Assembly: GCA_021158125.1 (NCBI GenBank)
Contig: JAGGVF010000021.1
Location: 1-45,035 of the forward strand
Reading direction: 5' to 3'
Source: Candidatus Bathyarchaeota archaeon
GTDB taxonomy: Archaea; Thermoproteota; Bathyarchaeia; Bathyarchaeales; WUQV01
DNA length: 45,035 bases
Positions within the stretch are counted from its first letter, which is position 1; each line of letters opens with the position of its first letter. Shown here piece by piece: positions 1 through 45,035 of the stretch. The notes beneath the pieces were generated by a model. The model made no database searches, was not told where the DNA came from, and saw only the letters and a list, made by a program, of their open reading frames with translations. The position numbers and the translations under genes were made by a program.

Positions 1-1
1 A

Positions 2-454
2 AAGAAAGGAGAACTCGTAGTCATAGACTTAGGCGCAGTCTATAAAGGCTATAGAGCAGACATGACAAGAACGCTGGTTGTAGGGAAACCATCCAAAAAA
101 CAGGAGAAAATCTTCAATATAGTACGAGAAGCACAAGAAAAAGCGTTTCAAAGTGTTAAATCTGGAAAAAAGGCGAAAGACGTAGATGCAATTGCAAGAA
201 ACTTTATCAAGGAGGCTGGATACGGCGAATATTTCGTTCATGGACTCGGCCACGGCGTAGGTCTAGACGTTCATGAACCTCCAACGCTTAACTCTCAAAG
301 CAAGGATAGATTGAAAGCTGGTAATGTTGTAACGATTGAGCCTGGAATCTACATTCCTGGATTCGGCGGCGTAAGAATAGAGGACACAGTATTAGTCAAA
401 AGAAGAGGAGCTGAAAGATTAACTAAGGGCCCATACGCCCTAACACTAAGCTAA
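2..454 (+). CDS. M24 family metallopeptidase (Xaa-Pro aminopeptidase type), 3' part only
   Basis: This is the C-terminal part of a pita-bread-fold metallopeptidase of the aminopeptidase P/prolidase group, a cytoplasmic enzyme that cleaves bonds next to proline. The frame is open from base 2, so the gene begins upstream of the window; about 150 residues of a family protein of usually about 360 are visible. All five di-metal ligands can be recognised: Asp in VIDLGAVYKGY, Asp in RADMTRT, His in GLGHGVGLDVHE, Glu in TIEPGIY and Glu in RIEDTV. The catalytic core therefore looks intact. Its stop lies inside the end of the convergent minus-strand gene (9 bp overlap). Whether it is a prolidase or an aminopeptidase cannot be decided from this fragment. 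Confidence 0.92.
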   Translation, partial: KKGELVVIDLGAVYKGYRADMTRTLVVGKPSKKQEKIFNIVREAQEKAFQSVKSGKKAKDVDAIARNFIKEAGYGEYFVHGLGHGVGLDVHEPPTLNSQSKDRLKAGNVVTIEPGIYIPGFGGVRIEDTVLVKRRGAERLTKGPYALTLS

Positions 455-1030
455 CTTTTCCCTTTTCCTATTTTTGATTTCAACGAAGACCCATTGCCCC
501 GTAAGTACTGCCCCTATAGGCCCTAAATAAGTAATTGTCGGGATTATTCTAACTTTGGGGGCTATGGATGTAAGTAATTCAATTTTGTAGTTTACGCTTG
601 CAGCGTGGACATTTCTATTGACAATAATGAATGTGGCGTTAACTAGCCCATTGGGAGTAAATTCCAAGGTAGTGCTCCCTTTGCTAACCTCTCCGTTTAG
701 TAGAATTTTATCAGCATTATCTTGCATAAAATTGTCAAATTTGGTCAAATTGTAAAATCCAGCCTCCTCTATGATTTTCTGCTGCAAAATGTTAATGATG
801 TAGAACTCTATGGTAGTGTTTACATCTAGGCTGACTTTTACGAAAATCTGAGGGTTAAGACTAAGGGAGGAGCCTCCAATCAATGTGAACGTTTCTGAAT
901 TTAACTGGGAAGCCCCGCTGGTTGAGATGCCAAGGTTTGCTGGCGGAATGAGAACTAAAATTGCTAATGCCAGGCATAAGGCTAAGAGAACTGTTCCTAT
1001 TCTCCCCAGAACTGTGCTTATTCTTTTCAT
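446..1030 (-). CDS. Membrane-anchored protein of an ABC exporter operon, function unknown
   Basis: This 194-residue protein has an N-terminal hydrophobic segment (about residues 8-30, signal-anchor like) and a second hydrophobic stretch near the C-terminus (about 165-185, ending in a basic KNRKREKLA tail). Between them is an apparently extracytoplasmic beta-rich region. It is the last gene of a three-gene operon; its start overlaps the stop of the permease gene by 4 bp. I do not recognise a named family. The topology and position suggest an accessory extracellular subunit of the ABC-2 type exporter encoded upstream, but this is inferred from context only. Confidence 0.75.
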   Translation of the reverse strand: MKRISTVLGRIGTVLLALCLALAILVLIPPANLGISTSGASQLNSETFTLIGGSSLSLNPQIFVKVSLDVNTTIEFYIINILQQKIIEEAGFYNLTKFDNFMQDNADKILLNGEVSKGSTTLEFTPNGLVNATFIIVNRNVHAASVNYKIELLTSIAPKVRIIPTITYLGPIGAVLTGQWVFVEIKNRKREKLA

Positions 1031-1851
1031 ATGTTCAGCCTCCGGCTAAAGTAGTAGTAGGCGATTAGGAATGCTGCAATTACTAGGCAGTATCCACCGC
1101 CAATATATGATAAGGCTTCATTAAAGTTCGGATTCCATAAGGTTTCACCGCCCATTAGGCTGCTTAATGGGTTAAAATGGTACTGTAACGCTAAACTTGG
1201 GTTAAGAATTGACAATGCTTTCAAAGTAAGAGGGTTCCCAGTGGTTATTGATAAAGCAGTTAGTATTCCTTGAGCCACGGAAAGTGCAAAGTAAAGCACT
1301 ATACCTAAAACAAGCGCTAATCCACCCTTTCGAATTTTCATGGCCACTATTAGAAGAATGGCAGTTAAGAAGAGCGGATAGGAAAGGGAAGCTAGATAGG
1401 AGACAATTACTGTTGTAAGGTTGGCGGAAACTGTTTGTGGAGCTATAATGAAAAGTGCGAAGAACTGTATTCCAAGAAACATTAATAGGGATACGCCCAG
1501 CGCCGAAAGAAGCTTAGCGGTTAACACCGTATGCCTTTTCAAGGGATATGAAAGCAAAGTTTGAATTGTTCCCTTCTCAAATTCGCTTCCAAAGCCGTAA
1601 ACCACATTCTTAAAGATTAAAATGAGGAATATGAATAGGGGCGTTCCCATCTGGATGCTCACAAGTTGATAGGTATAAGCCTCTCCACTTCGAGGAGAAA
1701 ACATTAAAGTTATTCTGCTTCCCAAGCCAAGGAAGGCAAATGTGCTTATTGCATATAGAAAGGCGAAAACTTCCAATATTGGAAATCTAAAGTCCTCGTG
1801 AATTGAAGCTGCTAAAATTTCTAGAAATGGATGTCCCTTTCTTCTTTCCAT
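1027..1851 (-). CDS. ABC-2 type transporter permease
   Basis: A 274-residue integral membrane protein with about six hydrophobic segments. The cytoplasmic loop EFEKGTIQTLLSYPLKR after the second helix is typical of ABC-2 exporter permeases, where the 'GT...L..P..R' motif faces the ATPase. It should form the membrane channel of an exporter together with the ATP-binding protein encoded directly upstream; the two genes share one base. The substrate cannot be read from the sequence; multidrug, lipid or polysaccharide export are all possible. Confidence 0.88.
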   Translation of the reverse strand: MERRKGHPFLEILAASIHEDFRFPILEVFAFLYAISTFAFLGLGSRITLMFSPRSGEAYTYQLVSIQMGTPLFIFLILIFKNVVYGFGSEFEKGTIQTLLSYPLKRHTVLTAKLLSALGVSLLMFLGIQFFALFIIAPQTVSANLTTVIVSYLASLSYPLFLTAILLIVAMKIRKGGLALVLGIVLYFALSVAQGILTALSITTGNPLTLKALSILNPSLALQYHFNPLSSLMGGETLWNPNFNEALSYIGGGYCLVIAAFLIAYYYFSRRLNI

Positions 1852-2777
1852 TATCTCTTCATCTCCTTTTCACTTACAACTTTGTAGTATAACTGTTCAA
1901 GTGAGGCTGTTCCCAGTTCTATCCCCATAATTACCGCACTAATTTTCTTGGCGATTTTCGGCGCATCTTCGTAGATATTTGATTCGGTGCCCTCAGCAGC
2001 TATAAGCGAAACTCCCTTACTGTCAATTGATAATCTCTTCACATAAGATAGTTTTCTAAGCTCCTCAGCGAAGGCTTCAGGTTTATTTGTTGTTATTCTA
2101 ATTGCCTTGGCAGAATACTTCTCGAAAAGTTCAACAAGCTTTCCTGAAGCCAAAACTCTTCCCTTATCTATTATTGCTACTGAATCGCAAACTCTACTTA
2201 ATTCGGGGAGAATATGCGAAGAAATCAGAAAGGTGACGTCTTCCTCCTTATGAAGACTCAAAATCAACTCAAGAAGACTATTTCTGGCTTCAGGGTCCAA
2301 ATTTGAGGCGGGTTCATCTGCAATTATGAGTTTAGGGTTGTGAACTAATGCATGGGCAATTGCAAACTTCTGCAGCATGCCAGCCGATAAACCTCTAATC
2401 TCCCTTTCATAAGCGTCCAAGTCGACAAGTTCTAAAACTTCCCGTGCTCTAGACTCTTGCACACCAAAGATTCTGCAAGTTCTTTTCAAATAGTCCAGAA
2501 CTTTATGATGAGATGGAAAATATGCCTTCTCATAGATTACTCCTATTTTTTCTCTTATCTTTGGATTATCCCAAGGGTTCTCTCCGAAAACTGCAACTTT
2601 TCCTTCATCAGGTCTTAACAGGCCAAGAATTATCTTAATTGTTGTTGTTTTTCCAGCTCCGTTTGGGCCGATTAATCCCATTATTGAGCCTTCATTGACC
2701 TTTAAATTTAGTCCTTTCACCGCTACAACTTTGCCGTAGCATTTGTGCAGGTTCTCGGCAACTATGAGTTCTGACAT
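1851..2777 (-). CDS. ABC transporter ATP-binding protein (ABC-2 exporter type)
   Basis: A 308-residue ATPase that should power the permease encoded directly downstream. The Walker A motif GPNGAGKTT lies at residues 37-45, the signature is LSAGM at about 130-134 (a variant of LSGGQ), and the Walker B/Asp box IIADEPASNLDPEA starts at about 151. The C-terminal 80 or so residues form the regulatory extension common in CcmA/NatA-type exporters. It is the first gene of the operon; a 105-bp gap separates it from the histone gene on the same strand. Confidence 0.95.
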   Translation of the reverse strand: MSELIVAENLHKCYGKVVAVKGLNLKVNEGSIMGLIGPNGAGKTTTIKIILGLLRPDEGKVAVFGENPWDNPKIREKIGVIYEKAYFPSHHKVLDYLKRTCRIFGVQESRAREVLELVDLDAYEREIRGLSAGMLQKFAIAHALVHNPKLIIADEPASNLDPEARNSLLELILSLHKEEDVTFLISSHILPELSRVCDSVAIIDKGRVLASGKLVELFEKYSAKAIRITTNKPEAFAEELRKLSYVKRLSIDSKGVSLIAAEGTESNIYEDAPKIAKKISAVIMGIELGTASLEQLYYKVVSEKEMKR

Positions 2778-2882
2778 TTTTCATTTCCTAGTATGCGACT
2801 TAAACGTTATCTTCCTTATTCTTAGCTATTTCTGTTTTCAAAAATAAGGGGGATTTGATGTTTATCGTTAGCGTTAAACCGT

Positions 2883-3104
2883 TTAGCGTCCTAATACTTT
2901 CTTTGCTGCAATTTCTATGTCTTCAGCCTTAACTGTTTTTCTTCCTGCGTGCATGGCATAGTCAAGGGCTTCTTTTGCAATTTTGATTCCAATTTCTTCT
3001 AGTGCTTTTGCTAGTTCCTTTGCTGCTGCTTCGCTAACTCTTTGGGCACCAGCTTTCTTGCATATTCTGTGCATAGGTGCAATTGCTAATTCGGGTCCTG
3101 CCAT
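2883..3104 (-). CDS. Archaeal histone
   Basis: A 73-residue single histone-fold protein that wraps chromosomal DNA as dimers and multimers. It has the family pattern throughout: [19 protein letters not shown] for helix 1 and loop 1, the long central helix, and the [18 protein letters not shown] ending for loop 2 and helix 3. There is no N- or C-terminal tail. The ATG follows a strong ribosome binding site (GGAGGG when read on the minus strand). The gene stands alone between the ABC operon and the divergent TatD-like gene, which fits a highly expressed single-gene unit. Confidence 0.96.
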
Positions 3105-3142
3105 TCAAAACCCTCCGTAGCTTCTTTTTTATTTTAAAACAG

Positions 3143-3172
3143 TATTTAACGTTTTCTAGTTGAATATTTAAA
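3143..3172 (-). promoter_or_regulatory. Candidate histone gene promoter (TATA boxes)
   Basis: On the minus strand two TATA-like stretches, GTTAAATA (3143-3150) and TTTAAATATT (3163-3172), lie 39-68 nt before the histone ATG. Either would place a start of transcription upstream of the GGAGGG ribosome binding site. This is pattern reading only. Confidence 0.4.
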
Positions 3173-3242
3173 ACTTTTCCTTAAGTAGGCCGTTTCAGTT
3201 GGCTAATCGCTTCTATGTTAAGTTTAGACTCGGATAGTTAAC

Positions 3243-3253
3243 AAAATATTTAA
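3243..3253 (+). promoter_or_regulatory. Candidate TATA box for the TatD-like gene
   Basis: AAAATATTTAA lies 30-40 nt before the ATG at 3283, which would give a very short leader. No clear ribosome binding site precedes that ATG, in line with a leaderless or near-leaderless transcript. Confidence 0.4.
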
Positions 3254-3282
3254 GGCATGCATAACTATGCAACTAGATTCAA

Positions 3283-4074
3283 ATGAAGTTCGTAGATGCG
3301 CATATACATTTATCCGACCCAGAATACTTGCCTATAATAGACAAAATAATTGAAGATGCCAAAAGATGTGAAGTTGTTGCCTTAGTTTCCAACTCTATGG
3401 ATTTAGAGACAAGTATGCGTAGTCTTGAACTTACTAAGCAGCATGCAGGCCTAGTTTTCGCTGCACTTGGCATTCACCCGTGGAATGTGCAGAAAATCTC
3501 TGAAAAGGAACTGAATTCAACAATAGAATTCATAAAAAACTTGAATGATGAATTCAGAAAAAGTTTTGTTGCCATAGGCGAAGTTGGCTTAGACGCAATG
3601 TATACCATGAAAAAGGAGCTCCGCAATTTTCAACGTAAAGTTTTTCACGAGATGTTGAAGTTGGCTGAAGAACTTTCACTTCCAGTAATCATCCATTCTA
3701 GAGGAACATCTGTTGAAATAGCTGAAATTCTTACATCTTACAACCTAAAAAAGGTTCTTTTCCACTGGTTCAGCACTCCAAGGGAGCTTCTGCCAAAACT
3801 TGTTGAAAGAGGATACTACATTACAGAAGGGCCGCCGGTATTATATTCTAAACGAATAAGAGAAAACGTAAGGGCTGTTCCACTTGGGAACTTGCTCACG
3901 GAAACCGACGGTCCTGTCCGTTATTGGGGGCCTTTTAAAGGGAAAACTACAACTCCAGCTTTCATTCCCATGATAGTTGAAGAAATAGCTAAGCTTAAGG
4001 GCTTAAATTTAGCTGAAACGGCTTTGCAGATTTACAATAATTTCATTAATTTTTTTGAAGTTGAACCGTTTTAA
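3283..4074 (+). CDS. TatD-family metal-dependent hydrolase
   Basis: A 263-residue TIM-barrel hydrolase of the TatD/amidohydrolase-like superfamily, whose members act as metal-dependent nucleases or related hydrolases in the cytoplasm. Visible metal-site elements are the N-terminal His-x-His (DAHIHLSD, H7 and H9), the Glu of AIGEVGLD, His in IIHSRG, His in FHWFS and the Asp of ETDGPV. Length is close to the family norm. The 3' end overlaps, in another frame, the region upstream of the S17e gene. Archaeal members of this subgroup are poorly characterised, so a DNase activity is a family-level expectation. Confidence 0.88.
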   Translation: MKFVDAHIHLSDPEYLPIIDKIIEDAKRCEVVALVSNSMDLETSMRSLELTKQHAGLVFAALGIHPWNVQKISEKELNSTIEFIKNLNDEFRKSFVAIGEVGLDAMYTMKKELRNFQRKVFHEMLKLAEELSLPVIIHSRGTSVEIAEILTSYNLKKVLFHWFSTPRELLPKLVERGYYITEGPPVLYSKRIRENVRAVPLGNLLTETDGPVRYWGPFKGKTTTPAFIPMIVEEIAKLKGLNLAETALQIYNNFINFFEVEPF

Positions 4075-4156
4075 GAGCAAATTCTTTTTATGCATGTTTT
4101 GTATGATTAGTTTCAAACCGAATCTAAAGGGTAAGCCTTGGAGGGCAATCAAAAGC

Positions 4157-4387
4157 TTGGGTAAAGTTCGAACAGAACATATAAAAAGAATCGCAAGAGA
4201 ACTCATAGATAGATTTCCAGATAAATTTTCAAAGGATTTCGAAACCAACAAGAAAGTTTTAGAAACAGTTGCGGAAATCCAAACTCACAAGCTTAGGAAC
4301 AGGATTGCGGGTTACATAACAAGGCTTATGACCATGATGAATAGTGAAGAACAGAAAAGAGAAGGCGATGAAAACTCATCCGAGTAA
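4157..4387 (+). CDS. rps17e: 30S ribosomal protein S17e
   Basis: A small-subunit ribosomal protein found in archaea and eukaryotes. The 76-residue product matches the family from LGKVRTEHIKRIARELI through the conserved KLRNRIAGYITRLM, with an acidic C-terminal tail. I chose the TTG at 4157 because GGAGGG lies 11 bases upstream and because the family begins with M-G-K/R-V-R-T. The same frame is open back to an ATG at 4055, but that would add 34 residues unlike the family and would overlap the TatD-like gene. It precedes the HEPN-like/SerK/CofE operon. Confidence 0.93.
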   Translation: MGKVRTEHIKRIARELIDRFPDKFSKDFETNKKVLETVAEIQTHKLRNRIAGYITRLMTMMNSEEQKREGDENSSE

Positions 4388-4432
4388 CTTTTAATTGTGC
4401 GGTTATTTAGAAGGTTTTAGGAGACATACAAG

Positions 4433-4807
4433 ATGGCGTTCATGAATAATTACCGTAAAGGCTGGGCGCTTAGGTACATCCGAGAGGCAAAGGCTGAATT
4501 TCAAGCAGCAAAGAAGATGCCAAGTTTAGCTCCAGGCCTAATAGTTGAAGCTCTCCGTAAAGCACAATTTGCAATTTACTATAGCCTAGGCGACCCGGCT
4601 TCAATAGAGAGAATAGTTAAATCCATTTCCTCAAACGGCCACGGAGTTAAAGACCCAATTCTAAAATGTTTAGTTGAAATCGATGAGATGATGGAGTTCA
4701 TATCCGAACTTCCCGAGTCTGAACGAGGAAGAGCTTTAAGGCATGTTAATGAGCTTATCCAAATAGCCTCAGAAATAGTTGAACTTTTCACCGGAGAAAA
4801 AGCCTAA
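4433..4807 (+). CDS. HEPN-like small helical protein
   Basis: A 124-residue, probably all-helical protein. The opening GWALRYIREAKAEFQAAKK followed by LIVEALRKAQFAIYYSLGDP resembles HEPN-domain proteins, which are built from helical bundles of this kind, but the catalytic R-x4-6-H motif of HEPN RNases is not evident. The start follows AGGAG (AGGAGA, about 9 nt upstream of ATG). It is the first gene of a tight operon: the next start codon is 2 bases after its stop. A structural or regulatory role linked to the SerK-like neighbour is possible; the function is unknown. Confidence 0.8.
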   Translation: MAFMNNYRKGWALRYIREAKAEFQAAKKMPSLAPGLIVEALRKAQFAIYYSLGDPASIERIVKSISSNGHGVKDPILKCLVEIDEMMEFISELPESERGRALRHVNELIQIASEIVELFTGEKA

Positions 4808-4809
4808 CG

Positions 4810-5694
4810 GTGAAAAATTTGGGTTCAAGCTCATCTTATCCCTACACAATTTATCATGAAAAACTTGTTTTGCACCTAAAAATTGTTGATATTAACTCGC
4901 TTTTTCTACATGAAGAAATTATTCCAGAAATGCTTGAACAGCTCGTTAAGTCGATAAAAGAGGATAAGGTTATAAGACACCCAGTAATTGTTGACGAAAA
5001 ATCGCTTGTTGTACTCGATGGGATGCACAGAGTAGCAGCGTTAAGAAAGCTCAACTGTAAAAGGATTCCCGTCTGCCTAGTGGATTACAGTAGCCCCTCA
5101 GTTACAGTTGGCTGCTGGTATAGAACAATAAAAAACGGCCCCTCGATTGACGAGAAATTTAAGGAAATAACACGGTTGGGGTTTGAACTTAAAGAGAAAA
5201 GCAACATTGAAGAAGACGAGATAGGTGAAAACTCCGTTATCGCCGGGCTTAAAACGTTCAAGGCATCCTACCTAATTCGTAGACCCTTTAAAGACATGAA
5301 AGAGGCCTACGACTACGTAAAAATCATTGAGGAAGGCTTAAAGAGTTTAAATTTGAAGGTAGAGTACGAAACTGAAATTGATGCATTTAAAAAGTTAAGT
5401 AGTCACATGGTAAATGCCGTTCTTTTAACGCCGAAATTAAGTAAGGAAAACATCATAAAAACCGCTCTTTCTGGAAGAGTTTTTGCTCATAAGGCAACTA
5501 GACATGTGATTCCGGCTAGGCCCCTTTACGTAAATGTTCCTCTAAGCCTACTTTCATCTGAAAATATATCCTTAAGCGAAGCAAATGAGCAGTTAAGGGA
5601 AATCTTAACGAAAAAGAAGCTTAAACTCATACGTGCAGGAAGCATAATCGAGGACAGAAGATACGAGGAGGACACGTACCTATTTGAAGACTAA
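4810..5694 (+). CDS. serK: ParB-like nuclease-fold protein, candidate free-serine kinase (SerK type)
   Basis: A 294-residue protein whose N-terminal half has the ParB/sulfiredoxin fold signature: an acidic patch (HEEIIPEML, about residues 34-42), then HPVIVDEKSLVVLDGMHRVAAL with D70-G-M-H-R74. Among archaeal proteins with this fold are SerK enzymes that phosphorylate free serine to O-phosphoserine using ADP, feeding cysteine synthesis; the acidic residues at 35-36 sit where the SerK catalytic Glu is expected. It starts at a GTG 2 bases after the previous stop. The stop overlaps the TTG of the ubiquitin-like gene. The kinase call is an inference from fold and motif; another ParB-fold activity remains possible. 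Confidence 0.65.
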   Translation: MKNLGSSSSYPYTIYHEKLVLHLKIVDINSLFLHEEIIPEMLEQLVKSIKEDKVIRHPVIVDEKSLVVLDGMHRVAALRKLNCKRIPVCLVDYSSPSVTVGCWYRTIKNGPSIDEKFKEITRLGFELKEKSNIEEDEIGENSVIAGLKTFKASYLIRRPFKDMKEAYDYVKIIEEGLKSLNLKVEYETEIDAFKKLSSHMVNAVLLTPKLSKENIIKTALSGRVFAHKATRHVIPARPLYVNVPLSLLSSENISLSEANEQLREILTKKKLKLIRAGSIIEDRRYEEDTYLFED

Positions 5695-5992
5695 CCATCC
5701 AATTAATGTGAAGATAAGACTAATAGGAATTTTAAGAGGCTTAGCTGAAAAAGAAGAGTTAACCATAAAACTTGAAAAGGAAACCACAATTAACAACTTA
5801 ATCCAAAAACTTGCTGGTTCATTTTCCAAAGAGTTTAAAAGAGCTCTGATAGACTCTGAACTTAATAATCCAAAACCCAATGCACTTATACTTCTAAACG
5901 GAAGAGAAATAAGCGTTCTACCGGAAGGTTTGGAAACCAAGGTTAAGAACGGAGATGAAATAATAATAGTACCCGTAACCCACGGTGGATAA
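5684..5992 (+). CDS. Ubiquitin-like MoaD/ThiS family protein
   Basis: A 102-residue beta-grasp protein ending in a free Gly-Gly (PVTHGG), the hallmark of MoaD/ThiS sulfur carriers and archaeal SAMP modifiers. The terminal glycine is normally adenylated by an E1-like enzyme and then carries sulfur for molybdopterin or thiamin synthesis or tRNA thiolation, or is attached to lysines of proteins. The start is a TTG at 5684 inside the end of the upstream gene, supported by GAGGAGG about 12 nt upstream; a GTG at 5708 is an alternative without a good site. No E1-like or MoaE gene is in the window, so the role is undecided. Confidence 0.87.
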   Translation: MKTNHPINVKIRLIGILRGLAEKEELTIKLEKETTINNLIQKLAGSFSKEFKRALIDSELNNPKPNALILLNGREISVLPEGLETKVKNGDEIIIVPVTHGG

Positions 5993-5993
5993 C

Positions 5994-6749
5994 ATGGAAA
6001 TTCTACCCATAAAAACAAAAGTCATAAAGGCCGGAGACAACCTCGCAAGAATAATCTTAGATTCAATTTACAACCAAGGAATAGAAATCAAAAACGGAGA
6101 CATAATAGCCATATCATCGAAGGTTATTTCAACCACAACTAAAAGAATAATCAATCTGAAGAAGATAAAACCCTCAAATAAAGCGCAGGAACTAGCCAAA
6201 AAATATTCTTTAGAACCAGAGTTCGTCGAGTTAATTCTAAAGGAATGCGAAAAAATCTATGGAGGAGTTAAAAAGGCGATTTTAACACTGAAAAATGGAA
6301 TCTTAACGGTTAATGCAGGGGTCGACCACAAAAATGCGCCTAAAGGCTACGCGTCTTTATGGCCTATGAACCCTCAACTTGAAGCGGACAAACTGAGAAA
6401 GGAAATCCAAGAAGCTACAGGCAGAAAAGTTGGAGTTTTAATAGTTGACAGTGAAGTTTCACCTTTAAGGCTTGGAACAAGAGGGCTTGCCTTAGCAGTT
6501 TCTGGTTTTCGTCCAGTTATAGATTATAGAGGTCGAAAGGATTTGTACGGCAAGGAAATTTTAATAACTCAACATTCGATTGCGGATGATATTGCCTCTG
6601 CAGCTCATGCTCTTATGGGCGAATCCTCAGAACTTACCCCAGCAGTCATTATCCGAAATGCGCCTATAACTTTAGATGAAAACGCAAAAAGTGAAGAAAT
6701 GAAAATTTCACGTGAAAAATGCGTCTATGCAAGCTCCTTCAAACTTTAA
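5994..6749 (+). CDS. cofE: Coenzyme F420-0:L-glutamate ligase
   Basis: CofE adds gamma-linked glutamates to F420-0 using GTP, making the mature deazaflavin coenzyme. The 251-residue protein matches the family end to end: GDIIAISSKVIST near the N-terminus, a Pro/Trp-rich central segment, GRKVGVLIVDSEVSPLRLG, then GYRGRKDLYG-like VIDYRGRKDLYG and the ADDIASAAHALMGE block. I prefer the ATG at 5994 (GGTGG 5 nt upstream); a GTG at 5985 inside the previous gene is the alternative. It indicates that the cell makes F420, which fits the FrhB-like subunit encoded at 11.8-13.3 kb. Its 3' end overlaps the convergent gene by 11 bp. Confidence 0.95.
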   Translation: MEILPIKTKVIKAGDNLARIILDSIYNQGIEIKNGDIIAISSKVISTTTKRIINLKKIKPSNKAQELAKKYSLEPEFVELILKECEKIYGGVKKAILTLKNGILTVNAGVDHKNAPKGYASLWPMNPQLEADKLRKEIQEATGRKVGVLIVDSEVSPLRLGTRGLALAVSGFRPVIDYRGRKDLYGKEILITQHSIADDIASAAHALMGESSELTPAVIIRNAPITLDENAKSEEMKISREKCVYASSFKL

Positions 6750-7443
6750 ATCCTTGAATCCTTAAAGCCTTTAAAACAGGCACAGCTATTACGGTAGCTA
6801 CGGCGACTATAATAAGTCTTTCAACAGGGTAAATTAACGTGAGTGATTGCCATTCTCCAAGCCAATAGCTTAAACTTGTGTTACCTATGTTTAGGAACTC
6901 GAAAACTATTGAGCCTACAACTTGGCTGAAAAGAGTTGATGTAAGGAATGTTATTATCACCCCCGTGGTTAAGGAAGTTGGGTTAGGGCTTGAAATGTTT
7001 TTGATGGCTTTAGTTTGCAACGGAGAGACCATTATAAGCAATGAAATTATGTGAAACCACAGCATCCAAGGCCAAATCCAAACAGGCCCAATGTAAGGGA
7101 AAAAAGCGAAGAATATGAAAGAAAACAGATAAATCAAAATGCATATTGGTTGTTTTTCATTTTTCAACGCCCCTACACAAACTGCGGCTGCTATATGAGG
7201 CACGGAGGAAAAAAAGCCTAAAGCAATTTGAGGGTTCACAAACGGAGCTATGATTCCGCCAATTAAGACTGCAAGTCCTCCTAAAAGCGGGCCAAGAATT
7301 AAACCTATTACTAACGATATTACCGAAGTTACAGCTATAATGCCTTCCCCACCTACCAATTTGAAAAGAGGCACGAATGAAACAATGACGTAAAGTGCTG
7401 CAAAGCACACGATTAATGCAACTTCTTTTGACGAAATATTCAT
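6739..7443 (-). CDS. Integral membrane protein resembling an ECF transporter S component
   Basis: A hydrophobic protein of about 234 residues with six or so transmembrane segments. The N-terminal helix pair, the glycine-rich VSLVIGLILGPLLGGLAVLIGG segment (broken here in description) and the overall size resemble substrate-binding S components of energy-coupling-factor vitamin transporters. No T component or ATPase gene is nearby, which is usual for group II systems that share a module. The frame can start at an ATG at 7443 or at a GTG at 7503; the ATG gives a more typical N-terminus. The substrate is unknown. Confidence 0.7.
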   Translation of the reverse strand: MNISSKEVALIVCFAALYVIVSFVPLFKLVGGEGIIAVTSVISLVIGLILGPLLGGLAVLIGGIIAPFVNPQIALGFFSSVPHIAAAVCVGALKNEKQPICILIYLFSFIFFAFFPYIGPVWIWPWMLWFHIISLLIMVSPLQTKAIKNISSPNPTSLTTGVIITFLTSTLFSQVVGSIVFEFLNIGNTSLSYWLGEWQSLTLIYPVERLIIVAVATVIAVPVLKALRIQGFKV

Positions 7444-7541
7444 TTTAATCGCTATGAGGTTTAAGCTAACGTAATAAAAGCTTTGTGACAATTTCTGGTT
7501 CACTAACCCTAAATAGATGAAATAACATAAAATTGAACAGA

Positions 7542-8654
7542 ATGGGAAAATGCAAAATCTGCGGAAAAAGTTCTCCGCTTATATCCAGCCAACTTGGACT
7601 GTGCAAAGAATGCATAATAAACAAGCCTGAAACTGCTCTGGAAATCGCAGAACAAATCCACGCAAAGAGTCGCTTAAACTTTGGGCTTCCACCTAAACCT
7701 CCTAAAAACCCCAATGGAATACTGTGCGGAATCTGCCAAAACAACTGCAAGATAGGCCCAGGGGAAATTGGTTACTGCGGCTTAGTAACAAACATTGGTG
7801 GAAAACTTGTACGTTTGGCAGGAACAGCCGATAAAGGGGTTTTAGAATGGTACTATGACCCATTGCCCACCAACTGTGTTGCATGGTGGTTTTGTCCCGG
7901 ATGCACTGGAAGGGGCTATCCAAAATACGCTATTCATCCGCATGCGGAAACAGACCATTCAAACCTCGCAGTTTTCTATGGAAGCTGCAGTTATGATTGC
8001 CTCTACTGCCAAAACTGGCATTACCGCCAGCTTGCAAGCAAACTGAAACCTACAATAAGCGCCAAAAACTTGGCTGAAAAAGCAGATGCACATGTTTCAT
8101 GCATATGTTACTTCGGAGGAGATCCATCTCCACAGGCCTTACATGCACTTAAGACAAGTCAACTTGCAATTGAAAAAGCTGAAAAAGAAAATCGTATCCT
8201 AAGAATTTGCTGGGAAACAAACGGGTACTTTAATCCTAAAATAGCTTTAAAAGCAGCTGAACTTTCGTTCAAAAGCGGAGGAATAGTAAAAATTGACCTC
8301 AAATTTTGGAATGAAAACTTAAATTTAGCTATTTGCGGAGTTAGCAACAAACCTACATTAGAGAATTTTAAGCTTATAGGAGAGAAATTCTACAGCAGAA
8401 GACCAGAGGTTCCAGTTCTAACAGCCAGCACCTTGCTTGTTCCAGGATACGTAGACGAAAAAGAGGTGGAACAAATAGCCAAATTCATATCCGAAGTTAA
8501 CAGAAACATACCATACACCTTGTTAGCTTTCTACCCATGCTACATTCTAAATGATCTGCCAACAACAAGCAGAAAACTAGCCTACAAATGCTACGAAACT
8601 GCGAAAAAACACTTAGATAATGTAAGAATTGGAAATGTCCACTTACTCTCATAA
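7542..8654 (+). CDS. Radical SAM protein with N-terminal zinc-ribbon-like cysteines (PflA-like)
   Basis: A 370-residue radical SAM enzyme. The CX3CX2C cluster motif is at C149, C153 and C156 (GSCSYDCLYCQNWHY), with the GGDPSP box following at about 190, as in pyruvate-formate-lyase-activating-like proteins. In front of it lie three more cysteine groups: C4/C7/C21/C24 (zinc-ribbon like), C62/C65/C69/C79 and C112/C118/C121. I start at ATG 7542; a TTG 9 bases upstream is possible. The substrate is unknown. Similar archaeal proteins are annotated only as radical SAM or activating-enzyme-like. It stands alone, divergent from the S-component gene. Confidence 0.85.
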   Translation: MGKCKICGKSSPLISSQLGLCKECIINKPETALEIAEQIHAKSRLNFGLPPKPPKNPNGILCGICQNNCKIGPGEIGYCGLVTNIGGKLVRLAGTADKGVLEWYYDPLPTNCVAWWFCPGCTGRGYPKYAIHPHAETDHSNLAVFYGSCSYDCLYCQNWHYRQLASKLKPTISAKNLAEKADAHVSCICYFGGDPSPQALHALKTSQLAIEKAEKENRILRICWETNGYFNPKIALKAAELSFKSGGIVKIDLKFWNENLNLAICGVSNKPTLENFKLIGEKFYSRRPEVPVLTASTLLVPGYVDEKEVEQIAKFISEVNRNIPYTLLAFYPCYILNDLPTTSRKLAYKCYETAKKHLDNVRIGNVHLLS

Positions 8655-8676
8655 GTAAAATGGCAGAATTGGAAAA

Positions 8677-8685
8677 TTATTTAAA
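8677..8685 (+). promoter_or_regulatory. Candidate TATA box for the HhH membrane protein gene
   Basis: TTATTTAAA lies about 40 nt before the ATG at 8724, with GAGGAG between them as a ribosome binding site. Spacing fits an archaeal promoter with a short leader. Confidence 0.4.
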
Positions 8686-8723
8686 GGATTCAACAAAATA
8701 TGGTTGGCTAGAGGAGAATTAGA

Positions 8724-9182
8724 ATGAGACCTGATGTTCCACTTTACATAATCGCCATAGTTTGTTTCGCCCTAGCTGGATACCTACAATGCACATCATA
8801 TCCAGAACAATTCGCTTACATAATAACCCTAACTGTGCTCGGCGTCATATTCCTAGGCGCAGGATACTCAATGAAGCCGAAACCCATTGTAATAAAAACC
8901 AAAGAGCAACCACAAATTTCAGAAACCCAAGAAGCGGAGGCTGCACCTAAAATTGAAAGCGAGACAAAAGTAGCAGTAACCGAAGAGAAAACAGCTTTAG
9001 AACTCACTCACGTGAAAGGTATAGGCCCCAAAAGAGCTGAACAACTAAAAAGAATAGGAATACAAAGCCCAGAAGACTTAGCGAGCAAATCTTCAGAAGA
9101 ACTAGCAGAAAAACTGAAAGTCTCAACCAAAATTGCTGAAAAATGGATAAAAGCGGCAAAAAAGCTCTTAGAGAAAGACTAA
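8724..9182 (+). CDS. Membrane-anchored helix-hairpin-helix protein
   Basis: A 152-residue protein with two N-terminal transmembrane segments (about residues 5-23 and 30-48), an acidic, Glu/Lys/Thr-rich linker, and a C-terminal helix-hairpin-helix domain: HVKGIGPKRAEQLKRIGI with the GIGPKRA hairpin, then SPEDLASKSSEELAEKL and a final helical repeat. HhH domains of this type bind DNA non-specifically or mediate protein contacts. The ATG follows GAGGAG. A domain of this kind tethered to the membrane suggests DNA-membrane attachment or a structural role; this is inference. The gene stands alone, followed 69 bp later by the PPC-domain gene. Confidence 0.85.
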   Translation: MRPDVPLYIIAIVCFALAGYLQCTSYPEQFAYIITLTVLGVIFLGAGYSMKPKPIVIKTKEQPQISETQEAEAAPKIESETKVAVTEEKTALELTHVKGIGPKRAEQLKRIGIQSPEDLASKSSEELAEKLKVSTKIAEKWIKAAKKLLEKD

Positions 9183-9251
9183 AGCGAAATAGCAATCTTC
9201 GTTAAAACATAATACTTTAACTTCTCAAATAATAGAATAATTAAGATTCCG

Positions 9252-9701
9252 TTGGTGAAAGAATTGAGTGAAGGAAAAATAGGGAAAATAGTCTTTTACA
9301 GAATATCCGAAGATGAAGACTTACTAGAAGCATTAAAGAAAAGAGCTAAGAAATCAATGATTAAATCCGGGTTTTTCATACTTATAGGGTCATTGAAAAA
9401 GGCTAAACTAGGATTCTACAAAGAGGGGAAATACCAGGAAATTTCTCTTGAAAAACCGTTAGAAATTGCCTCGTGTATGGGAAATGTTTCAACAAGGGAA
9501 GACGAAGAACTTATAGTTCATGCGCATTTGGTTGTGTCAGATGAAAATGGAAACGCTTACGGTGGTCATCTGCTTCCAGAATGCAAAGTAGCTGCAACAG
9601 CTGAACTCATCCTAATCGAAGCCAAAGATGTTAGTCTTAAAAGGAAATTTGACGGGAAGACTGGTTTATATCTCCTATCCACCGGAGAAAGTGAAGTCTA
9701 A
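9252..9701 (+). CDS. PPC domain protein (DUF296 family)
   Basis: A 149-residue protein of the PPC/DUF296 family, whose fold in plants accompanies AT-hooks and in prokaryotes occurs alone as trimers of unknown function. The diagnostic core is GFFILIGSLKKAKLGFY, then EIASCMGNVS, and the HAHLVVSDENGNAYGGHL segment with its metal-like histidines. The start is a TTG at 9252 or the GTG at 9255. Its stop is immediately followed by the ATG of the next gene, so the two are cotranscribed. Function in archaea is unknown. Confidence 0.85.
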   Translation: MVKELSEGKIGKIVFYRISEDEDLLEALKKRAKKSMIKSGFFILIGSLKKAKLGFYKEGKYQEISLEKPLEIASCMGNVSTREDEELIVHAHLVVSDENGNAYGGHLLPECKVAATAELILIEAKDVSLKRKFDGKTGLYLLSTGESEV

Positions 9702-10514
9702 ATGAACAGAGGGGAGTTAAATCTCCCCAAATACGTAAGTCTACTAAAGAACTTGCGAGCCATAGTCTTCCTAGATCCCAAGTTTCCTTTTCCCTTAAAT
9801 GAGGTAAACTGGTTAAAACGAAAGTATAAATATAGAAATGTTGGAATTTCAAAAAGTCTTTTAGCAGCCATTAAACCGGAAGAAAAAGAAGTTTTTTCTA
9901 AAAAGCCGTTCAGAATTGTTGAATCTCCAATGGCAGAAATTGATAATTTCATCAGAATTATTTCAAAATCAAATGCTGGAATTCCGGAATACGTTGTTGA
10001 ATCTATAATTGTTTCCTCTTGTTATGTAAGTCCTATAGTTGTTCTTGGAAGAAGCTCTTTTCAGGCTTTAAGTCAGCTTGCTGCTTGGTCTCTTAAGTCA
10101 ACCGCCGAACTGCCGGAAATGGAGGTTAAGAGAAACCTTCGCATAATAGGGTATGCAATATTAGATTTTCATGAAAAGGTTACAATGCAAGCCTACAAGG
10201 CTCTTAAAGAAATTGCTAAAAAAGTAAAGTTGGAAGAAAATGCGGAGAATTTTGTGGGAGATATGGAAGAAGCCCTTAAAAAACGAACGGAAACGGCTCA
10301 AAAGGATGGTGAGAAACGTTTTTGGAGGCTTAGGCAAACTGGCGGAGAAGAAGAAAGGGTAGTTATTGCCTATCTTGACGTTCTGCCTTTAATTTCAAAA
10401 ATCCTTTTTCGGGAAGAATCCCAAGAACTTGCTGATTTCATAGCCAGAAGTACTGTAAACTTGAGTATGGCGTTAAGTTTAGTTCCGACATTTATTCTGC
10501 AGCTTGAAACTTAA
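9702..10514 (+). CDS. Conserved-looking protein of unknown function
   Basis: I do not recognise this 270-residue protein. It is soluble, mixed alpha/beta at the start (LRAIVFLDPKFPFPLNEVNWLKRKYKYRN) and strongly helical in the second half, with a charged helix around residues 160-215 containing KKRTETAQKDGEKRFWRL. No signal peptide, metal motif or nucleotide-binding loop is visible. The ATG directly abuts the stop of the PPC-domain gene, so translational coupling and a shared role are likely. Confidence 0.8.
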   Translation: MNRGELNLPKYVSLLKNLRAIVFLDPKFPFPLNEVNWLKRKYKYRNVGISKSLLAAIKPEEKEVFSKKPFRIVESPMAEIDNFIRIISKSNAGIPEYVVESIIVSSCYVSPIVVLGRSSFQALSQLAAWSLKSTAELPEMEVKRNLRIIGYAILDFHEKVTMQAYKALKEIAKKVKLEENAENFVGDMEEALKKRTETAQKDGEKRFWRLRQTGGEEERVVIAYLDVLPLISKILFREESQELADFIARSTVNLSMALSLVPTFILQLET

Positions 10515-10626
10515 ATTGGTGAAATTATGTTTTGTGTTTCAGCATAAGTGAGGACGCAAGTTCCCTAGGTGCATAAAGTAAATATGCCGTATTCCCGTAT
10601 CTTGTTGGCATGATGGGTGATTAATT

Positions 10627-11745
10627 ATGAAGGTTGAACCCTTCTTAGTTGAACGGTTCATGGGCACCTACGAGCATGATGTAGAGCTGAATCTCGCTGA
10701 AACATGCGTTGACCCCTTTACGTTAGAAGAGTTCCTCTCATTTATAGGAGAAGATAACTTTCTTGAAAAACTTAGAAAGGTTAAATTAACTTACGGCTTT
10801 GTTGAGGGTCTACCTGATTTACGGCGGGGGGTCGCTAATCTCTATGAGCGTATGGAACCTGAAAACATTCTAGTTACTAACGGGGCAATAGGTGCAAACT
10901 TTCTTGTTTTCTATAGCATTGTTGAGCCAGGCGACACGGTAATTTCAGTATTTCCGGCTTATCAGCAACTGTATAGCGTGCCAAAGTCGTTTGGAGCCAA
11001 GGTTAAACTGTTACATTTACGTGAGGAAAACCAGTGGCTACCCGACGTCGATGAGCTATGCGAATTAATTGACAGTAAAACAAAGCTCATTGTGATTAAC
11101 AATCCGCATAATCCCACTGGAAGCCTCATCACTACAAGCCTTCTGAAGGAAATATGCGAAATCACAGAAGAAGCAAATGCATATCTGCTTTGCGACGAGT
11201 CTTATAGAGGTCTTTATATCAAACCGGGAGATTTTGTTCCTTCAGCTGTAGATTTAAGTGACAGAGCAATAGTAACTGGATCATTTTCTAAACCTTTTTC
11301 GCTAACAGGATTGCGTCTAGGCTGGGTTGCCGCCAACGATGACATCATTAGAGAATGTATGATTCACAGAGACTATACGACTATCAGCACTGGTGTGATT
11401 GACAATGTTATCGCCGCCTTGGCTATGAAATATGCAAACCGAATTTATGAACGTAATTTGAAAATTATCCGTGCAAATCATAAAATTCTATCAGAATGGA
11501 TTGAAAATGAAGCTTTAGTAGATTGGATTCCACCGAGAGCTGGAAGTATAGCGTTTCTGAAATATAAAATTGATATGTCTTCTGAAGAACTCTGTCTACG
11601 CTTAATTCGGGAAAAAGGAACATTTCTAGTTCCCGGCTCATGTTTCAAAATGGAGGGTTATCTAAGAATGGGTTATGGCTGCAAAGCTGAAATATTGAAG
11701 GAAGGCCTGCTACGATTCAAAGATTTCCTAAACTCACACCGCTAG
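10627..11745 (+). CDS. PLP-dependent class I/II aminotransferase
   Basis: A 372-residue fold-type I aminotransferase of the AspC-like group. Motifs are in order: NNPHNPTG at about 158-165 (substrate/PLP contacts), CDESYRG with D190 and Y193, the PLP Schiff-base lysine K222 in SFSKPFSLTG, and R230 in GLRLGW. Length matches the family. The amino donor and acceptor cannot be read; archaeal proteins of this type include aspartate, aromatic and succinyldiaminopimelate-like aminotransferases. It is preceded by 112 bp of non-coding sequence and ends 28 bp before the convergent FrhB-like gene. Confidence 0.92.
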   Translation: MKVEPFLVERFMGTYEHDVELNLAETCVDPFTLEEFLSFIGEDNFLEKLRKVKLTYGFVEGLPDLRRGVANLYERMEPENILVTNGAIGANFLVFYSIVEPGDTVISVFPAYQQLYSVPKSFGAKVKLLHLREENQWLPDVDELCELIDSKTKLIVINNPHNPTGSLITTSLLKEICEITEEANAYLLCDESYRGLYIKPGDFVPSAVDLSDRAIVTGSFSKPFSLTGLRLGWVAANDDIIRECMIHRDYTTISTGVIDNVIAALAMKYANRIYERNLKIIRANHKILSEWIENEALVDWIPPRAGSIAFLKYKIDMSSEELCLRLIREKGTFLVPGSCFKMEGYLRMGYGCKAEILKEGLLRFKDFLNSHR

Positions 11746-11773
11746 GACGGTTTAATTTAGTTTAGTCTGAATT

Positions 11774-13309
11774 CTATTTTTTCATAGGCCACCTTAATAT
11801 GTGCATTATATCAGTTTTCGTTATTATTCCCAACAGTTTCTTGGGGTTTTCCTTATCGACAACAAGTATTCTGCCTATTTCGTGTTCGCTCATTTTTTCA
11901 TAAACATCCATTGCGGAATCGTCTGGATATACTGTCACAAGTTTTTTGTGGGCAATTTCTTTCACTGGTACTTCTTTGCGTTTTGAGCTTGGAACCTTAG
12001 ATATGTCATCGAATGTTACTATTCCAGCTAGTTCACCGTTCTCGTTTACAACCGGGTAGCCCATGTGATGATGTTTCGTCATGATTGTAAGAACTTCCTC
12101 AGCTGTTGTTTCCGGATTAACTGTCATAACTTCCTTTGTCATTATTTGTTCGGCTTTAAGATTTGAAAGGAGACTTGTTTCGCGGGGCAATAACTCTAAC
12201 AGACGAAGGAAGGCTGGAGGAACGGGTTTTCCACTCTTTTTTCTTCTTTCAATTTCTTCAACAGCGTATTTCCTCTTAAGGAGCCCCATTTCAACGAAAT
12301 GAGCGTAAACATCTGGTTCTTCCTCTATCTCCTTAACGCGTATGGCTTTTGCTTTAACTGCGTTTTCAAATATTTTTTCACCATTTTCTGTTCTGATTAT
12401 GACTATTGACCAATCCTTTAAGGGGTGGGCTCCCCCAACGGAGATGTCGGCAAGCTCTGAGGTGAAGTCTTCGCACATTTTGCAAACGCTAAGTGTATGG
12501 GCTTCCACTTCAGGTATGGAAATGCTTGTTGTCTTTCCATCTTTTGTTAAAATTTTATACTCCTTATCTAAATCGATCCTTTGAATTTCATCGGCTTCTA
12601 TGCCATAAGTTTCCTTTAAAAACTTGGTAAGTTCTGGGAAGGAGAAGCTCCAGAGGCATATTAGGCCTATTATTATTTTGAGGCTGCCCATGATTTTGTG
12701 TTCCCATGCTTCAAGTTTTCTTAAAGCCCTAACGTGGCATGGTGTTCCGACAAAGGCAATTTTTGCTTTACCGTACTCATGTACAGCTTTTCCAAAGGCT
12801 TTAGCAACTGATGATGGAAAATATTTGCAGTCAACGGCCGATAGAAGGTCGTCCGGAACTAAGCTTATTAAGGGCTTAACCTTCACAGGAATTTCTTTTT
12901 CACCTTCTGAAGTGATGGCGCTGTCTATGAATCCTGTTTTAATTGCGTGCATAAGTAACGCTGTGATTACTCCTCCGCTGTGGCTTAGCTCTCTTAACTT
13001 TTCATCGGTAGCTTGTGCGAGAACTATTTTTCGATAATATCCTATACTTTCAGCCCGGTTTGGAGCGTCCGTTACAAAACTTAGAGTTTCAAGCAGTAGG
13101 GCTTCAGTGAATGGGCAAATATCATAGCATATGGGGCAGAACTCCACAAATTTCGTGCAGTCATGAATATAATTAAGCTTGTTTCCCTCAACTTTTAGAG
13201 CATGAACTGGACAAGCTGCTTCGCATGCGCCGCAAAGACTGCAGAACCCGGGTTCAATTATAATTTTTTTGAGGTCATTATATGCGATTAACTCTCTAGA
13301 AACTTTCAT
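11774..13309 (-). CDS. frhB: FrhB/FpoF-like F420 oxidoreductase subunit fused to a C-terminal CBS pair
   Basis: This 511-residue protein has three parts. Residues 20-66 hold two [4Fe-4S] motifs (C23/C26/C29/C33 and C51/C58/C61/C65). Residues of about 90-375 are the FrhB/FpoF domain that binds FAD and F420, with the family signatures LSHSGGVITALL, FVGTPCHVRAL, and CKMCEDFTSELADISVGG followed by WSIVIIRTENG. Residues 383-511 are a tandem CBS domain (two repeats, each ending in an LxGIVT/LLGIIT strand). The FrhB part exchanges hydride with F420; the CBS pair is a typical adenine-nucleotide sensor. It is the last gene of the A-B-C-D-H-I operon, 16 bp behind subunit I, which makes it the probable electron-entry or exit subunit of that complex. 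Confidence 0.92.
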   Translation of the reverse strand: MKVSRELIAYNDLKKIIIEPGFCSLCGACEAACPVHALKVEGNKLNYIHDCTKFVEFCPICYDICPFTEALLLETLSFVTDAPNRAESIGYYRKIVLAQATDEKLRELSHSGGVITALLMHAIKTGFIDSAITSEGEKEIPVKVKPLISLVPDDLLSAVDCKYFPSSVAKAFGKAVHEYGKAKIAFVGTPCHVRALRKLEAWEHKIMGSLKIIIGLICLWSFSFPELTKFLKETYGIEADEIQRIDLDKEYKILTKDGKTTSISIPEVEAHTLSVCKMCEDFTSELADISVGGAHPLKDWSIVIIRTENGEKIFENAVKAKAIRVKEIEEEPDVYAHFVEMGLLKRKYAVEEIERRKKSGKPVPPAFLRLLELLPRETSLLSNLKAEQIMTKEVMTVNPETTAEEVLTIMTKHHHMGYPVVNENGELAGIVTFDDISKVPSSKRKEVPVKEIAHKKLVTVYPDDSAMDVYEKMSEHEIGRILVVDKENPKKLLGIITKTDIMHILRWPMKK

Positions 13310-13325
13310 GGCATCTCACTCCAAG

Positions 13326-13688
13326 TTAAATTTCCCTCTTATATTCATAAACCATTTTCTCACGGCTGTAATTGGCAAGTTCAAATTCGCCGGTCATGGT
13401 TATCGCATTCCTCGGGCAGCTTTCAGCGCACTGCCCGCAGAACATGCACCTATCTACATAATGCTTAATTTCAGCTTCCATACCCTTCCCAATCATTTCG
13501 ATGGCCCCGGAAGGACAAACTTTGCTGCAGAGACCGCATCCAACGCATCTTCGCATATCCCAAACTGGACGGCCCCTAAAACCCTTAGGTGGAGCAACTC
13601 TTTCAAAGGGATATTTAAGAGTGGCTGGACGGCTGAAAAGCTGTTTTATGGCCTCTTTTATTATTGCCAACCCTTCACCTTCCCACAC
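13326..13688 (-). CDS. nuoI: Membrane complex subunit I, 2x[4Fe-4S] ferredoxin (NuoI/FpoI/HycF type)
   Basis: A 120-residue polyferredoxin carrying two complete cluster motifs: C48-V-G-C51-G-L-C54-S-K-V-C58-P and C81-M-F-C84-G-Q-C87-A-E-S-C91-P. In complex I and group 4 hydrogenases this subunit wires electrons between the input module and the proximal cluster in subunit B. The gene overlaps the 3' end of subunit H by 14 bp and is followed by the FrhB-CBS gene, which carries two further clusters, so the electron path FAD/F420 to FrhB clusters to I to B to D is complete on paper. Confidence 0.94.
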   Translation of the reverse strand: MWEGEGLAIIKEAIKQLFSRPATLKYPFERVAPPKGFRGRPVWDMRRCVGCGLCSKVCPSGAIEMIGKGMEAEIKHYVDRCMFCGQCAESCPRNAITMTGEFELANYSREKMVYEYKREI

Positions 13689-14640
13689 CTAAGCTGATAA
13701 GTATAACCTGCAATGTGGCTAACGGAATCAAATATTTCCACATTCCGGAAACCATCTGGTCGATGCGAAATCTTGCAAATAATGCTCGGGAAATGGAAAG
13801 CAAAAGCAAGGCGAAAACAGTTTTAATCAAGAATATCACTATCGGCGGGAAAATACCCGCTGTCTGGGCGCCTCCAAGATAAAGAGAGGCTATTAAAGCC
13901 GAAGCTAGGAGCAGTTCTAAATCCTTTCCAAGCTTGAATAGAGCAAGTTTCCTTCCGCTGAATTCAGTTCTCCAACCAGCAACTATTTCTGTTTCTGCTT
14001 CCGGAATGTCAAACGGGACAAATTCAAGTTCTGCGAGGAGACATACTATGAGAATGATGAAACCTATTGGCTGAAGAAAAACCGTCCATAAACCTCTTGA
14101 ACCTTGCCACTGTACGATTCCGCTTATGGAAAGTGTTCCAGCTGACAAGGCTGGGCCTATAAGCGATAAAGCCATGGGAATTTCGTATCCAATCATCTGT
14201 AAAGCCGAACGAACACCGCCGATAATGCTGAACGAACTTGCAGAACCGTAGCCAGCCAAGAAAACCGTTAGTATGATAAGTGCTAGAATGAACATAAGAA
14301 ATATGAGGTCTCCTTCAAAACTTACTATTGCCGCTTCATTTATCATTGGAATCAAAAATAGAGCGGTTAGGGCCAATGAAAAGTGAATTATTGGTGTTAA
14401 AGTGAAAATCGGTTTGTCAGCTGAATTTGGAGTTATATCCTCTTTTGAAAGAAGCTTCATAAAGTCTGCTATTGGCTGAAGTATTCCAGAAAGGCCTGTA
14501 TATAGTGGCCCATAACGGCTTTGAATCCTCGCCACGACCTTGCGGTCTATCCACTCAAATAGAAAAGCAAGAAAAATAAGGAAAGCAGCGCCTGGGAAAA
14601 TTAAGATTTGGAATAGAGTCACTAGCATGTTTTGTACCAT
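13675..14640 (-). CDS. nuoH: Membrane complex subunit H (NuoH/FpoH)
   Basis: A 321-residue membrane protein with about eight transmembrane segments; it joins the peripheral arm to the ion-pumping arm. The characteristic first cytoplasmic loop FEWIDRKVVARIQSRYGP is present, as are the acidic loop around EFVPFDIPEAETEIVAGWRTE and the long helices. Its start codon lies inside the end of subunit D (19-bp overlap), and its end overlaps subunit I, showing translational coupling. The acidic DIPEAETE loop is shared by complex I and group 4 hydrogenases and does not by itself separate them. Confidence 0.95.
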   Translation of the reverse strand: MVQNMLVTLFQILIFPGAAFLIFLAFLFEWIDRKVVARIQSRYGPLYTGLSGILQPIADFMKLLSKEDITPNSADKPIFTLTPIIHFSLALTALFLIPMINEAAIVSFEGDLIFLMFILALIILTVFLAGYGSASSFSIIGGVRSALQMIGYEIPMALSLIGPALSAGTLSISGIVQWQGSRGLWTVFLQPIGFIILIVCLLAELEFVPFDIPEAETEIVAGWRTEFSGRKLALFKLGKDLELLLASALIASLYLGGAQTAGIFPPIVIFLIKTVFALLLLSISRALFARFRIDQMVSGMWKYLIPLATLQVILISLGVGR

Positions 14641-15806
14641 TTTCGTGCATACCTCCTAAGAGAATCAAAATCTAGAACGGTTTTCCTTCCGTTTTTCACG
14701 TCGACAAGTGCAAGTCTGTCCATACATGCGAAACATGGGTCTATTCCAGCCAAAACTATCGGTATGTCAGCTACATGTTGGCCTAAAAGCATTTTACATA
14801 AAGCTGGAATATTCCCTAGGGTTGGACTTCTAACTTTGTAACGTTCAGGCTTAGTAGTTCCATTAGCTTTTGCATAGTGAATAAGTTCTCCCCTTGGAGC
14901 TTCAACCCTCGAAACAACTTCGCCGGGCTTAACAGCCATGGGCACTCTGACACGTGTCATACCGGACGGCATATTGTCCAACGCGTAACGTATTATGTTT
15001 ATGCTTTCAAGCATTTCCTCGCAGCGAACGATTATTCTGGCGAAGACGTCGCATCCGTCATTGGTAATTACGTTAAATGGAATTTCATCATATGCTGCGT
15101 ATGGGTCGTCTTTGCGTACATCGTTTTTTATTCCGCTTGCACGTAGAGTTGGGCCTACAGCGCAAAGTTCAACTGCATCCTTAGGCTTTAAAATTCCGAC
15201 ATCAACAGTTCTTTTCAGAATAGTCTGCTCAGAACTTATGGCTTTAATGTAATATTTGATTCTTTTTTCTAGGAAGTCTAATCCCTTCTTTATTTTAGGA
15301 ATCATTTCCGCTGGGATGTCCCTTCTAACTCCTCCTATGGTGTTCATCGCGTAGTGGACGCGGTTTCCGGATACGAATTCAAGTATGTTCATTACTGCTT
15401 CTCTGTCTCGCCATAAATGCATGAAGAGCGTGTCAAAGCCTATTTCATGTGCGGCTATGCCGACCCATAAGGAGTGACTATGAATTCTCTCTAGTTCAGC
15501 TACTACTACGCGTATGTAGTTTGCCCTCGGCGGAGCCTCTACGTCTAAAAGTTCTTCTATTGCTTGACAGTAGCATGTTGTGTGGGCGTCCGAGCATATT
15601 CCGCATATGCGTTCGGCTAAGTAAATGTTCTGTATATAGGTTCGAACTTCCATTGCCTTTTCAATTCCGCGGTGGTTGTAGCCTATACGCGGCTTGACAT
15701 TCACGATTATGTCGCCGTCAACTTCGAAGGTGAAGTTTTCTGGTTCTTTAAGCGCAGGATGCTGGGGGCCAAATGGAACTCTTACAATTGAACCGTAACC
15801 CATCAT
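14622..15806 (-). CDS. nuoD: [NiFe]-hydrogenase large-subunit-like catalytic subunit D (group 4 type)
   Basis: A 394-residue homologue of NuoD/FpoD. Unlike those, it keeps both nickel-binding pairs: C68 and C71 in RICGICSDAH (with H75) and C358 and C361 in DPCFACMDR near the C-terminus. In complex I and Fpo the corresponding cysteines are lost. The opening VPFGPQHPALKEPENF also matches membrane-bound group 4 hydrogenases. It should therefore bind a Ni-Fe(CN)2CO site and interconvert protons and H2. The protein ends 33 residues after C361. No hydrogenase maturation (hyp) gene is in the window. The gene abuts subunit C (no gap) and overlaps subunit H. FpoD is the alternative annotation and is rejected on the motifs. 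Confidence 0.93.
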   Translation of the reverse strand: MMGYGSIVRVPFGPQHPALKEPENFTFEVDGDIIVNVKPRIGYNHRGIEKAMEVRTYIQNIYLAERICGICSDAHTTCYCQAIEELLDVEAPPRANYIRVVVAELERIHSHSLWVGIAAHEIGFDTLFMHLWRDREAVMNILEFVSGNRVHYAMNTIGGVRRDIPAEMIPKIKKGLDFLEKRIKYYIKAISSEQTILKRTVDVGILKPKDAVELCAVGPTLRASGIKNDVRKDDPYAAYDEIPFNVITNDGCDVFARIIVRCEEMLESINIIRYALDNMPSGMTRVRVPMAVKPGEVVSRVEAPRGELIHYAKANGTTKPERYKVRSPTLGNIPALCKMLLGQHVADIPIVLAGIDPCFACMDRLALVDVKNGRKTVLDFDSLRRYARKWYKTC

Positions 15807-16286
15807 TTATTCCTCCATGCTTTGAGTTATTTTCCTCATTTCTTCAGGCATGTTCTCCTTTCTAAGCGGATAAAGCCCCTCTGGCCATTCTTCAGGGAGG
15901 ATGAGCCGTGAAAGGTCGGGGTGCCCTTCAAAAACGACGCCTAAAAGGTCATGAACTTCCCTTTCATAGAGAGTTGCTCCGGGAACTAAATCAACAATTG
16001 AAGCGATTTTTGGGTTATCCTTTGGTACACTTAATCTCAGAGAGATTTCTATAGAGCCTTCGTAGGCGAAATGATAAATTAGTTCAATTTCCTCTCCTAA
16101 GTCTACACCAGTTATTGTCGACAAATGTTTTACGTTGAGTTCTCTACTTAAAAAGGAAACAGCATCCTTTATCGCTTCTTTTCTAATTTTAACAAAAATT
16201 CTTCTTGTTCTCGGAACACTGGCCTCTAAAAAGTTGTTTCTGAGAAACTTCTTCATTTTTTCAACTATCTCATCTTCAGAAAACAT
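15807..16286 (-). CDS. nuoC: Membrane complex subunit C (NuoC/FpoC, 30 kDa type)
   Basis: A 159-residue peripheral-arm subunit. The family's conserved C-terminal block is clear: YEREVHDLLGVVFEGHPDLSR, then LPEEWPEGLYPLRKE. It helps dock the peripheral arm and lies next to subunit D in the complex. The gene is packed between B (1-bp gap) and D (no gap). The N-terminal 60 residues are more divergent and predicted helical. Confidence 0.94.
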   Translation of the reverse strand: MFSEDEIVEKMKKFLRNNFLEASVPRTRRIFVKIRKEAIKDAVSFLSRELNVKHLSTITGVDLGEEIELIYHFAYEGSIEISLRLSVPKDNPKIASIVDLVPGATLYEREVHDLLGVVFEGHPDLSRLILPEEWPEGLYPLRKENMPEEMRKITQSMEE

Positions 16287-16287
16287 T

Positions 16288-16707
16288 CTATTCGCCTCTC
16301 TTCCCTATTTTTTGAATAAGCTTTGCTATTCCGTCGATTATTGCCTCCGGTTTAGGTGGACATCCTGGAACGTAGACGTCGACTGGCAGTACTGCGTCAA
16401 CTCCGCTGTGAACGTTGTAGCAATCTTTGAAGGGGGCTCCGCTGCATGCGCATGAACCTATTGCGATTACATATTTCGGTTCAGGCATTTGCTCATAAAC
16501 CCTCACCAGTCGATTTCTAACTTGTAGGGTTACTGGGCCAGTAACCGCTAGGATGTCTGCGTGGCGGGGGCTTCCCTCTAGTAAAATTCCGAATCTTTCA
16601 ACGTCAAATCTCGGAGTTAAAGCCGCCACAAGTTCTATGTCACAGCCGTTGCATCCACCGGTGTTAAAGTGCAATAGCCAAGGGGATTTTTTAAATGCCC
16701 ACTTCAT
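16288..16707 (-). CDS. nuoB: Hydrogenase small-subunit-like subunit B (group 4 type)
   Basis: A 139-residue subunit carrying the proximal [4Fe-4S] cluster, with ligands C19 and C22 (GGCNGCDIE), C86 (GSCACSG) and C116 (VPGCPPKPEA). The C-x-x-C spacing in GGCNGCDIE is the hydrogenase arrangement; NuoB and FpoB of complex I-type enzymes carry adjacent cysteines instead. This agrees independently with the intact nickel site in subunit D. It lies 9 bp after subunit A in the same operon. Confidence 0.94.
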   Translation of the reverse strand: MKWAFKKSPWLLHFNTGGCNGCDIELVAALTPRFDVERFGILLEGSPRHADILAVTGPVTLQVRNRLVRVYEQMPEPKYVIAIGSCACSGAPFKDCYNVHSGVDAVLPVDVYVPGCPPKPEAIIDGIAKLIQKIGKRGE

Positions 16708-16716
16708 AACTACCGT

Positions 16717-17058
16717 TTAGACACGCCTCCTCATGATTAGGAAGGTGAATACAGCCATCAGAACAATCAACGAATAAATTGTTGGAAGATACCACGGTGC
16801 AGAGAATGATATTGCAATTAGAAATGCGAAGACGTCAAATATTAGAAAGTAAACGGCGAAAATGAAGAATCTTTCAAGGTTTAATCTAACTTCTCCAACT
16901 GGTGGAGGTTCTTCTCCGCATGCGTAGGAAATAGTCTTTCCCCTTTCCTTCTTTTTCCCTTTCGCAGAGATTTTTCCTCCAATTAAATATATCAATAAGC
17001 CGAGTGAAAATGAAAATGCGAAAGCTGCGAGCAACAGAATAAGCGGGTTACCTTCCAT
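16717..17058 (-). CDS. nuoA: Membrane complex subunit A (NuoA/FpoA)
   Basis: A 113-residue membrane protein with three transmembrane segments. The cytoplasmic loop TISYACGEEPPPVGEVRLNLERFFIFAVYFLIFDV contains, in order, the conserved Cys, the Glu pair and the RF.....FLIFDVE-like stretch of NuoA (here FDVFAF, without the usual Glu after FDV). It is the first gene of the minus-strand operon. NuoA-type subunits are usual in complex I and Fpo but are not part of classical Ech, Mbh or Hyc hydrogenases, which makes its presence beside a hydrogenase-type D subunit notable. Confidence 0.92.
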   Translation of the reverse strand: MEGNPLILLLAAFAFSFSLGLLIYLIGGKISAKGKKKERGKTISYACGEEPPPVGEVRLNLERFFIFAVYFLIFDVFAFLIAISFSAPWYLPTIYSLIVLMAVFTFLIMRRRV

Positions 17059-17193
17059 TTTATATTCGCCTCTGAATCAATTCACAAGTTTAGATTATGC
17101 GTATAAATGTTTCTCACAAATTAACGAAATTTTAAAGGTAAGACTTTTAAGTAACCTCTTTCGTGTTCATATAAGTTTATGAAAATAGGGGAG
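17059..17193. promoter_or_regulatory. Divergent promoter region between the two hydrogenase operons
   Basis: This 135-bp gap separates the A-to-FrhB operon (minus) from the J-to-M operon (plus). GTATAAATG at 17101-17109, read on the minus strand as CATTTATAC, is a candidate TATA box about 43 nt before subunit A. CTTTTAAGT at 17144-17152 is a candidate for the plus operon, about 40-60 nt before the J1 start. GGGGAG at 17188-17193 is the ribosome binding site for J1. A shared regulatory region would coordinate both halves of the complex. Confidence 0.45.
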
Positions 17194-17203
17194 ATGACCT
17201 CTA

Positions 17204-17455
17204 ACGGTCAATGAAATAGCACAATTTGCACTAATAATTTTGGCGTTAATGTTTGCAATACTAACCGTTGAGCTAAAGGATATTCTTTACGCCATCTTAA
17301 GCTTCTGCGGAATGTGCATCACCATCGGGGCATTATTCTGGATTCTAAACGCCCCCTACGTTGCAGTCTTTCAACTACTAGTCTACGCCGGGGCAATAGT
17401 AGCACTGTTTATAGCGGCAGTCATGCTTACAGCGAGAAAAGAACGTTTAGGGTGA
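17204..17455 (+). CDS. nuoJ: Membrane complex subunit J, N-terminal half (NuoJ/FpoJ1), start uncertain
   Basis: The product (83 residues from the ACG at 17204, 71 from the TTG at 17240) is the first half of NuoJ: helices around QFALIILALMFAILTV, ILYAILSFCGMCITIGALF and the conserved FQLLVYAGAIVALFIAAVMLT. No ATG, GTG or TTG gives a full-length first helix: the TTG at 17240 cuts it in half. The frame is open back to 17198, and an ACG at 17204 lies 10 nt behind GGGGAG and would give the expected length. An ATG at 17194 directly after that site reads only seven codons in another frame. So either a near-cognate start or an indel is involved. J2 follows immediately. Confidence 0.8.
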   Translation, partial: TVNEIAQFALIILALMFAILTVELKDILYAILSFCGMCITIGALFWILNAPYVAVFQLLVYAGAIVALFIAAVMLTARKERLG

Positions 17456-17460
17456 AAGAA

Positions 17461-17736
17461 ATGAGCATGGACAAAATAGAGATCGCAGGACTAATCTTGG
17501 TTATAACCGCAATTACTCTAGTATTTGTTTTCATTTTAGAGAACAGCTTTCCAGCATTTATTCTCGCAGAAAATCATTGGAAACCAGTTGAAATTTCAGG
17601 ACGTGCAGGCGCTGAAACAGCTTATTTCATGTGGAACTACCGCTCTTTAGATTTGATCGCGCAAGTTTCGGCTCTTTTCGGAGCGGCAGTTGGATGCTTA
17701 GCAATTTTAAGAAAGGAAAAGGAAGGGAGAAAATGA
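17461..17736 (+). CDS. Membrane complex subunit J, C-terminal half (FpoJ2 type)
   Basis: A 91-residue protein with two transmembrane segments, one near the N-terminus (IAGLILVITAITLVFVFIL) and one at the end in LDLIAQVSALFGAAVGCLAILRKEK, a typical ending of NuoJ. Together with the preceding gene it makes up one NuoJ; splitting of J into two genes is known for Fpo operons of methanogens. The ATG at 17461 follows GGTGA. Its stop overlaps the ATG of subunit K (ATGA). Confidence 0.82.
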   Translation: MSMDKIEIAGLILVITAITLVFVFILENSFPAFILAENHWKPVEISGRAGAETAYFMWNYRSLDLIAQVSALFGAAVGCLAILRKEKEGRK

Positions 17737-18047
17737 ATACGCTAGATTATTATGTTGCATTTTCAATAGCCCTCTATGTTATCGGAATTTACTGCCTTGC
17801 AACAAAGAGGAACATGATAAGAGCCGTTTTAGGAATTGAAATTCTAATAAATGCTGCAAATATAAACTTCATTGCCTTCTCAGCCTATAGAGCCGAAGGA
17901 TTCATTGATCCATTTGCCCATTCAGTTGTGATAATTTCCATAGCCCTAGCTGGCTGTGTAAGCGCTGTTGCCCTAGCCTTAATTGTTTACGCTTACAAGC
18001 ATTACGGCACTTTAGACATTAGAAAACTTAGACGTTTGAGGGGATAG
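17733..18047 (+). CDS. nuoK: Membrane complex subunit K (NuoK/FpoK/MrpC type)
   Basis: A 104-residue protein with three transmembrane helices. The glutamates used in proton transfer by this family are visible in the second helix (VLGIEILINAANINF), although the third-helix region SVVIISIALAGCVSAVALALIVY lacks an obvious second Glu, more like hydrogenase/Mrp K-type subunits. GGAAGGGAG precedes the ATG. It overlaps J2 by 4 bp and is 3 bp from the next gene. Confidence 0.92.
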   Translation: MNTLDYYVAFSIALYVIGIYCLATKRNMIRAVLGIEILINAANINFIAFSAYRAEGFIDPFAHSVVIISIALAGCVSAVALALIVYAYKHYGTLDIRKLRRLRG

Positions 18048-18050
18048 GAA

Positions 18051-19505
18051 GTGTTCAGCTTACCCTTGGACATAGTATTACTGTTCACACTGACCACTCC
18101 GATTGTAGGGTGGATATCGTTAAAGCTTCATCTCAAAAGTCTTTGCGGAATCTATTCGGCAATTGGCTTAACAATATCTGGATACGCACTTTATGAAATT
18201 TCTGTTAATGCTTTATCAACTCCTATAATTATTCCGTTAAACGCTGAACCGTTTCAATCATGCCTCAGAATAGACGCTTTAGGCATATTCATGTCATTTA
18301 CTTTCATTTTAATTGGGCTGCTCATCGCTGTCTATTCGATTAAGTTTATCAAAACAGACATTAATGCTGCTCTTTACTATACGCTGTTATTAGCAATGAT
18401 TGCCGGAATGATCGGAGTTGTTTTCGCTGGAGATTTTTTCACCCTGTTCATTTTTTGGGAACTTATGTGCATAACCTCTTATGTGCTAGTTGCCTTCAGA
18501 AAACAGCATTGGGAACCAGTTGAGGCTGGATTAAAATATCTTGTTATGAGCTCTGCTGGAAGCGCCACAGTTCTATTTGGGCTTTCTATCCTTTACGGTT
18601 TAACTGGAACTTTAAATTTCGTTCAACTTGCAAATGCAACAAAAACCCTGCCTAACGGCTGGGGATACATAAGCTGGATGTTAATTCTCTCCGGTTTTGG
18701 AATTAAAGCGGCGATTTTTCCGCTTCATACGTGGCTGCCGGACGCGTATTCAGCGGCTCCATCTCCAATTTCAGCTATTCTCTCAGCAGTTGTAACAGAA
18801 ACCGGAATCTACGCCTTGTGCCGAACGTTCTTCACAGCGTTTGTTCCATTGCAAGTTGAATGGTCAACAATTTTGGCGGTTTTAAGCGTCATAACAATGA
18901 CGTTCGGAAACATTACTGCCTTGCTTCAAACAGACTTGAAAAGACTGCTTGCATACTCAAGTATAGGACACATTGGATACATGCTTACCGGTCTAGCCGT
19001 CGGAACTCAACTTGGCTTAACTGGCACGGTTTTACACATATTTAATCATGCATTAATGAAAGGCGCCGCCTTTCTCTGTGCAGGAGCAATCATTTACAGA
19101 ATTGGAAAAAGAAGGCTGGATGAGATTGCTGGAATAGGAAGGAAAATGCCGGCTACAACTATTGCCTTTGGAATATCCCTCTTTGCACTAACTGGAATGC
19201 CTCCTCTAAACGGGTTTGTAAGCGAATTAACACTTTTCATGTCAACTGTTCAAGCGAACATGGCGTGGCTGGGAATATCCATAATTCTGAACAGCGCCTT
19301 TTCCGCAGGCTACGTTCTACGGGTTATACGTGCACTTTTACAGTCATCAAAAGAAGACAAGTTTAAAAATGTGAAAGAAGCCCCAATCACCATGTTGTCG
19401 CCAATTTGTTTAATGGCCGCTTTAATTATAATCTTCGGATTATGGCCAGATCCAATTTTAGACTTCGCTAGAAAGGCTGCAGCCGGGCTCTTATTTACAA
19501 CTTAG
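18051..19505 (+). CDS. nuoN: Antiporter-like ion-pumping subunit, NuoN/MrpD type
   Basis: A 484-residue protein with about 14 transmembrane helices, one of three antiporter-like subunits here. The helix-5 glutamate is kept (E137 in FIFWELMC) and the helix-7 lysine is kept (K219 in FGIKAAIFPLHTWLPDA). The central lysine before AYSSIGHIGYM is also present (QTDLKRLLAYSS). In helix 8 the usual lysine is replaced by Glu (E250 in AVVTETGIYAL). It starts with GTG at 18051, 3 bp after subunit K. Assignment as N rather than M or MrpD is by order and length; the families are close. Confidence 0.9.
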   Translation: MFSLPLDIVLLFTLTTPIVGWISLKLHLKSLCGIYSAIGLTISGYALYEISVNALSTPIIIPLNAEPFQSCLRIDALGIFMSFTFILIGLLIAVYSIKFIKTDINAALYYTLLLAMIAGMIGVVFAGDFFTLFIFWELMCITSYVLVAFRKQHWEPVEAGLKYLVMSSAGSATVLFGLSILYGLTGTLNFVQLANATKTLPNGWGYISWMLILSGFGIKAAIFPLHTWLPDAYSAAPSPISAILSAVVTETGIYALCRTFFTAFVPLQVEWSTILAVLSVITMTFGNITALLQTDLKRLLAYSSIGHIGYMLTGLAVGTQLGLTGTVLHIFNHALMKGAAFLCAGAIIYRIGKRRLDEIAGIGRKMPATTIAFGISLFALTGMPPLNGFVSELTLFMSTVQANMAWLGISIILNSAFSAGYVLRVIRALLQSSKEDKFKNVKEAPITMLSPICLMAALIIIFGLWPDPILDFARKAAAGLLFTT

Positions 19506-19516
19506 AGGGATGTTGT

Positions 19517-21559
19517 ATGATATGGGATGAAAATCTTGTCCCTTGGCTTTGCTGGGTCTTCCCAACAGTAGGCGCTTTATTCGCGCTGCTTTTGGCTAAA
19601 GTTGATAGAAAATTGAGAGATGTAACAGTTACCATTTTCTCATTTCTAGGCTGGCTTATGGCCGCATTTATGATTCCAGAGCTGTTAACACCAAAATATA
19701 TTGACAAAGCTGCTTTTTGGATAACTCTTCCAAATGGCACTTCAGTTGGAATGGGGATGCTCATAGACCCACTAAGCATAATTCTCGCAAACGTCGTAGC
19801 TTTCCTAGGCTTCGTCATAATGGTTTATTCAATTAAATATATGGAAAACGAGCCCGGTCAAACACGCTACTGGTTTCTCATGTCCCTCTTCATAGGCAGC
19901 ATGCTTCTACTAGTCTTGGCAGACAATCTAATACTGTTTTTCGTAGGCTGGAAAATAGTCGGCTTGTGTAGCTATGCCCTCATCGGACATTACTACAGCG
20001 ATGAAAGGGAACATTGGATCGGTGGCCCTGAGCCTTTCCAGTTCCAAAAGCCGTCAAGATGCGGGTTGAAAGCCTTGCTTGTCACAACTTTTGGGGATGT
20101 CTCCCTACTGGCTGGAATCATAATCCTATACATTTACTCGGGCACCTTCAATTTTGTAGAACTTTATCAAACTGCTAGTTCTTGGCTGGGAAGCATTGCT
20201 GCAAGCCCCGGAATGATAACTTTAGCGTCCATTCTCATTCTAGGCGGTCCAATAGCCAAGTCTGCTCAGTTTCCGCTTCACGAGTGGCTTCCAGAAGCCA
20301 TGGCCGGGCCGACTCCCGTTTCAGCGCTTATTCACGCCGCAACCATGGTTAAAGCAGGAGTCTATTTTGTTGCGCGAATACTGCCTATATTTTTCTATGC
20401 TTACTGGATAGCTAATTATCCAGAAGCCAGCGTATTCTTCTTATTAGTAGCAGCCATTGGGGCTTTCACAGCTTTTCTAACTGGAACTCAGGCTATGGTT
20501 TCTCTGGAGCTGAAAAAGGCTTTGGCCTATTCAACTATGAGTCAGATTGGCTACATGATGCTCGCTTTGGGTGTTGCAGGCTTAAGCGTAAACACTTTAG
20601 CTTCTGGAGTTTCAGCCGGAATCTTCCATTTAATAAGTCACGGAATCTTTAAGGCTGCCTTGTTCCTTTGCGCAGGGGTTTTAATTCATGTTTCAGGCTC
20701 GATTTATATGTCTGAGATGAAAGTTTCGAGGCGTAGTATGCGCTTTACATGGCTTTTCATGTGGATAGCCTCATTATCGCTGATGGGAGTCCCGCCCTTC
20801 TCTGGCTTTTGGAGCAAAGATGAAGTTTTAGCTTCATGCTTAGAAAGTGGACAAATAGTTCTGTTCATAGTGGCTTTAATAACCGTTGCAGTCACATGCT
20901 TCTACACTGTACGTTTTATGGGAATGATATTCCACAACAAAGAAAAAAGTGAAACTGAAACTAAAGAAGCCAACGCTTTAATGCTTGTCCCCTACGGAGT
21001 ACTCGCTGCTTTAACTGTAGCACTCGGACTAATCGGCCCGTGGACTGGAAGTTTCCTCAACAAAACCTTTGAGAAATACTTTACTGAGTCACTTGGCTTA
21101 ACCATCAGCGGCAGCGGAATAACCTCTGCCAGCTCCAACATTGTTGGTTCATCGTCAATTCCCTTAGGCATAATTCTTCCAATAATTTCAATTTTAGCAA
21201 TTATAATTGGAGCCATTCCAGCTTACAGGTTTTATATTTCACATAAAGGCAAACCAGAAGAAATTGTGAATAAGCATAATGCCTTACAGTGGCTTCATAG
21301 GTTTCTCTGGAACCGCTGGTACATTGACGCCTTCTACAATAAATTATTTGTACGGGGAGCGCTCTCTCTAAGAAGCCCTCTAGTCAGATTCGTTGAGAAC
21401 CCCATCGATTACGCCTTAAATGTTGGAGTTCCAAACTTTTTCGCCGCTGCTAACAAGGGGCTTCGAAAAATTCAGACAGGAATACTTTCAATTAACATGC
21501 TTTACATAGCGGGGTTCCTTGTTGTCCTTTTCATCGTGTTGTGGTTGGGGGTGTTGTAA
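19517..21559 (+). CDS. nuoL: Antiporter-like ion-pumping subunit L (NuoL/FpoL) with E-to-K change
   Basis: A 680-residue protein with about 16 transmembrane segments and the long C-terminal extension that in NuoL carries the lateral helix. Family blocks are clear: DPLSIIL, GLCSYALIGHYY, AQFPLHEWLPEAMAGPTPVSALIHAATMVKAGVY, LKKALAYSTMSQIGYM, GVPPFSGFWSKDE. At residue 146 the strictly conserved helix-5 glutamate of the GWEGVGLCSY block is a lysine here (GWKIVGLCSY, codon AAA at 19952-19954). Lys in AKSAQFPL and the His of LIHAATM are kept. The next gene starts immediately after the stop. Confidence 0.95.
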   Translation: MIWDENLVPWLCWVFPTVGALFALLLAKVDRKLRDVTVTIFSFLGWLMAAFMIPELLTPKYIDKAAFWITLPNGTSVGMGMLIDPLSIILANVVAFLGFVIMVYSIKYMENEPGQTRYWFLMSLFIGSMLLLVLADNLILFFVGWKIVGLCSYALIGHYYSDEREHWIGGPEPFQFQKPSRCGLKALLVTTFGDVSLLAGIIILYIYSGTFNFVELYQTASSWLGSIAASPGMITLASILILGGPIAKSAQFPLHEWLPEAMAGPTPVSALIHAATMVKAGVYFVARILPIFFYAYWIANYPEASVFFLLVAAIGAFTAFLTGTQAMVSLELKKALAYSTMSQIGYMMLALGVAGLSVNTLASGVSAGIFHLISHGIFKAALFLCAGVLIHVSGSIYMSEMKVSRRSMRFTWLFMWIASLSLMGVPPFSGFWSKDEVLASCLESGQIVLFIVALITVAVTCFYTVRFMGMIFHNKEKSETETKEANALMLVPYGVLAALTVALGLIGPWTGSFLNKTFEKYFTESLGLTISGSGITSASSNIVGSSSIPLGIILPIISILAIIIGAIPAYRFYISHKGKPEEIVNKHNALQWLHRFLWNRWYIDAFYNKLFVRGALSLRSPLVRFVENPIDYALNVGVPNFFAAANKGLRKIQTGILSINMLYIAGFLVVLFIVLWLGVL

Positions 21560-23047
21560 ATGCAAATTCCATACCTTTTGCTCCAAACAGTTCTTTTACC
21601 AATATTTGCCGCCCCAGTTTTAGCTATACTTGGAAGAAAAATTGGCAAACATGTAGGATGGATAGCATGCGGCATCTTGACATATACCAGTGTCCTTCTC
21701 ATGATTGCCGGGTTCAGTTTATGGAGTGGAACTAGCCCAATTTATGAAGAGTATAGTTGGAGCACTGCCATCTTCAATTTGAAATTTGGCTTCTTAGCTG
21801 ATAATCTAAGTTTGCCAGTTGCTTTTATTATGAACCTTGTTTGTGCAGCTTGTGCAGCCTATTCCATTCACTACATGGAGCATAGGATAGAACAATTGTA
21901 CGGCAAAGAGAGAAGAGGAATGCATGCTATCTATTATTCGATTTATCTGCTCTTTGCAGTAGGCCTTGTGGGAGTTTCTCTTTCCACTAATCTTATTGAG
22001 CTATATGTTTTCGTTGAGTTGGCTCTAATTCCTTCCTACATTATGATAGACCTTTTCGGATACATTGACAGACATCGCATAGCTATGATGTACTTCATCT
22101 GGAACCATATAGGTGCAGCGTTATTTCTCATAGGCGTTGTTTTAGCTTTCACTGGAAACGGCGGAAGCTTCGAAGTGAACGCCCTATCCATGATTTCTGG
22201 AACACCGTTAGGTTTTTGGGTTTGTTTCTTAATTCTTCTGGGATGGCTCGTTAAAATGGCAACTTTTGGCTTTCACGTTTGGTTACCCTACGCGCATGGT
22301 GAACACCCAACCTCTATAGCTGCTATAATAGCAACTATAGTTGGATTAGGAAACTACGTGATCGTAAGGTTGCTTGTAGGCCAGCTTCAAGAAACCTTCC
22401 AACTATTCGGTTTCCCGTTAATGGTGTTGGCGTTAATAACTATGATTTATGGCGCTCTGTTAACAATTGCTCAAGATGATATTAAACGGTTATATGCGTG
22501 TTCAACTATAAGTCAGACAGCTTATTCTCTCCTTGGAATTGGAAGTCTAACAGCAATGGGAATTTCCGGGGGGATGTTCTATTTTCTAAGTCACACAATT
22601 GGCAAATGCATCCTTTTCTCAGTTGCAGGAATAATCCTCGCCCAAACTGGAATCAGAGACATGCGTAAACTGGGAGGCTTAGCGAAAAAGATGCCCCTAA
22701 CCGCAACACTCTGCATTCTAGGTTCAATGATTCTTTCCGCAATTCCACCCCTAAGCGGTTTTCAAGCCGAATGGATAATGTTTGTGGGAATTTTCCAACA
22801 AGGCAACTTTGAAGCTGCATTAAATATCGCCATAGCCTTAATCGGAATATTTGCAACTTTCCTCACAACAGTTTATACTTTCTGGCCTGTAATGCGCATC
22901 TTTTTCGGACCTCTTCCCAAATCTTTAGAAGACGTCAAAGAAGCCCCATACTCAATGACTTTACCGTTACTTATCTTAGCTTTAGTATCCTTCATCTTAG
23001 GGGTCTATCCAGACTTGATTATGCATTTTCTCTCCTCAATTATGTAA
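21560..23047 (+). CDS. nuoM: Antiporter-like ion-pumping subunit M (NuoM/FpoM)
   Basis: A 495-residue protein with about 14 transmembrane helices. The helix-5 glutamate is present (E153 in VFVELALIPSYIM), helix 7 keeps its lysine (WLVKMATFGFHVWLP), and the DDIKRLYACSTISQTAYSLLGIG block is typical of NuoM. Helix 8, usually carrying a lysine, reads IATIVGLGNYVIVRL without one. The gene directly abuts nuoL and ends the plus-strand operon. About 70 bp later comes tRNA-Glu on the other strand. Confidence 0.94.
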   Translation: MQIPYLLLQTVLLPIFAAPVLAILGRKIGKHVGWIACGILTYTSVLLMIAGFSLWSGTSPIYEEYSWSTAIFNLKFGFLADNLSLPVAFIMNLVCAACAAYSIHYMEHRIEQLYGKERRGMHAIYYSIYLLFAVGLVGVSLSTNLIELYVFVELALIPSYIMIDLFGYIDRHRIAMMYFIWNHIGAALFLIGVVLAFTGNGGSFEVNALSMISGTPLGFWVCFLILLGWLVKMATFGFHVWLPYAHGEHPTSIAAIIATIVGLGNYVIVRLLVGQLQETFQLFGFPLMVLALITMIYGALLTIAQDDIKRLYACSTISQTAYSLLGIGSLTAMGISGGMFYFLSHTIGKCILFSVAGIILAQTGIRDMRKLGGLAKKMPLTATLCILGSMILSAIPPLSGFQAEWIMFVGIFQQGNFEAALNIAIALIGIFATFLTTVYTFWPVMRIFFGPLPKSLEDVKEAPYSMTLPLLILALVSFILGVYPDLIMHFLSSIM

Positions 23048-23115
23048 CATTAGATTTAAATGAACGTAGTTTGAAGTTATCCACACTTTTATTTCGGGAA
23101 AATATGTTTAGAAAT

Positions 23116-23193
23116 TGGTGCTCCGGCCGGGATTTGAACCCGGGTCTCCGGCTCGAAAGGCCGGAATACTTGGCCGGGCTATACTACCGGAGC
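23116..23193 (-). tRNA. tRNA-Glu (anticodon TTC), CCA encoded
   Basis: Read on the minus strand, the acceptor stem GCTCCGG pairs with CCGGAGC, the anticodon stem is CCGGC/GCCGG around the loop CTTTCGA (anticodon TTC), and the T arm is CCCGG-GTTCAAAT-CCGGG-like with the standard TTCAAAT loop. Discriminator A is at 23119 and CCA is encoded at 23118-23116. No intron is seen. It lies between the hydrogenase operon and the large membrane protein gene. Confidence 0.96.
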
Positions 23194-23300
23194 GTTTAAA
23201 GCGTAATCAAATAGCCTATCGCTCTCGAATAAAGTTATCTGTCCTTTAAATTTTATGCTCCTGTCAACTGTTACGTGAACTATTCGTTTTTCGACCAATA

Positions 23301-23310
23301 TCTTATATAC
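23301..23310 (+). promoter_or_regulatory. Candidate TATA box for the large membrane protein gene
   Basis: TCTTATATAC lies 57-66 nt before the ATG at 23367, with TTTAAA closer at 23315-23320 and GGAG at 23355-23358 as ribosome binding site. The 108-bp stretch 23194-23300 holds nothing else that I can identify. Confidence 0.35.
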
Positions 23311-23366
23311 ACCATTTAAAAGAGCCAGATTTTAGGTCAAAAATTAAACATATTGGAGAAACCTTG

Positions 23367-26300
23367 ATGAAAATGTTCGAAAGACTTCAGTGTTTACTTC
23401 TGAATGTTCTAAGTTCTAAAATCGCAAGGATAACCATTGACTTTATTGTCATCGTTCTCATCGGGCTGCTAGTTTTTAGAAACTTTCTTTTCAGCTGTTA
23501 TTGGCCAGCTGGAGGTGACGTTTTAGGATGGGTTTCAAGAGTTTACCTTTTTGGGCATGATTTAAGGTGGACTTACACTTGGAGGCCCCACTCTTTCGGT
23601 TTTCCAGAAAACATATACCTTATCGACTTTTTCTACATGCTACTGTATAATTTGCTGAAGGACCCCGTTTTTCTAATTAAACTTGTTATGTTTTTATCGT
23701 TCATTTTCTCCGGTTTTTCAGCGTATATCTTCGCCTTTAAATACACTAGCAATAACCTAGCTTCGTTTTCAGCTGCTCTAATTTACATGTTGAATCAGTG
23801 GTTAGCTTCCCAGTTGACAGAGGCTCACGTAGACATATTGATAAGTTATGCCATTTTCCCAATTATTTTCTTGCTACTTGATTTAGCGTTAGAAAATGGA
23901 AGTTTGAAGCATGCACTGCTACTTTCACTTGGCTTAACAGTTCTCGTAACTGGTTTTCATCCAGAATGTACAGTTATCTACGGAACCTTCATCTTCCTCT
24001 TCCTTTTAGTCTACGTAATATATCCATCATCACTTGAATCTTTCAGTTTGCGCCTAAAAAAGACGGTGAAGGTAACATCAATCTCTTTTGTAACCTGTTT
24101 TCTGCTGTCAGCGTTTTTTACAGTTCCATTTATTTCAAATATTAATGCTCCATATTTTTCTCAAGAATATTCCTATTTCCTCGAAGAAACCTACGGCCTA
24201 ACCTACAGAAACCTTACAGACGCCCTTTCATTGAGGGCGATAGAAAACTGGGGCTACGTAAACGTAATTCAAAACGTTTACTACGAATTAGCCCTCCCAA
24301 ACTTTCCAATCTACACCCTTTTATGTTTCATCTTTACAGTAGCACTTATCATCACGCTAATGTTCAGAATGAATCACCGAACTGTCTTTTTTACGATAGC
24401 CACTTTCCTTTCCGTAATAATTGCTATGGGCCCCTACTCCATCTTCTGGGGCTTCTTCATTTGGGGATGGACGAATATCCCCCATTTCGCAGTCTTCAGA
24501 GCGGCAAGCAGATGGATCATGATGACTGCTCTTTCTTATGCATACTTTATATCAATCCTAGTAAGCGTGTTAACAGCCTATTTAAGGGGTAGACATCCTA
24601 AATTTTCTGGTTTCGCCTTGAACGTAAACATAGGACCTGAAAAGAAGAGAGAATCTGCTTTTAAAAAGGTTAAAGTGTTTGTTAAACCTTCGGATTTTAC
24701 CCTTAAAGCTGTTAGTAGAATTCTGCGAACTCTTTCGGTTTTTCTAATTATAATAATTCTTGTCTCCGGTTTTATTTCATGTGCTTTTCTCTTCAGTTAT
24801 GGACTACAAGTGTATGCGCCGCCAAAAAGTTACTGGGAACCCTACGATTGGGTTTCTCAGCAAAAGGAAGATTTCAAAATTGTAACTGTTAATAGCCCTG
24901 AAGTCTGGCTTGGCCCAAACGTTCAAAGTGATTTTTCATTTTCCGGTATGCTCACAGATGTGGGCTGGTGGCATGATATAGGGCATGATAGCCCATTTTT
25001 GCATGACAAGCCTACGCTTCAAAACGGTGGATGGGACTTTTCATGCCGTGCATTTGTTGATTACTTAAGATTTCATGTTGGCCGTCAAACACTAACTAAC
25101 AAAATGCTTAAAATCCTTGGAACATTCGGATATAAATACGTAGTTATTCCTCCTTATGCAACTGGAAAAGAACGAGAATTCTTTCTAAATCAAAAGGGAA
25201 TTCAAATAGTTTACAATAATTCAAACTCTTTGATTTTAAGAAATAACTATTACGTACCTCGCATTTTTGCAGTGAAAAACTATTCGACTATAGTTGGAGG
25301 GCTAGGGACATTTTTATCGCTATTAAAAATTGACAATTTCAATTTTAGTAGGAACGCCCTAGTTTTTGCGAATAAGAATGCAAATTTACTTGAAAACGGT
25401 TTGCTTGAAAATTCTGATTTTTTAATTTTTGTAAACAGTCACTTAACTGATTTAACCATGCTTACTATGAAAGATTCGCTTATTAAAGCCTCAGCTTATG
25501 GTTTTCGAAGTTGGAATATTACAAAGTATTGGATAAGTTGGCCTTCATGGAGAACTGTTGGAAGATTCGTTTACTGGGGAGACATCTTAACAACATGCGG
25601 TGAAAACACAGTTAAAATTCCGTTTTATGTTCAAAATGATGGCGACTACTACATTTGGCTACGTGTAGGCTTTGCTCCAAACAGAGGAAAACTAACAATA
25701 ACGGTAGATGACAAATTTCAGACATGCATTTGGCCTCAAGCAAAGTTCTGGTCGGAACTAAAATGGATAAACTTGACACAACTAAACTTAAGGAAAGGCT
25801 ATCACGTTATAACTCTGAAAAATGATGGAACAGGCTTCAATGATGTAGACTCTATAGCGGTAACCGAAGTTCCAAGGTTCCACCAACAAAGCAAAAAAAT
25901 TCTGAAAAGTATAGAAAACAGCAAAAGCACCATTTTATATTTGCTTGAAGCCGAGATCAACTTTTTAGAAAATCCAAACTCTATCTGGAACTACGAACAA
26001 TCACCCTATCACGATTATGTAGTCTTTTCAGAGGGGGCAGAAACAAATATAGCGCCTCTGGGAAACGTTTCTGCAAGTTCGGAAAGCGACCAGCTTGTAG
26101 CTGAAAACGCTGTTGACGAGAATCCAACAACCCGCTGGGCGTCTTTAAAGGGTTTGCCCCAATGGATACAAATCGAGTGGAATGAAAAGCAAAGAATAAG
26201 AGGGGTAAAGATACTTTTTGAGTGGGCTTATGCAAGGGATTATTCAATTCAAGTATGGAACGGCACAGCATGGACTAACCAGCTAATAGTGAAAGGAAAC

Positions 26301-27089
26301 AATGAATACGAAAAACTTCATGTTTTCCCCAAAACTGTAGAAACAAATAAAATTCGAATATCCTTCATAAACGCTCCAGCATACAACATGGTGAGTATCT
26401 GGGAGCTAGAAGTCTACAGCGAGAAAATAGCAACAGAACAGATAAAATTATACATACCTAGAGAAGGAAACTACCAATTCTTCGCAAGAGTATTAAAAAG
26501 TCCTCAGCATGGATTTTTACACCTAAAAGTTGATGATATACTTTTTAATGCTTCATGTTACGCAGAAAATTCCACTTTTGAATGGTTAAATCTCGGCGAG
26601 ATTTACCTAAATCAAGGAGAACACGAAATTGGAGTGGGAGCCACAGGAAACGTTAAGCTTGACATGATAGCAGTTGTTTCAACAAAAGGAAACATGCATA
26701 TTAATTCCTTGGAAGAACTCTTCCGAGGTGACTCTGAAAATCCTCTAGTAAGTTTTGAAAGAATAAATCCATGTAAATATAAAGTGCATGTGAACGCGGA
26801 GACTCCGTTTATCCTAGTTTTTTCAGATGCTTATCATTCATCATGGAAAGCCTTTCTGAAGAATGGAACAGAAGTACCCTCAACAAATCTGTACTATTCT
26901 GTTAACGGGTTCTTTATAAACAAGACTGGAGAACTTGATATAACAATATATTTTACAGGACAAGAACTGGTCGACCTAGGGTATAAAATATCAGTTACTA
27001 CCTTTTCGGTTATTGTTGTGCTACTAGTGCTTCCGAAAAATCTAATTGAACGATTAAAGAGGAAAATGGCTTCAAAATTTAAAAGGTAA
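23367..27089 (+). CDS. Large GT-C/YfhO-like membrane protein with discoidin-like domain
   Basis: A 1240-residue protein. Residues of about 20-480 hold ten or more transmembrane helices arranged as in YfhO/GT-C glycosyltransferase-like proteins, with an acidic start after the first helix (WPAGGDVLGW) and FGFPENIYLIDFFY loops. The rest is extracellular: a sugar-binding-like beta domain (about 730-830, DYYIWLRVGF...), an F5/8 type C discoidin-like domain (about 890-1010, NVSASSESDQLVAENAVDE then PTTRWAS and IRISFINAPAYNMVSIWELEVY), a second beta domain, and a final YfhO-type FSDAYHSSWKAFL segment before a last helix and basic tail. A role in surface glycan assembly or protein glycosylation is inferred; no GT-C catalytic residue is proven. 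Start ATG has GGAG 8 nt upstream. Confidence 0.82.
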   Translation: MKMFERLQCLLLNVLSSKIARITIDFIVIVLIGLLVFRNFLFSCYWPAGGDVLGWVSRVYLFGHDLRWTYTWRPHSFGFPENIYLIDFFYMLLYNLLKDPVFLIKLVMFLSFIFSGFSAYIFAFKYTSNNLASFSAALIYMLNQWLASQLTEAHVDILISYAIFPIIFLLLDLALENGSLKHALLLSLGLTVLVTGFHPECTVIYGTFIFLFLLVYVIYPSSLESFSLRLKKTVKVTSISFVTCFLLSAFFTVPFISNINAPYFSQEYSYFLEETYGLTYRNLTDALSLRAIENWGYVNVIQNVYYELALPNFPIYTLLCFIFTVALIITLMFRMNHRTVFFTIATFLSVIIAMGPYSIFWGFFIWGWTNIPHFAVFRAASRWIMMTALSYAYFISILVSVLTAYLRGRHPKFSGFALNVNIGPEKKRESAFKKVKVFVKPSDFTLKAVSRILRTLSVFLIIIILVSGFISCAFLFSYGLQVYAPPKSYWEPYDWVSQQKEDFKIVTVNSPEVWLGPNVQSDFSFSGMLTDVGWWHDIGHDSPFLHDKPTLQNGGWDFSCRAFVDYLRFHVGRQTLTNKMLKILGTFGYKYVVIPPYATGKEREFFLNQKGIQIVYNNSNSLILRNNYYVPRIFAVKNYSTIVGGLGTFLSLLKIDNFNFSRNALVFANKNANLLENGLLENSDFLIFVNSHLTDLTMLTMKDSLIKASAYGFRSWNITKYWISWPSWRTVGRFVYWGDILTTCGENTVKIPFYVQNDGDYYIWLRVGFAPNRGKLTITVDDKFQTCIWPQAKFWSELKWINLTQLNLRKGYHVITLKNDGTGFNDVDSIAVTEVPRFHQQSKKILKSIENSKSTILYLLEAEINFLENPNSIWNYEQSPYHDYVVFSEGAETNIAPLGNVSASSESDQLVAENAVDENPTTRWASLKGLPQWIQIEWNEKQRIRGVKILFEWAYARDYSIQVWNGTAWTNQLIVKGNNEYEKLHVFPKTVETNKIRISFINAPAYNMVSIWELEVYSEKIATEQIKLYIPREGNYQFFARVLKSPQHGFLHLKVDDILFNASCYAENSTFEWLNLGEIYLNQGEHEIGVGATGNVKLDMIAVVSTKGNMHINSLEELFRGDSENPLVSFERINPCKYKVHVNAETPFILVFSDAYHSSWKAFLKNGTEVPSTNLYYSVNGFFINKTGELDITIYFTGQELVDLGYKISVTTFSVIVVLLVLPKNLIERLKRKMASKFKR

Positions 27090-27101
27090 AATTGGAAAGG
27101 T

Positions 27102-28271
27102 TCATGTATACGCTGCTTTAACGCATTTTTCAATTGGAGCTAAAAGGACTTCTGCCTTGTTCATGGTGGGCAAGTAATGCGCAGCCTTAACCGAGTTGGT
27201 CATTATCCTTCTTATTCCAAGCTTTTCTGTCCATGTGACAACTGCGCAAGTGTCCGTTAAAATGGTTGCTCCAGAACTTTCTATAGCATCGATAAAGTTT
27301 TTTCCCAATTGTTTGATATGTCTGGAGACGCAGACCCAAAACTCCACGTTTCGCTTTAACCTTTTTCCTTTCACCAATCTAGCTAGAGTCTTGATTTCCT
27401 CTAGTGAACAGTGGGGGCACCCAACGAAGACCATATCAATTGAGTTTTCAGGTTTGAGTGAAAGTTCCTCGATTACCGAGTTAATTTCACGTCTTCCAAC
27501 ATCTATTTTCTCAGTTATATCGTTGGCTTCCGTTTTTTCATTGTAATGGAACATGTTTGTCATTCCGCTTGAGGCCATGGCTGCACCTAACTGCTTCAAG
27601 CAGTCCAAAGAGGGATTTTTTAATCCCTTAAAAAGTGGAATTTTATCTTTTGCTATTTTCCCGACATAATAACCTAAAGCGCCGTAATCTATTTCGTTTA
27701 ACAAATCAGTTGAAACCCTAACCAGTATATTCGGCGTCCTATTCTCGGGCTTATGAACTCCATAATCTGGAGTTTTTCCCAGAATGGCTGACGCTAACGC
27801 ACTTGGTGCTCCTTCACGGTTTGTCCAAGCCCCTAAAACGGAGTTTGCGTAGACTACCGCTGAGGATTCAGCCCAAGCTAAATGTAAACCTTTAGGAGGG
27901 GAGGATTCGTAGTAGGGTGTGCATGAAAGAGAAAGTTTAGCGTTCATGTTACTGTAAAGTTCTAAAATTTCCCCTTGCTTTTTTATGCATTCATTAGGTA
28001 ATCTACTTGCTAGGCGTGGGTCAACGCTTGAAGGGTTTAATGTTGAAAAAACATTAGTTTTGGCTCCTTTTTCAACTAGGTTTCTTAAAAACTCTATGGG
28101 TGCGTCGCCGATGGTTTTGTAAGAAACTCCGGAGATATGTGCTGAATTAATGGGAATAAGCCTTGTCGCTCCGAAGAGTTCACCGAGCTTGACAAGTATT
28201 TTCATGCAGATTTGACATGCCCAACCGTGTTCTCCTTCAAGTATTCTCTCTTCTTCACGAGTTAGATACAT
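27102..28271 (-). CDS. Phosphomevalonate dehydratase large subunit (aconitase X catalytic domain)
   Basis: A 389-residue aconitase X large subunit (formerly DUF521). In archaea this Fe-S enzyme dehydrates mevalonate 5-phosphate to trans-anhydromevalonate phosphate in the archaeal mevalonate pathway to isoprenoid lipids. Family blocks seen are the opening MYLTREEERILEGEHGW, INSAHISGVSYKTIG, SCTPYYESSPPKGLHLAWAE with SSAVVYANSVLGAWTNREG, and near the end ILTDTCAVV. I start at ATG 28271 (GGAGAAG upstream on the minus strand); a longer frame to 28313 would extend further into the small-subunit gene. Overlap with the small subunit is 10 bp, as expected for partner subunits. Confidence 0.93.
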   Translation of the reverse strand: MYLTREEERILEGEHGWACQICMKILVKLGELFGATRLIPINSAHISGVSYKTIGDAPIEFLRNLVEKGAKTNVFSTLNPSSVDPRLASRLPNECIKKQGEILELYSNMNAKLSLSCTPYYESSPPKGLHLAWAESSAVVYANSVLGAWTNREGAPSALASAILGKTPDYGVHKPENRTPNILVRVSTDLLNEIDYGALGYYVGKIAKDKIPLFKGLKNPSLDCLKQLGAAMASSGMTNMFHYNEKTEANDITEKIDVGRREINSVIEELSLKPENSIDMVFVGCPHCSLEEIKTLARLVKGKRLKRNVEFWVCVSRHIKQLGKNFIDAIESSGATILTDTCAVVTWTEKLGIRRIMTNSVKAAHYLPTMNKAEVLLAPIEKCVKAAYT

Positions 28272-28678
28272 GAGCTTCTCTTCTCCAAAATTTTTATGAC
28301 TCCCTTTTCGCAATCGACTTCAAGTATGTCTCCAGTTTTCAACTCCCCAATTCTTACGTGGTCTATCATAGGGATATTTGCCAAAACAGCGCCTACAACC
28401 ACAACTGGGTCTGCCTTTTCATTTAAAATTGCTTTGGGCGCCACTCCGTTTTTTGCTAGGGCATACATTATGTAGCTTCCAACAGTTGAGCCGTGTCCAT
28501 GTGGAAAGCATAGGATTTTACCCTTTATGCATTCGCCGTTTAAGTCATGATTTTTTTCGACAATTATTCCGCTGTGAGGGTTTACGCCGCCGAGAAAACT
28601 TATTGGCTTTTTCGAAACTAAAGCTGTTCCCTTACAGATTCCGTCTGAAACTATTACTCTTCCCTTTAAAATCTTCAA
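28262..28678 (-). CDS. Phosphomevalonate dehydratase small subunit (aconitase X swivelling domain)
   Basis: A 138-residue protein of the DUF126/aconitase X swivel family, the partner of the large subunit encoded just downstream. Diagnostic stretches are ISFLGGVNPHSGIIVEKNHDLNG (split here by family blocks GGVNPHSG and NHDLNG), FPHGHGSTVGSYIMY with the substrate-binding Ser in GSTVGS, and KADPVVVVGAVLANIPMID. The two genes are translationally coupled. Together they mark the archaeal variant of the mevalonate pathway. Confidence 0.93.
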   Translation of the reverse strand: MKILKGRVIVSDGICKGTALVSKKPISFLGGVNPHSGIIVEKNHDLNGECIKGKILCFPHGHGSTVGSYIMYALAKNGVAPKAILNEKADPVVVVGAVLANIPMIDHVRIGELKTGDILEVDCEKGVIKILEKRSSCI

Positions 28679-28687
28679 TTTTTCACC

Positions 28688-29968
28688 TTAAAATGATATT
28701 TGAGCTGAGTATGGCGTTCCTCCGAGGACTTCTACTGCTGCCTGTCCAACTTTTTCTCTGTAAGGCGCTTCAGTGTAAACTCGGATAATGTTCATGAAGC
28801 CTTTCAAAACATCAAAAATTCCTGAAACTTCGCTTAGTCTCTTTGGAATTTTCTCCCCGTCCTTTGTCTTGTAAAATACTGGAATTTCCATTGGTTCCAT
28901 CAGGACAGAATGCCTATAAGGAACAGAAGGCAGCGTTGGAACATCTATTATAACTTTTTCAGCTTCAACTCCAGCCTTTTGAGCAATCTCGTTTCTTATT
29001 TGATTTCTAATTTCTTCAAAATCGAAGATTCTTGAAACCGTTCTGTCTTTTTCGTAGAAGGTTCGTTCAAAGGCGCATTTCAAAAGCTTTCTTTTTTCAA
29101 GGTTCTCTATTATTTCCTTAGACTTTTCAGACTCTTTCAGTTTTGTCCAGACAGTATAATCGTTAAAGGCTAAGTACTCCTCTGGGGTTTTGAAGTTTAC
29201 TAGGCCTAGTTCGTCTTTTGCCTTTTCCATGGCCATAGCAAGCATGATTTGTACGGCTCTGCTTACTCTATGGAAGTATATGCTTCTGAAAGATTCTATT
29301 CTGGCTATTATAAATGATTCAAGAGCGGAGAGAGCGCCGACGTTAACGGCTAAGTTTTCATCTAATACGTCAATTGTGTGTAGTAGGCGGAAGACGTCGA
29401 TGTAGCCGTATTCCGCTCCGGTGTGATATGTGTCTCTTACAATAAAATCAAGTTTGTCAACGTCAACAGCACTTCGAATAATTTGGTCAAGGAAGGCTTT
29501 ACCCTGCTTGTTAAGTCTGCCAACTGAAAGCTTAGCTATTTCCTCCGGATTAAAGCCTAACTCTCCAATTTTATCAGCCAACTCTGAATTTTTTACAATC
29601 CAAAAGGTCATGTCCTCGTGAGTTTTATTCATGAACTTGGAAAGCAAATGCTCAAATATGTGGGAGAAAGGCCCATGGCCGACATCATGCAGTAGTGCAG
29701 CCAACTTTACCATTTGAACTTCTTCATCTGACATGTACTGCGAAATATTCGAGTTTTCAACAAGCCTTCCAGCAAGGTAAAGTACGCCTAGCGAATGTTC
29801 AAAACGGGCATGGTTGGCCGCTGGATAAACAAATTCCGCGCCTGCAAGCTGTTTGAGTCTCCTTAACCTCTGAACAGGGTAGGTGTCAATAATTTCCTTT
29901 TCAACTTCTGTTATGTGGATATATCCGTAAATTGGGTCTTTAATTTCACCCCAATATTTTTTAGGCAT
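28688..29968 (-). CDS. HD-domain phosphohydrolase (SAMHD1/dGTPase-like)
   Basis: A 426-residue HD-superfamily enzyme like archaeal and bacterial dNTP triphosphohydrolase-related proteins. The metal site is complete: H58 in RFEHSLGVLY, H94-D95 in ALLHDVGHGPFSH, and the later Asp in SAVDVDKLDFIVRDT. The N-terminal KDPIYGYIHITEVEKEIIDT is typical. It likely hydrolyses nucleotides, but the substrate is not visible in the sequence. It lies 9 bp upstream of the small subunit of phosphomevalonate dehydratase and is probably the first gene of that operon. The start ATG has GAGGG upstream. Confidence 0.9.
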   Translation of the reverse strand: MPKKYWGEIKDPIYGYIHITEVEKEIIDTYPVQRLRRLKQLAGAEFVYPAANHARFEHSLGVLYLAGRLVENSNISQYMSDEEVQMVKLAALLHDVGHGPFSHIFEHLLSKFMNKTHEDMTFWIVKNSELADKIGELGFNPEEIAKLSVGRLNKQGKAFLDQIIRSAVDVDKLDFIVRDTYHTGAEYGYIDVFRLLHTIDVLDENLAVNVGALSALESFIIARIESFRSIYFHRVSRAVQIMLAMAMEKAKDELGLVNFKTPEEYLAFNDYTVWTKLKESEKSKEIIENLEKRKLLKCAFERTFYEKDRTVSRIFDFEEIRNQIRNEIAQKAGVEAEKVIIDVPTLPSVPYRHSVLMEPMEIPVFYKTKDGEKIPKRLSEVSGIFDVLKGFMNIIRVYTEAPYREKVGQAAVEVLGGTPYSAQISF

Positions 29969-29994
29969 CCCTCAATTCTCCGAGTTTAAGTGGA

Positions 29995-30026
29995 TATTAT
30001 ATTTTTAAGGTATTTTAGTTTATAAT
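29995..30026. promoter_or_regulatory. Divergent promoter between the HD-domain gene and tmk
   Basis: In the 87-bp gap, TTATATTTTTAAGG around 29997-30010 reads as a TATA box for the minus strand (ATG at 29968, with GAGGG between), and TTTATAAT at 30019-30026 is a candidate for tmk, about 30 nt before its ATG at 30056. Confidence 0.4.
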
Positions 30027-30055
30027 GCATAGCCTAGCCTAGAAGGCAGAAGCGT

Positions 30056-30655
30056 ATGAAAAAGAAAGGCTTCCTCATTTGCATAGAGGGAATAGACGCA
30101 AGCGGAAAAACTACTCAGGCGAAACTTCTGGTTAAAAACTTGACTGCTAGGGGCTACGAGGCAGTTTACACAACAGAGCCAAGTAAAGGCTTTTATGGAC
30201 AAATTCTCCGTGAAAAAATTCTTCAAGGAGAAAAACGTGTTCCAGCAATTTTTGAAGCTCTACTTTTTGCAATTGACCGTCTAGACCACGTTGAAAAGGA
30301 AATTAAGCCAGCGTTAATGCAGGGGAAAATAGTCATTTCTGACCGTTACGTTTATTCTTCAATTGCATATCAAGGGGCAGCGGGTCTAGACTTAAAATGG
30401 ATAGAAGAAATCAACAAGTGGACATTAAAACCTGACTTAGCAATTTATTTGGATGTTCCAGCGGAAGTTGTTATAAAACGAATAAAGCGAAAACGCTCGG
30501 TAATGGAAACCCTACAGAATCAGAGAAAAGTAAGGGAAGTCTACTTAAGACTTGTTAAAGAGGGAAAACTAATCCTCGTTAATGGAAATAGACCAGTAGA
30601 GGAAGTTGAAAGAGAAATTCTTCAAAAAGTCTTAAATTTTCTTGAAAACAGATGA
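30056..30655 (+). CDS. tmk: Thymidylate kinase
   Basis: A 199-residue P-loop kinase that phosphorylates dTMP to dTDP. The P-loop is GIDASGKTT at residues 12-20. The DRY motif is in ISDRYVYSSIAYQGA at about 97, and the LID region KRKRSVMETLQNQRKVREVY is helical with basic residues. The pattern is that of archaeal and bacterial Tmk, and length matches. It is divergent from the HD-domain gene, which probably also deals with nucleotides. Confidence 0.95.
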   Translation: MKKKGFLICIEGIDASGKTTQAKLLVKNLTARGYEAVYTTEPSKGFYGQILREKILQGEKRVPAIFEALLFAIDRLDHVEKEIKPALMQGKIVISDRYVYSSIAYQGAAGLDLKWIEEINKWTLKPDLAIYLDVPAEVVIKRIKRKRSVMETLQNQRKVREVYLRLVKEGKLILVNGNRPVEEVEREILQKVLNFLENR

Positions 30656-30661
30656 AACGCT

Positions 30662-31132
30662 TTACAGAATTTGCTTTGCCAGAAAACTGATTAGCTCATC
30701 AAGCGGGATTCTTCTTGGGCCTCTTTCATGGTAAATCATTATTTTTAAGCATCTACTCGGAAAAGTGAAACGTAAAAATTGATAATCAAACTTTAAAGGA
30801 GTTCTTCCTTTCCCACTTTTAATTTTATAGTATCGATTAACCATAAAGAAGTCAAGAGTTTTGAAGTTCCTATTTTTGAGAAAATTCAAGCAGCGTTTAA
30901 GCTCCGAGGCATCCAGATAATTGAAGTTTATACCGTCGGCAATTCCCAACTCGAATATGACAATGTAGTCTGAGCTTATTGTATTGGTTATACTATTCTG
31001 CCGGATTTCCTTTCCATTTAAACTGTAAAGCGATTTGATTATCTTTTTCTGAAGTTCTTTGACGGAAAATTTTGTTTTGAACTCTTTTTCTTTGTGAACG
31101 ATTTCTGGGAAGTTTTCGAATTTTCCTAGCAA
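30662..31132 (-). CDS. Small protein of unknown function, linked to the SSSCA1-like gene
   Basis: I do not recognise this 156-residue protein. It appears soluble and alpha/beta, basic in its middle (FMVNRYYKIKSGKGRTPLKFDYQFLRF). Its TTG start at 31132 has an excellent ribosome binding site (GGAGGA, 5 nt upstream), and the gap to the SSSCA1-like gene upstream is only 21 bp, so the two form an operon. It ends 7 bp from the convergent tmk stop. Confidence 0.72.
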   Translation of the reverse strand: MLGKFENFPEIVHKEKEFKTKFSVKELQKKIIKSLYSLNGKEIRQNSITNTISSDYIVIFELGIADGINFNYLDASELKRCLNFLKNRNFKTLDFFMVNRYYKIKSGKGRTPLKFDYQFLRFTFPSRCLKIMIYHERGPRRIPLDELISFLAKQIL

Positions 31133-31153
31133 CTTTTCCTCCGCAACGTCTTC

Positions 31154-31522
31154 CTATGTTTCTTTTTCCTTTATTTTTCTTATTTTTTCAAGGTTTTCTA
31201 GTAGTGAGGAGAGTATTGTTCCAAGTTTGTTGAGTTTTTCAACGTCTACCTCATTTTTCATTCTTTCCTCTATTTCCTCAATTTTCGCTATGATGGTTTC
31301 TTCAAGTTTTGTAAGCACTAAAGGCTTCGCCGCTTGCAGCGGTGTTTCCCCCTCCTTAACTACTATGACCTGTTTTTGACATTTTGCACACCAGAGTTCT
31401 CCGCTTTTAAGCTTGAAGAGCGGAGAAGCACAGACTGGACACGCTAGATTTGTGAGAGTTGCCCCTCTGCGTAGTAGGTCTGCCATGCTTTTGATGGGTT
31501 TAGAGTTGGAGTTTTCAGTCAA
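31154..31522 (-). CDS. SSSCA1/autoantigen p27-like zinc-ribbon protein
   Basis: A 122-residue protein of the Sjogren syndrome/scleroderma autoantigen 1 family found across archaea. MADLLRRGATLTNLACPVC is diagnostic; four cysteines, CPVC and CAKC about 18 residues later, form a zinc ribbon. The second half is a coiled-coil-like helix (KLEETIIAKIEEIEERMKNEV). I start at TTG 31522, preceded by GAGGT, because a longer frame to 31648 would run into the divergent UPF0147 gene. The function of this family is not established; it is often near translation genes. Confidence 0.87.
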   Translation of the reverse strand: MTENSNSKPIKSMADLLRRGATLTNLACPVCASPLFKLKSGELWCAKCQKQVIVVKEGETPLQAAKPLVLTKLEETIIAKIEEIEERMKNEVDVEKLNKLGTILSSLLENLEKIRKIKEKET

Positions 31523-31600
31523 TTTTAAAACCTCAAATTCATATTTAGTAAGAGTAGATAATTTGAGTTTCGTTAAAGCCGATGTATGGAGGTAACCCTC

Positions 31601-31879
31601 TTGGTTAGTAAGAAGAAATTGAAGGAATATGAAGAAAGGATTAAGCATGCAACCATGGTTTTAGGGGAGGTTTCTGAAGATACAACTACACCGCGTAACA
31701 TTAGGAGGGCTGCAAAAGAGTCTATAGAGGCTCTTCAAAATCAAGAATACACCTTCGGAGTGAGGGCATCTAATGCAATATCAATTCTTGACGAAATTCT
31801 ACAAGATCCAAACATGCCCTCCTACACACGAGTGAAACTTCTAAACGTAATCGCCATCCTAGAAGCAATAAAAGATTAG
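31601..31879 (+). CDS. UPF0147 family protein
   Basis: A 92-residue small archaeal conserved protein. The family pattern VSKKKLKEYEERIKHATMVLGEV, then TTPRNIRRAAKESIEAL and ASNAISILDEILQDPNMPSYTR, is clear. I choose the TTG at 31601 because GGAGGT sits 7 nt upstream at 31588-31593 and because the family starts with M-x-S-K-K; an ATG at 31586 overlaps that site. It is predicted all-helical and cytoplasmic. The function is unknown. Confidence 0.92.
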   Translation: MVSKKKLKEYEERIKHATMVLGEVSEDTTTPRNIRRAAKESIEALQNQEYTFGVRASNAISILDEILQDPNMPSYTRVKLLNVIAILEAIKD

Positions 31880-31914
31880 ACATTTCTCTCCTATTTTTAA
31901 ACCGTCACCTTTCG

Positions 31915-31927
31915 GTAAAAATATATG
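31915..31927 (+). promoter_or_regulatory. Candidate TATA box for the FAD-dependent oxidoreductase gene
   Basis: GTAAAAATATATG lies about 40-50 nt before the ATG at 31968, followed by GGAGGA at 31957-31962 as ribosome binding site. Confidence 0.4.
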
Positions 31928-31967
31928 CTACATAACACATTTTGTTTTGGGCTTTCGGAGGACTACT

Positions 31968-33362
31968 ATGAAATATGATGTAGTAATTGTAGGAGCTGGG
32001 CCGGCTGGAATATTTTCTGCGCTAGAACTCGCTGAGCGTACCGACCTAAAAATTCTGATACTGGATAAAGGACCAGACATAGACAAGCGGAAATGCCCAT
32101 CAAGCCGCGGCTTGGGATGCAGACACTGCGAACCGTGTGCAGTTCTTTCAGGCTGGGGAGGAGCAGGAGCTTTCAGCGATGGAAAATTGACGCTTTCAAC
32201 AGAGGTTGGAGGCTGGCTGAACGAGTATGTTCCAAGAGAAAAACTTGAAAAGCTCATAGAATATGTTGATGGCATTTACCGAAAGTTTGGGGCTCCGGAG
32301 AAAGTTTATGGTGCCGACCCTGAAAAGGTTGAGGAAATAGAGCGTAGAGCTTCTTTAGCTAGGCTTAGGTTAGTGCGCCAAAGGATTAGGCATATGGGAA
32401 CTGAAAAATGCGCAGAAACTCTCCGCAAGATGAGGCGATATTTAAACAGCCGTATTGACATTAAGATGCGAACCGAAGTTAAAGGATTAATAGTTAAAAA
32501 CAAGAAAATTGAGGGAGTAGAAACAGTAGACGGCGAAAAAATCTTCGGCAAATATGTTATTGTGGCTCCGGGAAGAAGCGGAGCTGAATGGCTAAAAACT
32601 GAAGCTCAAGCTCTAGGGTTAAAGACGCTTAACAATCCAGTTGACGTTGGAATTCGCGTCGAAGTTTTAGCAACAGTCATGGAAGAGTTAACAAATGCAC
32701 TTTACGAACCAAAGCTAATCTACTATTCAAAGTTTTTTGACGATCAAGTTAGAACCTTTTGTGTCGCCCCCTATGGAGAAGTAATAACTGAATCCTATAA
32801 TGGAATATTAACGGTAAATGGGCAAAGTTACGCTGAAAGAAAAACTCTAAACACGAATTTTGCAATACTTGTCAGCACACGGTTCACAGAGCCCTTCAGG
32901 GAACCAATAGCCTATGGAAAATACTTGGCCAGGCTAACTAATCTTTTAAGCGGAGGAGTAATAGTTCAAAGACTAGGCGACCTAGAAGCTGGAAGAAGAT
33001 CAACCCAAGAAAGAATTAACAGATGCGTCGTTACTCCCACACTTAAAAATGCAACCCCAGGCGATTTAAGCTTCGTCCTTCCCTACAGATATCTCACAGA
33101 CATGATGGAAATGCTTCGAGCACTGGACAGTGTTGCTCCGGGAATATACTCAAAGGATACGCTTCTCTACGGAATTGAAGTTAAATTCTACTCTTCAAGG
33201 CTAAGACTAAGTAATTCACTTGAGACAAAGATAAGAAATCTGTTCACCATAGGCGATGGAGCCGGAGTAACTAGAAGTCTCGTCCAAGCTTCAGTTTCAG
33301 GCGTAATAGTTGCGAGGGAAATAATGAAAAGGGAAAAACAATTAATCAAAAAAGAAACATAA
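31968..33362 (+). CDS. FAD-dependent oxidoreductase (NAD(P)-binding Rossmann, FixC/UbiH-like)
   Basis: A 464-residue flavoprotein. The dinucleotide-binding motif VGAGPAG is at residues 8-14; a cysteine-rich loop follows (KRKCPSSRGLGCRHCEPCAVLSGWGG, described here by its five cysteines between 45 and 65), then GAGAFSDGKLTLS. The C-terminal FTIGDGAGVTRSLVQASVSG is the second FAD-binding block. It belongs to the uncharacterised archaeal and bacterial FAD-dependent dehydrogenases of this type; the substrate is unknown. The ATG has GGAGGA upstream. An 8-bp gap separates it from the next gene, so they are likely cotranscribed. Confidence 0.88.
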   Translation: MKYDVVIVGAGPAGIFSALELAERTDLKILILDKGPDIDKRKCPSSRGLGCRHCEPCAVLSGWGGAGAFSDGKLTLSTEVGGWLNEYVPREKLEKLIEYVDGIYRKFGAPEKVYGADPEKVEEIERRASLARLRLVRQRIRHMGTEKCAETLRKMRRYLNSRIDIKMRTEVKGLIVKNKKIEGVETVDGEKIFGKYVIVAPGRSGAEWLKTEAQALGLKTLNNPVDVGIRVEVLATVMEELTNALYEPKLIYYSKFFDDQVRTFCVAPYGEVITESYNGILTVNGQSYAERKTLNTNFAILVSTRFTEPFREPIAYGKYLARLTNLLSGGVIVQRLGDLEAGRRSTQERINRCVVTPTLKNATPGDLSFVLPYRYLTDMMEMLRALDSVAPGIYSKDTLLYGIEVKFYSSRLRLSNSLETKIRNLFTIGDGAGVTRSLVQASVSGVIVAREIMKREKQLIKKET

Positions 33363-33370
33363 AATAGCGT

Positions 33371-34693
33371 ATGTTATTAGTAAAGCCGATTTTCATTTTG
33401 GGTAAACATCCAACTTTCCGGAAGGAAAGGACGCTTGGCTTTATAAAAATAACTAAGAAAAGAGAACAGAAACAGAAAGTAAGCGAAATTTTAAACAAAT
33501 TGGAGAAAAGCTTGAAAGAAGTTAAAATTTTAGAAGCAACAGTAATTAGAAATAGAGAGCAATTCGAAGATTTACTGGTTCAACAACTAAATGATGTGGA
33601 TGTTTTCCTAATTTTCAAAAAATGCTTAGGATTCGGCGTAGAACTAGCCAAACTTGCTGAGAAGGGGAAGCCTCTCATATTGTTTCAGGATCCTAAAGTG
33701 CCAAATCTAGCCTTGGACTCCATTGAATATCTACCCAGCAAGAAAGACGTTTTTATAGCATTAGACTTCAAAGACATAAGCGAATCCTTAAAACTTTTAG
33801 ACATCAAAAAGAAAATTGGAAATACAAAAATACTGATTTTAAACAGTGACTTTCCATTTTACATTGAAAGAGTTAGACCTAAATGTGCCAGTGCCAAGGC
33901 TATTAAGGCAAAACTTGGAATCGAAATAGAAGAAGTTTCCTACGAAGAGTTTCTAGAAAAGTGGAGTTCTACAAGTCTAAGAAAGGCGAAAGCCCTCGCG
34001 AAAGAATGGATCGCTAAAGCCGAGGGAATTATTGAGCCTTCAGAAGGCGATGTTATAGAAGTTGCTAGGCTTTATTTGGCCATTAAAGCCATACTTAAAG
34101 AGAGAAAGGCGCAGGCTTTAACATTAATTTATGGGGAATCTCCATTTCCAGTTCCCTGTTTGGCTTATACTTATCTAAGGGACGAAGGAATTCCCGCAGC
34201 ATGCGAAGGCGATATAAACTCTTTGCTAATGATGATTCTTCTTCATCACGTGGCTAAAAGACCGGCTTTCATGGGAAACACCGTGTGGGCGGATACAAAA
34301 GATAATGTTATTGCCATATCCCACTGCGTAGTTCCAACAAAAATGAAAGGCTACAGTTCAAAACAGAAACCCTACATCCTAAGAAACTACCATGGTTTAA
34401 AGTTTAAGGGAAGCGTAACAGCCTACTGCCAACTTGAAAAGGGCCAGAACGTAACAATTGCAAGATTTAAAGGCGACTTAACAAAAATGTTTGTTTGTAA
34501 AGGAAAGATTTTAAGCTGTAGAGACTACGAGGACCCGCAGCTTTGCCGTGCAGTTGTTAGGATAAAAGTTAAAAATGTAAAAGAATTTGTTGAGAAAACC
34601 TTTGGAAATCATCATGTCGTTGTCTACGGAGATTTCACCAAATATTTGAGGAGACTTGGAGCTTTATTTGGAATAGAAGTTATTGAAGCCTAA
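33371..34693 (+). CDS. L-fucose/L-arabinose isomerase-like protein
   Basis: A 440-residue protein resembling the fucose isomerase superfamily, with two N-terminal alpha/beta domains and a C-terminal barrel. Probable metal ligands are the Glu of AACEGDINSLL, the Asp of ADTKDN and the His of AISHCVVP, as in sugar isomerases, where Glu, Asp and His hold Mn2+. The true substrate is uncertain; archaeal members of this group are not characterised. It follows the FAD protein by 8 bp. Its last 4 bp overlap the end of the convergent purC. Confidence 0.75.
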   Translation: MLLVKPIFILGKHPTFRKERTLGFIKITKKREQKQKVSEILNKLEKSLKEVKILEATVIRNREQFEDLLVQQLNDVDVFLIFKKCLGFGVELAKLAEKGKPLILFQDPKVPNLALDSIEYLPSKKDVFIALDFKDISESLKLLDIKKKIGNTKILILNSDFPFYIERVRPKCASAKAIKAKLGIEIEEVSYEEFLEKWSSTSLRKAKALAKEWIAKAEGIIEPSEGDVIEVARLYLAIKAILKERKAQALTLIYGESPFPVPCLAYTYLRDEGIPAACEGDINSLLMMILLHHVAKRPAFMGNTVWADTKDNVIAISHCVVPTKMKGYSSKQKPYILRNYHGLKFKGSVTAYCQLEKGQNVTIARFKGDLTKMFVCKGKILSCRDYEDPQLCRAVVRIKVKNVKEFVEKTFGNHHVVVYGDFTKYLRRLGALFGIEVIEA

Positions 34694-35754
34694 AATTTGC
34701 TTAGGTATATCTCATATTCCTTCAAAACTTCTACAAGTTTTGGCACTTCGAAGAATTTGCGTCCAGTGAACTCGTTTGCCGCAGCCATGTAGACTTGACT
34801 TATTATTTTCCTCAATTGCGGGTCAAGCGGCGGTGGAGTAGAACTGCAAAGCTGCCTCCAATTTTCGACTCCTTTTTCTTCAGCCATTCTTTTTGCTTTC
34901 TCAACTTCCCTACACCAGTTTGTTTTGCGGTAGAACTCTCTTGCAATCTCCTTACTTACGTGAATGCCCCTATAGGTGAAACGGCATTCATCTAGGGTTC
35001 CGACGACGTCGACAACCATAAGCTTTCTTTTGGGGTCAAATGCAAACTCAACTTTCCCATCCTCATTTTCCAAATTAGCCTTAGAAGCAATCTCCGTTAT
35101 CAAATTGTTTATTTCAAGCAGAATATGCCTCATTTCCTCTATTTCTTCATCCCTTAAGTTTGCAAGTTTTTTTGCTTCTTCCCATGTTAAATATCTGTCT
35201 TTTTCTTCGAGTTTTGTGCTTATGTCAAAGAATGGTCGTGGAAGTTTTTCTCCTGGTTTTGGATAGTGGTCTAATCCTAGGTTTTCTGGTTTTATTAGTC
35301 CTCTTTTGAGTCTTTTGAAGATTGAGGAACCCGGCGGTAGGCCGTTTCTGTATATTATTTCGAATGGAATTAAGAAGTTGGTTAAGTTGGAAGTGAATAT
35401 GCTATAGTCGTATATGAGTTTTCCTTCGCTTACTGTTGGTTTCGGCTTTAGCACGTTTACTAGGTTGAATTCCATAATGTTTGTTGGTTCTTCAAGCTCG
35501 TCGAAACCTACCTTTTTTCCGTCTTTTGTTATTAAGCCTCTATAATGGGTTTTTATTCCTTTTTCTTCAAGTCTTTCGAAACAGTATGCACCCATGAGGC
35601 ATAGTGCTGCGCCCTTTCCTTCTATGTGGTCTGGCATTTCCCCCCAATCGAAAACGGAATACCGGTCTGAAAAATGAAATCTGGCAATTCCCATACTTTC
35701 CCTTGTTGGCTTTCTGATTATCTCTATATCTTTTACACTTCCCATGATTTTCAC
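34690..35754 (-). CDS. purC: SAICAR synthetase (phosphoribosylaminoimidazole-succinocarboxamide synthase)
   Basis: PurC joins aspartate to CAIR in purine synthesis, using ATP. The 354-residue protein is the longer archaeal form. Recognisable blocks are GIARFHFSDRYSVFDWGEMPDHIEGKG (split: the SDRYSVFDWGEM motif), MEFNLVNVLKP, FLIPFEIIYRNGLPPGSS, KFEFAFD-like EFAFDPKRKLMVVDVVGTLDE with its conserved Asp, and the Glu of LDECRF. The start is a GTG at 35754 overlapping the purE stop by 4 bp; an ATG at 35745 is the alternative. It follows purE directly in one operon. Confidence 0.93.
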   Translation of the reverse strand: MKIMGSVKDIEIIRKPTRESMGIARFHFSDRYSVFDWGEMPDHIEGKGAALCLMGAYCFERLEEKGIKTHYRGLITKDGKKVGFDELEEPTNIMEFNLVNVLKPKPTVSEGKLIYDYSIFTSNLTNFLIPFEIIYRNGLPPGSSIFKRLKRGLIKPENLGLDHYPKPGEKLPRPFFDISTKLEEKDRYLTWEEAKKLANLRDEEIEEMRHILLEINNLITEIASKANLENEDGKVEFAFDPKRKLMVVDVVGTLDECRFTYRGIHVSKEIAREFYRKTNWCREVEKAKRMAEEKGVENWRQLCSSTPPPLDPQLRKIISQVYMAAANEFTGRKFFEVPKLVEVLKEYEIYLSKF

Positions 35755-36230
35755 ACTTTTTCTTTTAATTCACTGTCAGCTTCCTCGATTTTTCTCCTTT
35801 TCTCCATCTGGTATTCTGCTACCTTTTTAGCTAGCTTTTCATCTGTTAAAGCCAGAATCTTCGCAGCTGCTATTGCGGCTCCCTCTGGTTCAAGCGTAAC
35901 CACTGAGCCTACCCCGCTTGGAACCCTAAGTGAAGACAGTATGTCTGCCCCCGCAAACTTCTCCGAATATGGTGGACAGGCAATAACTGGCTTGGCTGTG
36001 TTCGCGTCCGCCATGCCGCTGAGGGCGTTTGAACGTCCAGCAACAGTAATGTAAACTACGCGGTCAGCTTCGTATTCTTTAAGAACCTCAAGAACTTTTC
36101 TAGGAGTTTTATGTGCAGAGGCAACCCTAAACTCGTATCCAACGCCAAACTTTTCTAGATAGTCTGCTATTTTTCTGGAAAATTCGTAGTCAGTTTTAGA
36201 ACCCATTAAAATTATGACTTTTCCTTCCAT
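35751..36230 (-). CDS. purE: AIR carboxylase (PurE), class II type by motif
   Basis: A 159-residue PurE-fold protein. MGSKTDYEFSRKIADYLEKFG and FRVASAHKTPRKV are standard. The catalytic loop reads TVAGRSNALSG followed by KPVIACPPYSEKF and SSLRVPSGVGS; class I bacterial PurE has GAGGAAHLPG there, whereas animal class II enzymes have AGRSNGL and CPP. It should therefore convert AIR directly to CAIR with CO2, without PurK, and no purK is in the window. A start at 36239 (GTG) is possible; the ATG at 36230 fits the family. The stop overlaps the purC start. Confidence 0.92.
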   Translation of the reverse strand: MEGKVIILMGSKTDYEFSRKIADYLEKFGVGYEFRVASAHKTPRKVLEVLKEYEADRVVYITVAGRSNALSGMADANTAKPVIACPPYSEKFAGADILSSLRVPSGVGSVVTLEPEGAAIAAAKILALTDEKLAKKVAEYQMEKRRKIEEADSELKEKV

Positions 36231-36448
36231 GGGCCACACGAATCTTAGTAGACTGTGGAATCTAATTTATTTTATGTTAAAAGCTCTGCGCCGTAGTGAT
36301 AAGCGCCTACATCCTTATTGGCATGGTAAATTTACACATGCACCAGAGTAAAGTTCGCATCTGCAAAAATATTAAAATCAGCAATAATATGCATTGTCGC
36401 AATCAAGAAGATTTAAGTGGAAAAAATAAATCTGAAATGTTAGAAGGG
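36231..36448. promoter_or_regulatory. Intergenic region with purE and tRNA-Leu promoters
   Basis: On the minus strand AAAATAAATT (36266-36275) is a TATA candidate for purE. GAAAAAATAAATC around 36419-36431 is a TATA candidate for tRNA-Leu, about 20-25 nt before the tRNA. Otherwise nothing recognisable is seen. Confidence 0.35.
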
Positions 36449-36536
36449 GCAGGGGTACCCGAGCCAGGTCTAAGGGGCGGGGTTCAGGTCCCCGTGGCGT
36501 AGGCCTTCGTGGGTTCAAATCCCACCCCCTGCACCA
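36449..36536 (+). tRNA. tRNA-Leu (anticodon CAG), CCA encoded; integration site
   Basis: A class II tRNA with a long variable arm. Acceptor GCAGGGG pairs with CCCCTGC, D stem CCC/GGG, anticodon stem CGGGG/CCCCG around TTCAGGT (anticodon CAG), T arm GTGGG-TTCAAAT-CCCAC. Discriminator A is at 36533 and CCA at 36534-36536. No intron is present. The integrase frame downstream begins inside its T arm, marking this tRNA as the attachment site of the mobile element. Confidence 0.96.
36506..36536 (+). other. Candidate left attachment site (attL) in the tRNA-Leu 3' end
   Basis: Archaeal tyrosine integrases commonly recombine in the 3' half of tRNA genes and leave that part intact. Here the integrase reading frame opens within this stretch, so the crossover region should include it. 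A second copy of this segment (GTTCAAATCCCAC and following bases) is not present elsewhere in the window, so the right attachment site lies outside or is lost. Confidence 0.55.
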
Positions 36537-37468
36537 TCAATGAATACCAGAAAAATTCTAAGGGCTTCAAGGTTTTAGGCAAGTATGTAAGCTATCTTTT
36601 GGCTAAGAAGTCTTTGAAGCATAGCACTATCAAGAGGAAGGTTAAGGCTCTTAGAAGCTTGCTTAAGAGAGGAATAAACCTTAACGATGCTGACAGAGTC
36701 ATAACCTTTCTGAACACTTGTGATTTGGCTTCTGGCACTAAGCAGATAATCCTCTACGCCTACGAAGACTACCTAAAAATGAAAGGCATTCAGTTAAAGC
36801 TTCCAAAAATTAGAAGAGAATATCCATTACCCTTCATTCCCTTAGAGAAAGAATTAGACCAGCTTATTAGCAGAGCAAGAATGAAAATGAAGGCTTTTCT
36901 GCAATTACTGAAGGAAACTGGAGCTAGACCATTAGAGGCTTGGAGTCTGAAATGGAACGACATAGACATTCCTAACCATGCAATAACCATTAAGGCTGTC
37001 AAGTATTCGAGGAGTAGAAAGCTCAGAATCAGCAATGAGCTTCTAAACATGTTGTTAGCTTTACCGAAAAGGCATGACTATGTTTTCAGCACTTCAGGGA
37101 AAAAGGAAAATTTCGAGAAGGAACTTCAACACTTCACTAGGAACTATCTGTTTATGCGTAACAAGCTTGCAGAAGAACTTAAAAATCCAAGAATCCGTAG
37201 AATCTCGCTTAGAACTTTTAGGCATTGGAAGGCAACAATGGAGTATCTCAGAACAAGGGATATTGTGCATGTCAAGGAGCTTCTAGGACATGTAAACATT
37301 CAGAACACATTGAAGTATATCCACTTAGCTAATGCCATTTCAAATAATGAAAGTAAGTTTATCTGCAAGACTGCTAAGACGGTTGAGGAAGCTAAGGCGT
37401 TGATAGAGCAAGGCTTTGAATACGTAACAGAAATTGATGGAATCAAGCTGTTCAGAAAGCCTAAATAA
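36509..37468 (+). CDS. int: Archaeal-type tyrosine integrase overlapping tRNA-Leu
   Basis: A 319-residue site-specific recombinase. The N-terminal helical DNA-binding domain (about 20-100) is followed by the catalytic domain with R140 (ETGARPLEAWSL), the box II variant SLRTFRHWKATMEY (R235, R238, H239), H261 (LLGHVNIQNTL) and the nucleophile Y270 (LKYIH). This layout is that of archaeal integrases of viruses and plasmids. The first nine or so codons (GSNPTPCTI) are read from the tRNA T arm and acceptor stem, with a stop just before in the variable arm. In the circular element the frame would probably extend further upstream. A degraded copy of its 3' end lies at 38.36-38.41 kb. Confidence 0.9.
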   Translation: MGSNPTPCTINEYQKNSKGFKVLGKYVSYLLAKKSLKHSTIKRKVKALRSLLKRGINLNDADRVITFLNTCDLASGTKQIILYAYEDYLKMKGIQLKLPKIRREYPLPFIPLEKELDQLISRARMKMKAFLQLLKETGARPLEAWSLKWNDIDIPNHAITIKAVKYSRSRKLRISNELLNMLLALPKRHDYVFSTSGKKENFEKELQHFTRNYLFMRNKLAEELKNPRIRRISLRTFRHWKATMEYLRTRDIVHVKELLGHVNIQNTLKYIHLANAISNNESKFICKTAKTVEEAKALIEQGFEYVTEIDGIKLFRKPK

Positions 37469-37482
37469 ATTCTTGTATAGCT

Positions 37483-37827
37483 CTATGCTTCTCTTTTAGC
37501 TTTTCTTTCTTCTTCTATACGTTTCCTTTCTCTTTCATACTCTTCACGTGGAGTAGTATCAATAATTATTGAATCTTCTTCGTCCTCGTATCTTATAGGC
37601 TTGTCTCTATTCTTTCGGTATTCTTTTTCATGCTCTTCATTCCAGCCTAATATGACTTGGTCTTTTCTCTTGATTTTATGATGTTGCTTAAGATGTTTTA
37701 CGATTTCTGAAGCGCTATAAACCCATTTATCAAAGCCTATTCGTTCACAAATTAGACAGATGAAGCCTTCCTCTGCATAATCATACCTAGCATGAGGCTT
37801 TCTGTAAATTTGGTTTTGAGACTTCAA
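37483..37827 (-). CDS. C2H2-type zinc-finger protein of the mobile element
   Basis: A 114-residue protein with one candidate finger near the N-terminus: C24 and C27 (CLIC), then H45 and H49/H50 (HLKQHH). The rest is very charged, with an Arg/Glu-rich C-terminal helix (EYERERKRIEEERKAKREA). Such small finger proteins are frequent regulators in archaeal viruses and plasmids. The TTG start at 37827 has GGTGA upstream, 12 bp behind the next membrane-protein gene, so they are likely cotranscribed. The function is inferred. Confidence 0.78.
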   Translation of the reverse strand: MKSQNQIYRKPHARYDYAEEGFICLICERIGFDKWVYSASEIVKHLKQHHKIKRKDQVILGWNEEHEKEYRKNRDKPIRYEDEEDSIIIDTTPREEYERERKRIEEERKAKREA

Positions 37828-37839
37828 CGCAATTCACCA

Positions 37840-38298
37840 TCAATTAGAAAGTTTTGCAATCGCCTCTTCTACAAGCTCAAGCGTTCCATCGATAGTTTCG
37901 GAAAAGAAATGATAATCTTCATCTCCAACGACTTGAAAGTAACCAGTTGGACATTTCTCTCTCGGAGTGTTAAGCTTCTTTATTTGTTTATATGCACGGA
38001 CGAGGCATATTGTTTGGTCAGGCTTAAGAAATGATGCGAGTTCAACCATATTAGAATCAAATATTTCTGTTATGAACGGGAATTTCTCTTTTGAAACCTT
38101 ATTTCCATTTTTCTTAGCATCAGACAAAGTTTCTTTAATTATTTCAAGTTCATGTAATACTGCATTCTTGATTATCTTCTTTCTCCTATAATTTTTTATT
38201 GATTCTGCCACTTGCGAAAGAAAGAAACCTATTAGAACGCCCACAAGCGGGATTATAGAATCCCAAGGGAATTGAGTTTGCTCTGTCATTTGCATCAT
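37840..38298 (-). CDS. Membrane-anchored protein of the mobile element, unknown function
   Basis: A 152-residue protein with one N-terminal transmembrane segment (about residues 13-30, SIIPLVGVLIGFFLSQ) followed by a basic stretch (NYRRKKIIKN) and a soluble helical domain of about 110 residues. I do not recognise a family. Minus-strand AATTTAAAGT lies about 25 nt before the ATG at 38298, so the mRNA is probably leaderless. Confidence 0.72.
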   Translation of the reverse strand: MMQMTEQTQFPWDSIIPLVGVLIGFFLSQVAESIKNYRRKKIIKNAVLHELEIIKETLSDAKKNGNKVSKEKFPFITEIFDSNMVELASFLKPDQTICLVRAYKQIKKLNTPREKCPTGYFQVVGDEDYHFFSETIDGTLELVEEAIAKLSN

Positions 38299-38319
38299 TT
38301 TCTATTATTCTGTTCTAGA

Positions 38320-38331
38320 TACTTTAAATTT
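38320..38331 (-). promoter_or_regulatory. TATA box for a leaderless mobile-element gene
   Basis: Read on the minus strand, AATTTAAAGT is centred about 27 nt before the ATG at 38298, the spacing expected when transcription starts at or next to the start codon. Confidence 0.5.
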
Positions 38332-38358
38332 TAACATAAAATTGAGCATTTAAGAGAG

Positions 38359-38409
38359 AATCCGTAACAGGGAATAGATGGAGTCAAACTCTTTAGAAAA
38401 CCCAAGTAA
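38359..38409 (+). pseudogene. Decayed 3' fragment of a second integrase gene
   Basis: The plus strand from 38380 reads GGA GTC AAA CTC TTT AGA in frame and ends with AAA CCC AAG TAA, which encodes G-V-K-L-F-R-K-P-K-stop. The intact integrase ends G-I-K-L-F-R-K-P-K-stop at 37440-37468. The nucleotide differences are mostly at third codon positions, so it is a diverged homologue and not a recent copy. Before it, GTAACAG is shared as well, but a one-base indel shifts the frame. Nothing integrase-like is seen upstream of about 38355. Confidence 0.75.
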
Positions 38410-38413
38410 TAAG

Positions 38414-38719
38414 CTAGAAGCCAAATAGCCAAACTTTCACTATGAAAGTAGCTATAGCAAAGGCTGTTATGGAGATTTGAAAATCATCAATAGAAATGGT
38501 TAATGTTATCTTTTTAAGCAAATCGCCAGTAATGGCTTCAACTATAGAGCCAGCAACCAATGAACAAACAGAACCAATGAAAGCACTAATCAACCATTGA
38601 ACAGCTAGATTTGTCAAAGCTGAGGGTATATTAAAAACTGCACCTAAAACGGCAACTAAAACAATCAAATAGATTATTAGCTCTAATTTCTTTGGGTTAT
38701 CGTCCATATTTTGCACCAT
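38414..38719 (-). CDS. Small integral membrane protein of the mobile element
   Basis: A 101-residue protein from the ATG at 38719 with three to four hydrophobic segments (ELIIYLIVLVAVLGAVF, LAVQWLISAFIGSVCSLVAG, and FQISITAFAIATFIVKVWLFGF cut into its two halves at the end). I do not recognise it. Small multi-helix membrane proteins are common in archaeal viruses and plasmids, as structural proteins or holin/toxin-like factors, but nothing specific is visible. A TATA-like AATATTTAAA about 20 nt before the ATG supports this start over the longer frame to 38758, which would overlap the upstream gene. Confidence 0.7.
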   Translation of the reverse strand: MVQNMDDNPKKLELIIYLIVLVAVLGAVFNIPSALTNLAVQWLISAFIGSVCSLVAGSIVEAITGDLLKKITLTISIDDFQISITAFAIATFIVKVWLFGF

Positions 38720-38731
38720 AGAGCGTTGATG

Positions 38732-38741
38732 TTTAAATATT
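38732..38741 (-). promoter_or_regulatory. TATA box for a leaderless membrane-protein gene
   Basis: Read on the minus strand, AATATTTAAA overlaps the stop codon of the upstream gene and is about 13-22 nt before the ATG at 38719. This fits a leaderless transcript starting near that ATG or near the inner ATG at 38707. Confidence 0.45.
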
Positions 38742-39008
38742 CCAATTCTTGAAGTCATCCCAAGTTATTGGTTTTTGTTCTTTCTTTCGCTTTCTGTAAA
38801 GCTCATTGAAATGCTTCAAGAATTCCCTTTTAGCCTTGTCCAGTCTTCCCTTTCTCCATTCTCTTCCTAAAAATCCTTTTTCTTTCTTGACTAAATTCCA
38901 AAAAGCCGAGAAATACATCATTCTCTTTTTCGGCTCTTTATGAGGATAGTAAACGAAATCTTCCTTTCTGTATTTTTTCCCTTCAAATTTAATGTCATAT
39001 TTACACGT
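38733..39008 (-). CDS. Basic protein of the mobile element, start uncertain
   Basis: The frame encodes a highly basic soluble protein with KEKGFLGREWRKGRLDKAKREF and a Trp-rich ending (TWDDFKNWNI). The first ATG is at 38921 (62 residues), but protein-like coding sequence (CKYDIKFEGKKYRKEDF) continues upstream without ATG, GTG or TTG to a stop at 39020. A GAGGTGAT ribosome binding site lies just after the HNH stop, and an in-frame ACG at 39008 is well spaced from it, giving 91 residues. The choice of ACG is an inference; an indel is the alternative. I do not recognise a family. Confidence 0.6.
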   Translation of the reverse strand, partial: TCKYDIKFEGKKYRKEDFVYYPHKEPKKRMMYFSAFWNLVKKEKGFLGREWRKGRLDKAKREFLKHFNELYRKRKKEQKPITWDDFKNWNI

Positions 39009-39024
39009 TATAACATCACCTCAA

Positions 39025-39567
39025 CTAGAATAAATCCCATATTGACTCTTCTTTTTTCTTTCTTTTACGCTTCGTTTTACTTGTTTTCCTTGTAGTCTTC
39101 TTCTTTCGAGCAGTTTTTCTTGACTTTGCTGTTTTCTTAGATGTTTTCTTTTTCGTTTTTCTGGTTGAAGTTTTCTTTTTAGTTGCTCTTTTCTTCGTTT
39201 TGGTTGCCTTTCTGCTTGATTTCTTCTTTGTCTTTCTTTTGCTTGTTGTCTTTTTTCTTGTTGTTTTGAGTTTTTCTGGTTTTATTGCGACAAGTTTCCT
39301 CCTTTTTACAACAAAGCCCCAAAAATCTTCTTCTTTCACGATTTTCCATTTATGAAGTTTGCTATGACAGTTTGGACATACTACTATAAGGTTTGAGAGC
39401 TTATTGTTTCTTGGGTTTCCGTCTTTATGATGTATATGAGGTTTAACATCATGCTTGGCAAAATCAAAACCGCAAATCTCACATCTTCCACGACTTCTAG
39501 CAATAACCTTCTTTTGAATGCTTACAGGAATAGGTTTCCTTCGAGGTTCTTCCCACAAGTCAAACAT
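39025..39567 (-). CDS. HNH endonuclease with long histone-H1-like basic tail
   Basis: A 180-residue protein in three parts. Residues 15-75 are an HNH nuclease domain with C29/C32 and C64/C67 as the zinc knuckle, HIHHKDGNPRNNKLSNL supplying H46/H47 and the Asn, and H68/H72. Residues of about 97-172 are almost only Lys, Arg, Thr, Ser and Ala, resembling linker-histone tails. The last seven residues, ESIWDLF, are acidic/hydrophobic again. HNH enzymes nick or cut DNA in defence, recombination or packaging. The basic tail should hold the protein on DNA or RNA. It probably has its own leaderless promoter (ACTATATATAAT 18-29 nt before the ATG). Confidence 0.85.
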   Translation of the reverse strand: MFDLWEEPRRKPIPVSIQKKVIARSRGRCEICGFDFAKHDVKPHIHHKDGNPRNNKLSNLIVVCPNCHSKLHKWKIVKEEDFWGFVVKRRKLVAIKPEKLKTTRKKTTSKRKTKKKSSRKATKTKKRATKKKTSTRKTKKKTSKKTAKSRKTARKKKTTRKTSKTKRKRKKKEESIWDLF

Positions 39568-39584
39568 GAATAAAAATTGTTCAG

Positions 39585-39596
39585 TTATTATATATA
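39585..39596 (-). promoter_or_regulatory. TATA box for the leaderless HNH gene
   Basis: Read on the minus strand, ACTATATATAAT is centred about 24 nt before the ATG at 39567. It directly follows the stop of the zinc-ribbon gene and no ribosome binding site lies in between. Confidence 0.55.
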
Positions 39597-39599
39597 GTT

Positions 39600-39779
39600 T
39601 TAATCGTAATCCTTGCTTGTCTTCCTTTTATAATGTCTCGCTACCATTCTTACTCTTTTATGGCATGATGGACAGATGGGATAGCCCTTCTTATTGCGTT
39701 CAGCCTTGTCTTTAGGTATCCATTTTTGACATTGCGTGCACCAATAAAAATAGTCGTATTTTGGATAGGTTGAAGCCAA
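39600..39779 (-). CDS. Small zinc-ribbon protein of the mobile element
   Basis: A protein of 59 residues (63 if the GTG at 39791 is used) with two CxxC knuckles, WCTQCQKW and CPSCHKRV, spaced 21 residues apart, and a basic C-terminal tail (RHYKRKTSKDYD). I prefer the TTG at 39779 because AGAGGTGA lies 7 nt upstream. It is the first gene of the minus-strand cluster and probably a DNA-binding regulator; that is inferred from size and motif. Confidence 0.72.
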   Translation of the reverse strand: MASTYPKYDYFYWCTQCQKWIPKDKAERNKKGYPICPSCHKRVRMVARHYKRKTSKDYD

Positions 39780-40125
39780 TGCACATTTCACCTCTCAAGT
39801 CTAAACATGGAGAGGTTTCTCTATACAAATTAAAATTGAAAAGGTTCTATTTAAATTGAATGATGAAACCTCTTCTTTTTTATATTTTAATGTAAATTGA
39901 AAATCGTAAGTCTTAAGATATTTTCTTCCTTCTTTCTAGAATTCATACGCACAATCGAGTTTTTTAGCGTTTTATAAGGTAAATTGCCGAAAGAAGAAAG
40001 GATTTTTCTTTCTTAAATTTAACTTTTACAACGGCTTTTGCAAAAAAAGAGGCTAAAAATAGCCTAATAAACGTCTAGCTCTTTATTTTGTCTTGTTTCA
40101 AGGCTTTGCTAAAGGAGGCTGGAGA
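39780..40125. other. AT-rich divergent intergenic region with two hairpins
   Basis: This gap separates the minus-strand cluster from the plus-strand replication-like operon. It contains a hairpin AAGAAAG/CTTTCTT (39994-40000 and 40008-40014) and a second, AGGCTA/TAGCCT with a four-base loop (40050-40055 and 40060-40065). TTTATTTTG at 40082-40090 is a TATA candidate for the plus operon, whose first gene has AAAGGAGG at 40111-40118. T-rich runs could end transcription from either side. It is a possible regulatory or origin region of the element; no iterons were found in it. Confidence 0.4.
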
Positions 40126-40623
40126 ATGAGAAAATGGATTTGCGATGCATGTGGAAGGGAAGTTCCCAACAATGAAATCGTAAGCCTAGTAGCTATTAAC
40201 TGCAATGGTGCTCAAGTTGAAATGCTTGGAGATTATTGTCATAATTGCTACATTGAAATTAAGGAATCTACGGAAAAATTCAAGGATTCTCGCAAAAACT
40301 TACCTAAAAATGCTGAAAACAGCTTCTTAGATTATAACGGTAAGGTTGTTGCGAGAGTTCTGAAAGGCGAGGATAGAATTAGCGTTTATCCAATTGCAAG
40401 CCTTCAAGTTCCAATGGATTCGAAGCCTATTGGATGGCTTAAGAATGAACCATTGGAATCTTGTTCAGAAAAGCATGGCATAAAATTCCGTTTTGAGGAA
40501 AATAATGGCATTCTAAAGGCTGTTCATTTGGAAGGTGAAAAGGCTGAGCTTGAAAAACTTTTGAAGCCTATTGCATGGGCTTTAGCGAAAGCTTCCGAGA
40601 GGGCTAACCATGAAGACAACTAG
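40126..40623 (+). CDS. Zinc-ribbon-containing protein of the mobile element, unknown function
   Basis: A 165-residue protein. The N-terminus holds a zinc ribbon with CDAC (residues 6-9) and CHNC about 30 residues later. After a charged linker comes an alpha/beta domain of about 90 residues (VARVLKGEDRISVYPIASLQVP...). I do not recognise this second domain. The ATG at 40126 follows AAAGGAGG; an upstream in-frame start at 40093 would lie before that site. It is the first gene of a five-gene or longer coupled operon and overlaps the next gene by 14 bp. Confidence 0.75.
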   Translation: MRKWICDACGREVPNNEIVSLVAINCNGAQVEMLGDYCHNCYIEIKESTEKFKDSRKNLPKNAENSFLDYNGKVVARVLKGEDRISVYPIASLQVPMDSKPIGWLKNEPLESCSEKHGIKFRFEENNGILKAVHLEGEKAELEKLLKPIAWALAKASERANHEDN

Positions 40624-40978
40624 AAATAGGAAGCCCAAATATGCGAATCACGTTATTAAGGAATTGTTTAGTTTGGATTCTGCTTGTTTTCTGCTTAAGG
40701 ATAATGGAAATTACGTTTTTCAGATTTCGGATAGGTATTCTCCTATTGCGGAAGGAGAGAATCCGCAAGCTGTCATCTCTATAATCAATAATGCGAAGCG
40801 AGGCATTCAGCTACGCTTGGCAATTAGAGGAAACTTCCATTTTGAAGTTCCATGCTACTATGTTAAGCACCCTACAAGCTGGCTTGAATGGGCTTGGATT
40901 CTGTTTCCTTTAGAGGAAATCTCACATTTACACGCTTTCCTTGTGGAAAATGCGAGGTTTTGGAGGTTGAATTCATGA
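40610..40978 (+). CDS. Mobile-element protein of unknown function
   Basis: A 122-residue alpha/beta protein that I do not recognise (start MKTTRNRKPKYANHVIKELF). No metal, nucleotide-binding or membrane motif is visible; it contains a Trp-rich stretch around SWLEWAWILFPLEE. Its start lies inside the end of the zinc-ribbon gene and its stop overlaps the ATG of the next gene (ATGA), so it is translated with both. Confidence 0.7.
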   Translation: MKTTRNRKPKYANHVIKELFSLDSACFLLKDNGNYVFQISDRYSPIAEGENPQAVISIINNAKRGIQLRLAIRGNFHFEVPCYYVKHPTSWLEWAWILFPLEEISHLHAFLVENARFWRLNS

Positions 40979-41520
40979 TTGAAGAGTTGAGAAGGGAGTT
41001 TAGGGCTTTTCTTTACGCTAAGGGCTTCCCGAAAGGAATTGATGATAAAGCTATTTTCGAGGCTGAAAGAGAAGTCATGTCTGAGGCTGTTAATGGTAAG
41101 CGATTGGCTGATGGTGATTGGCAATATGTTATAGGTGGATGTCATAGCGATGATGTTGCAGTTGTCAAGCTTCTTGCAGAGAAGCTAGGCTTGAAGCAAG
41201 GTGTAGATTGGGATTATGGCTTAGAATTGGATGATTACCATTTTGAAATAGCCTATGGCAAAAGCGAGAAAGTGTATAGGCTGATTCAACTTGTCCAGCT
41301 ATACTTTGATGCCTCTGCAGTTTTCGTGGCTGTATCTATGCGTTTAGCAGGAAAGAAGCATGTTAGCAGGGCTGAGATTCAAAAGATGTTTGCTGAAGAA
41401 TGGGAAAAGCTGGAGAGGGCGAAATATGAAGCCTTATTGAAAGTTGAGGAAGAAATTGTGAAAAAATTGAAAAAGCTGAATGGGAGTGGATGGAAGCATG
41501 GATTTTCAGAGGTTCATTGA
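40975..41520 (+). CDS. Mobile-element protein of unknown function, upstream of the ATPase
   Basis: A 181-residue protein, mixed alpha/beta in the first 110 residues and a long charged helix at the end (KMFAEEWEKLERAKYEALLKVEEEIVKKLKKL, cited here only by its ends KMFAEEW and IVKKLKKL). The ATG at 40975 has GGAGGT 8 nt upstream. Its 3' end overlaps the ATPase start by 23 bp. The coupling suggests that it works with the ATPase, for example as a loader, primase-like or single-strand-binding partner; none of these is shown by motif. Confidence 0.68.
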   Translation: MIEELRREFRAFLYAKGFPKGIDDKAIFEAEREVMSEAVNGKRLADGDWQYVIGGCHSDDVAVVKLLAEKLGLKQGVDWDYGLELDDYHFEIAYGKSEKVYRLIQLVQLYFDASAVFVAVSMRLAGKKHVSRAEIQKMFAEEWEKLERAKYEALLKVEEEIVKKLKKLNGSGWKHGFSEVH

Positions 41521-43327
41521 AATAATTTATGGAAACGATTTAATCGAGCTATTAATGAGGGATTCGGAAAGAAAAGTGAAGAGAGATGTTCATACAAAAA
41601 TATGCGTGTTTCTCACGGCTCTTTCAACATATACTGGAAAGCCTCTCAACCTATTCCTTAAAGGAGAGAGTGGATTAGGCAAAAGCTACAATGCCGTTCA
41701 GATGACTCGATACTTCCCCAAAGAAGATGTTTGGCTTCTAGGATACCTTTCACCTAAATCTTTAATTCACGATTATGGAGAACTTTGTGATGAATATGGA
41801 AATCCAATTGACTTAAACTTGAAGCCTATTAAACCTAAGAAAAGTGATTTTGAAAGTAAAGAGGCTTATGAAGAGGCTTTAATGCAATATAAAGAGCAAA
41901 TTCAAGAATGGAAAGAAAGACTTCAAAACAGCTATTGGCTTATTCGCTTATGGAACAAAATCCTAGTTTTCCTAGAAGTTCCCGAAAAAGATACGTTCAA
42001 AAGGTTATTGCCAATTTTAAGCCATGATTCAGAAAAAATATCGTATAAATTTGTAGATAAAACTGAAAAGGGACAGCTTAGAACAGCTAGAGTAGTTATT
42101 GAAGGATTTCCAGCTACGATTTTCCTTACAACTTCAAGGCGATATTTAGAGGAGCTTTCAACTAGAAGCCTAACGGTAACGCCTGAATTTTCAAGCGAAA
42201 AGTTCAGAGAAGCCAATGAATTGGCTAATTTGAAGGCTTCAGCTCCATTCGAGTTTGAATATGAAACTGAGGAATTTCATGCCTTAAGCATGCTAGTTAG
42301 AATAATTAAAGCCTTGATGCAGTCAAGAAACATGGATGTCATAATTCCATTCCTGAACTTGCATGAAATATTTCCATGCGAAATAGCTAGGGACATGAGG
42401 GATTTCAACCATTTCCTTGAGCTTATAAGGGCTATCACAATTTTCAACATTTTAAAGAGACCGTTAGTTGAAATAAACGGAAAATGGTATGTTCTTTCAA
42501 GTGTTAAGGATGTTGAGAAAGCCCTTGAAATCTTTCAGAGAATATGGGAGACGACAAGAACTGGAACTGAAGAAAAAGCTCTGAATTTTTATCATGAAAT
42601 CGTTGTCAAAAAAGACAAATGGTATCTGTCTGAACTGACAACTGAATATAATAAAACTCACAAAAAGAAGCTTAGTTCAAGGCGTATTGCAGAAATAATG
42701 AAAACTCTAAGTGAAATCGGTTACGTTGATATAGCTAAAGATGAAGTGGATAAGAGGCTTAACGTTTACATTCCGTTAGTTAAGGAAGATACAGAAAAAT
42801 TGCGAATTCCCGCGATTTCAGAAACCGCAATATCTTTAAGCTCTAAACTTGAAGAGGGCTTCAAAAAATGGCTAGAAAAATATTGCGGAAGTCATGTCTT
42901 CGGAATAATACATTTAATTTCAGAAACACAATGGGAAATCCTACACATCAGCCTAGAAGAAGCCTCCAATATAGTATTAGGTAAGAAAGAGCTGAAGCCT
43001 CACAAAGAAAAAATTGATATTGTATCGGTAACACCACTTCCGCAATATTTCTCTGAGGAAGATTTAAGCTTTAAATCGGAAAACAAGCCCGAAAATACCG
43101 CGATTTCTGAAACCGCAATAATTTCTAATCTAAGCGAAAATCAAAATCAAAACCAGAAAATAAGCTCAGAATTATTGCGGTTTCCAAAATCGCAACATTT
43201 ACATAATAATTTGAATGGTTTACTTCAATGCGATATATGTGCAAGAAATGGCAAACACATGTTTTTCGGTTCTCAGTATGATTTGGAATTGCATAAAATG
43301 AGGGTTCATGGAGTTGGTAATGCATGA
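41498..43327 (+). CDS. P-loop ATPase, candidate replication helicase/initiator of the element
   Basis: A 609-residue protein from the ATG at 41498. The Walker A motif GESGLGKS is at residues 56-63 after LFLK; a candidate Walker B is KILVFLEVPE around residue 150, followed by the LPILSHDSEKISYK stretch and a sensor-like IFLTTSRR. Residues of about 350-420 look like a winged helix (YLSELTTEYNKTHKKKLSSRRIAEIM, mentioned by position). The C-terminus has a C2H2-like finger (CDICARNG...HKMRVH). This architecture suits a replication initiator or helicase of a plasmid or virus, but no family is certain. An alternative ATG at 41480 exists. The gene contains inverted repeats near its 3' end. Confidence 0.75.
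   Translation: MDFQRFIEIIYGNDLIELLMRDSERKVKRDVHTKICVFLTALSTYTGKPLNLFLKGESGLGKSYNAVQMTRYFPKEDVWLLGYLSPKSLIHDYGELCDEYGNPIDLNLKPIKPKKSDFESKEAYEEALMQYKEQIQEWKERLQNSYWLIRLWNKILVFLEVPEKDTFKRLLPILSHDSEKISYKFVDKTEKGQLRTARVVIEGFPATIFLTTSRRYLEELSTRSLTVTPEFSSEKFREANELANLKASAPFEFEYETEEFHALSMLVRIIKALMQSRNMDVIIPFLNLHEIFPCEIARDMRDFNHFLELIRAITIFNILKRPLVEINGKWYVLSSVKDVEKALEIFQRIWETTRTGTEEKALNFYHEIVVKKDKWYLSELTTEYNKTHKKKLSSRRIAEIMKTLSEIGYVDIAKDEVDKRLNVYIPLVKEDTEKLRIPAISETAISLSSKLEEGFKKWLEKYCGSHVFGIIHLISETQWEILHISLEEASNIVLGKKELKPHKEKIDIVSVTPLPQYFSEEDLSFKSENKPENTAISETAIISNLSENQNQNQKISSELLRFPKSQHLHNNLNGLLQCDICARNGKHMFFGSQYDLELHKMRVHGVGNA
42812..42832 (+). repeat. First copy of a 21-bp iteron-like motif inside the ATPase gene
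   Basis: GCGATTTCAGAAACCGCAAT at 42812-42831 matches GCGATTTCTGAAACCGCAAT at 43100-43119 in all but one base. Both encode the peptide AISETAI, so part of the identity reflects a repeated peptide, but the near-complete match at third codon positions also points to selection on the DNA or recent duplication. Confidence 0.7.
43100..43193 (+). repeat. Large imperfect inverted repeat (24-bp arms) inside the ATPase gene
   Basis: The left arm 43100-43123 and right arm 43170-43193 are complementary at 22 of 24 positions, including a perfect 15-bp block (GAAACCGCAATAATT at 43109-43123 and its complement at 43170-43184). The loop is 46 bp. With the copy at 42812 the motif occurs three times, once inverted. 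Such arrays are typical binding sites of a replication initiator or partition protein. Confidence 0.75.
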
Positions 43328-43443
43328 TATTCAAATTTACCCTAGAAGGCATTCTCATCCTTATAGGCTTATGGGCTGTAGCCCTCTTCATGTTTTGGCT
43401 ACTTTTTAGATACGCTTTGAGAGGTGAAGCCAAAAATGGCTAG
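43324..43443 (+). CDS. 39-residue single-pass membrane micro-protein
   Basis: The start overlaps the ATPase stop (ATGA). The product begins MIFKFTLEGILILIGLW and consists of one long hydrophobic helix (about residues 8-29) with a short basic tail (RYALRGEAKNG). Its stop overlaps the start of the next small gene. The tight coupling supports a real gene. A membrane or virion role is possible but unproven. Confidence 0.6.
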   Translation: MIFKFTLEGILILIGLWAVALFMFWLLFRYALRGEAKNG

Positions 43444-43609
43444 ATGTAAAGACGATTATGGCATTGAACCCGTATGGGTTAGCTTGGCTAAAGCTGGATA
43501 CATTGTTGAAGCCTTAATCAAGCTTCTAGAAAGCAAGCATGGAAGAAAACTCATTCGCAAACTCATAATGGAAAAAATTGAAGAGGAGGAAGCGAAAAGT
43601 GGATTTTGA
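43436..43609 (+). CDS. 57-residue soluble micro-protein
   Basis: The ATG at 43436 has GAGGTG 9 nt upstream, inside the preceding gene. The product (MARCKDDYGIEPVWVSLAKAG...) is helical and charged, ending in KLIMEKIEEEEAKSGF. I recognise no family. It overlaps both neighbours, which supports expression as part of the operon. Confidence 0.6.
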   Translation: MARCKDDYGIEPVWVSLAKAGYIVEALIKLLESKHGRKLIRKLIMEKIEEEEAKSGF

Positions 43610-43706
43610 AAGCCTCTTCATGATGATTGCCCCATTCATAGTCTTAATCATTCTATTAAGCGAAATAATCAAGTCTAAACTGAAAAAACGTAAAGCAAAG
43701 AGGTGA
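43599..43706 (+). CDS. 35-residue single-pass membrane micro-protein
   Basis: The GTG at 43599 lies inside the end of the previous gene, with GAGGAGGA 10 nt or so upstream. The product has one hydrophobic helix (LFMMIAPFIVLIILL) and a very basic tail (KSKLKKRKAKR). It ends at TGA 43704-43706, and the ribosome binding site of the next gene (GAGGTGA) covers this stop. Confidence 0.58.
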   Translation: MDFESLFMMIAPFIVLIILLSEIIKSKLKKRKAKR

Positions 43707-43715
43707 TATTGTAGA

Positions 43716-44309
43716 ATGAGGGAAGCACCAGAAGTCTTAACTGAAAAACAGTTTGAAGATTTGATTAAAGCTCCTAGAAAGCTTAGGGACAAGCTGATTC
43801 TCTGCTTTCTAGCACATGGCTTAAGAGTTAGCGAAGTCTGTGGAAAATATGCAATCCGAGTCATGGACATTAACTTTGACAGCAAGCCCATAGTCTTTAC
43901 TGTGCATGGAAAGACTAGGCGGAGAAAGAAGCGAGGAAGAGAAGGCAAACTGCGTTATGTTCCAATGCTCAGCAAGTTCCTTCCAATATTCAAAAGATTT
44001 GAGTCTAACCTTAAACGCTACATCAAAAAGAACAAGCTACAACCAGAAGATAGGCTATTCAACATTAGTGATAGACAAGTTAGGAATTTAATCAAGAAAT
44101 ACGCTAAGAAGGCTGGGATTCCAAACTGGAAGCTTGTTCATCCACACATGCTTAGGCATACATGTGCAACCCTTCTTAGAAGGAAAGGCGTTCCCTTACG
44201 CATTGTCCAGCAGATTTTAGGGCATGAAAGCATTGAGACTACTCAAATCTATGATACTGTAGCAATGTATGATGTGCTGAAAAGCCTAAAGGAGTGTGAA
44301 ATCCTATGA
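43716..44309 (+). CDS. Second tyrosine recombinase, catalytic domain only (XerC/D-like)
   Basis: A 197-residue tyrosine recombinase with the complete active site: R37 (HGLRVSEVC), K66 in the beta-hairpin (VHGKTRRRKK), H144 and R147 (HPHMLRHTCATLL), H170 (ILGHESIETT) and the nucleophile Y179 (QIYD). It lacks the usual N-terminal core-binding domain of about 90 residues and is thus much shorter than Xer or phage integrases. It differs strongly from the first integrase, especially in box II. The ATG has GAGGTGA 9 nt upstream. It could resolve dimers, invert DNA or act as an accessory integrase. Its stop overlaps the AT-hook gene. Confidence 0.9.
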   Translation: MREAPEVLTEKQFEDLIKAPRKLRDKLILCFLAHGLRVSEVCGKYAIRVMDINFDSKPIVFTVHGKTRRRKKRGREGKLRYVPMLSKFLPIFKRFESNLKRYIKKNKLQPEDRLFNISDRQVRNLIKKYAKKAGIPNWKLVHPHMLRHTCATLLRRKGVPLRIVQQILGHESIETTQIYDTVAMYDVLKSLKECEIL

Positions 44310-44518
44310 GAGAACATAGAATTAGGGTTAAAGGCGAACAAATCGAAATTCTAGAGGAAGCGTTAAAGCTATTCCTAAAACAAGAACTCGACAAAGGAGA
44401 AACCTCAAGATTTGAAAAGGCACTTGAGCTTTATGACAGAGTAAACTTGATTAGAATGGGCTTTCGTCCAAAAGGTGGGCGTCCAAGAAAAGTGAAACCG
44501 AATAAAGCCCTAAAATAG
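44306..44518 (+). CDS. Small AT-hook-like DNA-binding protein
   Basis: A 70-residue basic protein. The first 45 residues are helical (EQIEILEEALKLFLKQEL), and the C-terminus has an AT-hook-like motif PKGGRPRKVKPNK with the G-R-P core at residues 58-60. It overlaps the recombinase stop by 4 bp, so the two are made together; an accessory or directionality factor for the recombinase is a reasonable guess. A 20-bp inverted repeat 33 bp after its stop may be its or a regulator's binding site. Confidence 0.7.
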   Translation: MREHRIRVKGEQIEILEEALKLFLKQELDKGETSRFEKALELYDRVNLIRMGFRPKGGRPRKVKPNKALK

Positions 44519-44859
44519 AGGCGTTTCTGTCTATTCAGCCTTCAAATTTGCGTATACAATTTTGTATACGTTCATCCGCATAAAATACAACCAAATTATA
44601 TTACACTTCTGCTTTGCAGACATTAAATTTCAACATTAAAAATGATGAAAAAACGAATACGACAAAAACCAGCCTAAACGCTTCTTTCAAGAAAATAGGC
44701 AAGGAAAAAGCTTAATTCGACAAGTCAAGTATTCGCCTAACCATAAACTTTCACGTTGAGACATGCCATTCTGCAACCAGACTTCCGAAAATATGGAAAA
44801 ACGGAAATAGCAATTTGTTCGCCTATTTTCTAGGGAAGGGTTGTTCATTATTGAAGGCT
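44519..44859. other. Intergenic region at the right side of the element
   Basis: Apart from the 9-bp inverted repeat at 44551-44570, this 341-bp stretch contains AGAAAATAGGC (44690-44700) and its complement GCCTATTTTCT (44821-44831), which may be chance. No tRNA, second copy of the tRNA-Leu 3' end or credible gene was found. Confidence 0.4.
44551..44570. repeat. Perfect 9-bp inverted repeat, operator- or crossover-like
   Basis: CGTATACAA-TT-TTGTATACG has perfect 9-bp arms with a 2-bp spacer. The symmetry suits a dimeric DNA-binding protein, or two recombinase half-sites that are unusually close. It lies 33 bp after the AT-hook gene stop in non-coding DNA. Confidence 0.7.
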
Positions 44860-45035
44860 TTAAATCTCCTCTATTTCTACGCCATATTTTTCGTCGAACC
44901 ATTTGTTGAAGTATCTGAAGAGGGCTTCCATCAAATCTTCAAGCTCATTCTCGTTTACGCCTTCCAAATCCATTATTGAGTCGAGAACTGAGAAGGGAAC
45001 TTCACGCCAAAACTGTCCGAAAAGCTTGAGGGAAG
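44860..45035 (-). CDS. Partial unknown protein (C-terminal 58 residues)
   Basis: The minus-strand frame is open from the window end to a TAA at 44862-44860 and reads SLKLFGQFWREVPFSV and onward to KWFDEKYGVEIEEI. The acidic, helical composition and the clean frame support a real gene whose start is outside the window. I do not recognise it and cannot say whether it belongs to the element or the chromosome. Confidence 0.6.
   Translation of the reverse strand, partial: SLKLFGQFWREVPFSVLDSIMDLEGVNENELEDLMEALFRYFNKWFDEKYGVEIEEI

Follow-up and report, generated by a model that had tools for sequence, protein, structure and literature searches.

Several described systems come close to the locus analyzed here. 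FpoF/FqoF combines an N-terminal 2[4Fe-4S] part with an FrhB domain and has a complex-I-like partner, and FrhB of the FrhABG hydrogenase shares the FrhB fold and its Fe-S cysteines. In Bathyarchaeia, an Hfo hydrogenase with Nuo/Fpo-like subunits and the NiFe L1 and L2 motifs has been reported, with FpoFO absent and the source of F420H2 left open (Loh, Herve and Brune 2021; PMC7886697). A second survey found Bathyarchaeia fpo clusters without the F420 module (PMC8407382), and a third listed FpoF at a locus distant from the fpo genes. Nucleotide-binding CBS pairs are described from AcuB, MJ1225, MJ0100, the A. fulgidus site-2 protease and ClC-CBS proteins, and none of these sits on an FrhB port.

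We analyzed a window of 45,035 nucleotides (contig JAGGVF010000021.1, assembly GCA_021158125.1, Candidatus Bathyarchaeota archaeon), which carries a Nuo/Fpo-like operon of this kind. Whereas Hfo was described without FpoFO, this operon includes an FpoF-like subunit that ends in a CBS pair, which we call FrhB-CBS. The fusion is real and conserved, and we found no published description of it within the limited literature searched on CBS domains together with F420 or hydrogenase. With its conservation and its place next to such hydrogenase operons, the FpoF-like subunit provides a tangible candidate for the port reported as missing, and its fused CBS pair makes it possible to test whether energy charge controls a complex-I-type enzyme allosterically through the entry subunit. 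The relevant features of the window are as follows.

5985..6749, plus strand: CofE-like F420-0:L-glutamate ligase, one of three in the genome (PF01996, E 1.2e-71; TIGR01916, 201 bits, cut-off 180.65)
11774..13309, minus strand: FrhB-CBS (2[4Fe-4S] + FrhB + CBS pair, FpoF-like), 511 aa (Pfam/NCBIfam, conservation, model pTM 0.79)
13070..13282, minus strand: its N-terminal 2[4Fe-4S] ferredoxin-like domain, residues 10-80 (eight invariant Cys; Pfam)
12320..13024, minus strand: its FrhB domain, residues 96-330, with the FAD/[4Fe-4S] hydride-carrier oxidoreductase fold (Pfam, structure match)
11795..12157, minus strand: its CBS pair (Bateman module), residues 385-505 (Pfam, conservation, structure match)
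13326..13688, minus strand: NuoI/FpoI-like 2[4Fe-4S] subunit (NCBIfam TIGR01971, 98 bits, under the cut-off of 113)
13675..14640, minus strand: NuoH-like membrane subunit (sequence reading; order conserved in relatives)
14622..15806, minus strand: NuoD-like catalytic subunit with [NiFe] ligands RICGIC (L1) and DPCFAC (L2) (motifs, profile match)
15807..16286, minus strand: NuoC-like subunit (sequence reading; conserved neighbour)
16288..16707, minus strand: NuoB-like [4Fe-4S] small subunit (sequence reading; conserved neighbour)
16717..17058, minus strand: NuoA-like subunit (Pfam PF00507, E 1.4e-7)
17314..18047, plus strand: NuoJ-like and NuoK-like subunits of the divergent arm (sequence reading; conserved neighbours)
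18051..23047, plus strand: three antiporter-like subunits (NuoM/L/N-like: 18051-19505, 19517-21559, 21560-23047) (sequence reading; conserved neighbours)

The FrhB-CBS reading frame begins with ATG and runs unbroken through the FrhB/CBS junction. Pfam recognizes Fer4 at residues 16-39, FrhB_FdhB_N at 96-171 (E 2.5e-11), FrhB_FdhB_C at 183-330 (E 7.3e-38) and two CBS repeats (E 2.4e-32; best stretch 387-439), in agreement with the initial annotation, which had described a complete FrhB domain with a tandem CBS pair directly behind it. The two extra Fe-S motifs that it had reported are also present: Cys 23, 26, 29, 33, 51, 58, 61 and 65 follow a 2[4Fe-4S] pattern and show no variation in 27/27 fusions or in 8/8 relatives lacking the CBS pair. 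For the [4Fe-4S] cluster of the FrhB domain, Cys 218, 276 and 279 are invariant among the 27 fusions, and position 191 is Cys in 24 and His in 3.

Membership of the FrhB/FdhB family is clear from both Pfam models (PF04422, 44 bits, cut-off 22; PF04432, 130 bits, cut-off 23.3). The best NCBIfam matches are FrhB models scoring under their curated cut-offs (193 of 269 and 176 of 331.5), the latter being the frhB equivalog of group 3a hydrogenases at 175.6 bits, and the curated FpoF model gives 115.7 bits against a cut-off of 475; we therefore file the protein as neither FpoF nor FrhB. Apart from this score, FrhB-CBS differs from FpoF/FqoF in its CBS pair, in a NuoD partner that keeps NiFe ligands and in the lack of any FpoO seen adjacent. 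From FrhB of FrhABG it is set apart by the extra ferredoxin domain, the CBS pair and a partner of group 4 rather than 3a.

The fusion occurs in 43 of the 151 sampled genomes of the window's order (Bathyarchaeia), two of the copies being cut or split. These fusions are 42-80% identical to the window protein, with alignments that extend into the CBS part, and named Bathyarchaeota MAGs of independent projects carry the fusion as well. Absence from close relatives had been named at the outset as the sign of an artefact; with 43 genomes sharing the architecture, an error of assembly, frame or annotation is ruled out. Nor is the fusion phylum-wide: among 398 genomes, it is confined to the same order and one contig binned as Brockarchaeota, which may reflect transfer or misbinning. 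A match in Kiritimatiellae (L080) was rejected as a fusion of this type, the protein being a CBS-HATPase; its gene (7920-8996) immediately precedes one for a NuoE-like protein and so places a CBS protein beside hydrogenase-type genes.

A sister clade of the order (G005, G027, G035 and G059) has an orthologue of 52-56% identity without the CBS pair, which lies near nuo genes at three of its four loci, so that the CBS pair is dispensable for the electron-carrying job. Another CBS-less orthologue, at 42% identity, occurs in a Methanomethylicota MAG. A tree restricted to the FrhB part separates the fusions from the remaining sequences by a single split (support 85/79); when long-branch paralogues are added, the CBS label needs two changes. 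These trees are compatible with, though not firm evidence for, a single origin in which one gain (or one loss) of the CBS pair would suffice.

In the window, the minus strand reads nuoA, nuoB, nuoC, nuoD, nuoH, nuoI and then FrhB-CBS, which starts 16 bases behind nuoI on the same strand, while the J/K-like and antiporter-like genes diverge on the plus strand. Eleven Nuo/Fpo-type subunits, A-D and H-N, are putatively assigned by similarity or reading, H and J-N by sequence reading and their conserved place in relatives. All four NiFe ligands are kept in the window NuoD (RICGIC and DPCFACMDR), and the genome contains HypD, which together make a hydrogenase most likely rather than a quinone or phenazine reductase. 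As judged from these motifs, the window complex is most likely an Fpo/Nuo-like group-4 [NiFe]-hydrogenase; a plain, non-hydrogenase Fpo is ruled out by the retained ligands. The label Hfo-type, subgroup 4g, is taken over from Loh et al. (PMC7886697), who used it for related operons. Because NuoD has all four NiFe ligands, the "respiratory control" proposed in the initial annotation is read here as control of an energy-converting hydrogenase.

FrhB-CBS is probably the point at which electrons enter or leave this complex-I-like membrane hydrogenase, and the NuoI-like subunit is its likely electron partner. Taken alone, we hold this role as an electron port to be highly probable. Confidence is evenly balanced for the fuller proposal, in which FrhB-CBS would be the peripheral, FpoF-like electron port of an Hfo-type energy-converting [NiFe] hydrogenase and its added CBS pair would sense adenine nucleotides. 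A hydride carrier (F420H2 or a related deazaflavin) would exchange electrons with the FAD of the FrhB domain, and these would pass by way of its [4Fe-4S] cluster to the two N-terminal [4Fe-4S] clusters. From there, the path would lead through NuoI and NuoB to the [NiFe] site of NuoD and H2, each step being open in both directions, and would be coupled to ion movement via NuoH and the antiporter subunits. Occupation of the CBS pair by AMP or ADP versus ATP may alter the arrangement of the CBS and FrhB parts and, in one direction or the other, the rate of the connection on the carrier side.

CBS domain pairs belong to a class of sensors for AMP, ADP and ATP. An AlphaFold model of FrhB-CBS, built from an alignment of 24 sequences (mean pLDDT 76.6), is good in the CBS part (pLDDT 87-95 per block over residues 381-500, about 90) and poor in the ferredoxin part. 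The CBS part has a two-repeat pair fold that Foldseek superposes on several solved pairs: AcuB with AMP, ADP, ATP or Ap4A (rmsd 1.4-2.3 A), MJ0100 with MTA/SAM bound (1.9 A), and the pair of the site-2 protease, to which it is 39% identical (5g5r). It also shares T-x-x-D, the ribose-binding motif of known CBS pairs, with AcuB, MJ1225, MJ0100, the site-2 protease and the ClC-type pairs. In CBS2, T497 and D500 are invariant in 26/26 fusions, although mean conservation of the CBS columns is just 0.61. In CBS1, T432 is found in 24/26, and D435 is Asp in 17, Glu in 8 and Gln in 1. Median identity to the window protein is 49% for CBS1 and 53% for CBS2, nearly as high as for FrhB (57%), and only 33% for the linker, which indicates that the CBS pair is under constraint. 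The nucleotide site thus appears from the alignment to be kept, in CBS2 more than in CBS1. The expectation that the model would contain a nucleotide pocket is borne out as far as the fold match to ligand-bound pairs and the conserved motif go.

A possible alternative, which we entertain tentatively, keeps the electron-port role of FrhB-CBS in the hydrogenase but gives its CBS pair a structural or docking role, or has it sense MTA/SAM or another adenylate (Ap4A) rather than energy charge. The fits to MJ0100 and to AcuB with Ap4A suit such other ligands, the acidic residue of CBS1 is replaced in 9/26 fusions, and the existence of CBS-less relatives points the same way. A purely structural role, however, would not require the invariant Thr and Asp of CBS2 or R480, which is kept in 24/26. 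Two further CBS pairs were noted along the way. The nearest CBS paralogue in the window genome is the C-terminal pair of a ClC-type channel (40% identity; L094:6553-8340, G000:C7), and an unfused CBS-pair protein, 129 aa long, is 53% identical to the CBS part of the fusion (L093:5294-5683, G042:C39).

F420, which the initial annotation took as the carrier, is not secure in that role. On the side of F420 are the closest solved folds: over the ferredoxin and FrhB parts, the top Foldseek match is 8riu_B (E 3.2e-23), an F420-reducing CODH component of Candidatus Ethanoperedens that is 28% identical to FrhB-CBS, lacks a CBS pair and has another partner, and further F420-linked structural relatives are Frh beta (9r51_B, TMt 0.86) and Fsr (7np8). 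The window genome also has three CofE above the equivalog cut-off. Against F420, the known route of its synthesis was not recovered in this 98.4% complete genome, where profile searches gave no match for CofC, CofD or CofG and only a chance-level one for CofH (18.9 bits). The missing genes may mean uptake of F420 from neighbours, an unlisted route or a different carrier.

The pattern is not peculiar to this genome: in the order as a whole, CofG and CofH score above their cut-offs in just 1 of 151 genomes (G092), so that no Fo synthase was found in the other 150, while both were detected in the methanogen controls. CofD is present in 78/151 genomes, 27 of them among the 43 with the fusion, and Mer scores above its cut-off in 31/151, the window genome having only a weak match of 79 bits. 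Dependence of the order on other organisms for F420 or Fo is possible, and the missing Fo synthase is a separate, testable hint of it. A review (PMC8498797) lists Bathyarchaeota among the predicted producers of F420, which does not fit the order as sampled.

Plant HCAR, a member of the FrhB family, works without F420. It is thus conceivable, if rather doubtful, that the FrhB domain here likewise uses a carrier other than F420, be it ferredoxin or an unidentified hydride carrier. HCAR (5dqr) is itself a structural match of the FrhB part, and the absent CofC, CofD, CofG and CofH, the near-total lack of CofG/CofH in the order against positive controls, and the weak Mer all favour such a carrier. 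The three CofE, the CofD of the fusion genomes and the F420 link of the closest folds weigh against it, and uptake of F420 or Fo from neighbours would be conceivable. On the boldest reading, the whole would be a hydrogenase of complex-I build whose port is adenylate-gated through the fused CBS pair, with energy-charge control at the entry subunit, in a host seemingly without F420 of its own and dependent on neighbours for F420 or Fo; as a complete picture, we offer this with low confidence. A CBS-less FrhB paralogue of ~350-390 aa was seen close to CofD in six genomes (G142:C27, G094:C3, G149:C28, G079:C1, G106:C2 and G109:C1).

The proposed link of the fusion to group-4 hydrogenase operons held up across genomes. 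FrhB-CBS lies beside hydrogenase-type nuo genes in 31 of 43 fusion genomes, and it does so in three arrangements: behind nuoI, as in the window; behind the last nuoM, where the operon order is nuoB-CD(fused)-H-I-K-L-N-M; and ahead of nuoA. Linkage in three separate positions favours a functional tie over shared descent of one gene order. In another 11 genomes, the fusion is away from the operon, sometimes near a contig end, and in one the contig is too short to tell. NuoD occurs in 40/43 fusion genomes versus 53/108 others (Fisher p = 1e-7, kinship ignored), so that about half of the fusion-less genomes also have a NuoD with NiFe-type motifs. The NuoD of relatives reads RICGIC or RVCGIC and DPCxxC in every case where the motif regions were readable. 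That FrhB-CBS is instead a stand-alone F420- or ferredoxin-linked flavoprotein with several partners, operon linkage reflecting co-regulation only, is improbable: the 11 unlinked copies and the HdrABC partner suggested for orphan FrhB (Loh et al. 2021, PMC7886697) would suit it, but the recurrent linkage in varied positions and the FpoF-module-like placement immediately behind nuoI in the window speak for a port of the hydrogenase.

The linked and unlinked loci showed some further variation. At four loci with an unlinked fusion (L053, L055, L056 and L058), the gene lies between one for an Mrp/NBP35-like ATPase and a large aconitase-like gene. A second operon type (L032, L033, L038, L039 and L116-L119) has NuoC and NuoD apparently fused, and its NuoD often stops right after the L2 motif (DPCFSCTDR), whereas the window NuoD continues beyond it. 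At L048 (G143), NuoH directly follows NuoA, and NuoB, C, D and I are absent from the contig, with NuoD located on another one.
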